64,000 bases of DNA from Halioglobus sp. (lineage in GTDB: Bacteria; Pseudomonadota; Gammaproteobacteria; Pseudomonadales; Halieaceae): contig JAGRIE010000003.1 of the NCBI GenBank assembly GCA_020443425.1, positions 77,131 to 141,130 on the forward strand. Direction: 5' to 3'. The notes under the pieces were generated by a model. That model saw nothing but the letters and a program-made list of their open reading frames with translations. It was not told the DNA's origin and searched no databases. A program made the translations under genes and the position numbers. Below are positions 1 through 64,000 of the stretch, one piece after another; the first letter of the stretch is position 1, and every line of letters starts with the position of its first letter.

Positions 1-1
1 G

Positions 2-427
2 CAGGCCTTGCAGGCAGTCGACGGTGACTATCTGGCAAACCGCTTTTATACACAGCTCTCGGGCGGTGAAAAGCAGCGCGTACATCTGGCGCGGGTGCTG
101 GCGCAGATATGGGAGCCCTCGCTCGACGGCGAGCGCTACCTGGTGCTGGACGAGCCGACGTCCTCATTTGACCTGGCGCACCAGCAGCTGACACTGGAAG
201 TGGTGCGCAACCTGGCGGCAAGCGGTGTCGGTGTGCTGATGGTGATTCACGACCTCAACCTGGCGGCGCGCTGTGCGGATGAAATGTTCCTGATGCAGTG
301 CGGCAAGCAGGTGATCAGCGGTACGCCGCAACAGGTGTTGCAGCGGGATATCATCGCCCGCGTTTTCCAGGTGGAAGCGAGCATCGGCGTACACCCGACC
401 AGTGGCACACCGCTGGTCATCACCTGA
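2..427 (+). CDS. ABC transporter ATP-binding protein, cobalamin/heme type (5' truncated by window)
   Basis: This is the C-terminal part of an ABC ATPase; the frame is open to the left edge, so the Walker A half lies outside. Visible are the ABC signature LSGGEKQR, a Walker B segment ending in LVLDEPTS, the D-loop and the H-loop histidine in VIHDLN. The type with an ISGTPQQVL tail is shared by HmuV (heme) and BtuD (B12) importers. It stands 13 bp before cobU in a run of B12 salvage genes that also contains btuF, so I infer it energises B12 import at the inner membrane. The permease gene must lie to the left. Heme import remains possible from sequence alone. Confidence 0.8.
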   Translation, partial: QALQAVDGDYLANRFYTQLSGGEKQRVHLARVLAQIWEPSLDGERYLVLDEPTSSFDLAHQQLTLEVVRNLAASGVGVLMVIHDLNLAARCADEMFLMQCGKQVISGTPQQVLQRDIIARVFQVEASIGVHPTSGTPLVIT

Positions 428-440
428 GGATGTGTGAGTT

Positions 441-965
441 GTGAACGGATTTTGTGAATTGATACTCGGCGGTGCCAGGTCGGGCAAGAGTGCACTGGCG
501 GAACAGCGTGCACAGGACAGTGGACTGGAGTGCGTGTATGTGGCGACCGCGACGGCAGGCGACGGCGAGATGCGCGCACGCATCGCGCATCACCGCCAGC
601 GCAGGGATAGCAGCTGGGCGCTGGTCGAGGAACCTGTGAGCCTGGCCGATGCGCTTCTGCAGCAGCAGGGCAGCGAGCGCTGTATCCTTGTAGACTGTCT
701 CACACTGTGGCTTAGCAACTGCCTGCACCAGCAGTGTTGGCCGCGCGAGAGAGCGCGCCTGCTGGAGGTGTTGCCCACGCTCAGCGGGCACATCATTCTG
801 GTCAGCAATGAAACCGGTCTGGGGGTTGTGCCAATGGGCGAACTGTCACGCCAGTTTGTCGATGAAGCGGGCTTTTTACACCAGCGCCTGGCGGCACTGT
901 GCCAGCAGGTCACCCTGACTGTGGCGGGCCTGCCGCTGTCGCTGAAATCGCCGCGAGAGGTGTAG
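441..965 (+). CDS. cobU: Bifunctional adenosylcobinamide kinase / adenosylcobinamide-phosphate guanylyltransferase
   Basis: The enzyme phosphorylates adenosylcobinamide and then adds GMP, making AdoCbi-GDP for nucleotide-loop assembly. The N-terminus has the P-loop GGARSGKS (about residues 10-17). The segment IAHHRQRR carries the histidine that is guanylylated in CobU proteins. [10 protein letters not shown] and [11 protein letters not shown] are further family motifs. The length (174 aa) is normal. The start is GTG, with GAGGA about 10 bp upstream, because the nearby ATG at 430 hits a stop at once. It ends one base before cobT starts, so the two are in one operon. Confidence 0.93.
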
Positions 966-966
966 T

Positions 967-2007
967 ATGGAGTGGTGGTCGCAACCGGTAGCAGCATTGC
1001 ATGTGGACGCGGTGGCCCTGGCGCGAGCGCGCCAGCAGCAGCTGACCAAGCCGCCCGGTTCACTCGGTGAACTGGAACACCTCGCCCTGCAGTTTGCCGG
1101 TTGGCAGGGCCGCGTCGACCCGCGCATCGAGCACCTGCATATCCGCATCTTCGCCGGCGATCACGGTGTGGTCGCCGAGGGCGTGTCCGCATTCCCACAG
1201 GCGGTCACTGTCCAGATGATCCGGAATTTCACCAGTGGCGGTGCCGCGATTGCGGTGCTGGCGCGACACTGCAATGCCGATTTCGCTGTGGTCAATATGG
1301 GGACTGCGACACCGACACCGGAGTTGGCCAAACTGGTGAATGTGCAGTTGGCGCCCGGCACCGCCAACTTCTGTGATGCGGCGGCCATGAGTGAAGCGCA
1401 GCTGTCGCAGGCGCTGGCGTGTGGCGCTGATCATGCGCCCGTCGAGGGACACCTGTTCATCGGTGGCGAAATGGGTATCGGTAATACCAGCGCGGCGGCG
1501 GCGCTGACCAGTGCGCTGCTGTCGCTGCCGGCCGCGACCACAGTCGGGCGTGGTACCGGCGTCGATGATGACGGCCTGGCCCTGAAGTGCAGCGCTGTGC
1601 AGCGTGCGCTGGCACGGCACCTGACCGCGGAGATCGGGCCGCTTGAAATACTGCGTCGGCTCGGCGGACTGGAGATCGCTGCGCTCACCGGTGCCTATAT
1701 CGCCTGTGCCCAGCGCGGTATCCCCGTGCTGGTCGATGGCTACATCTGCACGGCGGCAGCACTGCTGGCCTGTCGTCTCAACCCCGGCGCGCGCGCCTGG
1801 ATGCTGTTCGCACATGAATCCGCAGAGCCGGGTCACCGGCACCTCTTGCAGGCGCTGGAGGCCTCACCGTTGTTGAATTTCGGTATGCGCCTGGGGGAGG
1901 GCAGTGGTGCCGCCGTGGCGGTGCCACTGTTGCAGTCCGCCTGCCGCCTGCACTGTGAAATGGCGACGTTTGCAGAGGCGGGTGTCAGCACCGCGGAGGG
2001 CCCCTGA
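967..2007 (+). CDS. cobT: Nicotinate-nucleotide--dimethylbenzimidazole phosphoribosyltransferase
   Basis: CobT activates the lower ligand: it moves phosphoribose from nicotinate mononucleotide to 5,6-dimethylbenzimidazole, giving alpha-ribazole phosphate. Family features are the N-terminal TKPPGSLG segment, FAGDHGV, the [10 protein letters not shown] loop and the C-terminal [13 protein letters not shown], which holds the catalytic glutamate region. The length of 346 aa is typical. Its stop overlaps the start of cobC by one base (TGATG), which points to coupled translation. The local bluB supplies its base substrate. Confidence 0.95.
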
Positions 2008-2633
2008 TGGCGGCCGGGGATGCAGCGATAACGACTGTCGACCTGCTGCGGCACGGCGCTTGTGAGGGTGGTGAAATCTATCGTGGGCGCACTGATGTCT
2101 CACTCAGCCGCGAGGGCTGGCAGCAGATGGAGCGGGCAACGGCCACGGCTGACGGCTGGCAGGTGGTAGTCACCTCCCCGCTGCAGCGCTGCCGGTCGTT
2201 CGCCGAGCACTGCGGAAGTCGCCTCGATATCCCGGTACAGGTGATCGGCGGAATGCGGGAGATGGACTTCGGCGAGTGGGAGGGCAGGCGGGTGCAGGAG
2301 GTCTGGCGCAGCGATGCCGACCTGGTGAGCCGCTTCTACGATGATCCCGGCTCGGTCACTCCCCCCGGCGGTGAACCGGTCGCCGAGGCAAAGGCCCGCG
2401 TGGTGCAGGCGTGGGAGTCACTGCTGCAAGCAGCCACCGGGCAGCACCTGTTACTGGTCTGCCACGGCGGCGTGATCCGCCTGCTGCTGAGCCACCTGTT
2501 GCAGATGCCGCTGGCGACGATTGCGCGACTGCATATCCCTTACGCATCCATTGCGCGTGTTCAGGTCTATCGGCGCGATGGACGCGATTTCCCGGTACTC
2601 ATGGCGCTGAATGCCAGTGGAGAACAGCGTTGA
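2007..2633 (+). CDS. cobC: Alpha-ribazole phosphatase-type histidine phosphatase
   Basis: This is a phosphoglycerate-mutase-like phosphatase of 208 aa. The LLRHG motif near residue 14 carries the phospho-accepting histidine, and VCHGGVIR supplies the second catalytic histidine. Broad-specificity members share these motifs, but the position between cobT and cobS with overlaps on both sides fits removal of phosphate from alpha-ribazole phosphate or cobalamin phosphate. The ATG overlaps the cobT stop; the end overlaps the cobS start by four bases. Confidence 0.85.
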   Translation: MAAGDAAITTVDLLRHGACEGGEIYRGRTDVSLSREGWQQMERATATADGWQVVVTSPLQRCRSFAEHCGSRLDIPVQVIGGMREMDFGEWEGRRVQEVWRSDADLVSRFYDDPGSVTPPGGEPVAEAKARVVQAWESLLQAATGQHLLLVCHGGVIRLLLSHLLQMPLATIARLHIPYASIARVQVYRRDGRDFPVLMALNASGEQR

Positions 2634-3394
2634 AAGCCTTTGTATCCGAACAGTTCCGCGCGCTGTTGTCAGCCGTGCAGTTCCTCACCACACTGCCTAC
2701 GCCCGCCCGCGGTGACAGCAGTGCTCGCCAGCAGGGGCTGTCCCTGCTCTGGTACCCGGCAGTGGGCCTGTTGCTCGGCCTGATGCTGACGCTGGCCCTG
2801 ACGCTGCTGCCCCTGCCTTTCTACCTGCAGGCGGCGGTCGCGGTGGTGCTGTGGGTGGTGCTGACCGGCGGCCTGCACCTCGACGGCGTGGCCGATTGTG
2901 CCGACGCCTGGATGGGCGGGCTGGGTGACCGCGAACAAACCCTGCGCCTGTTGCAGGACCCGCTGTGTGGCAGCATGGGCGTGATCGCGCTGGTGATCGT
3001 GATTGTCCTCAAGGCTGCTGCGCTGGCCGCGGTGATCCAGGCCGGGCAGTCGATGTGGTTGTGGTCGGTACCACTGCTTGCCAGGCTGGCGCTGTTGCTA
3101 CTGTTCCTGACCACACCGTATGTGCGGGCGCAGGGTCTCGGTGAGGTCCTCGCGCAGCACTTCCCTCGCAATTGGGCCAAGGCATGGCTGCTGGTCGCCG
3201 GGTTGCTATTGCTGTGTATTCTACCGCTCGATCTCTGGTGTGCGTTTGCGCTGGGCTCTGCAGCCATTTTTCTGCTGGTGCGGGCGGCGGCCATGCGGCG
3301 GCTGGGCGGCTTTACCGGGGATGTGGCCGGGGCACAGGTTGAACTGGTGGAAGTCGGCCTGCTGCTGGCGCTGGCATGTCGCACTGTGAGTTGA
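2630..3394 (+). CDS. cobS: Adenosylcobinamide-GDP ribazoletransferase (cobalamin synthase)
   Basis: CobS is the inner-membrane enzyme that joins AdoCbi-GDP and alpha-ribazole (phosphate) to make cobalamin. The diagnostic stretch GGLHLDGVADCADAW is present, followed by several hydrophobic helices. The open frame extends far upstream into cobC, but homology begins at KAFVSEQFRAL. I therefore place the start at the TTG overlapping the cobC stop (TTGA), with GTGGAG about 8 bases before it. That gives 254 aa, the usual size. It ends 4 bp before cbiB. Confidence 0.92.
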   Translation: MKAFVSEQFRALLSAVQFLTTLPTPARGDSSARQQGLSLLWYPAVGLLLGLMLTLALTLLPLPFYLQAAVAVVLWVVLTGGLHLDGVADCADAWMGGLGDREQTLRLLQDPLCGSMGVIALVIVIVLKAAALAAVIQAGQSMWLWSVPLLARLALLLLFLTTPYVRAQGLGEVLAQHFPRNWAKAWLLVAGLLLLCILPLDLWCAFALGSAAIFLLVRAAAMRRLGGFTGDVAGAQVELVEVGLLLALACRTVS

Positions 3395-3398
3395 TGCG

Positions 3399-4352
3399 AT
3401 GACCAGCCTGAATCTGCTGCTGGCGCTGCTGGCCGACCGCATCTGGGGCGAGGCGCCGCGCTGCCATCCACTGGTCGGTTTCGGACGTCTGGCCAACTGG
3501 CTGGAGCAGCGTGCGCGGCAGTCGATGCAGGTGCGCAGCGACGGGCGGGAGGCAGCGGTCGCTGCAGATGCGGCGAGACAGCGATGGTACGGCCTGCTCT
3601 GCTGGACCGCGCTGGTCATTCCACCCACCGCCCTGCTGTGGCTGTTGCAGGGTGTCCTCGACGAAGCGGTTGCCTCAGCACTTGGTATTATTGTGTTGTA
3701 CTTCTGTATCGGCTGGCGCAGTCTGCGCGAGCATGCCAACGCGGTGGCCGAACCGCTGGCGCGCGGTGACCTGGCGGGTGCGAGAGTGCAGTTGGCGCGC
3801 ATCGTCAGTCGCGACACAGCCCACCTCGACGCCCCATCCGTGGCCAGGGCAACCGTGGAATCGGTACTGGAAAACGGCAGCGACGCGGTGCTGGCGCCGG
3901 TGTTCTGGTTCGCGGTGGCGGGTGCGCCCGGGGCGCTGTGCTATCGACTGGCCAATACGCTCGATGCGATGTGGGGTTATCGCAACGCCCGTTATCTCCA
4001 CTTCGGCCGCGCTGCGGCGCGGCTGGACGATGCACTCAACTGGCTGCCTGCGCGGTGCTGCGCACTGAGTTATGCCCTGGTCGGGCGGCGGCACTCGGCG
4101 CTGCACTGTTGGCGCACGCAGGCCGCCCAGTGTGACAGTCCCAACGCCGGCCCGGTGATGGCCGCCGGTGCCGGCGCGCTGGGAATTGTACTGGGCGGGC
4201 CCGCCCGCTACGGGCACGTGGAGCACTGGCGGCCGGAACTGGGCCAGGGCCGCCCGGTGCAGCCGGGCGACATCGGGCGCGGCCTGTCGCTGCTGGATCG
4301 CGCCATCGGTGTCTGGGTCGCCGTGTTGCTCGGCATTGAGGTGTTGCTGTGA
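3399..4352 (+). CDS. cbiB: Adenosylcobinamide-phosphate synthase (CbiB/CobD)
   Basis: This membrane enzyme attaches (R)-1-amino-2-propanol phosphate to adenosylcobyric acid. Family features are LLLALLADRIWG and HPLVGFGRLA at the N-terminus, VARATVESVLENGSDAVLAP in the middle, and the LANTLDAMWGYR segment. The length of 317 aa is normal and there are several membrane segments. It overlaps the next gene by four bases. The enzyme uses the aminopropanol phosphate produced by the cobD product next door. Note that CbiB is called CobD in the aerobic-pathway naming. Confidence 0.93.
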   Translation: MTSLNLLLALLADRIWGEAPRCHPLVGFGRLANWLEQRARQSMQVRSDGREAAVAADAARQRWYGLLCWTALVIPPTALLWLLQGVLDEAVASALGIIVLYFCIGWRSLREHANAVAEPLARGDLAGARVQLARIVSRDTAHLDAPSVARATVESVLENGSDAVLAPVFWFAVAGAPGALCYRLANTLDAMWGYRNARYLHFGRAAARLDDALNWLPARCCALSYALVGRRHSALHCWRTQAAQCDSPNAGPVMAAGAGALGIVLGGPARYGHVEHWRPELGQGRPVQPGDIGRGLSLLDRAIGVWVAVLLGIEVLL

Positions 4353-5386
4353 CGTTGGAACACGGCGGCAATATTGCCGCAGCGGCCAGCCGTTTCAATA
4401 TCCCGGCGGCGCACTGGATAGACCTGTCCACGGGCATCAGTCCCTGGATCTGGCCGGTACCGGCGGTGCCGCAACAGGTCTGGCAGCAGTTGCCGTATCC
4501 GGATGGGCAGCTTGAACTCGCCGCCGCCGCTTACTACGGCTGCCAACGCGAGGCACTGGTCGCCGTGCCCGGCTCCCAGTATGCACTGCAGTACACACCG
4601 GCGCTGCTGCCAGCGGGCGCGGTGGCGATACCGCAGCGCGGCTATGCCGAGCATCGCGTCGCCTGGCGCAGCGCCGGTCACCGGATTGTCGAGTACGCCG
4701 ACAGTGCAGCGCTGCGCGGGCTTGTGGAAGCAGGCAGCGTGGATCACGCACTGGTGATCAACCCGAACAACCCGACCGCGGAGATCATCCCGGCGCGGCA
4801 GTTACAGGATTTGCACATGCAGCTGCAGCAGCGCGGCGGCTGGCTGGTGGTGGATGAAGCCTTCGCCGATATCTGTGCGGCCCACAGCCTTGCCGCGACC
4901 TGCCCGCAGCCCGGCCTGGTCGTGTACCGCTCGCTGGGCAAGTTCTTTGGGCTGGCCGGTGTCCGGCTCGGTTTCATGCTGGCACCGCAGCCGCTGTGTC
5001 AGCGGATGCAGGCGCTGATGCCACCCTGGAGCCTGTCGCACCCGGCGCGCTGGGTCGGCGAGGTCGCACTGCGCGACAGGCACTGGCAGTCAGGGCAACT
5101 GCTGCGCCTGCAGCAGGCATCTGCGCAGTGGCTCCAGCTGCTGCGAGACTGTGTGCCGCGCCTGCGGTTTGTTGCCACAGCGCTGTTTGTCACCGGTCAG
5201 GGTGAGGCCAATTACTGCCAGGCGCTGTACCAGGCCATGGGCCGGCGCGCGGTGTTGCTGCGTGTGTTTGAAGCCATCGGGGGAAGCGGCCTGCTGCGGT
5301 TTGGGCTGCCGCTGCCGGCTGATCGAGACCTTATTGCACAGTTGATCCGGGAAGCCGTGGAGGAATGCGAATGTATAGGCAATTGA
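4349..5386 (+). CDS. cobD: L-threonine-O-3-phosphate decarboxylase, PLP-dependent
   Basis: This fold-type I aminotransferase-like enzyme makes (R)-1-amino-2-propanol O-2-phosphate for the cobalamin linker. Visible are the NPNNPT motif, WLVVDEAFAD (aspartate contacting the PLP nitrogen) and YRSLGKFFGLAGVRLG with the Schiff-base lysine. The start is a GTG whose last bases overlap the cbiB stop (GTGA). A histidinol-phosphate aminotransferase would look similar, but the operon position, directly after cbiB, settles the assignment. The 3' end overlaps the btuF start. Confidence 0.9.
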   Translation: MTLEHGGNIAAAASRFNIPAAHWIDLSTGISPWIWPVPAVPQQVWQQLPYPDGQLELAAAAYYGCQREALVAVPGSQYALQYTPALLPAGAVAIPQRGYAEHRVAWRSAGHRIVEYADSAALRGLVEAGSVDHALVINPNNPTAEIIPARQLQDLHMQLQQRGGWLVVDEAFADICAAHSLAATCPQPGLVVYRSLGKFFGLAGVRLGFMLAPQPLCQRMQALMPPWSLSHPARWVGEVALRDRHWQSGQLLRLQQASAQWLQLLRDCVPRLRFVATALFVTGQGEANYCQALYQAMGRRAVLLRVFEAIGGSGLLRFGLPLPADRDLIAQLIREAVEECECIGN

Positions 5387-6258
5387 TGGTGCTGGCATGG
5401 TTTGCACTGGCCTGCTGCGCCAGGGCGGATATCAGGGTGGAGGATTCGCTGGGTCGGGAACTGGTGCTGGAGCAGCCGGCGACGCGCGTGGTCAGCCTTG
5501 CGCCGCACATGACGGAAGTGGCGTTTGCCGCCGGTGCCGGCGAGCAGTTGATCGGCGCTGTGTCCTACAGCGATTATCCCGAGGCGGCACAGGCCATTCC
5601 CCGCGTCGGCTCTTATGACAATGTCAGTTACGAGACGCTGGTGGCGCTCAATCCCGATCTGGTGCTCGCGTGGCGCAGTGGCAACGGGGATGAAGTCATC
5701 GCGCGGCTGCAGTCACTGGGGCTGACAGTCTATGTCGATGAATCCAAAACCCTGGAAGACGTGGCGGCGTCGCTGCGCGCGGTCGGCCGGCTGACTGCGC
5801 ACGAAGATACGGCCGAGGCCGAGGCCGAGGCGTTTTTGCGCCGGCTCTCGCAGCTGCGCGCGCGCTACTCCACGCAGCCCGAAGTCAGCGTCTACTACCA
5901 GATATGGGACGAGCCGCTGTTGACCCTGAACGGGGATCACCTGATTTCGGATGTGGTCAGGCTCTGCGGCGGTCGCAATGTGTTTGCCGATTCGCCGGTG
6001 CTGGTGTCACGTATCAGTGTGGAATCCGTCATTCGGGCCGATCCGCAAGTGATCATTGCCAGCGGTATGGACAAGGCGCGCCCGGAGTGGCTGGATGACT
6101 GGCGTCAGTGGACCTCGATGACAGCCGTCGGCAACAACCAGCTGTATTTTGTGCCACCGGATCTGCTCCAGCGGCACACGCCGCGCATCATTGAAGGGGC
6201 CAGCTTGATGTGTGAGAAATTGCAGCTCGCCCGCGAACATTACGGGCTGCGGGAATAA
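5371..6258 (+). CDS. btuF: Cobalamin ABC transporter periplasmic substrate-binding protein
   Basis: This is a BtuF/FhuD-like binding protein of about 295 aa. It has a short hydrophobic leader (MYRQLMVLAWFALACCARA), then the family opening IRVEDSLGRE, RVVSLAPHMTEVAFAAGA and YETLVALNPDLVLAW. A cysteine pair at the end of the leader could also allow lipidation; this is uncertain. Two in-frame ATGs exist at 5365 and 5371. GTGGAGGA lies directly before the first, so the second has the better spacing and I chose it. The gene overlaps cobD by 16 bases. It would hand B12 delivered by BtuB to the inner-membrane ABC importer. Confidence 0.88.
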   Translation: MYRQLMVLAWFALACCARADIRVEDSLGRELVLEQPATRVVSLAPHMTEVAFAAGAGEQLIGAVSYSDYPEAAQAIPRVGSYDNVSYETLVALNPDLVLAWRSGNGDEVIARLQSLGLTVYVDESKTLEDVAASLRAVGRLTAHEDTAEAEAEAFLRRLSQLRARYSTQPEVSVYYQIWDEPLLTLNGDHLISDVVRLCGGRNVFADSPVLVSRISVESVIRADPQVIIASGMDKARPEWLDDWRQWTSMTAVGNNQLYFVPPDLLQRHTPRIIEGASLMCEKLQLAREHYGLRE

Positions 6259-6984
<726 letters not shown>

Positions 6985-6994
6985 TGGTGTGCAC

Positions 6995-7044
6995 GGCCGG
7001 CCACTGCCTGGCCAATACTCACCACCGCCACGCAGTGGGCCGGC
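6995..7044. repeat. Imperfect inverted repeat between convergent bluB and cobO
   Basis: The arms GGCCGGCCACTGC (about 6995-7007) and GCAGTGGGCCGGC (7032-7044) are complementary apart from one bulged G, with a loop of roughly 24 bases. It fills most of the 62-bp gap between two convergent genes and may stop transcription in both directions. There is no T-run, so a rho-independent terminator is not certain. Confidence 0.4.
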
Positions 7045-7046
7045 AA

Positions 7047-7667
7047 TCAGTAGTCAACACCTTTGCGCGCCTTGATGCCCGCAGCGTAGGCGTGTTTGAT
7101 GTCTTTGACTTCAGAGACAGTATCCATCACCTCCTGCAGCGCGGAGCCGCCACCGCGGCCGGTTACCACAACGCTCTGGTTGACCGGGCGCGATGACAGT
7201 GCCTTGAGGATCATGGCTTCATCCAGGTATTTGTAGCCGATCATGTAGGTCAGCTCATCCAGAACCACCAGGTCGTAGCTCGGGTCCGCGAGCATGGGGG
7301 CAGCGACTTCCCAGGTTTTTTCCGCAGCGGCGATATCCCCGGATTTATCCTGTGTATTCCAGGTGAATCCGGTCCCCATCTGGTAGAAGTCTACCTGCGG
7401 GCAGTGCTCGCGCAGGTAGATTTCCTCACCGGAGAGCTGCGCCCCCTTGATGAACTGAACGACACCCACTTTCTGCTTGTAGCCCAGCGCGCGCATCACC
7501 ATGCCGAAGGCGGAGCTGGATTTTCCCTTGCCATTGCCGGTCAGCAGCAATGCAATGCCGCGCTCTGTGTCGGCGGCGGCGATGGCCGAATCGACCTTCT
7601 CCTTTTGCTTCTGCATTGCGGCCTTGTGCTTGGCCTCGCTGCGGGCTTTATCGTCAGTGTTTGTCAT
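7047..7667 (-). CDS. cobO: Cob(I)yrinic acid a,c-diamide adenosyltransferase (CobA/CobO/BtuR type)
   Basis: This enzyme adenosylates cobalt in corrinoids, using ATP as the donor of the adenosyl group. The P-loop LTGNGKGKSSSAFG lies near residues 43-56, followed by GVVQFIKG and the conserved LVVLDELTYM segment, all classic for this family. The length of 206 aa is normal. The N-terminal 35 residues are charged (KAAMQKQKEKVD). It lies 24 bp behind btuB on the same strand and so is probably co-transcribed under the B12 riboswitch at 9661-9801. Confidence 0.94.
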   Translation of the reverse strand: MTNTDDKARSEAKHKAAMQKQKEKVDSAIAAADTERGIALLLTGNGKGKSSSAFGMVMRALGYKQKVGVVQFIKGAQLSGEEIYLREHCPQVDFYQMGTGFTWNTQDKSGDIAAAEKTWEVAAPMLADPSYDLVVLDELTYMIGYKYLDEAMILKALSSRPVNQSVVVTGRGGGSALQEVMDTVSEVKDIKHAYAAGIKARKGVDY

Positions 7668-7691
7668 TTGCGGTCTCCGTGGTGACGTCGG

Positions 7692-9545
7692 TCAGAACGT
7701 GTAGCGCAGGCCCGCGTAACCGGCCGCGCCAGGCGTGTTGTAGTACGGTATTTCCTGGTAGTTCTCATCGGTCAGGTTATCAATACGACCGTAGATTTGC
7801 AGCGACGCCAGGATCTGGTAGCTCATGCTCAGGTCCAGTATCTCATAATCGTCGACACTGCCACTGCTTTCGTCTGCGCTGTCCCTCGAGATACGATAGT
7901 TGAGGCTGACCTCCAGTCGGCCGTCCCAGGGGCGCAGGATGATACCGATATTACCCATATTCTTCGGGGTCCGCAGTCGTTGCTCGCCGGTGTAGTCCTG
8001 TGTGTCGGTATAGGTGTAGTTGCCGGTCAGGGTCACCATTTCACCAATCATCGTCTCGGCTGTCAGTTCGATGCCATCGGAGGAGGACTCCCCGTCACCC
8101 TGCAGGTAGCCGGAAAAATCGACCAGGTCGAAGTAGATTTCATTGTCGATCTTCTGGTCGAAATACACGAGGTCAACATACCAACCTGCGTTGGCATAAT
8201 ACCCCGCGCCGATGTCGTAGCCCTTGCTCTCTTCTGCCTCCAGCGTCGTATCCTGTGCCGGCGCATAGGCATACGGCCCTGTGTTATAGGCCAGTTCGTA
8301 GAGGCTGGGCGCACGGAACCCGGTGCCGTAGGTACCCTTGAACTTGATTTCGCCGTCACCGGCCTCTACCAGGTAAACCGCACCTGTGCGATAGGTGGTT
8401 TTGGTGCCGAAGTCCTCGTTGTCCGTATAGCGGGCACCGGCAGTGAGGTAGACGCTGTCGGCGAAACCGCCCTGGTACTCCAGGAAATAACCCTCCTGGT
8501 CGCGCTCCTCGTCACTGAAGCCATCGTTGCTGGAGTCCTTCTGCAACTCCGCGCCGTACACCAGTTGCAGGGTGTCGGAGCGCTTCCAGTTGCCCAGATA
8601 CTCCAACTGCTGCAGTTCGCCCCTGTAGCGGTAGTCGTTGACGCCGTCGGTGTAGAACTTGCGGTCTGTCTTGCTGGCGTTGTAGGACAGCGAGTTGGAA
8701 AACGCCACGCCGCTGTGTGTGAGGGCCACTCGGCCGGCATCCTGGGTGTAGTCGTTTTCACAGTGGTCGGAGCGAGCCCCGATCTCACTGTTGAAGCAAT
8801 TGTCGTAGTTGTTCTTGCCATCGACGGTACGCGCCACCAGCTCCGCACGCAATGTGTCGCTGATGTTCCAGCCGGCGCGCCCATGCAGTGTTGTATTTTT
8901 ATAGCCGTCGTCGTCCTGCAATACGGTATCGGTGCTCAGCGTATTGTAGCCGTCGGTCTCGAAACGCTCGGCCATCAGGGTGCCGTCGACAATTTCAGTG
9001 CCGCCGTTGATATGTCCACCGTACTGCTGCGTGCCGTAGCGACCGCCCTCTGCTTCGAGTCCACCGCTGAGGCCGGCCTGGGGAGTGGCCGTATACATAT
9101 TGATGACACCGCCGGCGTCTGCGCCGTACATGAGGCCTTCCGGCCCGCGCAGGATTTCAATCCGATCAATGCCGCCGGTCAGTAGATTGGCGAAGTTGGG
9201 GCCGGCCTGCGGCGATGAGTTGTCGGTGATGTCGATGCCATCGAGGTAGACCTGCGTCCGGTAGCCGCGCTCGCCGCGAATCCGCACCTCGGTGGTGCTG
9301 CCAGCTCCGCCATTACTGGTCACAGATATGGCTGGTTCGTAGCGCAGTGTGTTGGCGACGCTGCTGAATCCACGCAACTGGATCTCCTCGCCGGTGATCA
9401 CCGAGATCGAGGTCGCCACTTCCCGCAGGGGCATCTCCACACGGGATGAGGTGACCACGGTTTCTTCCAGCTTGTTTTCTGCATGCACACCCAGGGCGCT
9501 GACACCGGTCAGTGCCAGCAGGGTGGCGGTGGGTAGTTTTTTCAT
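7692..9545 (-). CDS. btuB: TonB-dependent vitamin B12 outer-membrane receptor
   Basis: This is a TonB-dependent beta-barrel receptor of 617 aa. It has a signal peptide (about residues 1-22, ending GVHA), a TonB box region EETVVTSS, a plug domain with VYLDGIDITD and RIEILRGPEGLMYG, and a C-terminal beta strand ending in phenylalanine (AGLRYTF). The barrel is similar in size to BtuB. The cobalamin riboswitch directly upstream and cobO directly downstream support B12 as ligand. Start: ATG at 9545 preceded by GAGGA. Confidence 0.92.
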   Translation of the reverse strand: MKKLPTATLLALTGVSALGVHAENKLEETVVTSSRVEMPLREVATSISVITGEEIQLRGFSSVANTLRYEPAISVTSNGGAGSTTEVRIRGERGYRTQVYLDGIDITDNSSPQAGPNFANLLTGGIDRIEILRGPEGLMYGADAGGVINMYTATPQAGLSGGLEAEGGRYGTQQYGGHINGGTEIVDGTLMAERFETDGYNTLSTDTVLQDDDGYKNTTLHGRAGWNISDTLRAELVARTVDGKNNYDNCFNSEIGARSDHCENDYTQDAGRVALTHSGVAFSNSLSYNASKTDRKFYTDGVNDYRYRGELQQLEYLGNWKRSDTLQLVYGAELQKDSSNDGFSDEERDQEGYFLEYQGGFADSVYLTAGARYTDNEDFGTKTTYRTGAVYLVEAGDGEIKFKGTYGTGFRAPSLYELAYNTGPYAYAPAQDTTLEAEESKGYDIGAGYYANAGWYVDLVYFDQKIDNEIYFDLVDFSGYLQGDGESSSDGIELTAETMIGEMVTLTGNYTYTDTQDYTGEQRLRTPKNMGNIGIILRPWDGRLEVSLNYRISRDSADESSGSVDDYEILDLSMSYQILASLQIYGRIDNLTDENYQEIPYYNTPGAAGYAGLRYTF

Positions 9546-9553
9546 TTTCTGGT

Positions 9554-9587
9554 CCTCAATTGCCTATTAGATTAATGGCGATTGAGG
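9554..9587 (-). promoter_or_regulatory. Predicted hairpin sequestering the btuB ribosome-binding site
   Basis: In the btuB mRNA the segment CCTCAAT (9587-9581) is perfectly complementary to ATTGAGG (9560-9554), which contains the btuB Shine-Dalgarno. An inner GCC/GGC pairing extends the stem. Base pairing would hide the ribosome site 8 to 15 bases before the ATG. This is the likely off-state arm of the riboswitch expression platform. The pairing is seen directly; its regulatory use is inferred. Confidence 0.6.
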
Positions 9588-9633
9588 GAGGGGATCTGGG
9601 AACGCAATGCCGCGGCACTGAGCAACCGTGTAT

Positions 9634-9650
9634 GAAGCCCTCCGCTCCAT
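9634..9650 (-). repeat. Leader element copy 1 (ATGGAGCGGAGGGCTTC), hairpin with GGAGG loop
   Basis: This 17-base sequence lies 11 bases after the btuB riboswitch aptamer. It folds as GGAGC-GGAGG-GCTTC. It matches two copies in the cobN leader at 16 of 17 bases; the single difference swaps an A-U pair for a G-U pair, so the stem is kept. It also opens a 27-codon frame starting MERRAS that ends in TAATAG inside the loop of the hairpin at 9554-9587. Confidence 0.65.
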
Positions 9651-9660
9651 CGTTGCACTA

Positions 9661-9801
9661 GACCAGGCAGGTATCGGGCTCACAGTCATGGACTGTATAC
9701 CGTTGCGGGGGCAGCGGTGGATTAGGCGCGAGCCATTCCACACTTCCCATTTAACTCACCCAGAGAACTGTAATAACAGATCCCGGTGAGCACCTGGTTC
9801 C
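9661..9801 (-). ncRNA. Cobalamin riboswitch upstream of btuB-cobO
   Basis: Read on the minus strand, this leader shows the conserved cobalamin-aptamer pieces in order: ACCAGGTGCTCACC, TTAAATGGGAA, a P5-like hairpin GTGGA...TCCAC, the core GCTGCCCCCGCAACGG, and the B12 box GAGCCCGATACCTGCC. A closing P1 helix forms between ACCAGG (9798-9793) and CCTGGT (9667-9662). A promoter just upstream would start transcription at the 5' edge of the aptamer. Expected behaviour, from the known class, is lowered btuB-cobO expression when adenosylcobalamin is abundant. Confidence 0.92.
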
Positions 9802-9808
9802 GGCGTGC

Positions 9809-9837
9809 ACTGTAGTGAGGAGGTGATGCCTTGTCAA
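9809..9837 (-). promoter_or_regulatory. Sigma70-type promoter for btuB-cobO
   Basis: On the minus strand, TTGACA (9837-9832) is separated by exactly 17 bases from TACAGT (9814-9809). The expected transcription start, around 9801-9803, coincides with the first base of the riboswitch aptamer, which supports the call. Confidence 0.7.
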
Positions 9838-9857
9838 CCTGCGGTATCGCGCAGCGA

Positions 9858-10547
9858 TTATTGGGTCGGCGGCAGGGTGTCGAGTCGCTCGAGCCAGAAC
9901 ACGGCGTCCACGTAGGAAACGAAGCGCGCCAGATAAGCGGGTGATTCGTCCCGCATGATGGCCAGTGAGCGCAGCGCGAGCTTCTGTGGGTTGAGAGGAC
10001 CTGCGTCCTGCGGTGCCGCCATGATGGCCTGTGTGACGAGCCTGTCTGCGTGCTGTCGCTGCAGTGCTTCGCGAAAATGGTGTACCGCTTTCAGTTCCTG
10101 TGCATCGTCGGAGCCGGGGAGGTCCTGGTCTTCACGTGTGGCCTGCAGCATCCGCGTCAGCCCGGCGACACTGTCAGGCGAGTCGATCTTGCGCTGCTTA
10201 CTGGCCAAACGCGCCAGGGCCCTGAATTCATAACACTCAAACAGCTGCCGCGCCTGTCCGTCGTCATCGGGGCGCTGCGCGCTGACCTGTTGCAGTAATG
10301 CACCGGCTGCAGTGCGCTGTGTGGCGATATCGGCCTGGAACGACCGCAGCGCCTGCCAGGCCTTGTCCAGCAGCAGTTGCGCGACTGCGGGTTGCTGTTG
10401 ACGACTGCGCGTCGCCATGCTGTGTATAAAGTGCAAGCGTGCGGGGTCGAGGCGGGCGGCACCGCTGTCCTGCAGTGCTGCCAGAGCGGCGAGTAGCGCT
10501 TCTGCCGTGTCAGTATCGGAGCTTGCAGGTCGGCCGCGTTCTGGCAT
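9858..10547 (-). CDS. DUF2894 domain-containing protein
   Basis: This protein of 229 aa resembles the DUF2894 family, which is usually encoded with DUF3348, DUF802 and OmpA-like genes, as here. There is no signal peptide or membrane segment; the sequence is largely helical and rich in Q, A and R. The C-terminal part LALRSLAIMRDESPAYLARFVSYVDAVFWLERL looks the most conserved. The frame opens further upstream at a GTG (10577), but I chose the ATG one base after the OmpA-like stop. The function is unknown; a cytosolic partner of the motor-like complex is a guess. Confidence 0.7.
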   Translation of the reverse strand: MPERGRPASSDTDTAEALLAALAALQDSGAARLDPARLHFIHSMATRSRQQQPAVAQLLLDKAWQALRSFQADIATQRTAAGALLQQVSAQRPDDDGQARQLFECYEFRALARLASKQRKIDSPDSVAGLTRMLQATREDQDLPGSDDAQELKAVHHFREALQRQHADRLVTQAIMAAPQDAGPLNPQKLALRSLAIMRDESPAYLARFVSYVDAVFWLERLDTLPPTQ

Positions 10548-10548
10548 A

Positions 10549-11190
10549 TCAATCCGGCACTGTCGCTGTTTGCGCACTTTTCGGTACCGGGGCCATCTCC
10601 ACCCTGCGATTCAGGGACCGGCCCTGGTCATCGGTGTTGGGGGCCACCGGTTGCTGCGCGCCGAAAGCCGCTGCAAAGACCAGTGTCGGCGGCATCCCTT
10701 CCTCGATCAGCGCGCGTGTCACTGTGAGGGCGCGCTGCGCCGATAACTCCCAGTTGTCGGCGTAGTGGCTGTTGCCTTTCTGTATCGGCAGGTCATCGGT
10801 GAAACCACTGACCATCAGCAGTTCGTCGCGCTCGCCGAGGTAAACCTGCAGCGGCGCCACCAGTGTTTGCAACAGTGCCCTGCCCTCGGGTTGCAACTGA
10901 TCGGAGTTCAGCGTGAACAGCACGCTGCCGCTGATGCCGATACGACCGTTGCGCAGTGTTACCCGGCCGGTGGCCAGCGGGTCGGCCAGCGCCTCCTCGA
11001 GTGCCATCCTGCGCTGCTCTTCCACCTGGCGTTTACTGACTTCCTCTTCCAGCGTTTGTGCAAGCTGCACCTGGTAACCCAGGACCCATACCAGCAGCAG
11101 CACGAAGATGCCCACCACCCCGGCCATCAGATCGCCGAAGATCGCCCACACGGGCATGTCCTGCGATGCATCGTCGTGCAGTTCTTCCAC
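10549..11190 (-). CDS. OmpA/MotB-like peptidoglycan-binding motor subunit
   Basis: The protein has 213 aa. A single N-terminal membrane segment (about residues 15-38) is preceded by an aspartate in IFGDLMAGVVGIFVLLL, closely like the proton-carrying aspartate of MotB. A short coiled coil (about 40-75) follows, then an OmpA domain with SGSVLFTLNSDQL, VSGFTDD, and the C-terminal NRRVEM motif that contacts peptidoglycan. It starts at a GTG overlapping the DUF802 stop by one base. With DUF802 as the MotA/ExbB-like partner it probably forms an ion-driven stator anchored to the wall. The driven process is unknown. Confidence 0.85.
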   Translation of the reverse strand: MEELHDDASQDMPVWAIFGDLMAGVVGIFVLLLVWVLGYQVQLAQTLEEEVSKRQVEEQRRMALEEALADPLATGRVTLRNGRIGISGSVLFTLNSDQLQPEGRALLQTLVAPLQVYLGERDELLMVSGFTDDLPIQKGNSHYADNWELSAQRALTVTRALIEEGMPPTLVFAAAFGAQQPVAPNTDDQGRSLNRRVEMAPVPKSAQTATVPD

Positions 11191-13448
11191 TACTTCGCCT
11201 CGCTGGCAATTTTCTGGGTACTGCGATTGATGCGCCGCAGGTCATCCATGATTTCCTTCTGCGATAGCATGCTGTAGTCAATGATTTCCCGGGCCTGTGC
11301 CACATAGTAGGCCATCTGCTCCTCGCTGCGGTTACTGGAGCGCTCCATGGACGCCTCGACGCGGGCGAGCTGTTCAATCATCGCCTCATTGGCGCTGTTG
11401 AACTGCTGGACAGCGACGCTGAAGGCCTCACCGAGGCTGCCCAGTTCGATCGCGCCTGCGGCGACATGGGTGCTGGCCTCGGATATCCGGCCGGCCTCGG
11501 CGAGCAGGTGGTCGCCGATGCGGCTGGTGGTTTCCTCCAGCAGTGTGGTCGACGTGGCGACGAGGTTCTCCATCGCGCTGCGTTGCTCGCTCGTCATGTC
11601 CTGCAGCAGTACAGTGGAGGAGGTGACCAGGTTGTCCACCGCGCTGTGCTGCTCGGCGGCTGCCTTCTGCAACAGTGTAGAGGAGGCGCTGACGAGGTTC
11701 TCCATCGCCGTGCGCTGATCTGTCGTGACCGCCTGTAACAGTTCGGTGGCGTTGACGATGATGTTCTCCACGGCGCTGCGCTGTTCGGCAGCGGTGTCCT
11801 GCAACAGTGTGGCGGAGGACGCAATGAGGTCTGTCACCGCGCTGCGCTGGCCGCTGGTGGCTTCGCGTAGCGATTCGGACAGCGCGTTCAAGTCCACCAT
11901 CACGCTGCGGCGCTCTTCCAGCAACTGGTTGTCACGCTCGACGTTGTTGCTGATCTCGGTGCGCAGTTGGCTGATCACTTCCGCGGCTGCGCGCGGCGTT
12001 TCCGAGGCGGTTTCTATAAGCCGCGTCATCGGGCCCTCCAGCCCAGCGCCCAGTGCCGTGAGGTGCTGGGCGACAGTGGCTTCAAGCTCGCTGAGGCGGG
12101 CCTGGGCGGCAGCCTGGCCCCGCTCCTCCTGTGCTCTCAGTTCACCCAGTTGCGCGGTGACGGTGGCGGTGAGTGTGCTCATGCGCTCGTTCTGGTTGTC
12201 CAGCAGGGTGGTTTCCGACTCAGCCCTCGCCTGCACCAGCGCCTCCGTCGATTGCAGCAGGCCGGCGATCTCGGTGAGCATCGCGGTGCTGCTGTTACGG
12301 GTTGTGTCCGCCACTTCGCGTATCGACGCCGTCAGTGTCTGCCGGATGTCACCCTGCAGTGCCAGTGTCTGCTCCGTCCACGACGCGGAGGTGGCGGCAA
12401 AGCCGTCCAGCAGTGAGGTGCTGGTGCTGCCCAGCTCGGCGCCCAGTGCCCGCAGTTGTTCTGTCGCTGCCTGTGCCTGTTGCTGCTGTGTCTCGCGCAG
12501 CATATTACTGATCTCCGCGACCGCGCCCGTCAGCACTGGCTGCATGCTGTCGCCGGCGGCTTTACCGCTGGCGGCCAGGCTTTCGCGAAGCGACCGGTCC
12601 ACCGAGGTGGCGAGCTCGCCGAAGCGCTGTTCCGCGCTGGCGTGAAACTGCTGCTGGTTGGCCAGCAAGGAGCTTGCCAGCCTGTCGCCCAGTTGCGCCA
12701 GTTGCGCCGCCACGCCCTGCAGTTCGATCGCCACGGTGGGCAGTACACCGGCTTGTGATTGCAGCGCGTCGTAGGCCTGTTGTCGCTGGTGCGCCAGCGA
12801 GAACACCTTGAAGGTATCGGCGATGGCGGTATCCAGTTGCCGTGTGACACGCACGCGCTGGTGACGCACCAGCGTCGACATGAGACCCAGCATGGCAGAG
12901 GCGGCGACACCGGCAACCGAGGTGCCGAAGGCGATGCCCAGGCCCTGCATCGGGGCGGTGAGGCTGGCGCGGATCGCGTCCAGCTCCGTGCTGCCCTGCA
13001 GCGCCGACACCGCGCCACTGAGTGTGTCGACCATTCCCACGAAGGTGCCCAGCAGTCCGAGCATGACCAGCAGGCCGACCAGGTAGGGGGTGAACATCGG
13101 CGGGGGCAGGGCGCTGCGTTCGCCGACGATGCGTAGGTGCACACTGCCGCGCAGGGCGGGGTCCAGCTGCCGGAGCCAGTGTTCCAGACCGAGCTCGTCG
13201 GCGGTGACCTGTGGTGTGACGCCCGCCAGCGCCTGCTCCAGAGACGCTGTGGCGCGCCGGAACCGCAGCAGTTCGACGATGCCGATCAGGTAGACAGCGC
13301 CGATGGCGGCAGTGACGGCAAAGGCCAGTGTATTGGCCCCGGCGAAGTCATTGCCCATCCAGCCGATGGCGATGGCACCCAGCAGGGCGGCGGCAATAAA
13401 CAGCAGGTTATTCATAGCGTTTTTAGTCATCATTGTTGTCGTGTTCAT
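11190..13448 (-). CDS. DUF802 protein: MotA/TolQ/ExbB-like membrane domain with long coiled-coil tail
   Basis: The protein has 752 aa. Four hydrophobic segments lie near residues 14-30, 41-61, 121-143 and 168-194. The last two contain the stator-type signature GLLVMLGLLGTFVGMVDTL and GLGIAFGTSVAGVAASAMLGLM. Residues about 220-745 are a charged, Ala/Glu/Gln-rich coiled coil that includes five exact-period 22-residue repeats. The ATG at 13448 has GAGG six bases upstream and overlaps the DUF3348 end by 26 bases. The layout (MotA-like channel plus long tail, MotB-like partner) resembles the ZorA/ZorB motor of Zorya defence, but the accessory genes differ. The function is unknown. Confidence 0.8.
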   Translation of the reverse strand: MNTTTMMTKNAMNNLLFIAAALLGAIAIGWMGNDFAGANTLAFAVTAAIGAVYLIGIVELLRFRRATASLEQALAGVTPQVTADELGLEHWLRQLDPALRGSVHLRIVGERSALPPPMFTPYLVGLLVMLGLLGTFVGMVDTLSGAVSALQGSTELDAIRASLTAPMQGLGIAFGTSVAGVAASAMLGLMSTLVRHQRVRVTRQLDTAIADTFKVFSLAHQRQQAYDALQSQAGVLPTVAIELQGVAAQLAQLGDRLASSLLANQQQFHASAEQRFGELATSVDRSLRESLAASGKAAGDSMQPVLTGAVAEISNMLRETQQQQAQAATEQLRALGAELGSTSTSLLDGFAATSASWTEQTLALQGDIRQTLTASIREVADTTRNSSTAMLTEIAGLLQSTEALVQARAESETTLLDNQNERMSTLTATVTAQLGELRAQEERGQAAAQARLSELEATVAQHLTALGAGLEGPMTRLIETASETPRAAAEVISQLRTEISNNVERDNQLLEERRSVMVDLNALSESLREATSGQRSAVTDLIASSATLLQDTAAEQRSAVENIIVNATELLQAVTTDQRTAMENLVSASSTLLQKAAAEQHSAVDNLVTSSTVLLQDMTSEQRSAMENLVATSTTLLEETTSRIGDHLLAEAGRISEASTHVAAGAIELGSLGEAFSVAVQQFNSANEAMIEQLARVEASMERSSNRSEEQMAYYVAQAREIIDYSMLSQKEIMDDLRRINRSTQKIASEAK
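11520..11849 (-). repeat. Five tandem 66-bp units encoding 22-residue coiled-coil repeats
   Basis: Residues 534-643 of the DUF802 protein contain five units of exactly 22 residues, each starting Q(R/H)(S/T)A(V/M) followed by (D/E)N(L/I) and a central LL. The unit equals two hendecads, a period that suits a straight or right-handed coiled coil. The DNA units have diverged, so the expansion is not recent. Confidence 0.85.
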
Positions 13449-14181
13449 CCACGGCCTCGATCAGGCCCAGTGTCGGGAGCAGGCGCGCGTCGATCTCGGC
13501 CAGCAGCAGGCCCTGCATTTCCGTGCGCAACCGGCCCAGTGCCTGCAGCCAGCGCTCGCGGGCTATCGAGGGCTCCGGCTCGCTGCTGTGGTAGTTCGCC
13601 AGCAGCGCGTCAAAGCGCCTTCTCAGCAGGCGCGGCACGGCGGCAAACGAGCGTCTGACCGCGGTTGACAGTGGGTCTGCCAGCACCTCGTCCAGCGCTG
13701 CCAGTCGCGCCAGTTTGGGCGAGAGATCGGCGAGTGCGCTGCGGGTGCTTGCATGCAGGTCGCGTATTCTGTAATCGATATTGCGCTGCTGTGCGACGTA
13801 GAAGATTGCGTAGGGCTCTGGTGCCATCGCCTCCTCCAGCGTCATCTCGGGACGAACCCGTGGGAACCGCATCCGGCCGCTGTCGTCGTCGGCAAAGCTC
13901 TGCAGGGCGCTGCGCGTGATCGCGGCGCGCTCGCGCTGGTACGCCTCCTTGACCGCCTGCCTGTCAGTGTTCGCCGGTAGAGCCTCCACTGTCGGCGCCT
14001 GCTCGTGGACCGCTGAGATCCTGATCGAGTCCGCCAGGTCGAAGGTCTGCCCCAGGCGCTCGATAAAGCGCTGGTGCGGGAGCTGGGCGTCCACCTCAAG
14101 CAATTCGGCCAGCGTGCGCACCAGCGCCGAGGACTTCGCGTGGCTCTGGTGGGCAGAGCTGAGTAGTGAGGCCTGGGTCAT
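13423..14181 (-). CDS. DUF3348 domain-containing protein
   Basis: This is the first gene of the DUF3348-DUF802-OmpA-DUF2894 operon, 252 aa, soluble and without a signal peptide. The segments LVRTLAELLEVDAQLPHQRFIERLG and the C-terminal RERWLQALGRLRTEMQGLLLAEIDARLLPTLGLIEA are typical of DUF3348 (I recognise the family, not a function). Its last 26 bases are shared with the DUF802 start. The roughly 190-bp upstream region is AT-richer than its surroundings (around 14185-14215) and probably holds the operon promoter, but I cannot name convincing boxes. Confidence 0.7.
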   Translation of the reverse strand: MTQASLLSSAHQSHAKSSALVRTLAELLEVDAQLPHQRFIERLGQTFDLADSIRISAVHEQAPTVEALPANTDRQAVKEAYQRERAAITRSALQSFADDDSGRMRFPRVRPEMTLEEAMAPEPYAIFYVAQQRNIDYRIRDLHASTRSALADLSPKLARLAALDEVLADPLSTAVRRSFAAVPRLLRRRFDALLANYHSSEPEPSIARERWLQALGRLRTEMQGLLLAEIDARLLPTLGLIEAVDEHDNNDD

Positions 14182-14374
14182 AATTATTTATGACAAGCAA
14201 AATGCTGCCATTTAACTGCCTGAAAAGAATGGGAAAATGTTCGGCGCGAAAGGTTGTGATACAGCTGTGGTTCGCATCTTTACCAGCGCTACCCGCTGGG
14301 TGTCCGGCCCGCAGGAAGCGACGGGCAGTGTGTCGACACCGCCCGCATTATCACCATTTTGCCCGAATATTCAA

Positions 14375-14398
14375 GCAGCCGCCGGTGGCGGCCGCTGC
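14375..14398 (-). terminator. Terminator-like hairpin after the cobN operon
   Basis: Ten bases after the DUF2149 stop the transcript can form GCAGC(GG)CCGCC-ACC-GGCGGCTGC, a strong GC stem with one bulge, followed by TTGAATATT. This would separate the B12-controlled cobN operon from the DUF3348 operon downstream on the same strand. The T-run is weak. Confidence 0.45.
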
Positions 14399-14408
14399 GG
14401 GGCGACGG

Positions 14409-14729
14409 TCAGCGTGCGATCAGGATCAGCTTGCCGCTGTCCGGATCGCGGTATACCTGGCCCAGCGATTCCATGCCCTGTGGCCCCGCGTCCTGCAATT
14501 GTTGCCGCAGCGCCTCGGGCGGATCAGGCAGTTCCCGGCCCTGGCGTACATCGACGGAGGTCTCGAGCTGGAAGTGGCGGCGCAGTTCCTGGCTCTGGGC
14601 GATCAGGGTGATCAACAGGCCCAGGGCGAACACCAGCATCACATCCATGATATTGGCGAAACCGGACAGCGGATCGGTATCGCTGTCGCTGAAGCGCCCG
14701 CGCTCCCACGGCGGTCGCTCAGTGCTCAT
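14409..14729 (-). CDS. DUF2149 protein, ExbD-like single-span subunit
   Basis: The protein has 106 aa. Residues about 19-42 form one membrane segment, GFANIMDVMLVFALGLLITLIAQ, whose aspartate at the membrane edge matches the proton-relay aspartate of ExbD and TolR (pattern xIDVMLV). The rest is a short periplasmic domain ending YRDPDSGKLILI, also ExbD-like. It overlaps the ExbB-like gene by 11 bases. I chose the ATG at 14729 because upstream residues are Arg/Pro-rich and lie inside the neighbouring gene. DUF2149 genes are known to accompany cobN-like genes; a role in energising the CobN-like protein or TonB transport is inferred. Confidence 0.8.
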   Translation of the reverse strand: MSTERPPWERGRFSDSDTDPLSGFANIMDVMLVFALGLLITLIAQSQELRRHFQLETSVDVRQGRELPDPPEALRQQLQDAGPQGMESLGQVYRDPDSGKLILIAR

Positions 14730-15171
14730 CGCAATGCACCTGCGCGGCCTGCCAGGTCGCCTCATACCAGCGCCGCCGCACCCGTCCGATCAGGTAGGCC
14801 ACCAGCCCGACCAGCAGCCCGATGACCGTGGTATCAAACGCCACCGTGAGGGCGGTGGCGAGAATCTCGATATCGCCGGAGCCCAGTGCTGAAAGGCCCG
14901 GACCCAGCGGTATCAGGGTGCCCATGAGCCCGAGAATCGGGCCGCTGCGCGCCAGCAGGTCAGCGCGCTCCAATCGTCGCTGGGCGTACTGCTCAAAGTC
15001 TGCCGGCCGTCCCCGGCGGTAGCGGGCCAGCGTCACCCAGCGCTCGGCGAGCACCATGCCCAGTTCCCACAGGGTCAGCAGCAGGGCCAGGCCCAGCCCG
15101 AGGACGACCGGGTACAGTAGCCAGCCGACGATCTGGTGCAGGATGCCCAGTAGCAGTCCGTGATCGATCAT
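14719..15171 (-). CDS. MotA/TolQ/ExbB-type proton channel protein
   Basis: The protein is about 150 aa with three membrane segments: residues about 10-35, then ARSGPILGLMGTLIPLGPGLSAL and LTVAFDTTVIGLLVGLVAYLIGRVR, which carry the ExbB/TolQ/MotA signature. The start ATG overlaps the cobN stop by four bases (ATGA). Together with the downstream ExbD-like gene it should form a proton-driven pair in the inner membrane. It is smaller than ExbB of a full TonB system. Its position behind a riboswitch-controlled cobN ties it to corrinoid handling. Confidence 0.85.
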   Translation of the reverse strand: MIDHGLLLGILHQIVGWLLYPVVLGLGLALLLTLWELGMVLAERWVTLARYRRGRPADFEQYAQRRLERADLLARSGPILGLMGTLIPLGPGLSALGSGDIEILATALTVAFDTTVIGLLVGLVAYLIGRVRRRWYEATWQAAQVHCDEH

Positions 15172-18100
15172 GAGGTTGCTCCCCTGCTGTCTCGCACCGC
15201 GCGGTAGAAGCCGGCGCCGACCACTGCCGCCGTCAGCGCCAACAGCCACCAGTGCCAGACGGCCCTGCTGTGGTCGCCAGCCGCGCTGTCAGGTGCTGCC
15301 GGTGTTGCCGTGGCGGCAGCGGGAGGGCTGTCCACGGCGGCGGCCTGCAGCTCGATCTCCATCAGGCGGTGCACCTCCGGCTGTGCCACCGGTTCCTGCT
15401 GTACGCGCGCAACCACCTGTGCCAGCGCGTCCCAATCTGCTGCGGACAGGTGTTGCTGTAGCCACGGCAGCATGGGGTGGTCCGGTGTGGTGTGGCCGCT
15501 GCCGGGCAGGCCGTTTTTGACGACCAGTGCGGTAAACGCCTCAGCCAGCTGTTGCGTGGTGACGGCGTCGGCCTGCCAGTACCCTTTGTGGATCGCCACC
15601 AGCATGATGGCCAGCATATTGCTTTTCACATGCGCGTTGTGCCCCTGCTCCAGGAATTCGTCCAGCGACAGCCCGTAGCGGTCGTCCATATAGACCTCCT
15701 TCACTTCCTGCCAGGCCCAGTCGCCCACCAGTGTCGGGTTGGTCACCTGCCAGCCCCACAGGTATTCCAGGAATTCAGAGCCCATGGTGCGCGCCCCGGC
15801 ATACCCGTGTTGCATCAGGCCCTGCAGCCACTGGGGGTTGAGGTAGCGGCCGCGCAGTTCCTGCCGCAGTGCCACTGCCAGCGGCTCGGTGTTGATGCTG
15901 TCCGGGTTCGCGTGGTTGAGCACGAAATTGTTCGGTACCTGCCCGGTGAGGGTCTCCACCGCGAGACTGAGCCCGCCCAGGTAGTCGAATGCGTCGTTGT
16001 TATCGATCAGCCCGTAGAGGTTGCTTGAGCGTCCGAAATAGGTGTTCTCCACGTGCTGGAGATTGGTGCGGAACGCGGCCTGCGCCGGTGCACCGAAGCC
16101 GCCGCCGGAATCGGCAGTGCGGCCGTAGCTGTGGCCGAGGCGGCGCATATAGACGGCCGCCAGTTCCTCGCGTTGCTGCCATGCGCCGGAGCGCTCCACG
16201 AGGCGGTTGATCCCGGCACCGTAGCTGCCGGGGGCATCGCCGAACACCCGCAGGCTGGCCAGGGTGCCGGCCTCCGCCGCGCTGTGGCCCTGTGCGAGCA
16301 GTTCCTGTGCATGCTCGACCCAGTGCGCGGCCACCTGGTTGCTGTCCAGCGTTTCGTCTGCCGCGCGCGCTGCATCCGCGGGGCTGTCAGGCAGGGGGCT
16401 CAGTGCCTGTTGCAGCGCCAGGGTCAGCGCGGGGTGGTCGCGCCGGATGGTATCTGCGCTGGCCGCCAGTGCCATCAGCACCGCCTGGTCCAGCAGTACC
16501 ATCTGGCTGCTGTAAAGATCGCGGAACAGGCCGGAGGTGGTGAAGACGACATCGCGCCGCACCTCGCCCCGGCCCAGTGCGCGCCGCTGCAGGCCCTTGA
16601 CCAGGCCACGGCTGTTCCACACCGGTTCCAGGCCGAGCATGTCCAGCCCGAACGCAATCATCACCCCTTCATCGCGCACCACGTCCGACGCCCACAGTAC
16701 CAGCGCCTCGCGCTTGTCCGGGCTCTGCGGGTTGTCGGCCCTGGCGCTGGCGGCCATCTCCCTTCCCAGTTGCCAGGCCACGGGGCTGGGTATCAGGCTG
16801 TTGTCCAGCGCGTAGAAGTTGCGCCCGGTGGGCAGGCTACCGGGGCTGCGGATGGGGTCGTTACCGGGCCCGGGGGGAATGTAGCCGCCGTCCAGCCCGC
16901 GCAGCAGCGCCGTCATTTCGGCCGCGGGTGACTGCTGCAACAGCTGCTGCCAGTCGGCCCGCTCGGCGCTGTCCTGTGGCGCCATCGAGTCCAGCATCAT
17001 GGTCACGGCGTCGCCGTCCCAGTCGCGGCCGAAGACATGCAGGCCCAGCGGCATGAAGCGCTCCTGCAGGTTGGTGAGATAGTGGCCGACCTCGTGCACC
17101 AGCATATCGTCGTCCACCTCTTCAAAGCTGATGCCCATCACCGCCAGTTCCGCCGACATCGCCTCGGCCAGCTCATCCCGCAGTTCCAGTGCATCGACCT
17201 TGTCGCGGATCTGCGCCACCAGGCGCTTGGCCAGCGCCTTATTGTCACTTCCGTGGCTCGCCTCGAAACTCTCGATCAACTGCCGCAGTTGCAGCAGGTC
17301 GTCATACAGGGGCGTGTGCTCCAGCGGCGGTGTCAGGTGGTCGATCATGACCGCCAGTCCGCGGCGCTTGGCCTGTATGCCTTCGCCCACGCCCTCGACG
17401 ATATACGGGTACAGCCCCGGAATATCGCTGGCGACGATTCGCGCGTAATCATCTTCGGCCAGCCCAGCGGAGCGGCGGGGCAGGAATTCGTAGGTGGAGT
17501 GCCTGCCCAAGTGCACGAGTGCGTCGGCTTTGAAAACATCGCGCAGGTAGTGATAGAACGCCAGGTACTGATGCGGCGGCGGGAAGGCGAGGTTGGCGTG
17601 CAGCAGCTCCTCGTTGATTTCCCAGCCCCGGGGAGGTTGTGGCCCGATAAAGATATTGCCGAAGCGCAGACCCGGCAGCAGGATGTCGCCGTTATGGGTC
17701 ATCACCTGCCCCGGTGCCGCGCCCCAGCCGCCGAGACCTTCAATGCCGGTTTGTTGCAGCGCGCTGATCAGCGTCAGCGCCTCATCCTGGCAAGGCGCGT
17801 CGGCGCTGAGCATCTGCTCATAGCACTGCTGCAGCTGTGCCAGCAGCGCCAGTGCGCGCTCCCGCGCCGGGTGATCCACACCCTCCAGCAGGTGCAGCAT
17901 CTCCTCGGTGGTGTGCTGCAGGGCGTCGCGCGCCAGCTCGGGATTGCCGGCGGCCAGTGCCGCGTTCACCTGCGCATGCAGCAGGCCGAAGGGGCCGTGC
18001 ACCATTTCTTGCTGTACCGCGCGCGGCAGGCGGTCGAACCACTGGCGATAGTCCTGTGCCGACATGTGCTCGACCAGGGGGCTCATTGCTTGCAGCGCTC

Positions 18101-19634
18101 CGGCGTCATTGGGCAGATTGACCCCGCGCGCCTGCATCTGGTCCAGCAGGGCCTCCTGAGAGTCAGGCAACTCACCGGTGGTGTAACCGGCCGCCCGCAG
18201 TTGGCTCAGTATCTGCCACAGCGAGGCCGGGACGTCGAGGTTGTCTGCGCCGATATTGTGCCGCCCGGGTGGGTGATTGTAGTAGATGATAGCGAGGCGT
18301 TTGTCGCGGTTGGGGGCGACCTGTAAATGCCGCCAGCGGCTGATGCGGGAGAGCAGGCTGTCCAGCTCCGCGTCGAGCGCTGTGATCGGCTGGATGCGGA
18401 TACCGGTGAGTGGGTCGTTCGTCGCGCCGCCGGCGGCGGCGATCACCAGCGGTTGGCTGGCGCCCTGTAACTCGGGCATGGCGATCTGGTAGTAGACCTT
18501 GTCGTGGGCCAGCCCATCTGAGGACAGCTGCCACTCCAGGGCCGTGCGGTCGCGCAACTTGATCGCCTTCACCAGCGGCACGTCCAGGCTGTTGAGTGCC
18601 GCGGTCACAGCTTCGCGACCCTCGCCGCCGCCAATCACGAAATCCTGTAGCATGACCACCGCGCTCAGCGGTGCTTGGAGCCCCTGCAGCGCGCTCACTG
18701 CGGCCACACCTGCCTCACCCCAGTACGCCAGGCCGACCAGGCATTGCAGCTGGTACTGCTGTTGTGCCCGGTGGCACAGTTCGCGCAGCAGGGCGCTGTC
18801 GGCGGGGCGGTCGCCACCGGCATGATCGAGCACCACCAGTACCGGCCTGGTATCGTCAAGTGGGGGCAGGGTGGTGGTGATCCCATCGCGGTACAGCCAG
18901 CGCAGGCGCGGCTGCGGCTGCGCTGGCTGTACCGCGATGTCCTCACCGAGCAATTGATACGCCCAGCCGAACAGGTTCGCGGTATTGCTGCTGCCGCCGG
19001 CCTGCCAGTAGCGCCGCGCGCTGATCCAGTCAGCCTGTCCGGGATGCTGTCGCAGCAGGTCGTCCAGCTGCTGCTCGGAATCGTGGTCGGGCTGCATGCC
19101 GGCGATGTGGGCGACCTGTGCGTCGTCGGCAAACACGTCTGTCCGGTGCAGTCGGCTGAGGCGGATCAGTCGGTGGTCGCTGTTCATGATCAGCAGCGAG
19201 GTGTCAGTGGCTTGCAGTGGCGGGAGCAGCTCCGCGACAGCGGCACCAAACAGGCCCATGCCCAGAACCAGGTCCGCGCTGTCTATCAGTGCCTGTACCT
19301 GGGCCGGGGTCATCTCCCACAGCTGTGCGTCGCTGCGCGCGGTGATGCGGTACTGCGGGTATCGGTCTGTGAACTGCCGCGCCGCATCGGCGATGGTCTC
19401 GGCATTGCGCTGCGAGGTCAGGACCAGTAATTGCGGCGGCAGGCCTCCGGTTTGTGACGCGCCGCCGACACCCGGTTGGGCGATCAGCGGGCTGTTCACC
19501 TGCAGCCAGAAGCCCAGAATCAGCACAGCGGCCAGTCGCCGTGTGCTTGAATAGCGGCCCCCGGAGGGCTGATGTTGCGGGTCGGACGGGCGAGCGGTGC
19601 AACGGCCGCACAGGCGCATAGGTAAGCAGGTCAT
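15168..19634 (-). CDS. cobN: CobN-like cobaltochelatase large subunit with signal/anchor and C-terminal membrane segment
   Basis: This protein of about 1488 aa belongs to the CobN/BchH/ChlH superfamily. Conserved stretches include LVHLGRHSTYEFLPRR, GLYPYIVEGVGEGIQAKRRG, DHLTPPL and GPGNDPIRSPGSLPTGRN. It differs from cytosolic CobN: residues about 31-53 are a signal peptide or anchor (RRLAAVLILGFWLQV), and a hydrophobic segment (WHWWLLALTAAVVGAGFY) lies about 15 residues from the C-terminus after a Pro/Ala linker. A periplasmic, membrane-tethered location is inferred. I chose the ATG at 19634 (GAGGA 11 bases upstream); an in-frame GTG at 19652 is possible. No cobS/cobT chelatase partners or ring-synthesis genes are nearby, so classical cobalt insertion is doubtful. 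Confidence 0.88.
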   Translation of the reverse strand: MTCLPMRLCGRCTARPSDPQHQPSGGRYSSTRRLAAVLILGFWLQVNSPLIAQPGVGGASQTGGLPPQLLVLTSQRNAETIADAARQFTDRYPQYRITARSDAQLWEMTPAQVQALIDSADLVLGMGLFGAAVAELLPPLQATDTSLLIMNSDHRLIRLSRLHRTDVFADDAQVAHIAGMQPDHDSEQQLDDLLRQHPGQADWISARRYWQAGGSSNTANLFGWAYQLLGEDIAVQPAQPQPRLRWLYRDGITTTLPPLDDTRPVLVVLDHAGGDRPADSALLRELCHRAQQQYQLQCLVGLAYWGEAGVAAVSALQGLQAPLSAVVMLQDFVIGGGEGREAVTAALNSLDVPLVKAIKLRDRTALEWQLSSDGLAHDKVYYQIAMPELQGASQPLVIAAAGGATNDPLTGIRIQPITALDAELDSLLSRISRWRHLQVAPNRDKRLAIIYYNHPPGRHNIGADNLDVPASLWQILSQLRAAGYTTGELPDSQEALLDQMQARGVNLPNDAGALQAMSPLVEHMSAQDYRQWFDRLPRAVQQEMVHGPFGLLHAQVNAALAAGNPELARDALQHTTEEMLHLLEGVDHPARERALALLAQLQQCYEQMLSADAPCQDEALTLISALQQTGIEGLGGWGAAPGQVMTHNGDILLPGLRFGNIFIGPQPPRGWEINEELLHANLAFPPPHQYLAFYHYLRDVFKADALVHLGRHSTYEFLPRRSAGLAEDDYARIVASDIPGLYPYIVEGVGEGIQAKRRGLAVMIDHLTPPLEHTPLYDDLLQLRQLIESFEASHGSDNKALAKRLVAQIRDKVDALELRDELAEAMSAELAVMGISFEEVDDDMLVHEVGHYLTNLQERFMPLGLHVFGRDWDGDAVTMMLDSMAPQDSAERADWQQLLQQSPAAEMTALLRGLDGGYIPPGPGNDPIRSPGSLPTGRNFYALDNSLIPSPVAWQLGREMAASARADNPQSPDKREALVLWASDVVRDEGVMIAFGLDMLGLEPVWNSRGLVKGLQRRALGRGEVRRDVVFTTSGLFRDLYSSQMVLLDQAVLMALAASADTIRRDHPALTLALQQALSPLPDSPADAARAADETLDSNQVAAHWVEHAQELLAQGHSAAEAGTLASLRVFGDAPGSYGAGINRLVERSGAWQQREELAAVYMRRLGHSYGRTADSGGGFGAPAQAAFRTNLQHVENTYFGRSSNLYGLIDNNDAFDYLGGLSLAVETLTGQVPNNFVLNHANPDSINTEPLAVALRQELRGRYLNPQWLQGLMQHGYAGARTMGSEFLEYLWGWQVTNPTLVGDWAWQEVKEVYMDDRYGLSLDEFLEQGHNAHVKSNMLAIMLVAIHKGYWQADAVTTQQLAEAFTALVVKNGLPGSGHTTPDHPMLPWLQQHLSAADWDALAQVVARVQQEPVAQPEVHRLMEIELQAAAVDSPPAAATATPAAPDSAAGDHSRAVWHWWLLALTAAVVGAGFYRAVRDSRGATS

Positions 19635-19720
19635 GGTAGCGATGGTCCTCACGCGTTGTGGCGCAACGAAACGAGGAGAGACAGGCGCGCAACCCGGAGC
19701 GGGTGAATGGCCTGCGTGGG

Positions 19721-19737
19721 GAAGCCCTCCGCTTCAT
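19721..19737 (-). repeat. Leader element copy 3 (ATGAAGCGGAGGGCTTC)
   Basis: This is identical over 17 bases to copy 2, 97 bases away. It folds as GAAGC-GGAGG-GCTTC with a purine loop identical to a Shine-Dalgarno core. No start codon follows at a useful distance, so the loop is more likely to pair with RNA than to recruit a ribosome. Confidence 0.6.
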
Positions 19738-19817
19738 CATGCAGATAACAAATGCAACGAATGGGGGGGGCACAACCGCCGGTGGTTGTGATAGCGACCT
19801 GTTGGTCAAGCCAGCGC

Positions 19818-19834
19818 GAAGCCCTCCGCTTCAT
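19818..19834 (-). repeat. Leader element copy 2 (ATGAAGCGGAGGGCTTC)
   Basis: This is the first of two identical 17-base copies in the cobN leader, 20 bases after the post-aptamer hairpin. It also opens the 61-codon MKRRAS frame. The third copy is in the btuB leader at 9634-9650, so the element follows both B12 aptamers in this window. Confidence 0.6.
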
Positions 19835-19871
19835 CGTCACAGCAATGCAATTGTGGTGAATTGACATTCAC

Positions 19872-20049
19872 CACCAGGCCGGTTCCGGGCTCATGAGCGC
19901 GCGATCGCGTTCAGTTACCGTTGCGGGGCAGCGTTGGATTTGTCGGCAGCGGCCAGTCGGGATATCCCGCGGGGCGTCGACGCACCAATCTTCCCGTTTA
20001 ACCTGCTCCAGCTCTCCCTGGCAAAGGGTGAGCCAGCAGGCACCTGATG
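19872..20049 (-). ncRNA. Cobalamin riboswitch upstream of cobN-exbB-DUF2149
   Basis: Minus-strand reading gives the aptamer landmarks CATCAGGTGCC, GGTTAAACGGGAA, a long P5/P6 region closed by GATTGG...TCCAAC, the core CGCTGCCCCGCAACGG, and the B12 box GAGCCCGGAACCGGCCTGG. P1 pairs CATCAGG (20049-20043) with CCTGGTG (19878-19872). The bases TGGTG of that strand can instead join a downstream hairpin TGGTGAA/TTCACCA, a plausible switching choice. The insert within P5/P6 is longer than in the btuB riboswitch. Confidence 0.9.
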
Positions 20050-20061
20050 CAGTTGCGGGAG

Positions 20062-20087
20062 TCTATAGCGTGGCTGTGATAAGTCAA
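20062..20087 (-). promoter_or_regulatory. Possible promoter for the cobN leader
   Basis: The minus strand has TTGACT (20087-20082) and TATAGA (20067-20062). The implied start near 20055 sits just before the aptamer. The spacer is only 14 bases, shorter than the ideal 17, so the -35 assignment may be wrong. Confidence 0.35.
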
Positions 20088-20179
20088 CTGATGCGTATAC
20101 CTGCAGGAGTTGCGGGCTGCGAAAGCGGCTGGCTTTGCGTAGAATGGCGGCCCGAGACACTACTGTGGTTGAGCGCCTG

Positions 20180-20674
20180 ATGCTTTCCCCTGACGTTACA
20201 CAACAGGTTGCCGCGCTGTTGGGCCGGGAGCCCCGCGGCCTCGAGGCTGTCGCCGTGGCCGGCCCGGACGGGCAGCCGCGGGTCATCCGGGTCGCCTCCC
20301 TGGTGGAGGACAAACCCTTCCCGACGCTGTTCTGGCTGGTCGATCCGGTGCTGTGTTACCGCATCGACCAGGAGGAGGCGCGCGGCCTGATCGCACAGTT
20401 CCAGCAGCGTATCGACGCCGATGCCAGCCTGCTCAGCAAGCTGCGGCGGGATCACATCGCCCATATCGCGCTGCGCGAGTCCTATATGTCCGCCGCGGTA
20501 CGACAGCGACTGCAGGCGCTGAACTTCAGCGATGCGCTGGCCGGGCGGGGCATCGGCGGTATTGCCAATTTCTCCCGTATCCGCTGCCTGCACACCTGGT
20601 ACGGCGCCCACCTGGTGGTGCCCAATACGGTGGGTACTATGCTGGATGACTGGTGGAGCGAGCAATCCTCCTGA
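20180..20674 (+). CDS. DUF501 domain-containing protein
   Basis: The protein is about 164 aa, soluble, without signal or membrane segments. The family is recognised from the LGREPRGLEAVAVAG opening, the LFWLVDPVLCYRIDQEEARGLI block, and the C-terminal GIGGIANFSRIRCLHTWYGAHLV, which carries the conserved Arg-Cys-Leu-His. DUF501 has no established biochemical role known to me. Starts at 20135 (TTG) and 20144 are open in frame, but homology begins at the ATG at 20180. It lies divergent to the cobN riboswitch and 36 bp before the DAHP synthase gene, probably co-transcribed with it. Confidence 0.75.
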   Translation: MLSPDVTQQVAALLGREPRGLEAVAVAGPDGQPRVIRVASLVEDKPFPTLFWLVDPVLCYRIDQEEARGLIAQFQQRIDADASLLSKLRRDHIAHIALRESYMSAAVRQRLQALNFSDALAGRGIGGIANFSRIRCLHTWYGAHLVVPNTVGTMLDDWWSEQSS

Positions 20675-20710
20675 TGGTATAGTGTGCGCCCCCTGAATAT
20701 GGAACGGATT

Positions 20711-21781
20711 ATGACAGCGAGAACCGACGATCTGCGGATCCAGCAGATCAACGAACTGATATCCCCTCAACAACTGATCAAGGATATCGGGCTCAGCGAT
20801 ACCGCAGCGGACACCGTCGCTCACGCCCGCGAGGCTATTCACCGGGTGCTCACCGGCGAGGATGACCGGCTGGTCGTCGTCGTGGGGCCGTGTTCAATCC
20901 ACGATCCCGCAGCGGCACTGGAATATGCGACGCTGCTGAAGCGCGCGGCAGATGAACTGCAGGAGGACCTGTTCATTGTCATGCGCGTCTACTTTGAAAA
21001 GCCGCGCACCACGGTCGGCTGGAAAGGCCTGATCAACGATCCGGACCTGAATGACAGTTTCCAGATCAACAAGGGGCTGCACCTGGCCCGCAAGCTGTTG
21101 CTGGATCTCGCTGAGATGGGTTTGCCGGCAGGCACCGAGTACCTCGACCTGATCAGCCCGCAATACCTCGCCGACCTGGTGTCCTGGGGCGCTATCGGCG
21201 CCCGTACCACAGAGAGCCAGACACATCGGGAACTGACGTCCGGGCTGTCCTGTCCGGTGGGTTTCAAGAACGCCACCGACGGCGATATCCAGGTGGCCAT
21301 CGATGCGATCAAATCCGCTTCGCAGCCGCACCACTTTTTGTCGGTGACCAAGCAGGGCCGCTCGGCTATTTTCCAGACCACCGGTAACGAGGATTGCCAT
21401 ATTATCCTGCGCGGTGGCAAGAGCCCCAACTACGATATGTTTTCGGTGGAGGACTCGGAGGCAATGCTGGCCAAAGCCGGGCTGCCGCCACGCATCATGA
21501 TTGATGCCAGTCACGCCAACAGTCGCAAGATTCCCGCCCGCCAGGTGGATGTCGCCACCGATATCGCCAACCAGGTGGCGCGGGGCAACCGCAGCATCTT
21601 CGGTCTGATGCTCGAGAGCAACCTGGTGGAGGGGCGCCAGAACGTGGTCCCCGGAACGCCATTGACCTACGGGCAAAGCATTACCGACCCCTGTATCAGC
21701 TGGGACGCTACACTGCCGGCGCTGCAGACGCTGGCGGCGGCGGTGCGCCAGCGCCGGGCCGCTGCCGGTGGTGATGCCTGA
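20711..21781 (+). CDS. aroG: 3-deoxy-7-phosphoheptulonate synthase (class I, AroF/G/H type)
   Basis: DAHP synthase joins phosphoenolpyruvate and erythrose 4-phosphate, the first step to aromatic amino acids. Motifs seen are VVVGPCSIHDP (metal-binding cysteine), RVYFEKPRTTVGWKG, GTEYLDLISPQY, IGARTTESQTHRELTSGLSCPVGFKN, ILRGG, and MIDASHANS with the metal-binding histidine. It is about 356 aa from the ATG at 20711; other in-frame starts lie at 20684 (GTG) and 20699. I cannot tell from the sequence which amino acid inhibits it, so the aroG symbol is generic. Confidence 0.92.
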   Translation: MTARTDDLRIQQINELISPQQLIKDIGLSDTAADTVAHAREAIHRVLTGEDDRLVVVVGPCSIHDPAAALEYATLLKRAADELQEDLFIVMRVYFEKPRTTVGWKGLINDPDLNDSFQINKGLHLARKLLLDLAEMGLPAGTEYLDLISPQYLADLVSWGAIGARTTESQTHRELTSGLSCPVGFKNATDGDIQVAIDAIKSASQPHHFLSVTKQGRSAIFQTTGNEDCHIILRGGKSPNYDMFSVEDSEAMLAKAGLPPRIMIDASHANSRKIPARQVDVATDIANQVARGNRSIFGLMLESNLVEGRQNVVPGTPLTYGQSITDPCISWDATLPALQTLAAAVRQRRAAAGGDA

Positions 21782-21910
21782 CGCTCGCGTCTATCAATCT
21801 GAACTGTTGCCGCCTATTGTTCGGTCCGCGCTGGAGCGCAGCCTGCGACGGGGCTACTGTGGCAGGCCCGGGATACTGACAACGACATAATTCTGCGCGA
21901 GGTATAGAGC

Positions 21911-22768
21911 ATGCATCTGGGTTTCAGTTCGATGAATACGGCGGATGATCCGGCCCCCCACCTGCTGGCAAAGACGCTGGAAGAGGCCGGCTTTGAATCG
22001 CTCTGGTACGGCGAGCACAGTCACATCCCGGTATCGCGCTTGACGCCGTATCCGCCCGGCGGCGAGCTGCCTGAGCCGTATAAGAAAATGATGGACCCGT
22101 ATATATCGCTGATGGCCGCGGCGGCGGCCACCACGACCCTCAAACTCGGCACGGGAATCGCACTGCTGATGGAGCGGGAACTGTTTTCCCAGGCCAAGAC
22201 CATCGCCACGCTGGACAGGCTCTCCAACGGCCGGGTTGTGATCGGCTGCGGCGTGGGCTGGAATCAGGAAGAGTTCGAGAATGCCACCCGGCTGCCGTTC
22301 AAACGCCGCTATCTCGGGCTGAAGGAGACCGTGCTGGCGCAGCGCGCCTTGCTCACCGATGCCGAGCCGGAATTCCACGGCGAACTGATCAATTTTGATC
22401 CCGTGTGGTTCGAGCCCAAGGCAACCCGTCCCGGCGGGCCACCGGTAACGCTGGGCGCGATGGGGCCGCTGGGTGTGAAGCATGCCGCGCAATGGGCCGA
22501 TGGCTGGATGCCGGTGGATGTGGCGATGCAGGATGTCGAACAGGATATCAAGCGCTTCCGGGCGTTGGTCAGTGACCATGGGCGCGATCCCGACGCCGTG
22601 GAAATCACGCTGGTGGTGATGTCGCCGGTCACAGCCGACCTGCTGAAATCCTATCGCGATATGGGGGTCCATCGCTGTAATATCGGTGTCGGTATGGAGA
22701 ACTGGGACAAGCCGGAGATTGTGATGCCGATGATTGAGCAGTTTTCCAGGTTGATTCCCGAACTTTGA
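21911..22768 (+). CDS. LLM-class (luciferase-like) flavin/F420-dependent oxidoreductase
   Basis: A TIM-barrel enzyme of the bacterial luciferase superfamily, 285 aa. The family is recognised from the LAKTLEEAGFESLWYGEHSHIPV segment, the LKLGTGIALL strand, AKTIATLDRLSNGRVVIGCGVGW and the FxNATRLPFKRR region. It resembles the TIGR03619-type proteins common in actinobacteria and marine gammaproteobacteria. Whether it uses F420 or FMN cannot be read from the sequence. It is 15 bp upstream of a PadR regulator. The substrate is unknown. Confidence 0.85.
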   Translation: MHLGFSSMNTADDPAPHLLAKTLEEAGFESLWYGEHSHIPVSRLTPYPPGGELPEPYKKMMDPYISLMAAAAATTTLKLGTGIALLMERELFSQAKTIATLDRLSNGRVVIGCGVGWNQEEFENATRLPFKRRYLGLKETVLAQRALLTDAEPEFHGELINFDPVWFEPKATRPGGPPVTLGAMGPLGVKHAAQWADGWMPVDVAMQDVEQDIKRFRALVSDHGRDPDAVEITLVVMSPVTADLLKSYRDMGVHRCNIGVGMENWDKPEIVMPMIEQFSRLIPEL

Positions 22769-22783
22769 GTAGCCCCCGATAAA

Positions 22784-23338
22784 ATGGCTCTTGCGCATGC
22801 CATCATGACGGCCCTGATCGATGCTGACCTGTCGGGTTATGAGCTGGCGCGGGATTTTGAAACCTCGATGGGATTTTTCTGGCATGCCTCCCATCAACAG
22901 ATATACCAGGAACTGCGCAAGCTCGCCGAGAAACAGTGGCTGAGCAAACGCGAGGTACAGCAGAGCGGCAAGCCGAACAAGATCGTCTACGGGCTGACGC
23001 CCGCCGGTCGCGAGGCGCTGTCAGAGTGGGTGTTCAGTGCCACCAGGAACCAGGCGGCCAAGGACGAGCTGGTTATCAAACTGTACAACCTCAGTGCCGC
23101 CAACGCTGCCCATCTGGCAGCAGAAATCTCTGACCGTCGCAAGCAGATGATGCGGCTGTTGTACACCTATGAAAAAATTCGCCTGCGGCACTACAGCGAC
23201 CCTGCATCCCTGCCGACCCGCAGCAAGGGCGCCTACCTGGCATTGATCCGCGGCCTCGGCCAGGGCCAGCAGTTTCTCGCCTGGTGCGACGAGGCGCTGG
23301 CCCTGATCGGCAGTGTCGATCCCACCGTTCAGGACTGA
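22784..23338 (+). CDS. PadR family transcriptional regulator
   Basis: The protein has 184 aa. It has an N-terminal winged helix with LIDADLSGYELARDFE and QIYQELRKLAEKQWLSKREVQ, then a C-terminal helical dimerisation domain of PadR/Vir type. The KIVYGLTPAGREALSEWV wing is characteristic. It directly follows the LLM oxidoreductase gene and probably controls that gene and itself. Its 3' end overlaps the msrA 3' end by ten bases on the opposite strand. Confidence 0.88.
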   Translation: MALAHAIMTALIDADLSGYELARDFETSMGFFWHASHQQIYQELRKLAEKQWLSKREVQQSGKPNKIVYGLTPAGREALSEWVFSATRNQAAKDELVIKLYNLSAANAAHLAAEISDRRKQMMRLLYTYEKIRLRHYSDPASLPTRSKGAYLALIRGLGQGQQFLAWCDEALALIGSVDPTVQD

Positions 23339-23982
23339 ATTTCCAGCTGCGGCTCCTCGCGGAAGGTGCCGGCCTCATCACCCCAGATCTCCTGCAGGCG
23401 CTGGTCGCGGCCGCAGTTCCAGCGGTAGTACTTGTAGCGGATGGGATTCTTCAGGTAGTAGTCCTGGTGGTATTCCTCCACCGGCCAGAACGTGCCTGCA
23501 TCCTGGATCTCGGTGTATACGGTGTGATCGCGGAAGCGCTCTGCCACGGCGGTTTTTGAGGCCTCGGCCAGTGCACGCTCGGTGGCGTCGCCCGGGAAAA
23601 TCGCGCTGCGGTAGCTCGCGCCCTTGTCGCAGAACTGCCCCTTGTTATCAAACGGGTCGATACTGTGCCAGAAAAGGTCCAGCAGTTGCGCATAGCTGAC
23701 CACGTCCGGATCGTAGGTCACCTCGACCGCTTCGACATGCCCCTGGTGATTGCCCGAGTAGGTCGGGTTGGGCAGCGTGCCACCGGTGAAGCCGGAGACC
23801 ACACTGCTGACTCCGTCCAGTGCCTCATAGTCGGACTCCATGCACCAGAAACAGCCGCCGGCGAAGACCGCTGTCGCCGAGCCTGCCTGTGCGGTGAGAG
23901 GCAGGTTGAGCAGGGTGAGAAGCAGCAGGGCGGCGCGCGGCATGGGATAGTCCATCAGTGTCGGGGGTGTCAGTGTAGACAT
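23329..23982 (-). CDS. msrA: Peptide-methionine (S)-S-oxide reductase, exported
   Basis: MsrA reduces methionine sulfoxide in proteins. The active-site motif GGCFWCMES carries the catalytic cysteine, and the family blocks VVSGFTGG, YSGNHQGHVEAVEVTYDP, DQGAS-like QFCDKGASYRSAIF and EYHQDY follow. An N-terminal hydrophobic leader (PRAALLLLTLLNLPLTAQA) predicts export to the periplasm. In-frame ATGs at 23982, 23955 and 23943 are all possible; none has a strong Shine-Dalgarno. The longer upstream frame (to 24246) has no homology and is rejected. Confidence 0.9.
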   Translation of the reverse strand: MSTLTPPTLMDYPMPRAALLLLTLLNLPLTAQAGSATAVFAGGCFWCMESDYEALDGVSSVVSGFTGGTLPNPTYSGNHQGHVEAVEVTYDPDVVSYAQLLDLFWHSIDPFDNKGQFCDKGASYRSAIFPGDATERALAEASKTAVAERFRDHTVYTEIQDAGTFWPVEEYHQDYYLKNPIRYKYYRWNCGRDQRLQEIWGDEAGTFREEPQLEIQS

Positions 23983-24172
23983 TGCTGCACCGCGATAGTT
24001 CAACCCCGGATATGGCCGCCATACATTCACTGGAAAGTAGGTTATTTCACCCTGTCGGTTGCTTTTTGCGAGGTATTTCACCTTTCTGGAGAAAACACGA
24101 CATTTTTGTCGCCTCGCCGACAGGACTCGGTCTACTCTACCAGATATAGACAAATGGAATGGGGTGATTAAT

Positions 24173-24475
24173 ATGATTCGCCGTATTGTTATAGCACTGC
24201 TGTTGATGGGGCCGCAGTTGGCGGCGGCGCGTGTGTATATGTGCACTGATCATGCGACAGGGGCTACCACCTTTACCGACACGGCCTGTGAGACGGCGAG
24301 TTCGCGGGAAGAGGTGCGGGTGGATCCCGCCAACCTGGATTCCGGCACCCGCTATGTCGCCCCGGCGAAGCAAAAGACCTGGCGCAGCGAGGCGGACATC
24401 CGCAAGTCGGGTGTCGAGTACAATGCCGAGCGTCGCAGTGTCTATGAGAACAAGGCCACGGCCAGCACGCATTAG
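24173..24475 (+). CDS. Small exported DUF4124-like protein
   Basis: The protein has 100 aa. It has a signal peptide (MIRRIVIALLLMGPQLAAA) followed by VYMCTDHATGATTFTDTACE, which matches the DUF4124 pattern of a tyrosine, cysteine and Thr/Ser-Asp-Thr before a second cysteine. The two cysteines may form a disulfide in the periplasm. The C-terminal half is charged and probably disordered. GGGGTG seven bases upstream supports the ATG at 24173 over the longer frame from 24059. It is divergent from msrA. The function is unknown. Confidence 0.7.
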   Translation: MIRRIVIALLLMGPQLAAARVYMCTDHATGATTFTDTACETASSREEVRVDPANLDSGTRYVAPAKQKTWRSEADIRKSGVEYNAERRSVYENKATASTH

Positions 24476-24501
24476 CAGGGCGCTGCAGTCTGCAACGGGG
24501 C

Positions 24502-25398
24502 CTATACGGCGCCGTTTCCTGAGTCGTGGTTGCTGCCGGTCCTGTCACTGGCGAGATAGATGGTGAGGAGTCCGCCTGCGACCACCAGTACACTGCCCAG
24601 TACTGACCAGGTATCCGGTATCTGGTCCCAGAACAGCCAGCCCCAGAATCCAGCCAGGACCACCGCGAGGTAGTTGATGGGTGCGATCGCCGCAGTCGGT
24701 GCCATGCCGTAAGCGCGAGTATACAGTTCAAGTGTCCAGTAAATGGCGGCGCCAATGTAGAGCATCGCCAGCCAGTGCAGCAGCGGGAGGCCTGCGAAGT
24801 CATGCACTGCAAAGGGCAGTACGCAGGCCAGCGACAGCACACAGTAGTAGAACAATATGCGCGCGGTCGGTTCCGTCACGGCCAGTTTGCGCGTCGCGAC
24901 CATGGAGACGGCGAGCGCGAGAGCCGACAGGAAGCCGCCGGCGTGCCACCAGCTCAACCCGGTGGGCGATGGCCGCAGGATGATGGCGACCCCGACAAAC
25001 CCGATCAGCAGCGGCAGCCAGGCGTTCCTGGCGATCATTTCCCGGCCCCACAGCCACATCACAAGCGGCACTGTCAGCGGCGCACTCTGGCGCAGCATCA
25101 TCGCATCCATCAGCGGGATATGGTTCAGTGCCGCATAGAACAGGTAGAAACCCGCCACGCCCGCAAGTCCGCGCACCAGGTGCAGGCCGACGCGATCCGT
25201 GCTCAGGCTGCCGAGCCCCGGCCGCAAGATGCGCGGCAGGCACAGCAGCGTGGCCACGGCATACTGCACGGTGACAATCGCCTCTACCGTAACATGCGCA
25301 GCGACATACTTCGTCACCGCCGCCGCGGTACTGCCGAGCAAGACCATCACTACAGAAAGATAAATTGCGTGGCGTACCGCATGCCGTTCGGCTGTCAT
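24502..25398 (-). CDS. EamA/DMT-family transporter
   Basis: The protein is about 298 aa, with ten predicted membrane segments arranged as two EamA repeats (roughly residues 12-135 and 150-285). Typical elements are LRQSAPLTVPLVMWLWGREMI and, in the second repeat, MAPTAAIAPINYLAVVLAGFWGWLFW. Such proteins export small metabolites or amino acids; no substrate can be assigned. I prefer the ATG at 25398 over the frame opening at 25446. The 26-bp gap to the convergent DUF4124 gene contains a GGCGCCGTATAGGCCCC-type inverted sequence but no T-run. Confidence 0.85.
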   Translation of the reverse strand: MTAERHAVRHAIYLSVVMVLLGSTAAAVTKYVAAHVTVEAIVTVQYAVATLLCLPRILRPGLGSLSTDRVGLHLVRGLAGVAGFYLFYAALNHIPLMDAMMLRQSAPLTVPLVMWLWGREMIARNAWLPLLIGFVGVAIILRPSPTGLSWWHAGGFLSALALAVSMVATRKLAVTEPTARILFYYCVLSLACVLPFAVHDFAGLPLLHWLAMLYIGAAIYWTLELYTRAYGMAPTAAIAPINYLAVVLAGFWGWLFWDQIPDTWSVLGSVLVVAGGLLTIYLASDRTGSNHDSGNGAV

Positions 25399-25641
25399 GA
25401 AAGCGCGCTCGAAAAAGGGAGCTATTGTAGTTGAGCGCAACGACATGCGGTATAGCCATCTCTGGGCTGGTGTCGCCAGTGCATGGGCATGGCTTGCAGC
25501 GGCATGGGCCTGTCCCGATTGCGCGATGTCGGGTGGCCGTAAATAATTGTCGGGGTGACCGTGCCGCCGATTTTTTCTTTTCCCGATCGACGCTGTACTA
25601 TGGCTGCCTGTTCACTCATTCCATAACAAGAGGCAATCATC

Positions 25642-27384
25642 ATGCGACGAATCAATTTGGCGGATGCCGCGTTCCTGTTGGCCGAAAAGCGTGAAACGCC
25701 GATGCATGTCGGCGGGGTGGGTCTGTACACCCTGCCCAAGGGCGCGACGGCGCAGGACTTTGTCGGGGAGTTGCAGCTGGACGGCCTGACCGCTGATGAT
25801 TTTCGCGAGCCGTTTGGCGAGTATGTCACCACCGGTCGTGCCGGCCCGCTGGGGCCGATGTACTGGGAAAAGGACAAGAACATCGATATCGACTACCACG
25901 TTCGCCATTCTGCGCTGCCCAGTCCGGGCCGTTATCGCGAGCTGTTCGCATTGGTGTCGCGCCTGCACAGCACGCTGCTGGACCGCAATCGCCCGCTGTG
26001 GGAGATCCACCTGATCGAGGGTCTGCAAAACAACCAGTTCGCGGTGTATTCGAAAATGCACCACGCGGCGATCGACGGCGTGGCGTCCATGCAGCTGACG
26101 CAGGGGGTGTCCTCGACCGACCCGGATTTCAGGACTCCCGATCTCCCCATGTCGCTGAGCGCCTATCAGCGCTATCTCGCCACCATCGGTGCCAGGAAGC
26201 AGCGGCGCGTGGTGCCGGACGAGCCGGAGTTGCGCGCGGTGGCAGACGCGCTGAAGCAGCAGTTCGACAGCTCAGCGCATGTACTGGGAGCACTGCGGCG
26301 ATTTGGCGGCGCATTTTTCGGACGCGGCGGCAATCTCGCCGTACCCTGGCACAATGTCCCGCGTACCTCGATCAATACCCGTGTCGACGGCGCGCGGCGC
26401 TTTGTCGCGCAATCCTGGGAGTTCGATCGCATACAGGCGGTGTGCAAGGCGATAGGCGGCACCGTGAATGACGTGGTGCTGGCGATGTGCTCCGGCGCGC
26501 TGCGCGAATACCTGATCGGCCACCACGAGTTGCCCGCGCACTCACTGAAAGCGATGGCGCCGGTATCGCTGCGTGAGAAGGGCGACTTCAGTGCCGGCAA
26601 TGCGGTGGGATTTATCACCGCCGACCTGGCCACGAATATCGCCGACCCGGAGCGACGCCTGCGCACCATCCAGGAATCCATGCACGCGGGCAAGGATTTG
26701 CTCAAGGGTCTGAGTCCCCGCGAGGCGATGATCTTTATGCAACTGACGCAGGTGCCGGCGCTGCTGACCACCATGCTCGGCCTGGCGGCCCAGTTTCCAG
26801 CATTCAGTACGGTTATCTCCAATGTCCCCGGCCCGCGAGAGCAACTCTACTGGAACGGGGCGAGGATGGACGGTGTGTATCCCGCCTCCATTGTATTCGA
26901 CGGCTTCGCGATGAATATCACCCTGGTGAGCTACGCCCGAAGCCTGGACTTCGGCATCGTCGCCTGTCGGCGTTCGCTGCCGGAAATCCAGCGCATGATC
27001 GACTATCTGGAGAATGCGCTGGTCGAGTTGGAACAGGTTGTGGGATTGCGTGCCCCGGCCAAACGTGCCCCGACCAAGCGTGGCCCGACCAAGCGTGGCC
27101 CGACCAAAAAGGTGAAGTCGGCAGCACCCAAAAAAGCAGCGAAGAAAACGCCGGCGCCGCGCCGCCCTGCGGCAAAAAAGGCGGCTTCCGAGCGGGCCGG
27201 GACGCCAGCAGCCAAGAGTGGGGCAAAAACCAAAACCAAAACCAAAGCCAAAACCAAAACCAAAGCCAAAGTCAAAGCTAAAGCCAAAAGCAAAACCGAA
27301 CCCAAAGTGCAGCTCGGCGCCAGGCCGAAAGTAAAGGTCAGCGCCAAGCGCAAGGTGCGGCCGAAGCAGGTGTCGGCGTCCTGA
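25642..27384 (+). CDS. Wax ester synthase/diacylglycerol O-acyltransferase with lysine-rich tail
   Basis: WS/DGAT enzymes esterify acyl-CoA with fatty alcohols or diacylglycerol at lipid inclusions. The N-terminus reads RINLADAAFLLAEKRETPMHVGG. The active-site motif MHHAAIDG (HHxxxDG) lies near residue 140, with ISNVPGPRE later. Residues 1-465 make a full-length enzyme. Residues about 470-580 add a low-complexity tail of APTKRGPTK, AAPKKAAKK and KTKTKAK units, with about 30 lysines in 110 residues. AGAGG lies about 9 bases upstream of the ATG. The tail may bind DNA, polyphosphate or granule surfaces; this is not known. Confidence 0.9.
   Translation: MRRINLADAAFLLAEKRETPMHVGGVGLYTLPKGATAQDFVGELQLDGLTADDFREPFGEYVTTGRAGPLGPMYWEKDKNIDIDYHVRHSALPSPGRYRELFALVSRLHSTLLDRNRPLWEIHLIEGLQNNQFAVYSKMHHAAIDGVASMQLTQGVSSTDPDFRTPDLPMSLSAYQRYLATIGARKQRRVVPDEPELRAVADALKQQFDSSAHVLGALRRFGGAFFGRGGNLAVPWHNVPRTSINTRVDGARRFVAQSWEFDRIQAVCKAIGGTVNDVVLAMCSGALREYLIGHHELPAHSLKAMAPVSLREKGDFSAGNAVGFITADLATNIADPERRLRTIQESMHAGKDLLKGLSPREAMIFMQLTQVPALLTTMLGLAAQFPAFSTVISNVPGPREQLYWNGARMDGVYPASIVFDGFAMNITLVSYARSLDFGIVACRRSLPEIQRMIDYLENALVELEQVVGLRAPAKRAPTKRGPTKRGPTKKVKSAAPKKAAKKTPAPRRPAAKKAASERAGTPAAKSGAKTKTKTKAKTKTKAKVKAKAKSKTEPKVQLGARPKVKVSAKRKVRPKQVSAS
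27225..27296 (+). repeat. Hexanucleotide tandem repeat (AAAACC/AAAGCC) in the acyltransferase tail
   Basis: About twelve consecutive 6-base units encode alternating Lys-Thr and Lys-Ala. The near-identical units are prone to slippage, so tail length may vary between strains in steps of two residues, without frameshift. Confidence 0.8.
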
Positions 27385-27427
27385 TGAGAAGGCGCAGAGG
27401 TCGCTCCGCGGCGGCGTTCCGCCAGCG

Positions 27428-28420
27428 ATGAATCTCCATAAAGTCTGGCTTCTGCGACTGGTGTTGCCGGTTCAGTACGGCCGCGTCTGGACCGGGTTGC
27501 TGCTGGCGACGCTGCTGTTGACGCTGTTTTACGCCGGCGCGGCAGAGTCCTCGGAGCACCGGCCACCGGCACTGTTCTTCGGCCTGATAATCGCCTATAT
27601 CATTCCCATCTTCAGTTACATCACGGCCAAGGCGCAGGAGGCCATGCGCGCCTTGCGCCCGATACTGGCGCTGGATGACACGGGCTTTGAGTATATGTAT
27701 GCGCGCCTCGATTCCGCCAGTCTGCGGCTGACGCTGGTCTGTCTGGGCGGGGGCGCGCTGGCGGAGTGTATGCACCTGGCCTTCATCTCCCGCTCGTGGT
27801 CGGCTGCGGTCGCAAAGGCTGTCGCCAGTGTGTCGGACCTGCTGACCGTGGTGGGTACGCTGATGGTCTGGGTGGTGATGACCACGGTCATTGCCATGTT
27901 GATCCAACAGGCTGTTATCTTCGGGCGTCTCGGCGGGACATATGCGCGTGTCTCACTGTTGGATACGCGCAAGCTGCTGCCCTTTGCGCGTGTCTCCATC
28001 ATCTCCAGCCTGGCGATTATCGGAGCGCTGGCGCTGTTCCCGCTGATTAACCTCGAAGGCGGGCTGGACCTCGCCGAGAGCGTACCTGGTGCGGTGGCGA
28101 TTCTGGGGCCGTTGATTGTGATGTTTATCATACCGGTGTGGCCGCTGCACCAGCGTCTGGTGGCGTTGAAAAATCAGGAGATGCTGCGGTTGCTCGACAG
28201 GATTGAGGCGGTGACCGGTAATGACGGGAGTGTGGATCTCGACGCCGGTGAACTGGATGCGCTGCTGCCCCTGCTCACGTATCGGCGTGAGGTGGCACAG
28301 CTGTCGACCTGGCCGTTCAACCTGGGCAATATCACCACGCTGGCGTTCTACCTGGTCATTCCGCCGCTGACCTGGGTGGGGGCAGCGCTGATTGAAAACC
28401 TGGTGAACCTGCTGCTGTAG
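27428..28420 (+). CDS. Uncharacterised multi-pass membrane protein
   Basis: The protein has 330 aa and about seven hydrophobic stretches, for example TGLLLATLLLTLFYAGA, PPALFFGLIIAYIIPIFSYI, VVGTLMVWVVMTTVIAMLI, ISSLAIIGALALFPLI and VPGAVAILGPLIVMFIIPVW. A soluble, charged segment (about residues 225-275, RLVALKNQEMLRLLDRIEAV) lies before the last membrane helix. I do not recognise the family. It starts 43 bp after the wax ester synthase on the same strand, so a link to neutral-lipid metabolism is possible but unproven. The 93 bp to the convergent regulator gene holds nothing I can identify. Confidence 0.6.
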   Translation: MNLHKVWLLRLVLPVQYGRVWTGLLLATLLLTLFYAGAAESSEHRPPALFFGLIIAYIIPIFSYITAKAQEAMRALRPILALDDTGFEYMYARLDSASLRLTLVCLGGGALAECMHLAFISRSWSAAVAKAVASVSDLLTVVGTLMVWVVMTTVIAMLIQQAVIFGRLGGTYARVSLLDTRKLLPFARVSIISSLAIIGALALFPLINLEGGLDLAESVPGAVAILGPLIVMFIIPVWPLHQRLVALKNQEMLRLLDRIEAVTGNDGSVDLDAGELDALLPLLTYRREVAQLSTWPFNLGNITTLAFYLVIPPLTWVGAALIENLVNLLL

Positions 28421-28513
28421 AGACGAGGTGGCAGCCCCAGTGCCCAGCCGGCGCCAGCGCTGCGAACGCTGTGCGGATGTTCCGGTCCAGTTCGCCCTGT
28501 GTGTCGCAGCCAT

Positions 28514-29992
28514 TCACCCCAGTTTGAGGTAGGCCATTTCACCGAAATTGGAGGAGGGGTCCAACTGGATCACCTTTTCGTAATAGCGCCTGGCCTGGGC
28601 GGCAGCACCGGTGGCCTCATGCAGTTGCCCGAGGTAAAAGCTGGTGTAGACCTGGTAGACCAGGCGTGTGCCTTCCGCCGGCAAGCCCAGTGCCTGGTAG
28701 CTGTTGCCCTCGAGTTTTTCCTGCATGCTCTGCAGATCGCTGATCGCCTCTGGCAGCGCGTTGATCGCATCGGGGAATATGGTGTTGGCCCGCGCGCGCA
28801 GCAGGCTGGCTTCAAAGTGATCAAACGCCTCCTCCGCCGACACCGACAGCGGTTCGCGGAACAGGTCTGCCGCCTGTTTCATCAGCTCCGTGGTGTCGGA
28901 GACGCCGCCGAGTTTGGCCGCCTGCATCAGCAGTGTCAGCAGGCGCGCCTCCATCGCGATGGTATGGGTACTCTGCGCTGTCGCCAGCATGTCGGCATAG
29001 CGCTGCGCCTGTTCGAGATCTTTGTCCATCGCGTAGGCGAGGCATTTGCAGGCGATGGCGAAATCATCATTGCGCTTGAGCGCAAGGGCGGCATCAGCGA
29101 AGCCCTGCGCGCCCTCGTAATCGGCCAGCAGCAGACAGGTGCGGCAGGCATTGTGCAGCGCCTTGCGATTGCGCGGGTTTTTGCTGATGGCCTGTGCGAT
29201 ACCCGCCAGTTCCTCGTCGATACGGAAGCGTTTGCGGAAGAGCTTGCTGGGGAGGTAGATGGTGTCGTGTACGGTCGACAGCGCCTTCTCCGAGTTCTCG
29301 ATCACGCGCTGGAACAAGTGCCTCGCCATCCGGGTCTTCTCGCTGATCATCCAGCGGTTCACGACGCGGTCGGTGCCGGTCACGGCTGACACCACCTCGC
29401 CAAAGTGCAACTGCGGGCGCTGTATGGCGATCAGGGCCTTGACCTCAAGTTCGGCCAGTGCCTGCAGTTTTTCCCGCGCGGCCTGGAAAAAATCGATCGG
29501 AACGCCCTCGTTACTCGCCGCCCACAGCAGCCCGGCAATCTCCCTCTGGCTTTCATCGAGGTGATCTGTCTGGTCCAGCAGGCCGTGGCGGTGCAGGTTG
29601 TCGAGAAACGCCTGCGGTACGCTGAGGCTGACGTCGCTGCGGGTTTCGGCTTCGAACGGAATGATGAAATCGCGGCGGCCGGCGTGGTATTTGTCTGATA
29701 GCAATTCGATTTCAATGGTGGTGGGGTCGTAGTTGGCCGCGCGAAACGCCGTCGCAATCTCTGGCAGTGACAGGCTGGTTTGCTGCTGTACGCGCAGGAT
29801 CAGTCGAATCAATAACAGGTGGTTGTCTGTGTACAGCGAGAGATTGGGGCGCGGTTTGCTCGGCTGTGGCAGCAGCCCGGCGCGCAGGTAGTACTTGATC
29901 ATGTCGCGGGAGACGCCGGACGTCTGCACCAGTTCCGACATACGGTACTGTCGGCTGTCGCCGCTGTGGGCTTTTACCTTGTGTCTGGGCAT
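28514..29992 (-). CDS. MerR-family regulator with long C-terminal TPR-like region
   Basis: The protein has 492 aa, far longer than typical MerR proteins. Residues about 17-85 form the MerR winged helix: YRMSELVQTSGVSRDMIKYYLRAGLLPQP, then SLYTDNHLLLIRLI. Residues about 240-490 are helical repeats of TPR type, for example NPRNRKALHNACRTCLLLADYEGAQGFADAALAL and the final QLHEATGAAAQARRYYEKVIQLDPSS. The middle region has no clear domain. It is divergent from a diiron-type hydrolase gene, with a perfect palindrome in between. A role as regulator of that neighbour is inferred; the TPR part may sense a protein partner rather than a small ligand. Confidence 0.85.
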   Translation of the reverse strand: MPRHKVKAHSGDSRQYRMSELVQTSGVSRDMIKYYLRAGLLPQPSKPRPNLSLYTDNHLLLIRLILRVQQQTSLSLPEIATAFRAANYDPTTIEIELLSDKYHAGRRDFIIPFEAETRSDVSLSVPQAFLDNLHRHGLLDQTDHLDESQREIAGLLWAASNEGVPIDFFQAAREKLQALAELEVKALIAIQRPQLHFGEVVSAVTGTDRVVNRWMISEKTRMARHLFQRVIENSEKALSTVHDTIYLPSKLFRKRFRIDEELAGIAQAISKNPRNRKALHNACRTCLLLADYEGAQGFADAALALKRNDDFAIACKCLAYAMDKDLEQAQRYADMLATAQSTHTIAMEARLLTLLMQAAKLGGVSDTTELMKQAADLFREPLSVSAEEAFDHFEASLLRARANTIFPDAINALPEAISDLQSMQEKLEGNSYQALGLPAEGTRLVYQVYTSFYLGQLHEATGAAAQARRYYEKVIQLDPSSNFGEMAYLKLG

Positions 29993-30099
29993 GCACGGTC
30001 TCTCGCGTCTGCGGAACCGCAGCGGGGCGAGCCGGGCGCGTACCAGTCGCTGCGTGAACCTTTCGATGGCGTTATTATAGATAATTTATTGACACACTC

Positions 30100-30122
30100 A
30101 ATGGATAAAACTATTATCCATT
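30100..30122. promoter_or_regulatory. Palindromic operator with promoter for the metal-dependent hydrolase gene
   Basis: A perfect inverted repeat, AATGGATAA-AACTA-TTATCCATT, lies between the divergent MerR-TPR and hydrolase genes. On the plus strand an exact TTGACA (30089-30094) is followed after 17 bases by TATTAT (30112-30117), so the dyad overlaps the spacer and -10, as expected for a MerR-family site. Binding by the adjacent regulator is inferred. Confidence 0.6.
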
Positions 30123-30144
30123 AAGGTCGCAGGTAAGCGACCTT
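30123..30144 (+). repeat. Perfect hairpin in the 5' leader of the hydrolase gene
   Basis: AAGGTCGC (30123-30130) and GCGACCTT (30137-30144) are perfectly complementary around a six-base loop, directly after the operator palindrome. It would form at the very 5' end of the mRNA, 10 bases before the SD GGAGGG. It could stabilise the message or be a second protein-binding dyad. Confidence 0.5.
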
Positions 30145-30166
30145 TATCTATCCGGAGGGTCCTCTC

Positions 30167-31030
30167 ATGGGCGCAGCAGAGCAGTTCAGTGAATCCAACA
30201 CTCCCCTCACGATTCAAGTGAGGAAGTTTGATCCGGCGGCCACGAACCACGCACCCAGGTATTTTTTCGACAACGATCCCTTCAAAACGCATTTCATGAA
30301 CGCCCTGTCGATCCTGTTTCCCGAGGGAGAGCGCTTCTTCATTCGCTCGGTGCTGGCCTACCGCGACCAGGTCAGCGATCCGAAGTTGCTGCAGGAAATC
30401 AGGGAGTTCTGCGCCCAGGAGGCACAGCATACACTGGTGCACGAGGCGATGAACGATCTCGCCGCCCGCCACGGCTATCCGGTGGCATGGCTGGAGGGGC
30501 TGGTGCGCCGTGATCTGCGGGCGTTCAGCAAGTTTGGCAAAAAGTACCGGGCCGTGCGCCGGGCAGCGCTGGCGATAACCGTGTGCATGGAGCACTTCAC
30601 TGCCATCCTCGCCTACCAGGTGCTCACCAACGCTGACGCCACGCAGCAGGGGCTGGACCCCAGTGTGCAGGCGCTGTTCAAGTGGCACGCGGTGGAGGAG
30701 ACCGAACACAAGGGTGTCGCCTTTGATGTGTATCACGCCACTGGCGGCGGTCCGGTCTTCCTGCGTTTTGCGATGTTTTTCGCCAGTTTCTTTTTCCTGC
30801 TGGGGCTGTTTGTGAACCTGACGGTGCTGCTGTACAAGGATGGCAGCCTGTGGAAATGGTCGACCTGGAAAACCGGCCTCAAGTTCTGCTTCGGTCCGAA
30901 GGAGGGCTTCCTGACCCGGCCGTTCCGCGACTGGCTGGCATTTTTCAAGCCCGGTTTTCACCCCTGGAAGCAGCACCGGGACCTCGATACACACCGCTAT
31001 GCGGAGCAGTTGGGCGCGTACGTTGCGTGA
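30167..31030 (+). CDS. Predicted metal-dependent hydrolase (PF10118-like, diiron four-helix type)
   Basis: The protein has 287 aa. Two helices carry metal-ligand motifs of ferritin-like diiron proteins: EFCAQEAQH (about residues 85-93) and WHAVEETEHKGVAFDVY (about 174-190). An earlier glutamate in LFPEGERFF fits the same set. A hydrophobic stretch FLRFAMFFASFFFLLGLFVNLTVLLY (about 198-224) suggests membrane association. These families are annotated as metal-dependent hydrolases, but the substrate is unknown. Strong SD GGAGGG. Probably controlled by the divergent MerR-TPR regulator. Confidence 0.85.
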   Translation: MGAAEQFSESNTPLTIQVRKFDPAATNHAPRYFFDNDPFKTHFMNALSILFPEGERFFIRSVLAYRDQVSDPKLLQEIREFCAQEAQHTLVHEAMNDLAARHGYPVAWLEGLVRRDLRAFSKFGKKYRAVRRAALAITVCMEHFTAILAYQVLTNADATQQGLDPSVQALFKWHAVEETEHKGVAFDVYHATGGGPVFLRFAMFFASFFFLLGLFVNLTVLLYKDGSLWKWSTWKTGLKFCFGPKEGFLTRPFRDWLAFFKPGFHPWKQHRDLDTHRYAEQLGAYVA

Positions 31031-31220
31031 GTGGCGCAGCCGACTGCCACGGAGTTTACGCCGTCGGGATTGTCCCTCGGTAAGGTCCGTGGCCGCGCCA
31101 GCGCACCGGTAGCCGGGGAAACCCCGTAACGGCGATTCGATCATTGAGCGAGGTGTGGTATAAAACAGCTTCGCAGAACGCATTGTTCACTCATACCGCC
31201 GCACCACAAGCTGGATCACC

Positions 31221-32819
31221 ATGGATAGTCTGATCATTCTCGTCGCCTTTGCCTGTGGCTTTGCCGCCCGGCAGATCGGTCAGCCGCCGCTGGTGGGATA
31301 CCTGATAGCCGGCTTTGGGCTGGGAATGGCCGGCTTTGAGTCATCCGAAACGATTGAGTTTATCGCCAATATCGGCATTTCACTGATGCTTTTCATAATC
31401 GGCCTCAAGCTGGATCTCGCCAGCTTGCTGCGACCGGAAATCTACCGATCCACGTTTGAACACACCGCGAGCTTCGGATTGGTCTCGTTCGGTTTCCTGC
31501 TGGTACTGGGCGTGCTGGGCTTGCCTTTGGTGTCCGACATCAGCATGCAGCACGCGGCGCTGGTGGCGTTTGCGCTGAGTTTCAGCTCCACGGTGTGCGC
31601 GGTCGCCATTCTGGAAGATCGCGGTGAGTTCCGCGTGCGTCACGGCCAGATCGCGGTGGGGATACTGATTGTCCAGGATATCATTGCCGTGCTGTTCCTC
31701 ACCGCGTCGACGGGGAAAGTGCCCTCTGAGTGGGCGCTGTTGTTGCCGCTGCTGTATTTTGCCCGGCCACTGGCCAGCTATGTCCTGCGCGCCAGCGGGC
31801 ACGACGAGGTGTTGATCCTGGCCGGTATCATCATCACGTTTGCCGGCAGTGCGCTGTTTGAAGTGGTGGGCATGAAGGCCGATCTCGGGGCGCTGGTCAT
31901 GGGTATGCTGCTCAGCGGCGACCGCAAGGCGGGCGAGTTGAGCAAGTCGATGATGAGCTTCAAGGACATTTTCCTGATCGGCTTTTTCCTCAACATCGGC
32001 CTTGCGGTGACGCCCTCGCTGTCGATGTTGGCAGTGGCCCTGGGCCTCTGCCTGCTGTTGCCCCTGAAGGGTGTGGCGTTTTTCTTCCTGCTCGCGCGCT
32101 ACAAACTGCGGGCCAGGACGGCTTTACTGGCGGCATTGGCGCTGACCCAGTTCAGTGAGTTCGGCTTGATTGTCGCCGCTCTCAGCGTCAAGAAGGGCTG
32201 GCTGAGTGATGACTGGATGGCAATCCTGGCGCTGGCAGTGGCGCTGTCATTCGTGATTTCCACACTGCTCAACGGCCGCTCACACACCTTCTACAGCAGG
32301 TTCAAGGGTTCGCTCAAGCGGTTTGAGTCGGCGTCCGCGTTTGAGGACAACCCCGAGTGCCCGGCGCGCAATGTCGAGGTGCTCATCATTGGGATGGGGC
32401 GGGTGGGCTCCGGTGCCTACGACACGATTGAATCGCAGTATCACCTGCGTGTGTGCGGTGTCGATACCGATAAATCGAAGATGAGCCAGCACAACGCCGC
32501 CGGCCGTCGCGTCATCTACGGGGATGCCGAGGATGCTGATTTCTGGGAGGGCCTGCACGCCACGGACTATAAGCTGGTGATGTTTACCATGCCGTCGCTG
32601 TCCGAGATGGTGGATGCCGTGCAGCAGTTGCGCAACTCCGGTTACACCGGCAAAGTGGCCGCGGTGGCAAAGTATGAGGACGAGCGGGCGCGCATGCGAG
32701 CGGCTGGCGCGGATGTGGTGTTCAATTACTACGCCGAGGCGGGAGCCGGTTTCGCTGAGCACGCGCTGTCCAATATGCTGGACATACTTCCGAACAAGCC
32801 CGCGAGCACTGCGGTGTGA
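31221..32819 (+). CDS. KefB/YbaL-type CPA2 cation:proton antiporter with NAD-binding domain
   Basis: The protein has 532 aa. Residues 1-370 form a CPA2 exchanger with QPPLVGYLIAGFGLG, ALSFSSTVCAVAILED and the IVQDIIAV motif. Residues about 388-520 are a Rossmann-type RCK_N/TrkA-N domain (VLIIGMGRVGSGAYD). The domain order is that of KefB/KefC potassium efflux systems, but the C-terminal part is shorter and no KefF/G partner is nearby. Potassium is the likely cation; sodium cannot be excluded. A TATAAA (31159-31164) upstream could be its -10 box. Confidence 0.88.
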   Translation: MDSLIILVAFACGFAARQIGQPPLVGYLIAGFGLGMAGFESSETIEFIANIGISLMLFIIGLKLDLASLLRPEIYRSTFEHTASFGLVSFGFLLVLGVLGLPLVSDISMQHAALVAFALSFSSTVCAVAILEDRGEFRVRHGQIAVGILIVQDIIAVLFLTASTGKVPSEWALLLPLLYFARPLASYVLRASGHDEVLILAGIIITFAGSALFEVVGMKADLGALVMGMLLSGDRKAGELSKSMMSFKDIFLIGFFLNIGLAVTPSLSMLAVALGLCLLLPLKGVAFFFLLARYKLRARTALLAALALTQFSEFGLIVAALSVKKGWLSDDWMAILALAVALSFVISTLLNGRSHTFYSRFKGSLKRFESASAFEDNPECPARNVEVLIIGMGRVGSGAYDTIESQYHLRVCGVDTDKSKMSQHNAAGRRVIYGDAEDADFWEGLHATDYKLVMFTMPSLSEMVDAVQQLRNSGYTGKVAAVAKYEDERARMRAAGADVVFNYYAEAGAGFAEHALSNMLDILPNKPASTAV

Positions 32820-32953
32820 CCGGGGGCGGCCGGCGATCCAGCGCGCCGGCGCCCACAAACCTCGCCCGGTCCTGCTGCCGACATAGCATTGCCGCCAGCG
32901 CTTGGGCATAATGCCCGCAGATTGAAACGCACAGGCCACTGGCTAGCGACTGC

Positions 32954-34705
32954 ATGTACTACCAATACTTTGGATTGACGGAAGCACCATTCTCCATTGC
33001 GGTGAATCCCCGCTACCTGTTCATGAGTGCCCGCCACCGGGATGCGCTGGCGCATCTCCTCTATGGGGTCGGAACCGGCGGCGGCTTCATCCTCCTGACC
33101 GGCGAGGTGGGCACCGGAAAAACCACCATCAACCGCTGCCTGCTGGAACAGTTGCCCAGCGACACAGATGTGGCGATCATACTGAACCCGGCACTGAACG
33201 CGATTGAACTGTTGGGCAGCGTCTGCGACGAACTGGGTATCGACTACGATCACGACAACCACACACTCAAGACCCTGACCGATAAACTGCACAGTTTCCT
33301 GCTCGAGAACCACGCTCGCGGTCGCAAGACAGTGCTGCTGATCGATGAGGCGCAACACCTGGATTTCGATGTGCTGGAACAGATCCGGCTGCTCACCAAC
33401 CTTGAAACCGACAATGAGAAACTGCTGCAGATCATCCTGATAGGCCAGCCCGAGCTGGCGCAGATGCTGGCGCGTCCCGAGTTGCGGCAGCTGAACCAGC
33501 GTATCACTGCTCGCTACAACCTCGATCCCCTCAACTTTGATGAAACCAATGCCTACATCCAGCACCGGCTGCAGGTGGCTGGCATGAGCCCGGAGCGCGT
33601 GGTGTTCTCTCCGGCGGTGGTGCGTGGTATCTACAAGGCCACGCGCGGGATACCCCGGGTCATCAATGTGCTCTGCGACCGCATGTTGCTGGGCGCCTAC
33701 GGCCGCAATGCCGGGCATGTGGATCACGATATGCTGAGGCTGGCGGTAAAAGAGGTGTTGGGCGAACAGCAGGCGGAGCCTAACCCCTGGCGCTGGTTGG
33801 TACTGGCGCTGCTGGTAGCGCTGCTGGTTTGGGCCGGCGGCTGGCTGCTGGGGAAATACACGGCGGCCCCTGATGTGGAGCCTGCAGTCGCCGCTCGCGA
33901 TTCGGCGCCGGCGGCACTCACCGTCGCTGAACCGGGTAGCAGTCCCGCCGCGGCCATCGCAGAAGCGGCCGCCGAGCAGCCTGTCGTCGATGCCAGCGGC
34001 AGCGCCGGGCCGGGCGCTGCGGAGGCACCGGTTGCGGCGACTGCGCCCGTCGAGGCCGCGTCGCCAGCGACCATCAGCATCGCCGATGCCATGCAGCCGC
34101 CGGGTGATGCGCTGGCGCTGCTATGGGCGCTGAACTCCGATCTTCCGGCGCCGCCCTACCCCTGTTCCGAGAGCACACAACTGGGCCTGGCCTGCCTCGA
34201 AGGCGAGCTCTGGACCTGGGATGAGCTGGCGGCTTTTGACCGCCCCGTATCGCTGGAGACGATCACGCCGGAGCGCTTTTCCGCCGAAGTGTTGTTGATT
34301 GATATCGAGGGGCCGAGGGCCACCGTCTTGACCGCAGCCGGCCTGGCGCAGGTGAACCTGGCGGACTTGGCGCCGCACTGGACGGGCCGCTATCGGCTGC
34401 TGTGGCACCCGCCGGAGAATTTTGGCAGACCGCTGGTGGTCGGCGATGACAGCGCCGTGGTCGCGTCGGTGGCACAGTTGTTTGCACAGCTTGACAACCA
34501 GCCGCAGCCGCTGGCCGGGCGTCGCTTCAACCGCGCACTGGAACAGCGGGTACGCCTGTTCCAGCAGCAGAATGGTTTGATAGACGACGGTGTGGTCGGG
34601 GTGCAGACGCTGCTTACACTCAACGAACAGCTGGGCGTGGACGTCACCGCGGAACAGGCGCTGCGACAATTGCAGTCGGCTGTCGCACCGCAGGCAAGCG
34701 AATGA
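32954..34705 (+). CDS. gspA: GspA/ExeA-type AAA ATPase with periplasmic peptidoglycan-binding domain
   Basis: The protein has 583 aa. An N-terminal AAA domain opens with the family sequence YYQYFGLTEAPFSIAVNPRYLF. It has Walker A GEVGTGKT (50-57), Walker B VLLIDEAQHL (near 127) and a sensor region RGIPRVINVLCDR. One membrane helix follows near residue 279-300, then an Ala/Pro-rich linker and a C-terminal PG_binding_1 domain (RVRLFQQQNGLIDDGVVGVQTLLTLN). In Aeromonas and Vibrio, ExeA with ExeB helps insert the type II secretin through peptidoglycan. gspB follows 40 bp later; the core gsp genes are not in the window. Confidence 0.9.
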   Translation: MYYQYFGLTEAPFSIAVNPRYLFMSARHRDALAHLLYGVGTGGGFILLTGEVGTGKTTINRCLLEQLPSDTDVAIILNPALNAIELLGSVCDELGIDYDHDNHTLKTLTDKLHSFLLENHARGRKTVLLIDEAQHLDFDVLEQIRLLTNLETDNEKLLQIILIGQPELAQMLARPELRQLNQRITARYNLDPLNFDETNAYIQHRLQVAGMSPERVVFSPAVVRGIYKATRGIPRVINVLCDRMLLGAYGRNAGHVDHDMLRLAVKEVLGEQQAEPNPWRWLVLALLVALLVWAGGWLLGKYTAAPDVEPAVAARDSAPAALTVAEPGSSPAAAIAEAAAEQPVVDASGSAGPGAAEAPVAATAPVEAASPATISIADAMQPPGDALALLWALNSDLPAPPYPCSESTQLGLACLEGELWTWDELAAFDRPVSLETITPERFSAEVLLIDIEGPRATVLTAAGLAQVNLADLAPHWTGRYRLLWHPPENFGRPLVVGDDSAVVASVAQLFAQLDNQPQPLAGRRFNRALEQRVRLFQQQNGLIDDGVVGVQTLLTLNEQLGVDVTAEQALRQLQSAVAPQASE

Positions 34706-34745
34706 AGCACATTGTTATCCACACCCCTGCCGAGGTAGCCTGCCT

Positions 34746-35681
34746 GTGTCGCTGATCCTGGATGCCCTCAACCGCTCGCGCGACGATGCCAACCCTGTCC
34801 CCGGATTGTCGACGCATCACCCGGTGGCCCAGGTGTCGGTCAACCGGCGACAGTATCTGCTGTGGGTGGCGCTGTGCATCGCCATCGTCGTTATCGCCTG
34901 GCTGTTCATGGAGCGCTACAGTGCACCGAAACCGGCCCGGCACAGCGATGCCAGTACAGCGCAGCCGGCCGCGACGGCTGACGCGATAGCGACGGGTCCA
35001 GTAGTGATGCCGCCGCCGACGGTGGCCGCCGCTCCGCCCGCCAGGCCTGAGCTAGCGCCTGCGCCCGCGGCACCGGCGCTGCCCGGCGCGACGGACAACC
35101 CTGCTCAGACCGTGCCGGCCGACGGGGTCGCGGCGGTGCCACCCCCGGCGGAGCGCCAGCCCGGGGAGGTTGACCGGCAGGGTGTCGACACTGCCACCGT
35201 CACTGACTCCCCGACACCGACACCGACACCGACACCAGCCGCGGTGCCGGAGCCTGCGGCACCGGTGAACGAGGCCATCGCCAGGCTCTATGAGAATCCG
35301 GATTTGGCGGAGGAGCCTGAAGTGCGGCGTCCGCAGCGACCCGCCGCGGACAGCACCGAGCAGACGATAGACGTCGATACCATGATCAAGCTGGCGCAGC
35401 AGGAGGCGAAAAATCTCGGCCTCACCGATCATCCTGTGCCCCTGCTGATCGATCTGTCGCAGCAGGTGAAAGACAGCATACCCACGGTCTACTACCTGCG
35501 CCATGACTACTCCAGTGACAGCGCGCGCTCCACCGTCGTGCTGAACAGCAAGACACTGAGTGTCGGCGGCAGCCCCGCCGCGGGTATGAAGGTGGAGGAG
35601 ATTCTGCCCGATTCGGTAGTACTGAACTACCAGGGCACGCAGTTCCGGCTGCGGGCGCTGAACAGCTGGATCAATCTCTGA
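34746..35681 (+). CDS. gspB: GspB/ExeB-like general secretion protein B
   Basis: The protein is about 311 aa. It starts SLILDALNRSRDDAN, the hallmark cytoplasmic opening of GspB, with one membrane helix (about residues 35-52, LLWVALCIAIVVIAWLF). A long Pro/Ala linker (about 60-185) includes a PTPTPTPT run from four CCGACA repeats at 35211-35234. The C-terminal T2SSB domain has PSLQISMHVY-like residues here as TVVLNSKTLSVGG and VVLNYQGTQFRL. The start is GTG with GAGGTAG upstream; the longer frame into gspA is rejected. It pairs with gspA. Confidence 0.87.
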   Translation: MSLILDALNRSRDDANPVPGLSTHHPVAQVSVNRRQYLLWVALCIAIVVIAWLFMERYSAPKPARHSDASTAQPAATADAIATGPVVMPPPTVAAAPPARPELAPAPAAPALPGATDNPAQTVPADGVAAVPPPAERQPGEVDRQGVDTATVTDSPTPTPTPTPAAVPEPAAPVNEAIARLYENPDLAEEPEVRRPQRPAADSTEQTIDVDTMIKLAQQEAKNLGLTDHPVPLLIDLSQQVKDSIPTVYYLRHDYSSDSARSTVVLNSKTLSVGGSPAAGMKVEEILPDSVVLNYQGTQFRLRALNSWINL

Positions 35682-35718
35682 TAGCCAGTCACCGGTGCGG
35701 CGCGGGCCCCACCGGGTA

Positions 35719-37131
35719 CTACAGCCCCAGATAGTCCCTTGAGAGGGTGAAGATGCCGGACTGTCGTATAAAGGGCGGAATCCGCCCCAGCCCCTCGTCG
35801 TTGCTGAACAGCGGCACTGCGGCGCCGGTATGCTCCTCCATCACAAAGTTGTTGGTACCGTAGTTCACCGCCATCTGCCCCCCTTCCGGGGTGATGATCC
35901 GCGCCACCTTGCCGGGTGTGAACACCGGGATGGGGAATTGCGCGAACAGACTCTCGTCGGGAGTCAGCTGCGCGGCCTGGGCGTGATCAGCCGTCACCAT
36001 GACCAGTGTGTTGGGGTGCGTGGCGGCAAAGTCCAGGGCGCTATCCAGCGCCTCCTCGAGTTGCTCCAGCTCACCGATAGAGCCGCAGGGCTTGCGCTCG
36101 TGTGACTGTTTGTCGATAGAGGCTGATTCAACCATCAGGAAGAACCCTCGCTCGTTGTTATCGCTCAGGTGCTGCAGTGCCGCATCCGTCATCTGGCGCA
36201 GCGTCGGCACGCTGGCGAACGCGGGGTTTGGCTCGCATCGCATCGGGGTGGGCAGGGTGACGCTGCCCAGGTAGGGGTGCAGGTGGTTGAGCCAGCTGCG
36301 CTGCGGATGCTCCGCCTCACGCCCGTTTTCTCCTTGCAGGCGCACCGGCATGGTGCCGTCGGAAAACAGGCCGAGTAATTTGGTATCCGGCGCCGCGGTG
36401 GCCAGTGCCTCGGCGCTGGTGACCACAGTGTAGCCATTGCGCTGCGCCAGTTCGAGGGTGCTGAGGGTGTCGCCCTCGGCTACCGGGCTGAAGTGAGAGC
36501 GGCCGCCGCCCAGGATCACATCTACACCGGATACCGCCAGTTGCTCGGCGATGGAGCCGCTGCCGCCGTTCGCCTTCAGGTCAGCCGTGCACTCTCCCAG
36601 CGGAATATCGTGGTACCTGATGTCCACCATGGTGGCGGCGTCCTCGCACAGGCGCAGGCTGATATGGGCGGCGAACGCGGCGGGTGTGGCGTCAGTGACG
36701 CTCGCCGTAGTGACGATGCCGGTGCGCAGGCCCGCTGCAGTGGCCAGTTCGGCGATGGTGGTGAGGTCGCGGTCGTCGCCGGCGCTGGTGCTGATGCGGC
36801 CGATACTGGTAACGGCGCCGGTCGCCATGGTGCTGGCGGTATTGGCGGAATCCGCGACGTACACGGGCTGGCCGTCCACACTGTCCTCAATCGTCTCGAT
36901 ATGCACTGCCGCGCGCAGCGGCATGCGATCGAGCAGCAGTTCTCCCCCGGCGCCGCGCAGGTAGTTGCGCGCGATGGTAATCTGCTGCTCATCCATGCCA
37001 TCGCCGATGATCAGGATCACCTGGCGGGGCAGGGCGGGTGCCGGCGGCGCGGCATCGCTGCCCTGTTCGGCCCGTGTTGTGGCGGCAGTCAGCAGCAGGG
37101 CCGCTGTGAGGAAGCAAGTCAATGATTTCAT
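35719..37131 (-). CDS. phoA: Alkaline phosphatase, PhoA type, exported
   Basis: The protein has 470 aa with a signal peptide (MKSLTCFLTAALLLTAATTRA). Metal and active-site motifs are IIGDGMDEQQITIARNY, DSANTASTMATG (serine nucleophile), VTADHAQ and the C-terminal EEHTG histidine. These follow the order in E. coli PhoA. A difference is VTADHAQ where E. coli has a second histidine (TADHAH); this may alter metal affinity. The frame upstream to 37476 overlaps glnK and is rejected. The 268 bp before the gene contain no clear Pho box. It probably supplies phosphate by hydrolysing periplasmic phosphoesters. Confidence 0.88.
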   Translation of the reverse strand: MKSLTCFLTAALLLTAATTRAEQGSDAAPPAPALPRQVILIIGDGMDEQQITIARNYLRGAGGELLLDRMPLRAAVHIETIEDSVDGQPVYVADSANTASTMATGAVTSIGRISTSAGDDRDLTTIAELATAAGLRTGIVTTASVTDATPAAFAAHISLRLCEDAATMVDIRYHDIPLGECTADLKANGGSGSIAEQLAVSGVDVILGGGRSHFSPVAEGDTLSTLELAQRNGYTVVTSAEALATAAPDTKLLGLFSDGTMPVRLQGENGREAEHPQRSWLNHLHPYLGSVTLPTPMRCEPNPAFASVPTLRQMTDAALQHLSDNNERGFFLMVESASIDKQSHERKPCGSIGELEQLEEALDSALDFAATHPNTLVMVTADHAQAAQLTPDESLFAQFPIPVFTPGKVARIITPEGGQMAVNYGTNNFVMEEHTGAAVPLFSNDEGLGRIPPFIRQSGIFTLSRDYLGL

Positions 37132-37390
37132 GAATACGCCTGTTCGGCTCCAGCGGAAAGTGCGTATTGATACCATGTCACACAGGGTGATGCACGTCCA
37201 GATCAAGGCCGCTGGCAGTGGCGGGCGCTGCGTCGGCGCGCGGCACTTCCCCATTTGGTACAGGAGACTGTTAACCTTTGCACCACACTGTGGCAGGATG
37301 CGGGTACCGCCGCGTCGTGTGGCGGGGACAACTGCACCAGAGACCCCGGTAGTCGATAACAGATAACTCAGCGGGGCACTATAATCGTGA

Positions 37391-37738
<348 letters not shown>

Positions 37739-37740
37739 CG

Positions 37741-39057
37741 ATGCCGGCGCTCACCGGAAAGGCGCAGGCGCATACACTGGCCTTTGCGTTGCTGCTGGCC
37801 TCCACGGGAGCCAGCGCAGATGAGCTGAATGGCGCCGATACCGCGTGGATACTGACCGCCACCGCGCTGGTACTGTTTATGACCATACCCGGCCTGTCGC
37901 TGTTCTACGCCGGCCTGGTGCGCGTCAAGAATGTGCTGTCGGTACTGATGCAGTGTTTTGCCCTGACCTGCCTGATGTCGGTGCTGTGGTTTGCGGTCGG
38001 TTACACCATGGCGTTCGGCAGCGAAGGTGTCGAGCAGGGGCCGTTTCTCGGTGATTTCGGCAATGTCTTTTTTGCCGGTATCACTGTCGATTCCATGAGT
38101 GGGGGCATACCCACCAGCCTGTTTGCGATCTTCCAGATGACGTTTGCGGTCATCACACCGGCGTTGATCGTCGGGGCGTTTGCCGAGCGCATGCGATTTT
38201 CCGCGATGCTGATTTTCTGCTCCATCTGGCTGCTGGTGGTGTATGCACCGGTGTGTCACTGGGTCTGGGGCGGCGGCTGGCTGGGCGCTATGGGCTTGCA
38301 GGATTTTGCCGGTGGTACGGTCGTGCATATCACGGCCGCCGTCGCCGCCCTGGTGGCGGCGCTGGTCATCGGGCCGCGCAAGGGCTTCGGCACGGTGCCG
38401 ATGGCACCGCACAATCTCACCATCACTGTAGCCGGTGCCGGCATGCTGTGGGTCGGCTGGTTTGGTTTCAACGCCGGGTCTGCGCTGGGCGCCAATAGCA
38501 GCGCGGCCATGGCAATGCTGGTCACGCACCTGTCTGCCGCCTGTGGCGCACTGGCGTGGATGACGATGGAGTGGGTGCGCCACGGCAAGCCCTCGGTGCT
38601 GGGTATTGTCACCGGTATGGTGGCGGGCCTGGGTACGATCACCCCGGCTTCAGGTTCGGTCGGGCCGGCGGCTGCAGTTGTCATCGGGCTCACTGCCGGT
38701 GTGGTCTGCTACTTCGCCACCAACCTGCTGAGAAATGTGCTGAAGGTGGATGACAGCCTGGATGTCTTCCCGGTGCACGGCGTCGGCGGTATTCTCGGTA
38801 CGCTGCTGGCCGGTATCTTCTGCTCTACGCAGCTTGGCATTTTCAGTGGCAATGGGTTTTCCGAGGGTATCACCAGCATCGGCGGACAGTTTGCCGTGCA
38901 GGCGACCGGGGTTGTGGTGACCTTTGTCTACACCGCGGTGATGAGCTATATCATTCTCAAGCTGGTCAATGCGATGGTCGGTTTGCGGGTCGACGCGGAC
39001 GAGGAGAACCAGGGTCTCGACCTGGTGCTCCACGACGAGCGTGGCTACGATCTGTAA
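37741..39057 (+). CDS. amtB: Ammonium transporter
   Basis: The protein has 438 aa with an apparent signal peptide (ending GASADELNGADTAW) and eleven membrane helices. Family motifs seen are MTIPGLSLFYAGLVRVKNVLS, GDFAGGTVVHI-like QDFAGGTVVHITAAVAALVAAL, WFGFNAGSALGAN and FPVHGVGGILGTLLAGIF, with the pore histidines in VVH and PVHG. It follows glnK directly and is closed by a strong hairpin at 39076-39098. It conducts ammonium/ammonia at low external concentration. Confidence 0.95.
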   Translation: MPALTGKAQAHTLAFALLLASTGASADELNGADTAWILTATALVLFMTIPGLSLFYAGLVRVKNVLSVLMQCFALTCLMSVLWFAVGYTMAFGSEGVEQGPFLGDFGNVFFAGITVDSMSGGIPTSLFAIFQMTFAVITPALIVGAFAERMRFSAMLIFCSIWLLVVYAPVCHWVWGGGWLGAMGLQDFAGGTVVHITAAVAALVAALVIGPRKGFGTVPMAPHNLTITVAGAGMLWVGWFGFNAGSALGANSSAAMAMLVTHLSAACGALAWMTMEWVRHGKPSVLGIVTGMVAGLGTITPASGSVGPAAAVVIGLTAGVVCYFATNLLRNVLKVDDSLDVFPVHGVGGILGTLLAGIFCSTQLGIFSGNGFSEGITSIGGQFAVQATGVVVTFVYTAVMSYIILKLVNAMVGLRVDADEENQGLDLVLHDERGYDL

Positions 39058-39075
39058 GCGCAGTCGCTGCCACGG

Positions 39076-39098
39076 ACAGGCCACCGTCGGTGGCCTGT
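39076..39098 (+). terminator. Rho-independent-like terminator after amtB
   Basis: ACAGGCCACC-GTC-GGTGGCCTGT forms a perfect 10-bp stem with a three-base loop, 18 bases after the amtB stop. It is followed by GTTA rather than a long T-run. It would end the glnK-amtB transcript before the next gene. Confidence 0.65.
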
Positions 39099-39118
39099 GT
39101 TACGGGGAGTAGAATGTT

Positions 39119-40093
39119 GTGAACTGGCAGCACCACCACGCGACCATCAACGGTATCCGGACCCACTATGTGGAGCAGGGGGAGGGTATGCCGGTGGTCC
39201 TGTGCCACGGTTTCCCCCACCTGTGGTTCAGCTGGCACCGCCAGATCACTGCGCTGGCAGCCGCCGGCTACCGTGTGATTGCCCCTGATATGCGCGGTAT
39301 GGGCCAGACCGAGGCGCCCCCGGAGCCGGCCGCCTACGATATCGATCACATTACCGGTGACTTGCTGGGTTTACTGGATCACCTCGGTGTGGAACGCGCC
39401 GTGTTTGCCGGTCTGGATTTCGGCGCCTTCGCGATCTACGATCTGGCACTGCGGCATCCGGATCGCGTGATCGCCGTGATCGGGCTGGAGAACCCCGCTG
39501 CGCCGCACAATCCCGAAGAGTCCCCCCTCACAGAGTACCGGCGCATCGCGCAGGAGCATTTTCTCCACATTGAGTATTTCCGTGAGCCGCCCAGGGCCGA
39601 CCGGGAACTCGCGGCCGAGCCGCGGCGTTTCCTGCACAAGGTGTTTCACACCCTGAGCGGTGCCGGCAACTATTTCGATGTGTTCAAGTACCCGCCGGGG
39701 GCCTCGTATATCGAGGCGATGGCGGAACCGCCGCCACTGCCCTGGAGCTGGCTGTCCGAGCTGGAGCTGGAGTTTTTTGTCAGTGAGTACAGTCGCAGCG
39801 GTTTTACCGGTGGCCTCAACTGGTACCGCTCATTCGATCTCAAGTGGGAGCAGCGCAGGCCCTTTGAAGGTGTGCAGAGCACCGTGCCCGCCTATTTCCT
39901 CGGCAGTGAACACGACGTCGACCTGGAGGGTTTTCACGGCGATGACCCGATCAGTCAGATGCGGGCGATATTCCCCGATTTGCGCGCGGTGCGCATGATT
40001 CCGGGTGCCGGGCACATGGTGCAGTTGGAGGCGTCGGCAGCGGTGAATACGATTCTGCTCGACTACCTCAGGGATATAGCGGCGCGGGCGTAA
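39119..40093 (+). CDS. Alpha/beta hydrolase, epoxide hydrolase-like
   Basis: The protein has 324 aa. HGFPHLWFSW gives the oxyanion-hole HGxP motif, and APDMRGMGQTEAP the following loop. The nucleophile is an aspartate in GLDFGAF (GxDxG), the pattern of epoxide hydrolases and haloalkane dehalogenases rather than serine esterases. The C-terminal histidine lies in IPGAGHMVQLEA. Epoxide hydrolase is the better guess; the substrate is unknown. The start is GTG with GGGGAG nine bases upstream. It converges on ppx with a 13-bp gap. Confidence 0.83.
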   Translation: MNWQHHHATINGIRTHYVEQGEGMPVVLCHGFPHLWFSWHRQITALAAAGYRVIAPDMRGMGQTEAPPEPAAYDIDHITGDLLGLLDHLGVERAVFAGLDFGAFAIYDLALRHPDRVIAVIGLENPAAPHNPEESPLTEYRRIAQEHFLHIEYFREPPRADRELAAEPRRFLHKVFHTLSGAGNYFDVFKYPPGASYIEAMAEPPPLPWSWLSELELEFFVSEYSRSGFTGGLNWYRSFDLKWEQRRPFEGVQSTVPAYFLGSEHDVDLEGFHGDDPISQMRAIFPDLRAVRMIPGAGHMVQLEASAAVNTILLDYLRDIAARA

Positions 40094-40106
40094 CAGGGCC
40101 GGCGGG

Positions 40107-41615
40107 TCAGCTGATTTTCAGTTTCAGGCCAGCTTTCCCCAGTACCAGTTTCTCCTCCCGCAGTTCGCGCTCTGTCAGCGGGTGATCGTCCAGCCATCCC
40201 TCGGGAAAAGCCAGGCTCAGCGATTGCTCCCCGGCTGTCATCGAGAAGTCGGGCAATTGCTCCAGCACTTCGACGTGTTTGAAGCAGCTGGCCAGACGGA
40301 TAATCGCCAGCATGTACAGTATGCGCGGCAGCTCCGCGTCGGCGATATCAGCGAAAAAATCGGCTTTCAGCTTGCCTTTCTGCCCCAGTGCCAACACCGC
40401 CAGCAACTCCTGCTCCTCCTGCGAAAAACCGGGTAGGTCGGCGTTGCGCAATACATAGGCGGAATGGCGATTGAAGTGCTTGTGGGCAATCGCCATGCCG
40501 ATTTCATGGGTGCGCGTCAGCCAGTGCAGCAGGTCCCAGTCGTACGGGGTCAGCTGCCAGGCCTCGCGCGTGGCGAGGTAGAAGGTGCGCGCCCGGCGCT
40601 CATAGATATCGGCCGTATCGGTGTCCACGGCATAGCGCTGCATCAACGCATTCACCGTGCGCTCCCGCACGTCCTCGTGGCTGAGGCGCCCCATCAAATC
40701 GTAGATGACACCTTCACGCAGCGCGCCCCTGGAGGTGCGCATATGCTCTATACCGAGCACGTCGAACAGTGCGCTGGTGATGGCGACACCTGGCAGTATC
40801 ACGCCGCGCCGGGATGCCGCGAGGCCGTCCAGTGCGATGTCATCCATTGTCTTGAATTTGAGCAGGCGTTTTTCGAGTGCGGCCAGGCCGCGCCGGGAAA
40901 TGCCGCCGTCTTCCAAACCGTTTTGCGTCAGCAGTGTCTCGATGGCCTGCAGTGTGCCCGATGAACCCACGCACTCCTCCCAGCGCCTGGCGTTGAAGCG
41001 GTGGCGGATCGGGTAGATCTGGTCCCGCGCCTGTTCGTACGCGCGGCGGTAGTTGCCGCGACTGACGCGGCCGCCGGGGAAGTGTGCGTCACCATAGGAG
41101 ACGCAGCCCATCTGCAGGCTCTCCAGCGACTGCGGTTCAAAGCGCTGGCCGACGATACACTCGGTGCTGCCGCCGCCGATATCGATCACCAGGCGGGACT
41201 GAGCGTCATCGGCCAGCGAGTGGGCGACGCCGAGGTAGACCAGTCGCGCCTCCTCCAGGCCATATATCACATCCACCCGGCTGCCGAGGATACGCTTGGC
41301 GGGTACCGTGAAGGCGCGGCGGTTCTTTGCCAGTCGCAGTGCATGGGTGCCGACCACGCGCACGCGCTCGGGGCCAACACTGCCCAGCAACTGCGCAAAG
41401 CGCGACAGGCAATCCAGCCCGCGCTGAATGGCCTCGTCGCTGAGCATGCCATCCTTGAGGCCGGCACCGAGCTGCACTTTCTCGGCCAGTGCTTCCACAG
41501 TGCGCATTTCACCGTGTTCGATTTTAACGATGATCAGGTGAAATGAATTGCTGCCGAGGTCTATTGCGGCAAGTTGACTGCCGTCCGGGAGGACATCCTG
41601 TGTATCTGTTTCCAA
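40107..41615 (-). CDS. ppx: Exopolyphosphatase / guanosine pentaphosphate phosphohydrolase (Ppx/GppA)
   Basis: The protein has 502 aa. The N-terminal actin-like ATPase fold shows AAIDLGSNSFHLIIVK (phosphate-1), VIDIGGGSTECIVG (phosphate-2) and GSSGTLQAIE. An HD-like C-terminal domain begins near residue 310 (HEIGMAIAHKHFNRHSAYVL). Length and domain order fit full-length Ppx, which degrades polyphosphate; GppA activity is an alternative. The only in-frame start before the conserved region is a TTG. No ppk gene is adjacent. Confidence 0.9.
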   Translation of the reverse strand: METDTQDVLPDGSQLAAIDLGSNSFHLIIVKIEHGEMRTVEALAEKVQLGAGLKDGMLSDEAIQRGLDCLSRFAQLLGSVGPERVRVVGTHALRLAKNRRAFTVPAKRILGSRVDVIYGLEEARLVYLGVAHSLADDAQSRLVIDIGGGSTECIVGQRFEPQSLESLQMGCVSYGDAHFPGGRVSRGNYRRAYEQARDQIYPIRHRFNARRWEECVGSSGTLQAIETLLTQNGLEDGGISRRGLAALEKRLLKFKTMDDIALDGLAASRRGVILPGVAITSALFDVLGIEHMRTSRGALREGVIYDLMGRLSHEDVRERTVNALMQRYAVDTDTADIYERRARTFYLATREAWQLTPYDWDLLHWLTRTHEIGMAIAHKHFNRHSAYVLRNADLPGFSQEEQELLAVLALGQKGKLKADFFADIADAELPRILYMLAIIRLASCFKHVEVLEQLPDFSMTAGEQSLSLAFPEGWLDDHPLTERELREEKLVLGKAGLKLKIS

Positions 41616-41719
41616 AGCGTGGTGATTCCGTGAGTGATGTGCACAGGGCTAATGGTAAAGCATTCTGCGTACTCACGCACAATGCAAGCCGGAATTGGCC
41701 GCAGGCGTATTGCGGCGGT

Positions 41720-43795
41720 TCACGGTATCGCCGGTGAATACCAGATCGGTGACGTCCACGCGCGTTCCTGTATCTGCCACGGCAGGTCGGGGTCGGAACA
41801 GCTCTGTGGGCGCTCGGCCTCAGGGAGTGACAGGCAGTCGTAGTGATGCCAGCGGCAGCTCGGGTTCTCCAGAACCCTCGCGTAGTACACGGCGGCCAGC
41901 TGCGGGTCGAACGCCGGATCCTGCCAGCTGGCGCACAGTTGGGAGAAGCCGCGGCCGGTGACCTCACAGGTCTGCGCATCCACACTGGCCTCACCGGCCG
42001 GCGCACCCGCTATGTCGAACACCGCCTGGTGTGTCTGTCCATCGCCATCGATCCAGCCCTTGATGATCTGGATACGCTGTAACAGGTTGCCGCCGTCGCG
42101 CGGGTCGCGGGTCGCCGAGGCGACGAAGACCGGGCTGCGCAGCGCGGCGCCCGCCGGGGCTGGCGGCAGATTCGCGCCCATTGGCACCCCGTTTCGGTAG
42201 GCGTCTGCCAGGTATTCAGCGCTCTGGCAGACATCCTCGCGCAACGTCCAGCCAGCGAAAAAGCGCGGTTCGATGCGCGGCCCGCTGGTGCCGAATGTCT
42301 CGCGCCGCTGCATCGCGGCAAACAGTGCGCTGCGGCTGTTCTCGCTGGCGTAGATGCCGGCGATACCGCCCGGGTTGTAGCGCACGGGTGAACCGGTGGC
42401 AACATCGCCGGGGACTTCGATCTTGCTCAGCAGGCGATCCTGGATGTCGCGGTCATTGCCGTGGGAGCCTTGGTAGCCTTTTTCCGTCACTGCCGCTGGT
42501 GCCCCGATATGGGTGTCGGTTGAGGCGACGATGCCGAACTGGAAAGGATTGACGCCCAGTTTCTGCTGCTCCGCCAGGCCGGCGCTGAGCGCATACCGCA
42601 GGTAGCTGTAGCGCGATGCGCAACCCTTGAGCATCATGCCGCCGGCGGAGACCTCCTCACCACAATCGGCAATGGCCTCGCTGGCTGGGCGCAGTTTCTC
42701 AAAGTCACAGAATTCATCAGCTGCGCCCAGTACGCTGGCGATACCGTTGCGGCATTCGGAGTCACCCTTGACCTGCATCACTTCCGCCAGCGGCTCCAGA
42801 CGTGCGCGCAGCGCGGCCTGTTCGCGCTGCTGTTGCAGCGGAATGTCGCGGTTGGAGTAGGGGTACCACATACGCCCGCTGCTCCAGTTGCTGTTGTGCG
42901 GAATGGCGAGTACGTTGCAGTCCGCATGGCCGGCAATGCATACGGTGTCAAGCCATTGCCACAGCAATTCCGGTGTCGCGGCGTCCTTGGCGCTGAGCGC
43001 CGCCTGCGGCACAGTCGCGGATTCGAAGATCACATTGCGGTGCAGGTTGGCGGCTTCGTTGGCGAGTGAATACTCATAGGCGTGAAAGGTGGTGAACTCG
43101 CAGTTCTCACTGAAATCGTTGAAGGCCTCGGCGCTGGCCTGGTTCTCCTGCCAGACGGCGATTGCCCGGTCCCGGCACTGCGAGCCATCATCGCCACAGA
43201 CGCGCAAGGAGCGGTCCTGGCCAAAGATCGCGAGGCTCGCCAGCCGCACCAGCGACTGCAGGCGGTCGCCGATCGGTACGCGAACATCGCCCCGGTACAG
43301 CCCGCACACCAGGCTGTCATATGCCGCTGTTCCCGGTGAATAGCAGAGCCGGGTCTCCGCCAGTGCCTCCGCGTGATCAGTGACAGCCATAAAGTCCAGC
43401 GGCGCGCTGATACGCAGCACAGGAGGACGGTAATCCGGCGGATCCCCGCGAAGGTGCATTGTCAGCGGTTCACCGCGCGCGAAGCGATAGGCCTGGTCCG
43501 CAGTGGTGCTGACACCGAATGAAGTGGCGTCGTAAGACGCGGCGGTGTGTACATGCAGGTCGCCGAACCACGCCTTGTTGTGCGGATACTGCCGGCTGCA
43601 CTTCGCCGCTCGCGATGCGTCCTCGCGCAGGGAGCGCACGGAGACCTGGTTCCAGGTGTCTGGCACGCTGTCCGCCTGTTGCACACGCTGGAATTCATAG
43701 CGCAGCCACAGCAGTGTTGCGGCGCCGATGAGAAGTACTGCCAGTGTTGAGAAAAGTAAATATTTGAAAAATATTTTCACAGGCGGCACCGCCAT
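41720..43795 (-). CDS. Membrane-anchored DUF3604 protein
   Basis: The protein has 691 aa with an N-terminal anchor (about residues 7-31, IFFKYLLFSTLAVLLIGAATLLW) and a large, presumably periplasmic domain. The opening AWFGDLHVHTAASYDA resembles the metal-binding HxH of PHP-type phosphoesterases, and FMAVTDHAEAL supplies a TDH motif. Many cysteines (for example CYSPG, ECRNG, CDFE) suggest disulfides. DUF3604 proteins are common in marine gammaproteobacteria and lack a firm function; a phosphoesterase role is a reasonable guess. It ends 104 bp before ppx with nothing recognisable between. Confidence 0.85.
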   Translation of the reverse strand: MAVPPVKIFFKYLLFSTLAVLLIGAATLLWLRYEFQRVQQADSVPDTWNQVSVRSLREDASRAAKCSRQYPHNKAWFGDLHVHTAASYDATSFGVSTTADQAYRFARGEPLTMHLRGDPPDYRPPVLRISAPLDFMAVTDHAEALAETRLCYSPGTAAYDSLVCGLYRGDVRVPIGDRLQSLVRLASLAIFGQDRSLRVCGDDGSQCRDRAIAVWQENQASAEAFNDFSENCEFTTFHAYEYSLANEAANLHRNVIFESATVPQAALSAKDAATPELLWQWLDTVCIAGHADCNVLAIPHNSNWSSGRMWYPYSNRDIPLQQQREQAALRARLEPLAEVMQVKGDSECRNGIASVLGAADEFCDFEKLRPASEAIADCGEEVSAGGMMLKGCASRYSYLRYALSAGLAEQQKLGVNPFQFGIVASTDTHIGAPAAVTEKGYQGSHGNDRDIQDRLLSKIEVPGDVATGSPVRYNPGGIAGIYASENSRSALFAAMQRRETFGTSGPRIEPRFFAGWTLREDVCQSAEYLADAYRNGVPMGANLPPAPAGAALRSPVFVASATRDPRDGGNLLQRIQIIKGWIDGDGQTHQAVFDIAGAPAGEASVDAQTCEVTGRGFSQLCASWQDPAFDPQLAAVYYARVLENPSCRWHHYDCLSLPEAERPQSCSDPDLPWQIQERAWTSPIWYSPAIP

Positions 43796-43991
43796 GTCAT
43801 TGGAATAATTATTCGTGATTCATCCTAACGCAGGTCAAAGCGCAGCGACAGCGAGGCCTGCGGGAGATCGGAGTGCCAGAGGCGATAAGTGTGCGCGGGA
43901 TTAAAAATTGAACCTGCACAATAGTGGCCTGTGTCGAAGCCCAGCGTATTGGAATATACTGGAACCCGTTAACGATACAGGAGGATGTGCT

Positions 43992-44543
43992 ATGAACAAG
44001 TCCATGTTGGTGGGAGTGGTATTCGGTGCAGGTATCGCCACGGCAGCCGGCGGTATCGCCGGCTACAAAATGTTGAGTGGGCCGGAGTACGCCAGGGTCG
44101 TGTCGGTGACCCCGGTGACACAAACGGTGAAAACGCCGCGGGAAGAGTGTAAGGATCAGGTCGTGACGCATCAGGAACCGGTCAAGGATACGCATAAGAT
44201 CGCGGGTACGGTACTGGGTGCGGTTGCGGGCGGTCTGCTCGGTGACGCCATAGGTGGCGGCGGCAAGAATACCGCGGCCAAGATAGCGGGCGCCGCAGCC
44301 GGTGGTTACGCGGGTAATAAAACGCAGGAAGCGATGCAGAAAAATGACACCTACCAGACCACGGAGCGCGTTTGTAAAACTGTCTATGACGAGAGCGAGC
44401 GTACAGTGGGTTACGACGTGAAGTACCAGATAGGTGATGTGCCCGGCGAGATCCGCATGGATCGCGATCCCGGTGACACCCTGCCACTGCAGGACGGCAA
44501 GCTGGCGATCCAGGGCGAGTCTGCCGCGACAGGCCCCGGCTGA
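43992..44543 (+). CDS. Glycine-zipper 2TM-domain protein (17-kDa antigen/SlyB-like)
   Basis: The protein has 183 aa. An N-terminal hydrophobic segment (SMLVGVVFGAGIATAAGGIAGY) is followed by the glycine zipper AGTVLGAVAGGLLGDAIGGGGKN and AAKIAGAAAGGYAGNKTQEAM, typical of Rick_17kDa/2TM outer-membrane-associated proteins. The C-terminal half is a beta-rich domain (QTTERVCKTVYDESERTVGYDVKYQ). The ATG at 43992 has a perfect AGGAGG seven bases upstream; the longer frame is rejected. It may stabilise the envelope. Divergent from the DUF3604 gene. Confidence 0.83.
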   Translation: MNKSMLVGVVFGAGIATAAGGIAGYKMLSGPEYARVVSVTPVTQTVKTPREECKDQVVTHQEPVKDTHKIAGTVLGAVAGGLLGDAIGGGGKNTAAKIAGAAAGGYAGNKTQEAMQKNDTYQTTERVCKTVYDESERTVGYDVKYQIGDVPGEIRMDRDPGDTLPLQDGKLAIQGESAATGPG

Positions 44544-44556
44544 ACCAGCTTGCGCA

Positions 44557-45921
44557 CTAGAGGAGGTTGGCGGGGTCCAGTAGTGCCGCCAGTTTGTCGC
44601 GGGGGAGGTCGGTCATCTCCTGTGCGATGTCCAGGATGGGACGTCCCTCCCGGTAAGCGCGTTTGGCAATTTCAGCCGCCTTGCTGTAGCCGATCTCCCG
44701 GTTGAGCGCGGTCACAAGGATAGGGTTTCTCGCCAGGTTGGCGTCGATATTCTCCGCGTTGACGACAAAATCTGTGATGCAGTGATCGGCCAGCGCCTTA
44801 CAGCTGTTTGCCAACAGGGAGATGCTTTGCAGCAGGTTGTGGGCGATCAGTGGCAACATCACGTTGAGTTGGAAATTGCCCGCCTGCCCACCGATGGTGA
44901 TGGCGCAGTCATTCCCCATGACCTGGGCCGCGGCCATTGCCACCGCTTCGGGAATCACCGGGTTGACCTTTCCCGGCATGATGCTGCTGCCCGGTTGCAG
45001 TGCCTTGAGGCTGATCTCTCCCAGCCCGGATAGCGGGCCGCTGTTCATCCAGCGCAGATCATTGGCGAGTTTCATCAGCGCTGTCGCCAGCGACTTCAGT
45101 TGCCCAGACAGCGCCACTGCGACGTCCTGGCTGGCGAGGGCGGCAAAGAAGTTGTCGGCGGGTGCAAAATTTTGGCCACAGCTTTCGCTGAGGTAAAAAC
45201 AAAACCGCGCAGCGAATTTCGGGTCGGCATTGACGCCGGTGCCGACCGCTGTGGCGCCCTGTGCCAGCCGGCGCAACTGTGTCCGTGAAGTGTCAATCCG
45301 CTGCGCCGCCTGTTGCAGTTGTGCGCGCCAGCCCGACAGTTCCTGCGCCATACTGAGCGGCATGGCATCCATCAAGTGGGTGCGCCCGGTCTTGATACTG
45401 CCTGCCAGCGTCCTTTCCCGCGCCGCGATAGCGTTCGCCAGTGCGTTGATTGCCGGCATCAACTCGGTGTCGAGCGCCAGTTCTGCACTGACATGAATCA
45501 CTGTCGGGATCACATCGTTGCTGCTCTGGCTGCAGTTTACATGATCGTTGGGATGCACCGGTTTTCCCAGGTGCGCACTGGCCAGTGCAGCGATGACCTC
45601 ATTCGCATTCATATTGGTGCTGGTGCCGGAGCCGGTCTGGAAGATATCGATGGGGAACTGGCCCAGGTGCTCACCCTGCGCAATCGACATTGCGGCTTCG
45701 CCGATACTGTTCGCCATCGTCTGGTCGAGCAGACCCAACTCGGCATTGGCGCGTGCGGCCGCAGCCTTGACCAGGCCTAGCGCCCTGATGAAATTCCCCG
45801 GCATGGTCATGCCGCTGATATGGAAATTCTGCACCGCTCTTTGCGTCTGCGCACCGTACAGGGCGTCGGTGGGTACGGCGATGTCGCCGAGGCTGTCCGA
45901 TTCAATCCGGGTGTCGGGCAT
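44557..45921 (-). CDS. fumC: Class II fumarate hydratase
   Basis: The protein has 454 aa. It interconverts fumarate and L-malate in the citrate cycle. The class signature GSSIMPGKVNPVIPE is intact, as are SGTSTNMNANEVIA and the HPNDHVNCSQSSND block with the catalytic histidine region. The oxygen-stable, iron-free class suits aerobic growth. It lies 14 bp after acnA on the same strand, so the two citrate-cycle genes probably form an operon. Confidence 0.94.
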   Translation of the reverse strand: MPDTRIESDSLGDIAVPTDALYGAQTQRAVQNFHISGMTMPGNFIRALGLVKAAAARANAELGLLDQTMANSIGEAAMSIAQGEHLGQFPIDIFQTGSGTSTNMNANEVIAALASAHLGKPVHPNDHVNCSQSSNDVIPTVIHVSAELALDTELMPAINALANAIAARERTLAGSIKTGRTHLMDAMPLSMAQELSGWRAQLQQAAQRIDTSRTQLRRLAQGATAVGTGVNADPKFAARFCFYLSESCGQNFAPADNFFAALASQDVAVALSGQLKSLATALMKLANDLRWMNSGPLSGLGEISLKALQPGSSIMPGKVNPVIPEAVAMAAAQVMGNDCAITIGGQAGNFQLNVMLPLIAHNLLQSISLLANSCKALADHCITDFVVNAENIDANLARNPILVTALNREIGYSKAAEIAKRAYREGRPILDIAQEMTDLPRDKLAALLDPANLL

Positions 45922-45935
45922 AGGGCTGTTCCTGT

Positions 45936-48611
45936 TCAGGCCGCGGCGGCGATTCGGTTGAGTACAAAGGTGAGCACACCGCCGGCGCGGTAGTATTCGA
46001 CCTCCACCTGGGTGTCGAGCCGCGACTGCAGCTGTATTTCGCGCTTCGCCCCCGAGGGGTAGTGCACCACGGCGCGCAACACCTGTCCCGGCGTCAGTTC
46101 GCCGTCGAGGCCCAGTATGTCGAAAGTCTCATCCCCCTGCAGTTGCAGGGTCTTGCGGGTGTCACCCGGCATGAACTGCAGTGGCAGCACACCCATGCCG
46201 ACCAGGTTGGAGCGGTGGATACGCTCGAAGCTCTCCACGATGACGGCTTTCACGCCGAGCAGCAAGGTGCCCTTGGCCGCCCAGTCGCGACTGGAGCCGG
46301 TGCCGTATTCCAGCCCTGCAACGACAACGGTGCTGATGCCGCGGGCCTGGTAGTCCATGGCCGCGTCGTAGATAAACATCGGCTCGCGCTGGCCGTTGAG
46401 TCGCGTGTAGCCGCCTTCGCGTTCCGGTGTCATTTCATTGCGAATGCGGATATTGCCGAAGGTGCCGCGCATCATCACCTGGTGGTTGCCGCGCCGCGAG
46501 CCGTAGGAGTTGAAATCGGCCTCGGCCACGCCGTGTTCCCGCAAATACTGCGCCGCGGGGCTGTCATCGGGAATGGCACCGGCCGGTGAGATATGGTCAG
46601 TGGTCACGGAGTCGCCGAGCATGGCGAGCATCGGTGCGCCGAGAATATTGTGTTGGTTGCCACGGTACTGTTCTTCAAAAAACGGTGGCAGCTGGATGTA
46701 GGTCGACGCCTCGGAGAATGTGTAGGTGGCACCGCCGCCGGTCTCGATGGCCTGCCAGGTGCTGTCGCCGTCGAATACGGCGCCGTACTCTCGCTGGAAC
46801 ATCGCCTTGTCCACCGTTTCCACCACGGCGGCGATCTCCGCATTGCTCGGCCAGATATCGCGCAGGTAGACCGGCGCACCCGTCTCATCCTCGCCCAGCG
46901 CATCCGAGCTGAGGTCAATGCGGGTGGTGCCGGCGAGGGCGTAGGCCACGACCAGCGGTGGCGACGCCAGCCAGTTGGCTTTCACCAGCGGGTGGATGCG
47001 GCCTTCAAAGTTGCGGTTGCCTGACAGCACGGAACAGGCGACCACATCGTTGTCAGCAATGGTTTTCTCAACCGGTTCCGGCAGCGGGCCGGAGTTGCCG
47101 ATACAGGTGGTGCAGCCGTAGCCGACCAGGTTGAACCCGAGTGCGTCCAGCGAAGACTGCAGGCCGGCTTTCACGAGGTAGTCGGTCACCACTTTCGAGC
47201 CGGGTGCCAGTGAGGATTTCACCCAGGGCTTGCGCTGTAATCCGCGTGCCAGCGCTTTTTGCGCCAGCAGCCCTGCGCCTATCATCACCGCGGGATTGGA
47301 GGTGTTGGTGCAGGAGGTGATCGCGGCGATGACCACGTCGCCGTGGTGCAGTGCGCCGGGCATGCCGTCGAGCGCAAAGGCGGTGTCCTGTTGCTCGGCC
47401 TTGCCATCGAGCTCAATGAACTGGTCGATGGCGGTGCGCAACTCGCGCACAGGGACGCGATCCTGCGGCCGCTTGGGCCCCGCCACGTTGGGTTCCACCG
47501 TGGACATATCCAGATGCAGCGTGGCTGAGAAGTCCGGGGTGAGGTAGTGCTCGTCGCGCCACATACCCTGGGCGCGGCTGTAGGCCTCCACCAGCGCGAT
47601 CGTCTCCTCGTCGCGGCCGGTAAGCTGCAGGTAGCGGATGGTCTGGGCATCTACCGGGAAGAAACCGCAGGTGGCGCCGTACTCCGGCGCCATATTGGCG
47701 ATCGTGGCGCGGTCGGAGAGGGGCAGGTGGTCCAGACCGCTGCCGTAGAATTCAACAAACTTGCCCACCACACCCTGCTTGCGCAGCATCTGCACCACCT
47801 GCAGTACCAGGTCGGTGGCAGTGATGCCCTCGCGCATCTCACCGGTGAGTTCAAAGCCGACCACATCGGGTATCAGCATTGAGATGGGCTGTCCCAGCAT
47901 CGCGGCCTCCGCCTCAATGCCGCCGACCCCCCAGCCCAGAACGCCGAGGCCGTTGATCATGGTGGTGTGGCTGTCGGTCCCGACCAGGGTGTCGGGGTAG
48001 GCCAGCGGCAGTTCCCCGCCGCGCTGTTGCCAGACCACCTTCGCCAGGTACTCGAGGTTTACCTGGTGGCAGATGCCGGTGCCGGGTGGCACCACCCTGA
48101 AATCGTCAAACGCGCCGCGGCCCCATTTCAGGAACTGGTAGCGCTCGAGGTTGCGCTGCATTTCCAGTGCCACGTTCTGTTCAAACGCGGTACTGCTGCC
48201 GAATTTGTCGATGCTGACCGAGTGGTCGATCACCAGGTCGACCGGTGACAGCGGGTTGATCTTCTGCGGGTCGACCCCCAGCTTGACCAGTGCGTCCCGC
48301 ATCGCGGCCAGATCGACCACGGCCGGCACCCCGGTGAAGTCCTGCATCAACACGCGCGTGGGGTGGTAGGCGATTTCCTGTTCGGAGCCGCTGCCGCCGC
48401 TGGCCGCCAGGCTTTCAATATCGCCGCGCGTGCAGCTGATACCGTCCTCGTGGCGGAGCAGGTTCTCCAGCAGTATCTTGCTGCAGACCGGCAGTCGTGC
48501 CACGCCGCTGTGTCCCGCCAGCTCACCACCGTTGATTGCGTAGTAGTGGTAACTCGTTCCATTCACCTCAAGTGTAGACTGTGTGTCGAAGGAGTTGTCC
48601 GATGCATTCAT
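45936..48611 (-). CDS. acnA: Aconitate hydratase A
   Basis: The protein has 891 aa, the AcnA/IRP-type length. Citrate is converted to isocitrate through a 4Fe-4S cluster. The ligand cysteines are in VIAAITSCTNTSNP and GYGCTTCIGNSGPL. VGTDSHTTMINGLGVLGWGVGGIEAE and the C-terminal swivel-domain block GLEYGTGSSRDWAAKG with AVIVESFERIHRSNL complete the family pattern. Start: ATG at 48611. It is the first gene of an acnA-fumC pair. Confidence 0.96.
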   Translation of the reverse strand: MNASDNSFDTQSTLEVNGTSYHYYAINGGELAGHSGVARLPVCSKILLENLLRHEDGISCTRGDIESLAASGGSGSEQEIAYHPTRVLMQDFTGVPAVVDLAAMRDALVKLGVDPQKINPLSPVDLVIDHSVSIDKFGSSTAFEQNVALEMQRNLERYQFLKWGRGAFDDFRVVPPGTGICHQVNLEYLAKVVWQQRGGELPLAYPDTLVGTDSHTTMINGLGVLGWGVGGIEAEAAMLGQPISMLIPDVVGFELTGEMREGITATDLVLQVVQMLRKQGVVGKFVEFYGSGLDHLPLSDRATIANMAPEYGATCGFFPVDAQTIRYLQLTGRDEETIALVEAYSRAQGMWRDEHYLTPDFSATLHLDMSTVEPNVAGPKRPQDRVPVRELRTAIDQFIELDGKAEQQDTAFALDGMPGALHHGDVVIAAITSCTNTSNPAVMIGAGLLAQKALARGLQRKPWVKSSLAPGSKVVTDYLVKAGLQSSLDALGFNLVGYGCTTCIGNSGPLPEPVEKTIADNDVVACSVLSGNRNFEGRIHPLVKANWLASPPLVVAYALAGTTRIDLSSDALGEDETGAPVYLRDIWPSNAEIAAVVETVDKAMFQREYGAVFDGDSTWQAIETGGGATYTFSEASTYIQLPPFFEEQYRGNQHNILGAPMLAMLGDSVTTDHISPAGAIPDDSPAAQYLREHGVAEADFNSYGSRRGNHQVMMRGTFGNIRIRNEMTPEREGGYTRLNGQREPMFIYDAAMDYQARGISTVVVAGLEYGTGSSRDWAAKGTLLLGVKAVIVESFERIHRSNLVGMGVLPLQFMPGDTRKTLQLQGDETFDILGLDGELTPGQVLRAVVHYPSGAKREIQLQSRLDTQVEVEYYRAGGVLTFVLNRIAAAA

Positions 48612-48747
48612 AGTGGCTCGCCTGTTTCGGGAATGAGTCCAAAAGTATAGTGGATTATTGCATCGGGTACATTTATTGATAACGGGTAGTCACCGGGCGT
48701 CGCAATCCTGCTAGAGTTGTGCGCCACCGCTATGGAGACAGCCTGCA

Positions 48748-49554
48748 ATGCATCATTCACCCAAACTCGATACCGAAGTCATCGACGGGATCACGTTCGA
48801 ATTGCGGCCGCAGCACCAGGTCCCAACCAGCCCTGGGCATGTCTGCCTGCGCAAGAACCGGCCCTGCACTGACAGGTATCTGGCACTCGCTGAGGAGTTT
48901 ACCGGCTGTCGTATGGTTGAGGTCGGTGTCGACCAGGGTGGCAGCACGTCGTTTTTCACCACCTTGCTGAAGCCGGAGAAACTGGTGGCGCTGGAGTTGT
49001 CCACCACACCGGTGTCCAAAGTGACTGAGTTCCTCGCCCGCCACGATCCCCGGGGACGGGTGGAAATACACTGGGGGGTAGACCAGGCCGATCGCGTCGC
49101 GGTGCCCGCGACAGTCGATCGGGCCATGGGCAGGAGTGACCTCGACCTGGTCGTCGACGATGCGAGTCATCTGCTGCGCCCGAGTACGGATACCTTCGAA
49201 ATGCTCTTCCCCCGCTTGCGGGCGAACGGGTTGTATGTGCTGGAGGACTGGTCGAATGACCATCGCATGGAGCGCACCATGGTGACCTCGCTGGAGCGCG
49301 ACCCCGGTGGCAATGCGTTCCGGCACATTGCATCCACGCTGACAGCGGATTTCAAACGCACCTCGCCGATGAGCGTGCTGATCTGCCAGCTTGTGCTCGC
49401 CGCCGCTTACCGCCCCGACTGGATTGCAGACCTACGCGTGTCACTGGGGATCTGCGAGGTTCGTCGCGGCCCCGGGGAGATCCCCATGGATACGCCGCTG
49501 GCGCAGTATATCGGTCCGCTGGGAGAGTGGGTGTTCGCACAGCACATGGGGTAG
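48748..49554 (+). CDS. Class I SAM-dependent methyltransferase-like protein
   Basis: The protein has 268 aa. FTGCRMVEVGVDQGGSTSFFTTLL resembles the glycine-rich SAM-binding motif I, followed by KLVALELS (acidic motif II) and DLDLVVDDASHLLRPS, which matches Methyltransf_24 or cephalosporin-hydroxylase-like proteins that keep a Ser-His after the Asp-Asp. The conserved GLYVLEDW follows. The substrate is not predictable. It is divergent from acnA across a 136-bp gap. Confidence 0.7.
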   Translation: MHHSPKLDTEVIDGITFELRPQHQVPTSPGHVCLRKNRPCTDRYLALAEEFTGCRMVEVGVDQGGSTSFFTTLLKPEKLVALELSTTPVSKVTEFLARHDPRGRVEIHWGVDQADRVAVPATVDRAMGRSDLDLVVDDASHLLRPSTDTFEMLFPRLRANGLYVLEDWSNDHRMERTMVTSLERDPGGNAFRHIASTLTADFKRTSPMSVLICQLVLAAAYRPDWIADLRVSLGICEVRRGPGEIPMDTPLAQYIGPLGEWVFAQHMG

Positions 49555-49604
49555 CTCACCCCGGCCGCCAGCACCGGTGTAAGCGCGGGTTGTGGCCGGG
49601 CGGG

Positions 49605-51122
49605 CTAGAGCTCCAGGATATTGAGGCCGTCCTCCACGCGAACGCGGCCCCTGTGCCCGATCGGGTCCGCTGACATCAGCTGCTGCAATGTGGCTTCATC
49701 CGCCCGCGTATTGGCGACAATGCGCTCGCCGGCATCGCTGCGCGCAATGACGATGCCGCGCTGTGGTCCTTCGCGGCCAAAGCTGACTGTATAGGTTTCA
49801 ATGGTGGCGTCGCCCGAGGGATCGGCCGCAATGGTCATGCGCGGCGCGGCATCGACCTGGCGCTGCAGTGCAGCGTTGTCGGTATCCTGCCAGCCGCGCG
49901 CCGGTGGCAGCGTAGAGTATATGCCGAGAGAGTGTTTGGTCAGGTACATGCCGTTGGCGGTGACCAGGCCGTGTCCGCCGGCGCCATTGCGCAGCGTGTC
50001 AACCATCTGTGCGATGGCGTGCAGGGAGTAGTTGTTGCCGGGGCCGCCGAAGAAGGGCAGGCCGCCGGTGACGGTGACGCCGCGACTATCCAGCGGGTCC
50101 AGCCCGATTTCGCGGCAGGCGACGCGCACAGCACTGGGAAAGCAGCTGTAGATATCGAAATGGGAGATTTCATCGAGCCGAATTCCCGCCTGTGCCGACA
50201 CTGTCTGCCAGGCCAGCTTGACTGCCGCTGAGGAGTGCAGGGTCGGGCGCTCGCTGACATACCAGATATCGTTGACGTCAGCGCCCGCATGGAGGTAGAT
50301 CCACCTGCTTTCGTCGATGCCCAGTTCCCGCGCCTTGCCGGCGGTTGTCATGATCACCGCTGCTGCCATATCGACTTCCAGCACCGGGTTCATGGCGCGG
50401 GTGTAGGGATAGCCGATATAGCGATTGCGTTTCTCCACGGTGCGGATGCGCTGTGCCGTCTGGAACTCGGGGCGCCATGCCAGCGGGTTGTCTGCGGCGA
50501 CACGGCTCATGTGGCTGCAGAGCTCGGCTATCTCCGCGATATGGTGTTCACGGCTGCCGCCGAGGTGGTGGCACAGGCTGTTTTCGAACAGTGGGTAGGT
50601 GTTGATCGGCTCGTACAGGCCATGCGCCAGTTCGGCGGCGGTATGGCCCTCGCGCTCAACACCCAGGGTCGGCGGCTCCGTGCCGGCATCGGCCCAGGCT
50701 GAGATGTCCTCGCCGGAGCGCAGTACTGAAAACAGTGTGGCCAACAGTTCCGCCCCCGCCAGCAGCACCGCACTGTGCTCGCCGCGCGCGAGTTTACCGG
50801 CAAAATGGTTGACCAGGTACTGCGGGGTATTGCCGCCGATGGTGCCCTGGAAAATCGCCGGCTTGTCGATGCCCAGACGCTGCGCCAGCGCGGCGCCCGG
50901 ATTGCGAGGGAACAGCGCACCGATGCCGGGGGTGGTGTCCGCGATAAACCGGACCATCGCCAGCGCATCAATAGCGCCGGTGATGCGCGCGCAACGGGTG
51001 TCGGCGATGGCGCTGGCGCCGACCTCGTGGAGCGCGTCTACCGGGGTCCTGCCGGCATCACTTTGGTGCCAGGTCTGCTGCCCGGTGCCGACGAGAATCG
51101 GGGTATTGTCTGGTGTCGCCAT
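49605..51122 (-). CDS. Thiolase-like acetyl-CoA acetyltransferase family protein
   Basis: The protein is about 505 aa and belongs to the group annotated as acetyl-CoA acetyltransferase near SCP-x thiolases. Visible are the opening TPILVGTGQQTWHQ, the middle FDIYSCFPSAVRVACREIGLD, and GGLPFFGGPGNNYSLHAI with GLVTANGMYLTKHS. The N-terminal nucleophilic cysteine of true thiolases is not apparent: the equivalent region reads QGTIGGNTPQYLVN. It may therefore not catalyse ordinary thiolysis. I start at the ATG at 51122, where homology begins, rather than 51167. Confidence 0.82.
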   Translation of the reverse strand: MATPDNTPILVGTGQQTWHQSDAGRTPVDALHEVGASAIADTRCARITGAIDALAMVRFIADTTPGIGALFPRNPGAALAQRLGIDKPAIFQGTIGGNTPQYLVNHFAGKLARGEHSAVLLAGAELLATLFSVLRSGEDISAWADAGTEPPTLGVEREGHTAAELAHGLYEPINTYPLFENSLCHHLGGSREHHIAEIAELCSHMSRVAADNPLAWRPEFQTAQRIRTVEKRNRYIGYPYTRAMNPVLEVDMAAAVIMTTAGKARELGIDESRWIYLHAGADVNDIWYVSERPTLHSSAAVKLAWQTVSAQAGIRLDEISHFDIYSCFPSAVRVACREIGLDPLDSRGVTVTGGLPFFGGPGNNYSLHAIAQMVDTLRNGAGGHGLVTANGMYLTKHSLGIYSTLPPARGWQDTDNAALQRQVDAAPRMTIAADPSGDATIETYTVSFGREGPQRGIVIARSDAGERIVANTRADEATLQQLMSADPIGHRGRVRVEDGLNILEL

Positions 51123-51337
51123 ATCGGTGGCCTGCCCTGTTTGCAACCATTGAAAGGGGGCTAACATAAACAGTCCGCGCGCTGAAATCCAGTCTCACTG
51201 CGGTAGTGATCGCCACCTCGCACCGATTGGGTCGGCTGCGGTGGCTGCGACCGGGCGTTGATTTTTCCCCAGAAACCGTTATGTTGGTCGCGTGTTTTTC
51301 TACACCTGCCAATCATCCCGCCCAAGGAGGCCGGTGT

Positions 51338-52420
51338 ATGGGTTCCCAGTTTGAAGGTCGTTCACACCGCCTGGTGTTGCTGGCATTCCTCGCGCTGTCG
51401 CTGTTCGCAAGTTACTGGCTGATAGCGCCCTTTCTCGAGCCCATCATTCTCGCCATCCTGATCGGCCTGCTGGCCTACCCGGCGCACGAGCGACTCGTCT
51501 CCCTCCTGCGTGGGCGCAAAACGGCCGCCTCCCTGCTCAGTTGCCTGATACTGTCGCTGATCGTCCTGATACCGATGATGGTGTTGCTGGTGGCTGTGCT
51601 GAAACAGGGAATCGACTACTCGGTGGTGCTGAAGGAGTGGGCGACACAGGAGAATGTGCATCAGTTGATGTCGCAGCCCTGGGTGGTTGAAGTCCACTCG
51701 CGCCTGACGCGGGTGCTCCCCGACGGCGCCCTGCACGTCGATAATATTCGCGAGAAGGCACTGGCCGCCGCCGGTACGGTGGGGCGACAGTTCGCCGGTA
51801 TCTCGACCGCGATCCTCGGCAGTCTTACGCGCTCGGTGATGAACGGGATACTGCTGTTGTTCGTGCTGTTTTTCGTGCTGCGCGATCACGACAAACTGAT
51901 CGCGTTCATTCACCGCGCGCTGCCGCTGTCACGCAGCGAGGAGGAGACCCTGTTTGCCGAGGTGAAGACAGTGAGTAAATCGGCATTGCTGGGGACCCTG
52001 GCCACCGCCGCTACGCAGGGGGTGGTGGGAGGATTTGGCTTGTGGCTGGCCGGTTTCCCGGGTGTTTTCTGGGGCGCTGTGATGGCGTTCAGCTCGCTGA
52101 TCCCGCTGGTGGGGACGGCCCTGATCTGGGTGCCGGCGGCGCTGTACCTGTTGCTGACAGGCGACTGGGGCTGGGGCGTTTTCTTGATTGCGTGGGGTGT
52201 GGTCGTGGTCGGATCGGTCGACAACTTCCTCAGGCCGCTGTTGATGCAGGGCGCCAGCATGAATACGGTGGTGGTGTTCTTCGCGCTGATCGGTGGCCTG
52301 CAGGTGTTCGGGCTGATCGGGCTGATCTACGGCCCGCTGATTTTCTCGCTGACGCTGGTCATGTTCCGGCTCTACGAGAACGCGTTTACTGAGTTTCTCG
52401 ACTCCCAGGACGGACGCTAG
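51338..52420 (+). CDS. AI-2E family transporter (PerM/YdiK type)
   Basis: The protein has 360 aa and about eight membrane helices. LLAFLALSLFASYWLIAPFLEPIILAILIGLLAYP is the typical N-terminal pair. The soluble loop (about 95-160) is followed by FSSLIPLVGTALIWVPAALYLL and the conserved VDNFLRPLLMQG and QVFGLIGLIYGPLI. A perfect AAGGAGG eight bases upstream fixes the ATG at 51338. Family members include a sodium/proton exchanger and putative signal exporters; no substrate is inferred. It overlaps the convergent ligase gene by four bases. Confidence 0.88.
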   Translation: MGSQFEGRSHRLVLLAFLALSLFASYWLIAPFLEPIILAILIGLLAYPAHERLVSLLRGRKTAASLLSCLILSLIVLIPMMVLLVAVLKQGIDYSVVLKEWATQENVHQLMSQPWVVEVHSRLTRVLPDGALHVDNIREKALAAAGTVGRQFAGISTAILGSLTRSVMNGILLLFVLFFVLRDHDKLIAFIHRALPLSRSEEETLFAEVKTVSKSALLGTLATAATQGVVGGFGLWLAGFPGVFWGAVMAFSSLIPLVGTALIWVPAALYLLLTGDWGWGVFLIAWGVVVVGSVDNFLRPLLMQGASMNTVVVFFALIGGLQVFGLIGLIYGPLIFSLTLVMFRLYENAFTEFLDSQDGR

Positions 52421-53928
52421 GCATACTGCTGCCGCAGCAGCGGTTTGTCGACCTTGCCCGCGGCATTCAGCGGCAGTGCGTCGACGCGGTGCCATCGTTT
52501 CGGTGTTTTATACCCGGCCAGCAGGCTGCGGCAGTGGGTTTGGAGCGCCTCGTCGCTGACCGCGGCGCGCAATCGCAACACGGCGCATGCGGCCTCTCCC
52601 CACCGTGGGTCTGCGACCCCGATCACGGCGCAATCTGCGACCGCGGGATGGGCGCGCAGCACCTCCTCCACTTCCCGCGAGGCGATGTTCTCGCCGCCGC
52701 TGATGATCATGTCTTTCTTGCGGTCGACAATGAACAGGTAGCCGGCCTCGTCAAAGCGGCCGATATCCCCGGTGCGCAGCCAGCCGTCCTCTAGCGCGCG
52801 AGCCGTGGCGTCCTCATCGCGCCAGTAACCGCGCATGGTCTGTTCGGCCTGCACCAGGATCTCCCCGGCCTCGCCGACGGCGCAGGGCTTGCCGGCGTCA
52901 TCGACCAACGCGATACGCGCGGTGGGCAGTGGACGGCCGACCGAGCGCAGCAGGTCGGGGTCGCCGTGCGCTGCGCGTCGGTGGTCCTCCACAGTCAGGA
53001 AGGCGACGCTGCCGGACAGTTCGGTCATACCGTAGCTCTGGCACAGCCCGACCTGCGTCTCCGACAGCAAGCGCTGTAACAGTGTCTGCGGCATTGCCGA
53101 GGCACCGTAGCCGATGGTGCGCACCGAGGCGAGGTCATCGGCGCGGAATTCCGGATGCTCAAAGAGCAGGCCGATCATGGTCGGTGCCAGCGACATGCTG
53201 GTGACCTCCAGCTCGCGGCAGGCTCGCAGTGTCTGGCCGGCGTCAAATGAGCGCGACAGCACCACCGCCGCCCCGTACAGGTGCTGTAGCAGCACATTGT
53301 GTGCGGCGACATGGAACAGCGGGAATGGGTAGTAGTAGCGATCGCTGCGCTCAACCGGCCGCGCCAGTGCCGCGGAGCGCAGGCCCGCCATGAAAGACCG
53401 GTGCGTCAGCACCGCGCCTTTCGGGCGCCCGGTTGAACCCGAGGTGAACAGTATCCACGCCGCATCTTCCGGTCCGCTCACCGGCAGTGGCGCCGTGGCC
53501 GACCCTGCGCGCCACTGCGTGTAACTGTCATCCATGGCGACAACGGCCAGCGTATCCGGAAAGTCTGGGTGTGCCTGCAGCGGCGCCAGCAGCTCGCGAT
53601 CGGCAAACAACACCGAAGCGCCTGCATTGTGCAACTGGTAAACCAGCTCGGCCGGCGCCAGTCGGGCGTTCAACGGCACCAGAATCCTGCCTGCGGCGGG
53701 TGTCGCGTAAATCAGTTCGATGAACTCGGGGCAGTTCCACGACAGCACCGCGACGCGATCGCCGGCGCTGCCGACAGCGGCCAGGCGCCGCGCCAGCGCC
53801 TCGCTGTTGCGGTGCAGGGCGTCGTAGGTGATGGCCGCGCCGCGCCACCAGAGCGCGGTGCCGCCGGGCTGTGCAGTCGCCTGCTGCGCCAGTATCTGGT
53901 GCAGTTGCGTGCAGCCCTCGTCAGCCAC
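52417..53928 (-). CDS. AMP-dependent acyl-CoA ligase, last gene of the D-amino acid operon
   Basis: The protein has 503 aa of the ANL superfamily. The AMP-binding loop is WILFTSGSTGRPKGAVLTH; later motifs are QSYGMTELSG, GWLRTGDIGRFDEAGYLFIVDRKKDMI and the C-terminal lysine region LPLNAAGKVDK. The GTG start at 53928 overlaps the alr stop by eight bases, which suggests coupled translation; the longer frame to 54081 lies inside alr. The acid substrate is unknown. Its place at the end of a D-Ala/D-Glu operon is unexpected and may be casual. Confidence 0.82.
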   Translation of the reverse strand: MADEGCTQLHQILAQQATAQPGGTALWWRGAAITYDALHRNSEALARRLAAVGSAGDRVAVLSWNCPEFIELIYATPAAGRILVPLNARLAPAELVYQLHNAGASVLFADRELLAPLQAHPDFPDTLAVVAMDDSYTQWRAGSATAPLPVSGPEDAAWILFTSGSTGRPKGAVLTHRSFMAGLRSAALARPVERSDRYYYPFPLFHVAAHNVLLQHLYGAAVVLSRSFDAGQTLRACRELEVTSMSLAPTMIGLLFEHPEFRADDLASVRTIGYGASAMPQTLLQRLLSETQVGLCQSYGMTELSGSVAFLTVEDHRRAAHGDPDLLRSVGRPLPTARIALVDDAGKPCAVGEAGEILVQAEQTMRGYWRDEDATARALEDGWLRTGDIGRFDEAGYLFIVDRKKDMIISGGENIASREVEEVLRAHPAVADCAVIGVADPRWGEAACAVLRLRAAVSDEALQTHCRSLLAGYKTPKRWHRVDALPLNAAGKVDKPLLRQQYA

Positions 53929-55000
53929 GAATGACCACCCGGCGGGTCCGCGCCGGCATGCGCGTGGTGAGTTCATAGCCGATGGTGTCGGCGCACAGTG
54001 CAATCTCTGACAGCGGCAGTCCCTCGCCCCACAGCACGACTTCGGAGCCGGCTTCGACGCCGCTGAGGTCGGTGACATCAACGGTGATCATATCCATCGA
54101 TACGCGGCCCGCCAGTGCGGCGCGCTGCCCGTTGACCAGCACCGGCGTGCCGTTAGCTGCATGCCGTGGGTAGCCGTCACCGTAACCGATGGTGACGGTG
54201 GCGATGCGGGAGGGCCGCTGTGTCACCCAGGTGCCGCCATAGCCCACCGCCTCACCCGTGGCCACATCGCGCAGCGATATCACGGCCGAGGTGAGCGTCA
54301 TCACCGGTTGCAGCTCCAGTGCATTCTCGTGATCCTGCAACATGGGCGAGTTGCCGTACAGCATATAGCCGGGTCGCACCCAATCGTAGTGTGCCTGTGG
54401 CCACGCCAGCAACCCGGCCGAGTTGGCGGCGCAGCGCAGTGCCGGGAAGGGCAGGGCATCAAATACCGCCAGCTGTCGCTGCGTCTGCAGGCTCAGCAGA
54501 TCATCGGCGGAGGCCAGGTGTGTGTAGGTGACGATGTCGTCGCGGACGTTGGGTGTCGCCAACAGGCGCCGGTAGTAATCCGGCGCCATGGCCGGCTTTG
54601 CGCCCATACGATTCATGCCGGTATCGACCTTCAGCCAACAGCTGATGGGCGCCGGCACTGTCGCCGTTTCCAGCCAGTGCAGCTGGCGCTCGTTTTCGAC
54701 GGTGAGCCACAGGTCCAGCTCGGCGACCTGTTGTAACTCCTGTGACTCGAAGGCGCCCTCCAGCAGCAGAATCGGCAGTGAGATGCCGGCAGCCCGCAGT
54801 TCCACGGCCTCCTCGATGCAGGCCACCGCCAGCGCGTCGACGGCTGGCTGCAGTGCTGTGGCGATGGTGACCGCGCCGTGGCCATAGGCGTTGGCCTTGA
54901 CCACCGCCATGATTTTCGATGCCGGGGCCAGTCGGCGGGCGACGTTCACATTGTGTCGCAGCGCGCCGAGGTCGAGTCTCGCCTGGTTGGGCCTGGCCAT
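53921..55000 (-). CDS. alr: Alanine racemase
   Basis: The protein has 359 aa, a fold-type III PLP enzyme. ARPNQARLDLGALRHNV opens the protein, and MAVVKANAYGHG carries the Schiff-base lysine. CRVSMDM-like AGRVSMDMITVDVT and the second catalytic tyrosine region VGYGGTW are present. It interconverts L- and D-alanine. Start overlaps the preceding aminotransferase stop by one base. Within this operon it can feed or drain the D-alanine used by the D-amino acid aminotransferase. Confidence 0.93.
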   Translation of the reverse strand: MARPNQARLDLGALRHNVNVARRLAPASKIMAVVKANAYGHGAVTIATALQPAVDALAVACIEEAVELRAAGISLPILLLEGAFESQELQQVAELDLWLTVENERQLHWLETATVPAPISCWLKVDTGMNRMGAKPAMAPDYYRRLLATPNVRDDIVTYTHLASADDLLSLQTQRQLAVFDALPFPALRCAANSAGLLAWPQAHYDWVRPGYMLYGNSPMLQDHENALELQPVMTLTSAVISLRDVATGEAVGYGGTWVTQRPSRIATVTIGYGDGYPRHAANGTPVLVNGQRAALAGRVSMDMITVDVTDLSGVEAGSEVVLWGEGLPLSEIALCADTIGYELTTRMPARTRRVVIRG

Positions 55001-55857
55001 CAGAAGTCGAATTTGTGGGCGCAGTACAGGGTTTGCGCGGCCAGCCAGATATCGCCGATGGTCCCATTGGCCACCGGTCGGTCATCGATTTCGATCACCG
55101 GCACGATGTCCTTGCTGGAACTGGACAGCCAGACCTCGTCTGCCGCGAGCAGTTCGTCCAGGGTGACAATCCGCTCCTCGACCGGGATGCTGCCGTCATT
55201 GCGCAGGATCGCCAGCAGCATGTGGCGGGTGATGCCGGGCAGTTTCTGTGCGTCCAGCAGCGGCGTCGCCACCACGCCATTCTTGACCACAAATACATTG
55301 CAGGCGGCGGCCTCGGTGATCTCCGCGCGGCTGTTGTACAGGATCGTCTCGTCCTTGCCGGCGGCGTGACCCTGTTGGTAGTGCATCACATTGCCCAGCA
55401 GCGAGGTCGATTTGATATTGCAGCGATGCCAGCGCAGATCTTCGGCAGTGCCCACGGAAAACGGTTTCACCGCGCTCTTGTCGGCCACGGGGGCCGGCGG
55501 TATTTCATAGGCAAAGGCAAACACGGTCGGCGAGACGCCGTCTGGGTAGGCGTGGTTCCGGCTGGTGTCGGCGCCGCGGCTGACGTGCAGGTAGAGGCCG
55601 AGATTGCCGCCGCCGTTGCGGGTGATCAGTTGCGCGGCGATCTCGCGCCACTGCACCGGGTCCAGTTGCAGCGGTATCTCCAGCGCATCCAGGCCGTTCT
55701 GCATGCGTGTCAGGTGCGGTGTAAAACCCACCAGCCTGCCGTCGTAGGACGGTATGACTTCGTAGATGCCATCGCCAAACAAAAAGCCGCGATCCATCGG
55801 CGAGATGTGCGCCTCGCTCATTGGTAGGTAGTTGCCGTTCAGATAAACCGTGCTCAT
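55000..55857 (-). CDS. dat: D-amino acid aminotransferase
   Basis: The protein has 285 aa, fold-type IV. Typical opening VYLNGNYLPMSEAHISPMDRGFLFGDGIYEVI is followed by the lysine in RCNIKSTSLLGNVMHYQ and by EITEAAACNVFVVKNG. The members of this family transfer the amino group between D-alanine and 2-oxoglutarate, giving pyruvate and D-glutamate. A branched-chain or 4-amino-4-deoxychorismate role is less likely given alr next door. Overlaps DUF4392 by four bases and alr by one. Confidence 0.87.
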   Translation of the reverse strand: MSTVYLNGNYLPMSEAHISPMDRGFLFGDGIYEVIPSYDGRLVGFTPHLTRMQNGLDALEIPLQLDPVQWREIAAQLITRNGGGNLGLYLHVSRGADTSRNHAYPDGVSPTVFAFAYEIPPAPVADKSAVKPFSVGTAEDLRWHRCNIKSTSLLGNVMHYQQGHAAGKDETILYNSRAEITEAAACNVFVVKNGVVATPLLDAQKLPGITRHMLLAILRNDGSIPVEERIVTLDELLAADEVWLSSSSKDIVPVIEIDDRPVANGTIGDIWLAAQTLYCAHKFDF

Positions 55858-56747
55858 GGTAGGGTCCCGTTGTTGCCTCGCTGCCTGTCACTGTGCGACG
55901 GTGGCAGCGCGGTAGAAAATTGTGTCAGCTGGCGCAGCTGTGCAATCACATCCCGCCCCTCCTGCACCTGCAGGCCGTCTTCGGTGGGCGTATTCGCACC
56001 GGTGACACCGTCGACGCCCCCGCGCTGGCACAGATAGTCCAGCGCCGCTGCCGGCGCTATGTCCGCCAGCAGGTCACGCTGTGCCCACAGCGCCAGCAGT
56101 GCGATCAGCCCGTAGGCGCCCCAGTTGGAAATATCCGCCAGCAACAGCTCGTCACAGCGGGTGACCGAGGCCCGGATATCCAGCTCGCGGTGTACCTCGC
56201 TGATATTGCCCATGCCGATTTCATTGCCGCCGTCACCGATGGCGAGGGTAGGGCAGGCGGCCTGGCCGATGAATGGGTCGAACAGGGTGCAGCGGGCCGA
56301 GATGTCGTCACCGCGCATATTATAGTAGCGGCCGTCAGCTGCAAGCCCCGGACACTCGATTGCCACTATCGCTCGCGGTTGCAGGCGTGCCAGGTGGCTG
56401 TCGGCCTCGGCCTGCGCGTCGGCAAGGTTGCGGGCGGTGAGTGGAAGCACGCAAAAGTCCGCATCCAGGACCTGCGCCAGTTGCTCGCCACAGGCAATCA
56501 CCGGGCGCGCGCCCAGCGCGTCCAGCGCCTGGTATAGCGCCATCGCGCCCACCGGGCCGTCGGTTTCAAATGTGCCGGCCACGGGAAAGCCGGTGCCGAT
56601 AATCACCGTGCCATCGATGCGGTGCAGGTGGCGCGCGGCCCGCAGGTAGTAGCCGGGTCGCAATGCGCGGCGGGCGATCGCCATATTCCGCAGATTGCGC
56701 GCCACCAGCAGTGCCTCGATCGCCCGGCCGAGCTGTGACTCGTTCAC
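55854..56747 (-). CDS. DUF4392 protein, D-glutamate cyclase-like (C-terminal half of DGLUCY)
   Basis: The protein has 297 aa, soluble. Diagnostic stretches are TVIIGTGFPVAGTFETDGPVGA, RGDDISARCTLFDPF and LAIGDGGNEIGMGNI, with the C-terminal GGVDGVTG. This is the DUF4392 family, also the C-terminal domain of vertebrate DGLUCY, which turns D-glutamate into 5-oxo-D-proline. I infer D-glutamate or a related cyclisation as the reaction. The GTG start overlaps the pxpC stop (GTGA), and the end overlaps dat. The free-standing form may need its DUF1445 partner at the start of the operon. Confidence 0.83.
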   Translation of the reverse strand: MNESQLGRAIEALLVARNLRNMAIARRALRPGYYLRAARHLHRIDGTVIIGTGFPVAGTFETDGPVGAMALYQALDALGARPVIACGEQLAQVLDADFCVLPLTARNLADAQAEADSHLARLQPRAIVAIECPGLAADGRYYNMRGDDISARCTLFDPFIGQAACPTLAIGDGGNEIGMGNISEVHRELDIRASVTRCDELLLADISNWGAYGLIALLALWAQRDLLADIAPAAALDYLCQRGGVDGVTGANTPTEDGLQVQEGRDVIAQLRQLTQFSTALPPSHSDRQRGNNGTLP

Positions 56748-57676
56748 GGTCGGCGCTCCTGCAGGGTTCGCTGCAGTGAGAAGCGCTGTGCCAGCGCCAG
56801 TGCGCGCTGCGCGGTCCGCGGTGTAACCGCGGCGAAATGCACGCTGCTGCCGGGTGCCAGCTGGCTGAGCCGCGCCGTATCCAGAGACAGCGCAGTGCCG
56901 ATTTTGGGGTAGCCGCCGATGGTCTGGCGATCGTTCAGCAATACAATGGGCTGGCCATCGGGTGGAACCTGGATGGCGCCGTGGCAGATGCCCTCGGACA
57001 GAATACCCTCGATATCGCACTCTACGCGCGGCCCCTCCAGCCGGTAGCCCATGCGGTCGCTGCGCTCGGAAACGCGGAAAGTGCCGCCGAAGAAGCGGCG
57101 CTGCGCAAGCCGGGAAAAGTGTTGTTGCTGGTAGCCCGGGATTACCCGCACGGTGAGGGTGTGCTGGTAGCGCGGCCTGTCGCGTGCGGCCAGGAACAGG
57201 CGTTTACGCCCGGTCACGCGGGCACACGGCAGCACGTCACCCGCCTGCAGGCCCTCGCCGCGCAGGCCGCCGATGCGTTCGCGCACAACGGTGGCAGTAC
57301 TGCCGAAGCAGGGGGCGATGTCGAAGCCCTGGGCTACACCGAGGTAGGCGCGGCAACCGGCGCGGGCGAAGCCGAGACGGACAATATCGCCGCCGGAGAC
57401 GGGGTGTACCTCCCACAGGGGCCGGTTCTCCCCGTTGATGGTGAGCGGCATGTCAGCACCCGTGACGCAGATAGATGTCTCTGTGCTTGCAAGGATTTGC
57501 AAGCCACCGACGCTCACCTCAATGGCTGTACTGCCAGCCGGGTTTTGCAGCAGCCGGTTGCAGTAGTGGAACGCCTCGCTGTCCAGTGGACCCCCGGTGG
57601 TGAGGCCGAGGCGGTGCTGTCCCCGCCGCCCGCTGTCCTGCAGCAGGCTGAGCATGCCCGGCTGTAATACGGTCAT
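56744..57676 (-). CDS. pxpC: 5-oxoprolinase subunit PxpC (biotin-dependent carboxyltransferase-like, KipA)
   Basis: The protein has 310 aa. MTVLQPGMLSLLQDSGRRGQHRLGLTTGGPLD is the classic KipA/urea-carboxylase central opening; VGLAQG-like LGVAQGFD, SERSDRMGYRLEGP and EGICHGAIQVPPDGQPIVLLNDRQTIGGYPKIG complete it. With PxpA and PxpB it forms the ATP-dependent 5-oxoprolinase that opens pyroglutamate to glutamate. The ATG at 57676 follows the pxpB stop by two bases. Confidence 0.9.
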   Translation of the reverse strand: MTVLQPGMLSLLQDSGRRGQHRLGLTTGGPLDSEAFHYCNRLLQNPAGSTAIEVSVGGLQILASTETSICVTGADMPLTINGENRPLWEVHPVSGGDIVRLGFARAGCRAYLGVAQGFDIAPCFGSTATVVRERIGGLRGEGLQAGDVLPCARVTGRKRLFLAARDRPRYQHTLTVRVIPGYQQQHFSRLAQRRFFGGTFRVSERSDRMGYRLEGPRVECDIEGILSEGICHGAIQVPPDGQPIVLLNDRQTIGGYPKIGTALSLDTARLSQLAPGSSVHFAAVTPRTAQRALALAQRFSLQRTLQERRP

Positions 57677-57678
57677 GC

Positions 57679-58365
57679 TCACGGCAGCGTCCCGCCCAGC
57701 GCCAGGAAGTCGGCGCGGCCAATGGCCTCGAAACGCACCAGGTCGCCGACGGCCACGGGCATCGCGGGCTGGTGTTCCGGGGTAAACATCGGCACGGGGC
57801 AGCACCCGATCAGGTTCCAGCCCCCCGGTGACGGCGACGGGTAGACAGCGGTTTGTCGATCCGCGATGGCGACAGAGCCCTGCGGTACGCGGGCGCGGGG
57901 GCTAGGCAGGCGCGGCGCGGCAATGCGTGCGTCGACCTCGCCGAGATAGGCGAAACCGGGTGCAAACCCGATGGCGTACACCCGGTACTCGGTGGCGGTG
58001 TGCAGCGCGATGACCTCTTCCACAGACAACTGCGCCCGCGCGGCCAGCGCCTCGAGATCAGCGCCGCTTTCACTCGCGTAATACACTGGCAGCACCACCG
58101 TTCGCCCACCTGCCAGCGGCTGTGCCTGCAGGGTTGCAAGGCATGCCCGCACCCGGCGCGCAATGCTGCTGTGGTCGCTGCGCAGGGGGTCGTACAGGAT
58201 CAGCACTGAGGCGTAGGAGGGCACCAGGTCAACCAGCTCCGCGCCCAGTGCCTGTTCGATGGCGTCAGTCGCCGCCTGCACCCGCGCCAGTGTCACGGCG
58301 TCCGCGCTGTCGCCGAGGTAGAGCATCAAGGCGTTCTCGCCCACTACCCGCAGTGTTGTCGTCAT
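57679..58365 (-). CDS. pxpB: 5-oxoprolinase subunit PxpB (KipI-like)
   Basis: The protein has 228 aa. Family elements are VPSYASVLILYDP, VLPVYYASESGADLEALA and the strongly conserved YAIGFAPGFAYLGEVD with PRLPSPRARVPQGSVAIADRQTAVYPSPSPGGWNLIG. It is the small allophanate-hydrolase-like subunit, partner of PxpC. The gene begins directly at the pxpA stop with no gap. Alternative naming as a sporulation kinase inhibitor is irrelevant here. Confidence 0.92.
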   Translation of the reverse strand: MTTTLRVVGENALMLYLGDSADAVTLARVQAATDAIEQALGAELVDLVPSYASVLILYDPLRSDHSSIARRVRACLATLQAQPLAGGRTVVLPVYYASESGADLEALAARAQLSVEEVIALHTATEYRVYAIGFAPGFAYLGEVDARIAAPRLPSPRARVPQGSVAIADRQTAVYPSPSPGGWNLIGCCPVPMFTPEHQPAMPVAVGDLVRFEAIGRADFLALGGTLP

Positions 58366-59106
58366 TCAACCGGCCTTTGCCAGCGCGCGAATATCAGCGA
58401 TTGCCGCCACGCCCTCCGGGTTGTCACCGTGCACACACAGGGTGTCAAACTGCAGTGCCAGGACCCTGCCGCTGTGGGTGGTGACAGTGCTGCTTGCGCA
58501 CAGCTGCGCCACCTGGGCCAGCATGGGTTCGCGTTCATGCACCGCGCCCGGCTGGCTGCGCGGCAGCAGGCTGCCGTCGTCCGTGTAACAGCGGTCGGCA
58601 AACGCCTCCAGCAGCAGGGGTACCCCGGCTGCACGCGCTTGTGCGCGCAGGGCGTCGGCGGCTGTGGTGGCCTGCATCACCAGCGCCAGCGGCTCGCCCC
58701 CGGCAGCGTAACTCGCTGTCGCCTGCAGCAGCGCATCGCGCACCTCGGGTTTATGCATCATGTCGTGGTAGAGGGCGCCGTGAGGCTTGATATAGGTGAG
58801 CGTCAGTCCCGCAGCGCGCGCCATACCGTCCAGTGCGGCGACCTGGTAATGCAGGTTGGCGATGAGTTCATCGCGGCTCAGGCTCATGCTGCGGCGGCCG
58901 AACCCGACCAGGTCCGGGTAGGCGGGATGGGCGCCCACCGCCACCTGGTGCTCTGCCGCCAGCGCCAGCGTGCGCTGCATGGTCAGCGGGTCGCCGGCGT
59001 GGAAACCGCAGGCGATACTGGCCTGGTCGATAAACGGCATCACGCGCGCGTCGAGGCCCATGGTCCAGCTGCCATAGCTCTCGCCGAGGTCGCAATTGAG
59101 TAGCAT
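58366..59106 (-). CDS. pxpA: 5-oxoprolinase subunit PxpA (LamB/YcsF family)
   Basis: The protein has 246 aa. LLNCDLGESYGSW is the family opening, followed by SIACGFHAGDP, GAHPAYPDLVGFGRRSM, and YIKPHGALYHDM; the C-terminal DTLCVHGDNPEGV is also typical. PxpA supplies the catalytic site for 5-oxoproline ring opening together with PxpB/C. I start at the ATG at 59106, where homology begins; the longer frame is out of family. It follows DUF1445 by 16 bp. Confidence 0.93.
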   Translation of the reverse strand: MLLNCDLGESYGSWTMGLDARVMPFIDQASIACGFHAGDPLTMQRTLALAAEHQVAVGAHPAYPDLVGFGRRSMSLSRDELIANLHYQVAALDGMARAAGLTLTYIKPHGALYHDMMHKPEVRDALLQATASYAAGGEPLALVMQATTAADALRAQARAAGVPLLLEAFADRCYTDDGSLLPRSQPGAVHEREPMLAQVAQLCASSTVTTHSGRVLALQFDTLCVHGDNPEGVAAIADIRALAKAG

Positions 59107-59122
59107 CTCGCCAGTCCTCCGG

Positions 59123-59905
59123 TTACAACACAGCCAACTGGCTGTTGCGAAGATCGGTGACCAGCATACACCCCGGGCTGTGTGTGATGGCAAGTGGCAA
59201 GCGGGCAGCCTGCAGGGCCAGCTGCGGCGTCACACCGCAGGCCCAGAACAGCGGCAGCTCGCCATCCTCGATGCGCACAGGCTCGCCGTAGTCCGGTTGC
59301 GACAGATCCGCGATGCCGATCAGCGCCGGTTCGCCGAGGTGGACGGGCGCGCCGTGAACGGCGGGGAATCGCGAGCATATCTGGATTGCGCGTATCGCAT
59401 CGGCGGCGCAATAGGGCCGCATACTGACCACCATCTTCGCCGTGAAAGGGCCGCTGGCAGTGCAGTCGAGGTTGCTGCGGTACATCGGTACATTGCGCCC
59501 CTGGGAGATATTGCGCACCTCCAGGCCATCCGCCAACAGTGCCTCCTCAAAGGAGAACGAGCAGCCGAGGGCGAATGTCACCAGGTCGTCGCGCCACAGC
59601 GCGCTGATGTCGGGGACTTCCCCGGTCAGTTCGCCGTCGCGGAACACGCGATACGCGGGAACATCCGTGCGGATATCGAGGTCTCCCAGGGCCGGCAGTG
59701 TCGGGTCGCCCGCGTCGCCCACGGCGATCAGCGGGCAGGGCTTGGGGTTCAACTGGCAAAATCGCAGGAAATCGTGCGCGTGGCTGGCGGGAAGTATCAC
59801 GATATTGCACTGCACATAGCCCGGAGCCGAGCCCGAGGTGTTGCCTATATGCTCGCCAGCCCGTATCTTGCGTCGCAATTCGCCCGGGGACAGTGTGCTG
59901 GTCAT
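59123..59905 (-). CDS. DUF1445 / UPF0317 putative hydro-lyase (N-terminal half of DGLUCY)
   Basis: The protein has 260 aa, soluble. Family stretches are [49 protein letters not shown], and [13 protein letters not shown] near the end. Bacterial members (YcsI) are annotated as putative hydro-lyases; the same domain is the N-terminal half of vertebrate D-glutamate cyclase DGLUCY. It is the first gene of the operon, while the other DGLUCY half, DUF4392, is the fifth. I infer the two proteins work together on D-glutamate or 5-oxoproline. Start ATG at 59905; the 121-bp gap to tesB should hold the operon promoter. Confidence 0.87.
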
Positions 59906-60026
59906 TGCCCTTCCTCATCAATTGGCGGGTTTGTCTACGCCGAGAGTACCAAATATCGCGCCGGCAGTGCACAGCGTTTGGCAAGACCCGGCAAATCTGG
60001 ATAATAGCCGCTCCACGGAGTACGAA

Positions 60027-60875
60027 GTGACGATTATGCTTGATCAACTGCTGCAGGTATTGAGCCCCGGTGCGGCTGGGCAGGACCGGTTTACCGCCGG
60101 CAATATGCACCCCTCGGCGTTCCGGGTCTACGGCGGGCAGGTGCTCGGCCAGTGTGTGGCCGCGGCGGTTGCGACCGTGGACGAACAGCGCGCACTGCAC
60201 TCCCAGCACGCCTATTTCCTGCGTCCGGGCGACCCCTCCAAGGAGATTGTGCTGGAGGTCGAGCGGGCCCGGGACGGGCTCAGTTTCAGCTCGCGCAGGG
60301 TGGTGGCACTGCAGGGCGGCAAGCCCATACTGGTCAGTTCACTGTCCTTCCAGATGCCGTCCACAGGCGATGATTACCAGCCGGTCATGCCGCAGGTGCC
60401 ACCGCCCGAGTCGCTGCCCAATGAGCGCCAGCTCAGTCTGGAGGCCGGCAACCTGGACGAGAGTTTCATGATCACCACCGGCGAGGACCTCGATATCCGG
60501 GTGGTTGAGCCCGTGGACTGGGACAACCCGGTGCCGCGCGAACCGGTGTTGCAGGCCTGGATGAAGACCACCGGCCCGGTGCCGGACAGCCCTGGGCTAC
60601 ACCAGTCGTTGCTGGCGTATATGTCGGATGCGTTCCTGATCGATGTCTGCCTGATCGCCCACGGCCGCCATTTCGCCAGCGGCAATTTCCAGGTGGCGAG
60701 CCTCGACCACGCGCTGTGGTTCCACGAGGCGTTTCGCGCTGACGACTGGCTGTTGCACACGGTGGAAGCGGAGCGTATCGGCGGCGGTCGCGGTCTGGCG
60801 CGGGGCAATTTCTACAATCAGGAGGGGCGCCTGGTCGCCACCACCATGCAGCAGGGTGTGATGCGATTTCGTTGA
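60027..60875 (+). CDS. tesB: Acyl-CoA thioesterase II (TesB-like)
   Basis: The protein is about 282 aa, a double hot-dog thioesterase. YGGQVLGQCVAAAVATV and HSQHAYFLRPGDPSKEI characterise the N-terminal hot dog; YMSDAFLIDVCLIAHG contains the catalytic aspartate region and SLDHALWFHEAFRADDWLLH the C-terminal hot dog. It hydrolyses acyl-CoA to free acid and CoA. I place the start at the GTG (60027), seven bases after GGAG, though an ATG lies at 60036. It precedes an acyl-CoA synthetase gene. Confidence 0.87.
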   Translation: MTIMLDQLLQVLSPGAAGQDRFTAGNMHPSAFRVYGGQVLGQCVAAAVATVDEQRALHSQHAYFLRPGDPSKEIVLEVERARDGLSFSSRRVVALQGGKPILVSSLSFQMPSTGDDYQPVMPQVPPPESLPNERQLSLEAGNLDESFMITTGEDLDIRVVEPVDWDNPVPREPVLQAWMKTTGPVPDSPGLHQSLLAYMSDAFLIDVCLIAHGRHFASGNFQVASLDHALWFHEAFRADDWLLHTVEAERIGGGRGLARGNFYNQEGRLVATTMQQGVMRFR

Positions 60876-60947
60876 CGTGGTGTCACATTCTGTCTGATTC
60901 TGCTATAGAATCGGTTGTCCTGAATTCTGTATAAAAAGGAAAAAATT

Positions 60948-62516
60948 ATGCCGCATCCCAGTGTCACCGCACAGACCTACCCTCACAAGCCCGCGATTAT
61001 TATGGGTGCCTCCGGTGAAATGGTGACCTACCGTGAGCTGGATGAGCGCTCCAACCAGGGGGCGCAGCTGTTCCGCTCGCTGGGGCTGAAAACAGGTGAC
61101 CACATCGGCATGATGCTGGAGAACAACCGCCAGTTCCTGGAGATCGTCTGGGCCGCCCAGCGCAGCGGCCTGATTTTCACGCCCATCAGTACCCACCTGA
61201 AGAAAAGCGAAACCGCGTATATCCTGAAAAACTGCGGTGCAAAAGTCTTTATCGGTTCCCTGGCGCTGTCAGAGGTTGCGGAACAACTGCTGACGGAGTC
61301 TACAGGCGTCGATCATTTCTTCATGGTCGGCGGTATCAAGCCCGGCTTTGAGTCCTGGGAAGAGGCCACGGATGCGCAGCCTGATACGCCGATTGACGAC
61401 GAGAGCAACGGGGTGCCGATGCTGTACTCATCCGGCACTACGGGCCAGCCCAAGGGGGTTTTTGTCAGCGGCTATGACACCGATGTCAACACGCCACCCG
61501 CGATAGCGACCACCATTGGCGTGGTGTTCGGGTTCAGTGATGAATCCGTCTACCTGTCGCCAGCGCCGCTGTATCACGCGGCCCCGCTGCACTACAACAT
61601 GATGGTGCTGTACAACGGTGGCACCTCCGTGGTGATGGAGAAGTTCGAGCCGGAACTGGCGCTCAAGTTGATAGAGGAACACCGCGTTACGCACAGCCAG
61701 TGGGTGCCGATCATGTTTAACCGCATGCTGAAACTGCCGGAGGAGGTGCGCACGGCCTACGACACCAGCTCCATGCAGGTCGCTATCCACGCCGCCGCCC
61801 CGTGCCCGGTCGATATCAAGGAGAGAATGATCGCGTGGTGGGGCGAGATCATCTTTGAATACTACGCGGCCAGCGAAGGCGTGGGCTTCACCCTGATCGA
61901 TTCCGCCAACTGGTTGACGCACAAGGGCTCGGTGGGAACTGCGCTGCTGGGTGAATTGCATATCCTCGACGATGACGGCAATGAACTGCCCGCTGGCGAG
62001 ATCGGCACGGTGTATTTCGGGGGTCAGCAGTCTCGGTTCCACTACCACGATGAGCCTGAGAAAACGGCCGAGGCCTATAACGAGAGAGGATGGGCGACCA
62101 CGGGCGATGTTGGGTATGTGGATGATGAAGGGTATCTGTACCTGACGGACCGCAAGAACTTCACCATTATCAGTGGTGGGGTCAATATCTATCCGCAGGA
62201 AGTCGAGAATATTCTTGCCAGCCACGACAAAGTGGCCGATGTGGCAGTGTTCGGCATTCCCAATGAGGAGTTCGGCGAGGAGGTGAAGGCGGTGATCGAG
62301 CCGATGAACTGGGCCGATGCCACCGATGAGACCGCCATCGAGATTCTGGAGTGGCTGCGCGAGCGCATCTCGAAACTGAAAATGCCGCGCTCGGTGGATT
62401 TCCACCCCAAGTTGCCGCGTATGGATAACGGCAAGCTCTACAAGCGCCACCTTGTTGAGGAATACCGCAAGCTGGCGGAGTCCGCGTCCGGCAAGCCGGA
62501 CGGAAACAAGGACTAG
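60948..62516 (+). CDS. AMP-dependent acyl-CoA synthetase
   Basis: The protein has 522 aa of the ANL superfamily. LYSSGTTGQPKGVFV is the phosphate-binding loop; later motifs are EYYAASEGVGFT, RGWATTGDVGYVDDEGYLYLTDR, and LPRMDNGKLYKR, with the catalytic lysine near the C-terminus. It looks like the acyl-CoA synthetases used for fatty acid or steroid side-chain activation. A purine-rich AAAAAGGAAAAA precedes the ATG. TATAGA (60904-60909) could be a -10 box. Confidence 0.88.
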   Translation: MPHPSVTAQTYPHKPAIIMGASGEMVTYRELDERSNQGAQLFRSLGLKTGDHIGMMLENNRQFLEIVWAAQRSGLIFTPISTHLKKSETAYILKNCGAKVFIGSLALSEVAEQLLTESTGVDHFFMVGGIKPGFESWEEATDAQPDTPIDDESNGVPMLYSSGTTGQPKGVFVSGYDTDVNTPPAIATTIGVVFGFSDESVYLSPAPLYHAAPLHYNMMVLYNGGTSVVMEKFEPELALKLIEEHRVTHSQWVPIMFNRMLKLPEEVRTAYDTSSMQVAIHAAAPCPVDIKERMIAWWGEIIFEYYAASEGVGFTLIDSANWLTHKGSVGTALLGELHILDDDGNELPAGEIGTVYFGGQQSRFHYHDEPEKTAEAYNERGWATTGDVGYVDDEGYLYLTDRKNFTIISGGVNIYPQEVENILASHDKVADVAVFGIPNEEFGEEVKAVIEPMNWADATDETAIEILEWLRERISKLKMPRSVDFHPKLPRMDNGKLYKRHLVEEYRKLAESASGKPDGNKD

Positions 62517-62523
62517 CGCGCGG

Positions 62524-63726
62524 TCAGCCGCGAATCGTGCGCAGGATGCCGCGACACTCCTCCTCGCTGATAAAACGCGGCGAGGGGTAGTTGGCGCCCT
62601 CCGCGATCGCTGCGGACACCAGCGCCTCGATGTCTTCCTCGCGTATCGCCTCGCTCGTCAGCGGGATGCCGATCTCCTCGTTCAGTTCCCACACCCTGTC
62701 GATGAGGGTTCGCGCCAGCGTCGCGTCGGGGTCGGAGCGTTTGCCCATGCCGCAGTAAACCGCGATATCGGCCAGTTTGGCGGCGGCGTCGTCCTTCATC
62801 AGTTCCAGCACATGGGGCAGTACCATCGCATTGCCCAGCCCGTGCGGGATGCCGTACTTGGCGCCGAGGTTGTGGGAGATGGCGTGTACATAGCCGACCA
62901 GGGCGTTGGTGATGGCGAGCCCGCCGTAATGCGATGCCAGTGCCATCGCCTCGCGCGCCTGCAAATTGCTGCCGTTGCGGCAGGCTTCAGCCAGGTTGTC
63001 AAAGATCAGGCGACAGGCTGCCAGCCCGTAGTAGTTGGTATCCTCCGTTTCCCAGCGCCCGATATAGGATTCGATTGCGTGGGTAAGCGCGTCCATGCCA
63101 GTGGCGGCGGTGATAGCGGCCGGCAGGCCGCGCATGACTTCGGGGTCTAGCGCCGCCGCTTTTGGAATCAGGCTGGGATCGATCACCGGGCCTTTCTCAT
63201 GCGTGTCATTGTTGGATATAACCGCTATGAAGGTCGCCTCTGAACCTGTGCCGGCCGTGGTCGGCACTGCGAAAAACGGTACCGCCGGCCGCTTGCATTT
63301 CTTCGCGCCGATACAGGCGGCCGCCTTGCAGTTGTTCGCCGACCCGAGCGCTATAACCTTGGCCGCGTCGATGGAGGAGCCGCCACCGAAGGCCAGTACC
63401 GAGTCACAGCGCTCCCGCTGAAAGCAATCGATGCCCTGGTCCACCACTGCCTCGGTGGGGTCCGGCAGTACACCGTCGAACACAGCGGTCTCGACACCGG
63501 CGCTGTGCAGCGCCGCCAGTGTCGGGTCCAGGATACCGAGTTCACGCAGCGGCTTATCCGTCACCACGAGGATCTTCCGCATGCCGAACTGGCCGATGGC
63601 CTGGCTCAGCTGTATGGCCGATCCGGCACCAAGAAACACCAGCGGTTTGGGCTGTGGCTTGGTGATGAAACTGCCCATCAGGCCCTGGCGAAGACGATAG
63701 AAAGCTCTCTTGTAGATGGCTGTCAT
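62524..63726 (-). CDS. Iron-containing alcohol dehydrogenase (type III)
   Basis: The protein has 400 aa. The NAD-binding loop VLAFGGGSSIDAAKVIA and the FFAVPTTAGTGSEAT block are followed by the metal-ligand region GMDALTHAIESYIG and YVHAISHNLGAKYGIPHGLGNAMVLPHVLE, with the iron-binding histidines. The substrate alcohol or aldehyde is unknown. Cysteine-rich ANNCKAAACIGAKKCK is unusual but not clearly functional. GAGGA precedes the ATG. A palindrome, ACGCA-TAT-TGCGT (63776-63788), lies in its upstream region. Confidence 0.9.
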   Translation of the reverse strand: MTAIYKRAFYRLRQGLMGSFITKPQPKPLVFLGAGSAIQLSQAIGQFGMRKILVVTDKPLRELGILDPTLAALHSAGVETAVFDGVLPDPTEAVVDQGIDCFQRERCDSVLAFGGGSSIDAAKVIALGSANNCKAAACIGAKKCKRPAVPFFAVPTTAGTGSEATFIAVISNNDTHEKGPVIDPSLIPKAAALDPEVMRGLPAAITAATGMDALTHAIESYIGRWETEDTNYYGLAACRLIFDNLAEACRNGSNLQAREAMALASHYGGLAITNALVGYVHAISHNLGAKYGIPHGLGNAMVLPHVLELMKDDAAAKLADIAVYCGMGKRSDPDATLARTLIDRVWELNEEIGIPLTSEAIREEDIEALVSAAIAEGANYPSPRFISEEECRGILRTIRG

Positions 63727-63840
63727 GGTGGATCCTCAGTGTGATAAGCGGGTTTAATTATTGACGCGGAAGATAACGCATATTGCGTACATTTCCCAAT
63801 TGCGTTTGTTGCTCCGCGGGAGCGATCGCGCGTATTCCGA

Positions 63841-63989
63841 TGGATTGTTGGCCACTGATCGCAACGTTTGTGGTGCAGTGCCCTGTGCTCTTCTACGGTT
63901 TCCTTTTCGACGATTTCGTGCGCTTGTACACGGTATCCAATCGCCCTTGGCTGGAGGCCGTCGGCGTGCCGATGGGAGGACATCTGTGA
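63841..63989 (+). pseudogene. N-terminal fragment of a membrane protein, interrupted by an in-frame TGA (tentative)
   Basis: From the ATG at 63841 the frame reads one hydrophobic segment (PLIATFVVQCPVLFYGFLF), then DDFVRLYTVSNRPWLEAVGVPMGGHL and a TGA at 63987-63989. Similar openings (a membrane span, Asp-Asp-Phe, a basic loop, and Gly-Gly-His-Leu) are common in multi-pass glycosyltransferase-like membrane proteins. The codons after the TGA continue as HSF in the same frame. So this may be a gene with a premature stop, but only 11 further bases are visible. It could equally be a chance frame. Confidence 0.3.
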
Positions 63990-64000
63990 CACAGCTTCAC

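Follow-up and report, generated by a model that had tools for sequence, protein, structure and literature searches.

Bacillus and Staphylococcus possess a route to D-glutamate (D-Glu) that relies on a D-amino acid transaminase (Dat), and the MurL/MurD2 system of Xanthomonas provides wall D-Glu independently of the glutamate racemase MurI, making no free D-Glu. A further route, that of DgcN/DgcA, runs through N-acetyl-Glu. The vertebrate D-glutamate cyclase, DGLUCY, is described as a fusion of DUF1445 and DUF4392 (PMC5132392; PMC5339696), and its product is 5-oxo-D-proline (PMC5339696). The pxp genes have been described for 5-oxo-L-proline (PMC13274462), and an archaeal DUF4392 protein, TON_0340, was reported to be a weak Mn-dependent phosphatase (PMC5132392). 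Among the matches listed for the open-access literature, no report was found of a bacterial DUF1445 or DUF4392 protein with D-Glu cyclase activity, and titles and abstract starts named neither together with dat or alr in bacteria.

In the window, i.e. the whole stretch of 64,000 nucleotides of Halioglobus sp. DNA that was analysed, a tight cluster on the minus strand (59905-53921) combines genes for DUF1445, PxpABC, DUF4392, Dat and alanine racemase (Alr), with a ligase gene as the eighth gene on the same strand (Table 1). Profile matches for all eight genes bore out the families named in the preliminary description, which had also regarded DUF1445 and DUF4392 as the separated halves of vertebrate DGLUCY; the family matches and the described fusion (PMC5132392; PMC5339696) agree with that view. 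Some starts in the program-made list of open reading frames were too long, and we chose 59106 for pxpA, 57676 for pxpC and a GTG at 56747 for DUF4392 instead. As read from the sequence, DUF1445 and pxpA are separated by a 16-base gap, pxpA and pxpB abut, and a 2-base gap lies between pxpB and pxpC if the ATG start of the latter is taken. The remaining junctions confirmed the previously noted overlaps of 1, 4 and 8 bases: pxpC/DUF4392 and DUF4392/dat overlap by 4 bases each, dat/alr by 1, and alr and the ligase gene, which has a GTG start at 53928, by 8. Promoter and terminator scans were uninformative.

Table 1. Genes of the cluster in the window and their profile matches
Gene	Coordinates	Strand	Profile matches (bits) and start
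DUF1445	59123..59905	-	PF07286 215.8; NF003969 401.2 vs cut-off 324
pxpA, 5-oxoprolinase subunit A	58366..59106	-	PF03746 288.6; NF003816 321.8 vs cut-off 213
pxpB, 5-oxoprolinase subunit B	57679..58365	-	PF02682 236.5; TIGR00370 160.6 vs cut-off 145.55
pxpC, 5-oxoprolinase subunit C	56744..57676	-	PF02626 281.7; TIGR00724 256.6 vs cut-off 230.2
DUF4392 (GLUCM-like_C)	55854..56747	-	PF14336 212.7; GTG start
dat, fold-IV D-amino acid transaminase	55000..55857	-	Aminotran_4/PF01063 167.2
alr, alanine racemase	53921..55000	-	TIGR00492 362.9 vs cut-off 168
acyl-CoA/AMP-forming ligase	52417..53928	-	PF00501 271.6; NF004837 464 vs cut-off 476 (below)

DUF4392, dat and alr were found together in 34 of 36 Halieaceae genomes, the remaining two genomes being incomplete. 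All seven genes stood in order in 29 of the 34 genomes with DUF4392; the exceptions were four loci cut by contig ends and genome G022, which has DUF1445 elsewhere. Many genomes are metagenome-assembled (MAGs), so that single absences are weak. Since the gene order is kept across the DUF4392-bearing Halieaceae, the cluster is not a chance assembly but one conserved unit, as had been proposed, and the suggested survey of relatives indeed detected both DUF genes together with pxpABC and dat. The ligase gene was located 3' of alr in 16 of 17 loci from the window's own genus (the 17th stops with its contig), and after alr in none of the 17 other Halieaceae loci, one of which stops just past alr. 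It is an addition at the genus level. We rejected the ligase as a member of the pathway because the link was seen in the window's own genus only, and it probably stands outside.

Six acidic residues of DUF4392 (E61, D63, E131, D172, E176 and D257) align with the TON_0340 residues E59, D61, E115, D157, E161 and D246, and these metal ligands were invariant in 13 diverse rows as well as in 119 rows that include near-copies. Judged by its sequence, DUF4392 is a candidate Mn-dependent D-glutamate cyclase. In DUF1445, C57, C115, C223, H184 and H242 were invariant wherever a letter stands in 104 rows (near-copies included), and likewise in 9 rows with identities as low as 42%. This 'putative hydro-lyase', homologous to DGLUCY's N-terminal half, is likely the enzyme on the 5-oxoproline side. 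The folds of DUF1445 (solved relatives 3db9 and 2pif) and DUF4392 have already been solved, pxpA has the solved relative 2xu2, and PDB profile searches added no relative that scored meaningfully. All three PxpABC subunits are present and adjacent, with PxpA, PxpB and PxpC (TIGR00724) over the cut-offs and PxpC below that of the equivalog model NF045499 (208.2 vs 500).

The best solved relatives of Dat are the D-amino acid aminotransferases 4pbc, 4m0j, 9pxs, 3daa and 1daa. Its residues F27, Y32, V34, P36, Y89, R100-x-H102 and K149, the last of which we take to be the catalytic Lys of the canonical enzymes (DAATs), varied little or not at all across 115 rows. Matched by motif rather than by superposition, Dat agrees with the canonical DAAT pattern (F26, Y31, [VA]33, [KRPT]35, xYxQ, RxH; table in PMC10003956), the one departure being xYxH for xYxQ in the window protein. 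The scores lie below the curated NCBIfam cut-offs for TIGR01121 (202.2 vs 277.45) and NF005209 (230.7 vs 320), which are still the best two models. Dat is expected to be of the canonical type, catalyzing D-Ala + 2-oxoglutarate = pyruvate + D-Glu, and Alr exceeds the TIGR00492 cut-off for alanine racemase.

MurI (TIGR00067) was over the cut-off in none of the 36 Halieaceae genomes, with weak matches in 3, and the search of the window genome yielded no MurI match. The same model matched 10 of 14 control genomes, 8 of them over the cut-off, and was over the cut-off in 15 of 21 genomes from the order's other families (one genome per family). Furthermore, 33 of the 36 Halieaceae genomes have just one alr over the cut-off, that of the operon; in the window genome it was the single TIGR00492 match. 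A search with the MurL-like protein of locus L111, whose own score is 434.7 (cut-off 700), detected MurL in 0 of 57 genomes, a set that included no positive-control genome. As MurI is not found, the operon alr is nearly always the sole one and the MurL search was empty, Alr and Dat are best read as biosynthetic in the Halieaceae. The order outside this family, represented by one genome per family, contained dat in 6 of 6 MurI-less as compared to 2 of 15 MurI-bearing genomes (p 5e-4), at a threshold of E <= 1e-60 that was chosen after seeing the best-hit gap from 8e-69 to 5e-37. Four MurI-less and Dat-bearing genomes were without DUF4392, namely G037 (75% completeness), G045, G049 and G051, and the latter two, which do not have the cluster, carry Dat beside a dacA-like gene. 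Other possible makers of D-Glu are broad-spectrum racemases and DapF-type enzymes with glutamate racemase activity, the latter described in Chlamydia (PMC5885031).

With moderate confidence, we favor the view that the operon manages the D-Glu pool of cells that have lost MurI, with Alr and Dat responsible for supply and DUF4392, DUF1445 and PxpABC for return. Alr would convert L-Ala to D-Ala, from which Dat would pass the amino group to 2-oxoglutarate to form D-Glu; in the Halieaceae, these two enzymes are the apparent sole source of both peptidoglycan D-amino acids. In cells without MurI the direct path from D-Glu to L-Glu would be missing, and most likely spare D-Glu reaches L-Glu through 5-oxoproline at the expense of ATP. 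Specifically, DUF4392, presumably as an Mn-dependent enzyme, probably cyclizes D-Glu that is surplus or recycled, giving 5-oxo-D-proline; DUF1445 would take 5-oxoproline as its substrate and might invert it; and ATP-driven opening of the L-lactam by PxpABC would yield L-Glu and make the return one-way. The order of steps that had been proposed fits a PxpC-DUF4392 fusion present in two MAGs. In addition to this fusion, the view of a managed D-Glu pool is supported by the lack of MurI matches, the sole alr, the Dat pattern, MurL-like neighbors, the linkage of DUF1445 with pxp, the kept metal site and a NagZ-like gene. For DUF4392 and DUF1445 we infer all reactions, together with the D-to-L inversion and the direction of flow. 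Two points count against this view: DGLUCY gives 5-oxo-D-proline and the pxp genes have been described for 5-oxo-L-proline, so that an enzyme for the inversion would be needed, and the drain is not strictly required, since nitrogen from D-Glu could already reach the L pool by way of Dat and Alr. A more daring proposal, which we hold only tentatively, is a 'pyroglutamate shunt', an ATP-driven inversion of glutamate in which DUF4392 would cyclize D-Glu, DUF1445 would be a cofactor-free, cysteine-based 5-oxoproline epimerase with the three invariant cysteines as candidate acid/base, and PxpABC would yield L-Glu; it would have evolved with Dat in marine Gammaproteobacteria to stand in for MurI in both directions.

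The cluster is widespread in marine Gammaproteobacteria, often without alr. Our DUF4392 scan covered the best 80 loci by likeness to the window protein, and the neighborhoods are hence biased to close relatives; the DUF4392 tree was built quickly, has several long branches and describes the gene rather than the species. For 50 further operon carriers MurI was assessed. The other 30 loci comprised L115-L132, L144 and L157, which were regarded as Halieaceae or close to them, and L134, L138, L147, L149, L150, L164, L177, L181, L188 and L192, which were left out on account of contig ends, near-duplication, prior testing or the sample size of 50. MurI was over the cut-off in 14 of the 50 carriers, leaving 36 without, versus 176 of 249 genomes sampled across the phylum (p 3e-8, for two samples of unlike composition). 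A Dat homologue was detected at E <= 2e-58 in every one of the 50, although G305, G307, G328 and G332 offer only a remoter type as their best hit (E from 1e-64 to 2e-58). In the phylum sample, MurI was present in 3 of 7 DUF4392 genomes. At the family level, DUF4392 was found in 2 of 6 MurI-less and 1 of 15 MurI-bearing genomes, which is not significant (p 0.18), and we therefore rejected the idea that DUF4392 by itself tracks MurI loss. An operon alr was also rejected as a mark of MurI loss, being present in 13 of 36 carriers without and 4 of 14 with MurI. Pseudoalteromonas sp. CF6-2, the D-Glu catabolism of which is reportedly assigned to DgcN/DgcA, has the operon with pxpBC not adjacent. Also counted against the managed D-Glu pool are the phosphatase report for TON_0340, the empty search for reports of bacterial cyclase activity among the listed matches, the MurI-keeping carriers, the MurI-less Dat genomes without DUF4392, the four carriers with distant Dat only, the MurI-bearing DUF4392 genomes of the phylum sample, the family-level test, the breadth of the DUF4392 family, CF6-2 and the other possible D-Glu makers.

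Some of these carriers point to salvage, i.e. catabolism of the cell's own or foreign wall D-amino acids, in which Dat would collect nitrogen as D-Glu, and the cyclase halves with PxpABC would convert it to L-Glu. Variants that lack the operon alr and possess MurI occur in G179, G287 and Pseudoalteromonas (L161 and L183). The first gene of the operon encodes a NagZ-like GH3 protein in L114, L161, L164, L183 and L195, corresponding to four Pseudoalteromonas loci and G179, and a MurR/RpiR-type regulator adjoins the operon in L113, both being below the cut-offs of the named models. Moreover, genes of a LysR cluster lie between DUF4392 and dat in 15 loci, in 4 of which genes of an Lrp/AsnC cluster also occur (two and one scanned, respectively). 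The NagZ-like gene supports a link to wall recycling in some Alteromonadales, where, as in G179 and G287, salvage fits better, because MurI is present, alr lies outside the operon, and the NagZ-like gene or the regulator adjoins. In the Halieaceae, however, where MurI was not found and the operon alr is the sole one in nearly all genomes, Alr and Dat must also be biosynthetic, and 36 of the 50 other carriers have no MurI over the cut-off. The dedicated route for wall-derived D-amino acids put forward in the preliminary description thus retains its appeal for the former genomes and loses it for the Halieaceae, where the operon should provide the wall with its D-Ala and D-Glu and would not simply serve salvage. 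As a general explanation, we consider salvage rather doubtful.

The company of the two DUF genes elsewhere bears on another explanation, according to which D-Ala and D-Glu come from Alr and Dat, PxpABC and DUF1445 only repair 5-oxoproline formed spontaneously from Glu and Gln, and DUF4392, retained in the operon for regulation, dephosphorylates small molecules or acts on another substrate. DUF1445 accompanies pxp genes, with DUF4392 absent from the stretch shown, in Lactiplantibacillus, Klebsiella, Paracoccus and Azospirillum plasmids, and neither G048 (DUF1445 with pxp) nor G054 (within 6.5 kb) has a DUF4392 match in its genome. On alphaproteobacterial plasmids, distant DUF4392 genes lie beside genes for Thr/Ser dehydratase, RidA, 'selenocysteine synthase' or arylmalonate decarboxylase, and the presence of such distant members in unrelated clusters indicates a family broader than D-Glu. 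Both patterns, like the phosphatase activity reported for TON_0340 (PMC5132392), would suit repair. This explanation is nevertheless improbable in our opinion, as the vertebrate protein that joins DUF1445 to DUF4392 has D-Glu cyclase activity (PMC5339696), the PxpC-DUF4392 fusion exists, and distant DUF4392 genes twice keep company with a MurL-like gene, adjoining it in L111 and near it in L112 (both MurL-like genes below the model cut-off). Finally, the association of the cluster with a lack of MurI could be taken to mean that the cyclase halves and PxpABC run in reverse, making D-Glu from 5-oxoproline in place of MurI. We rejected this as very improbable: with Dat homologues in every one of the 50 carriers, if only distant ones in four, and Dat without the cluster in G049 and G051, such a source is not needed.

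The enzyme families of the operon are all known; what is new is their coupling. A managed D-Glu pool would explain how a large marine family builds peptidoglycan without glutamate racemase, a pursued drug target. Both halves of the vertebrate D-glutamate cyclase would gain a place in a bacterial pathway, where each could be studied on its own. The gene company distinguishes their likely roles, DUF1445 being for the most part a companion of 5-oxoprolinase genes and DUF4392, in the present cases, one of Dat or a MurL-like gene. This also suggests a reason for the presence of DUF1445 in many pxp operons.

With regard to the known systems, the gene ycsI, which we take to be the DUF1445 gene matched by PF07286 in Bacillus subtilis, belongs to an operon that presumably contains neither dat nor alr, unlike the operon described here. 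That pxp operon, ycsF-ycsG-ycsI-kipI-kipA-kipR with the Mn importer MntG, has ycsI together with the pxp genes (PMC10448178). PF14336 (DUF4392) has no match in B. subtilis, nor in any of the 14 control genomes. MurL/MurD2 is likewise MurI-free, and the search without a positive control gave no MurL match in the Halieaceae. The Dat route of Bacillus and Staphylococcus also leads via Alr and Dat to D-Glu, whereas here no MurI was detected and the two genes are joined in one operon with the cyclase halves and 5-oxoprolinase. Vertebrate DGLUCY (GLUCM) has the same two domains, and the metal ligands called invariant in the family (PMC5132392) are kept here. DGLUCY is one polypeptide, while here the halves, with a predicted cyclase role, are encoded apart (59905-59123 and 56747-55854) and share their operon with pxpABC, dat and alr. 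Humans excrete 5-oxo-D-proline, which so far as reported in PMC5339696 is not returned as glutamate. In marine bacteria, DgcN/DgcA convert D- to L-Glu in a manner described for dgcN as irreversible and energetically costly (PMC12363236). The route proposed here would match this description, with 5-oxoproline as its intermediate in contrast to DgcN/DgcA.

The eight-gene cluster described from the sequence earlier was borne out: its gene families, their order and the overlaps of 1, 4 and 8 bases were confirmed, all the genes lying on the minus strand. The run lies on contig C156 of a 4.3 Mb genome (G000) with a completeness of 94%. Its internal pxpABC junctions are abutting or 2 bases, while the genes 3′ of pxpC overlap by 4, 4, 1 and 8 bases in order; the sole gap beyond these tight junctions is 16 bases.

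Coordinates of the operon in the window and of related loci (L numbers) in other genomes
Feature	Locus	Position	Strand
Eight-gene run: DUF1445, pxpA, pxpB, pxpC, DUF4392, dat, alr, AMP-forming acyl-CoA ligase	window	59905 to 52417	minus
Divergent second DUF4392 copy of G019, adjoining an MFS transporter gene	L068	9376-11749	
Single open frame, PxpC plus DUF4392, Porticoccaceae MAG	L184	7020-8825	
Single open frame, PxpC plus DUF4392, Cellvibrionales MAG	L190	7032-8813	
Distant DUF4392 gene adjoining a MurL-like gene, G112	L111	9517-11941	
Distant DUF4392 gene near MurD and MurL-like genes, G162	L112	9757-14717	
DUF4392 (~30% identity) on rhizobial/marine plasmids	L196	7878-9963	
same	L197	5776-9355	
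same	L198	4867-7421	
same	L200	5144-7029	
NRAMP metal-transporter genes adjoining pxpA and DUF1445, plasmids of two phyla	L199	4001-6771	
same	L207	1319-4090	
same	L210	2934-5762	
Second Dat type between dacA-like and lipB-like genes	L201	1086-4324	
same	L202	2102-5025	
same	L203	2306-5368	
same	L204	1906-5018	

Of the 36 Halieaceae genomes, G000 to G035, 34 carry DUF4392, whereas elsewhere in the order just 3 of the 21 genomes representing other families do; the two Halieaceae genomes lacking it are 74% and 88% complete. DUF4392, dat and alr were consecutive in all 34 carriers. All seven genes were present in order in 29 of the 34 loci. Contig ends truncate four of the others, and DUF1445 of genome G022 is located elsewhere. 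Since the ligase follows alr in 16/17 loci of the window's own genus but in 0/17 loci of other Halieaceae, the conserved unit consists of seven genes and excludes the ligase.

Glutamate racemase MurI (TIGR00067) exceeded the cut-off in none of the 36 Halieaceae genomes, three of which gave only weak hits, in open frames 233-237 residues long, whereas it did so in 15 of the 21 other-family genomes; the profile also matched in 10 of 14 control genomes. This search covered TIGR00067 and a MurL-like query; DapF-type enzymes, as in PMC5885031, and broad-spectrum racemases are other possible glutamate racemases. The MurL-like query, run without a positive control, had no matches in 57 genomes. Alr was over the cut-off in 35/36 Halieaceae and was represented by the operon copy alone in 33; G021 has just a contig-end fragment of the gene, and in G035 an additional, partial copy is present. 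The operon dat was recovered by the Dat profile at E < 1e-140 in 34/36.

Outside Halieaceae, with one genome for each of 21 families, Dat (E ≤ 1e-60, a threshold chosen post hoc from the gap between best hits of 8e-69 and 5e-37) was present in 6/6 MurI-less genomes (G037, G038, G044, G045, G049 and G051) versus 2/15 MurI-bearing genomes (G036 and G041; Fisher p = 5e-4). Among genomes at least 90% complete, the figures were 5/5 versus 2/14 (p = 0.0018). The corresponding family-level contrast for DUF4392, 2/6 versus 1/15, was not significant (p = 0.18). It therefore seems that Dat replaces MurI across the order, DUF4392 being an addition in some of these cells. In the operon-free genomes G049 and G051, Dat adjoins a dacA-like carboxypeptidase gene (in G051 its C-terminal part only, at a contig end) near a lipB-like gene, which is again a wall context. 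The second Dat type was observed in four gammaproteobacteria, two of which (G049 and G051) have neither MurI nor the operon.

A wider survey covered the best 80 DUF4392 loci of a longer list, in named genomes. The cluster included dat in 74 loci, 2 of which have it on the opposite strand. DUF1445 was part of it in 65 loci, and alr in 38. The position of alr, at the 3′ end in 35 loci and upstream of DUF1445 in 3, suggests that it was recruited at least twice. A LysR-cluster gene lay between DUF4392 and dat in 15 of the 80 loci (two members domain-scanned), and 4 of these 15 had an Lrp/AsnC-cluster gene in that position (one member scanned). MurI exceeded the cut-off in 14 of 50 carriers, representing 50 of the 80 loci, versus 176 of 249 genomes of a phylum sample that differs from the carriers in make-up (p = 3e-8); within that sample, 3/7 DUF4392-bearing genomes had MurI. 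A Dat homologue at E ≤ 2e-58 was found in 50/50 carriers, four of which have only a more distant one. On the DUF4392 gene tree (66 rows), the MurI state changed at least 9 times, 4 changes being forced by well-supported branches, and thus it is not a single inherited event on this tree. In four Pseudoalteromonas loci (L161, L164, L183 and L195) and L056, pxpA stands beside DUF4392 and dat with no pxpB or pxpC there, so that PxpA may serve a separate function; pxpB and pxpC of G038 are on another contig than its operon.

In two MAGs, nearly whole PxpC and DUF4392 domains share a single open frame. Their loci are sisters on the DUF4392 tree, showing that this fusion is one event seen twice. In G048 DUF1445 is grouped with pxp genes, and in G054 no more than 6.5 kb separates them; neither genome has a DUF4392 match. 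Likewise, DUF1445 and pxp occur together on Paracoccus, Lactiplantibacillus, Klebsiella and Azospirillum plasmids, the displayed region containing no DUF4392; exceptions to the pairing are pRM41A and an Agrobacterium plasmid on which DUF1445 neighbours a dihydropyrimidinase gene. The NRAMP genes beside pxpA and DUF1445 hint that the pathway needs metal beyond DUF4392. The distant DUF4392 proteins of G112 and G162, neither of which had a MurI match, are possibly D-Glu disposal enzymes of MurL-using cells; the MurL-like proteins scored 434.7 and 267.1, both below the model cut-off of 700. Since distant DUF4392 genes of rhizobial and Salipiger plasmids lie among other amino-acid genes, the family as a whole is broader than D-Glu. 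Neighbours at the tabulated DUF4392 plasmid loci are genes for Thr/Ser dehydratase, RidA, 'selenocysteine synthase', an amino-acid ABC transporter or arylmalonate decarboxylase.

The window DUF4392 retains the complete set of six acidic metal ligands found in the archaeal family member TON_0340, and they were invariant across 13 rows down to 28% identity and across 119 rows including near-copies. DUF1445 residues C57, C115, C223, H184 and H242 were kept in nine rows whose identity falls as low as 42% and in 104 rows including near-copies; the alignments show these cysteines in 3DB9 and 2PIF as well. The window Dat contains the canonical DAAT motif tabulated in PMC10003956, except that xYxH replaces xYxQ, and scores below the NCBIfam cut-offs for D-amino acid transaminase.

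Applying established family chemistry to these proteins, Alr would yield D-Ala and Dat D-Glu, and free D-Glu would have no direct way back without MurI. DUF4392 would form 5-oxoproline and PxpABC would open it, which fits both the operon and the PxpC-DUF4392 fusion. Such a route would need an inversion, for which DUF1445 is the candidate on just two grounds, its gene company and its conserved cysteines. The preliminary description considered a dedicated route for wall-derived D-amino acids. A NagZ-like GH3 gene is the operon's first gene in the four Pseudoalteromonas loci and in G179 (NF003740 scores of 190.6 bits in CF6-2 and 202.7 in G179, against a cut-off of 207), and a MurR/RpiR-type regulator gene adjoins the operon in G287, making wall recycling plausible in these cases. 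The earlier interpretation is partly supported and is extended here: for Halieaceae, the most plausible reading is a supply-and-return operon in MurI-less cells.

Among the matches listed from the open-access literature, none described the full coupling or its tie to MurI loss. Each enzyme family is already known: the vertebrate DUF1445-DUF4392 fusion has been published (PMC5132392), and the pxp operon of B. subtilis is described as including ycsI (PMC10448178).
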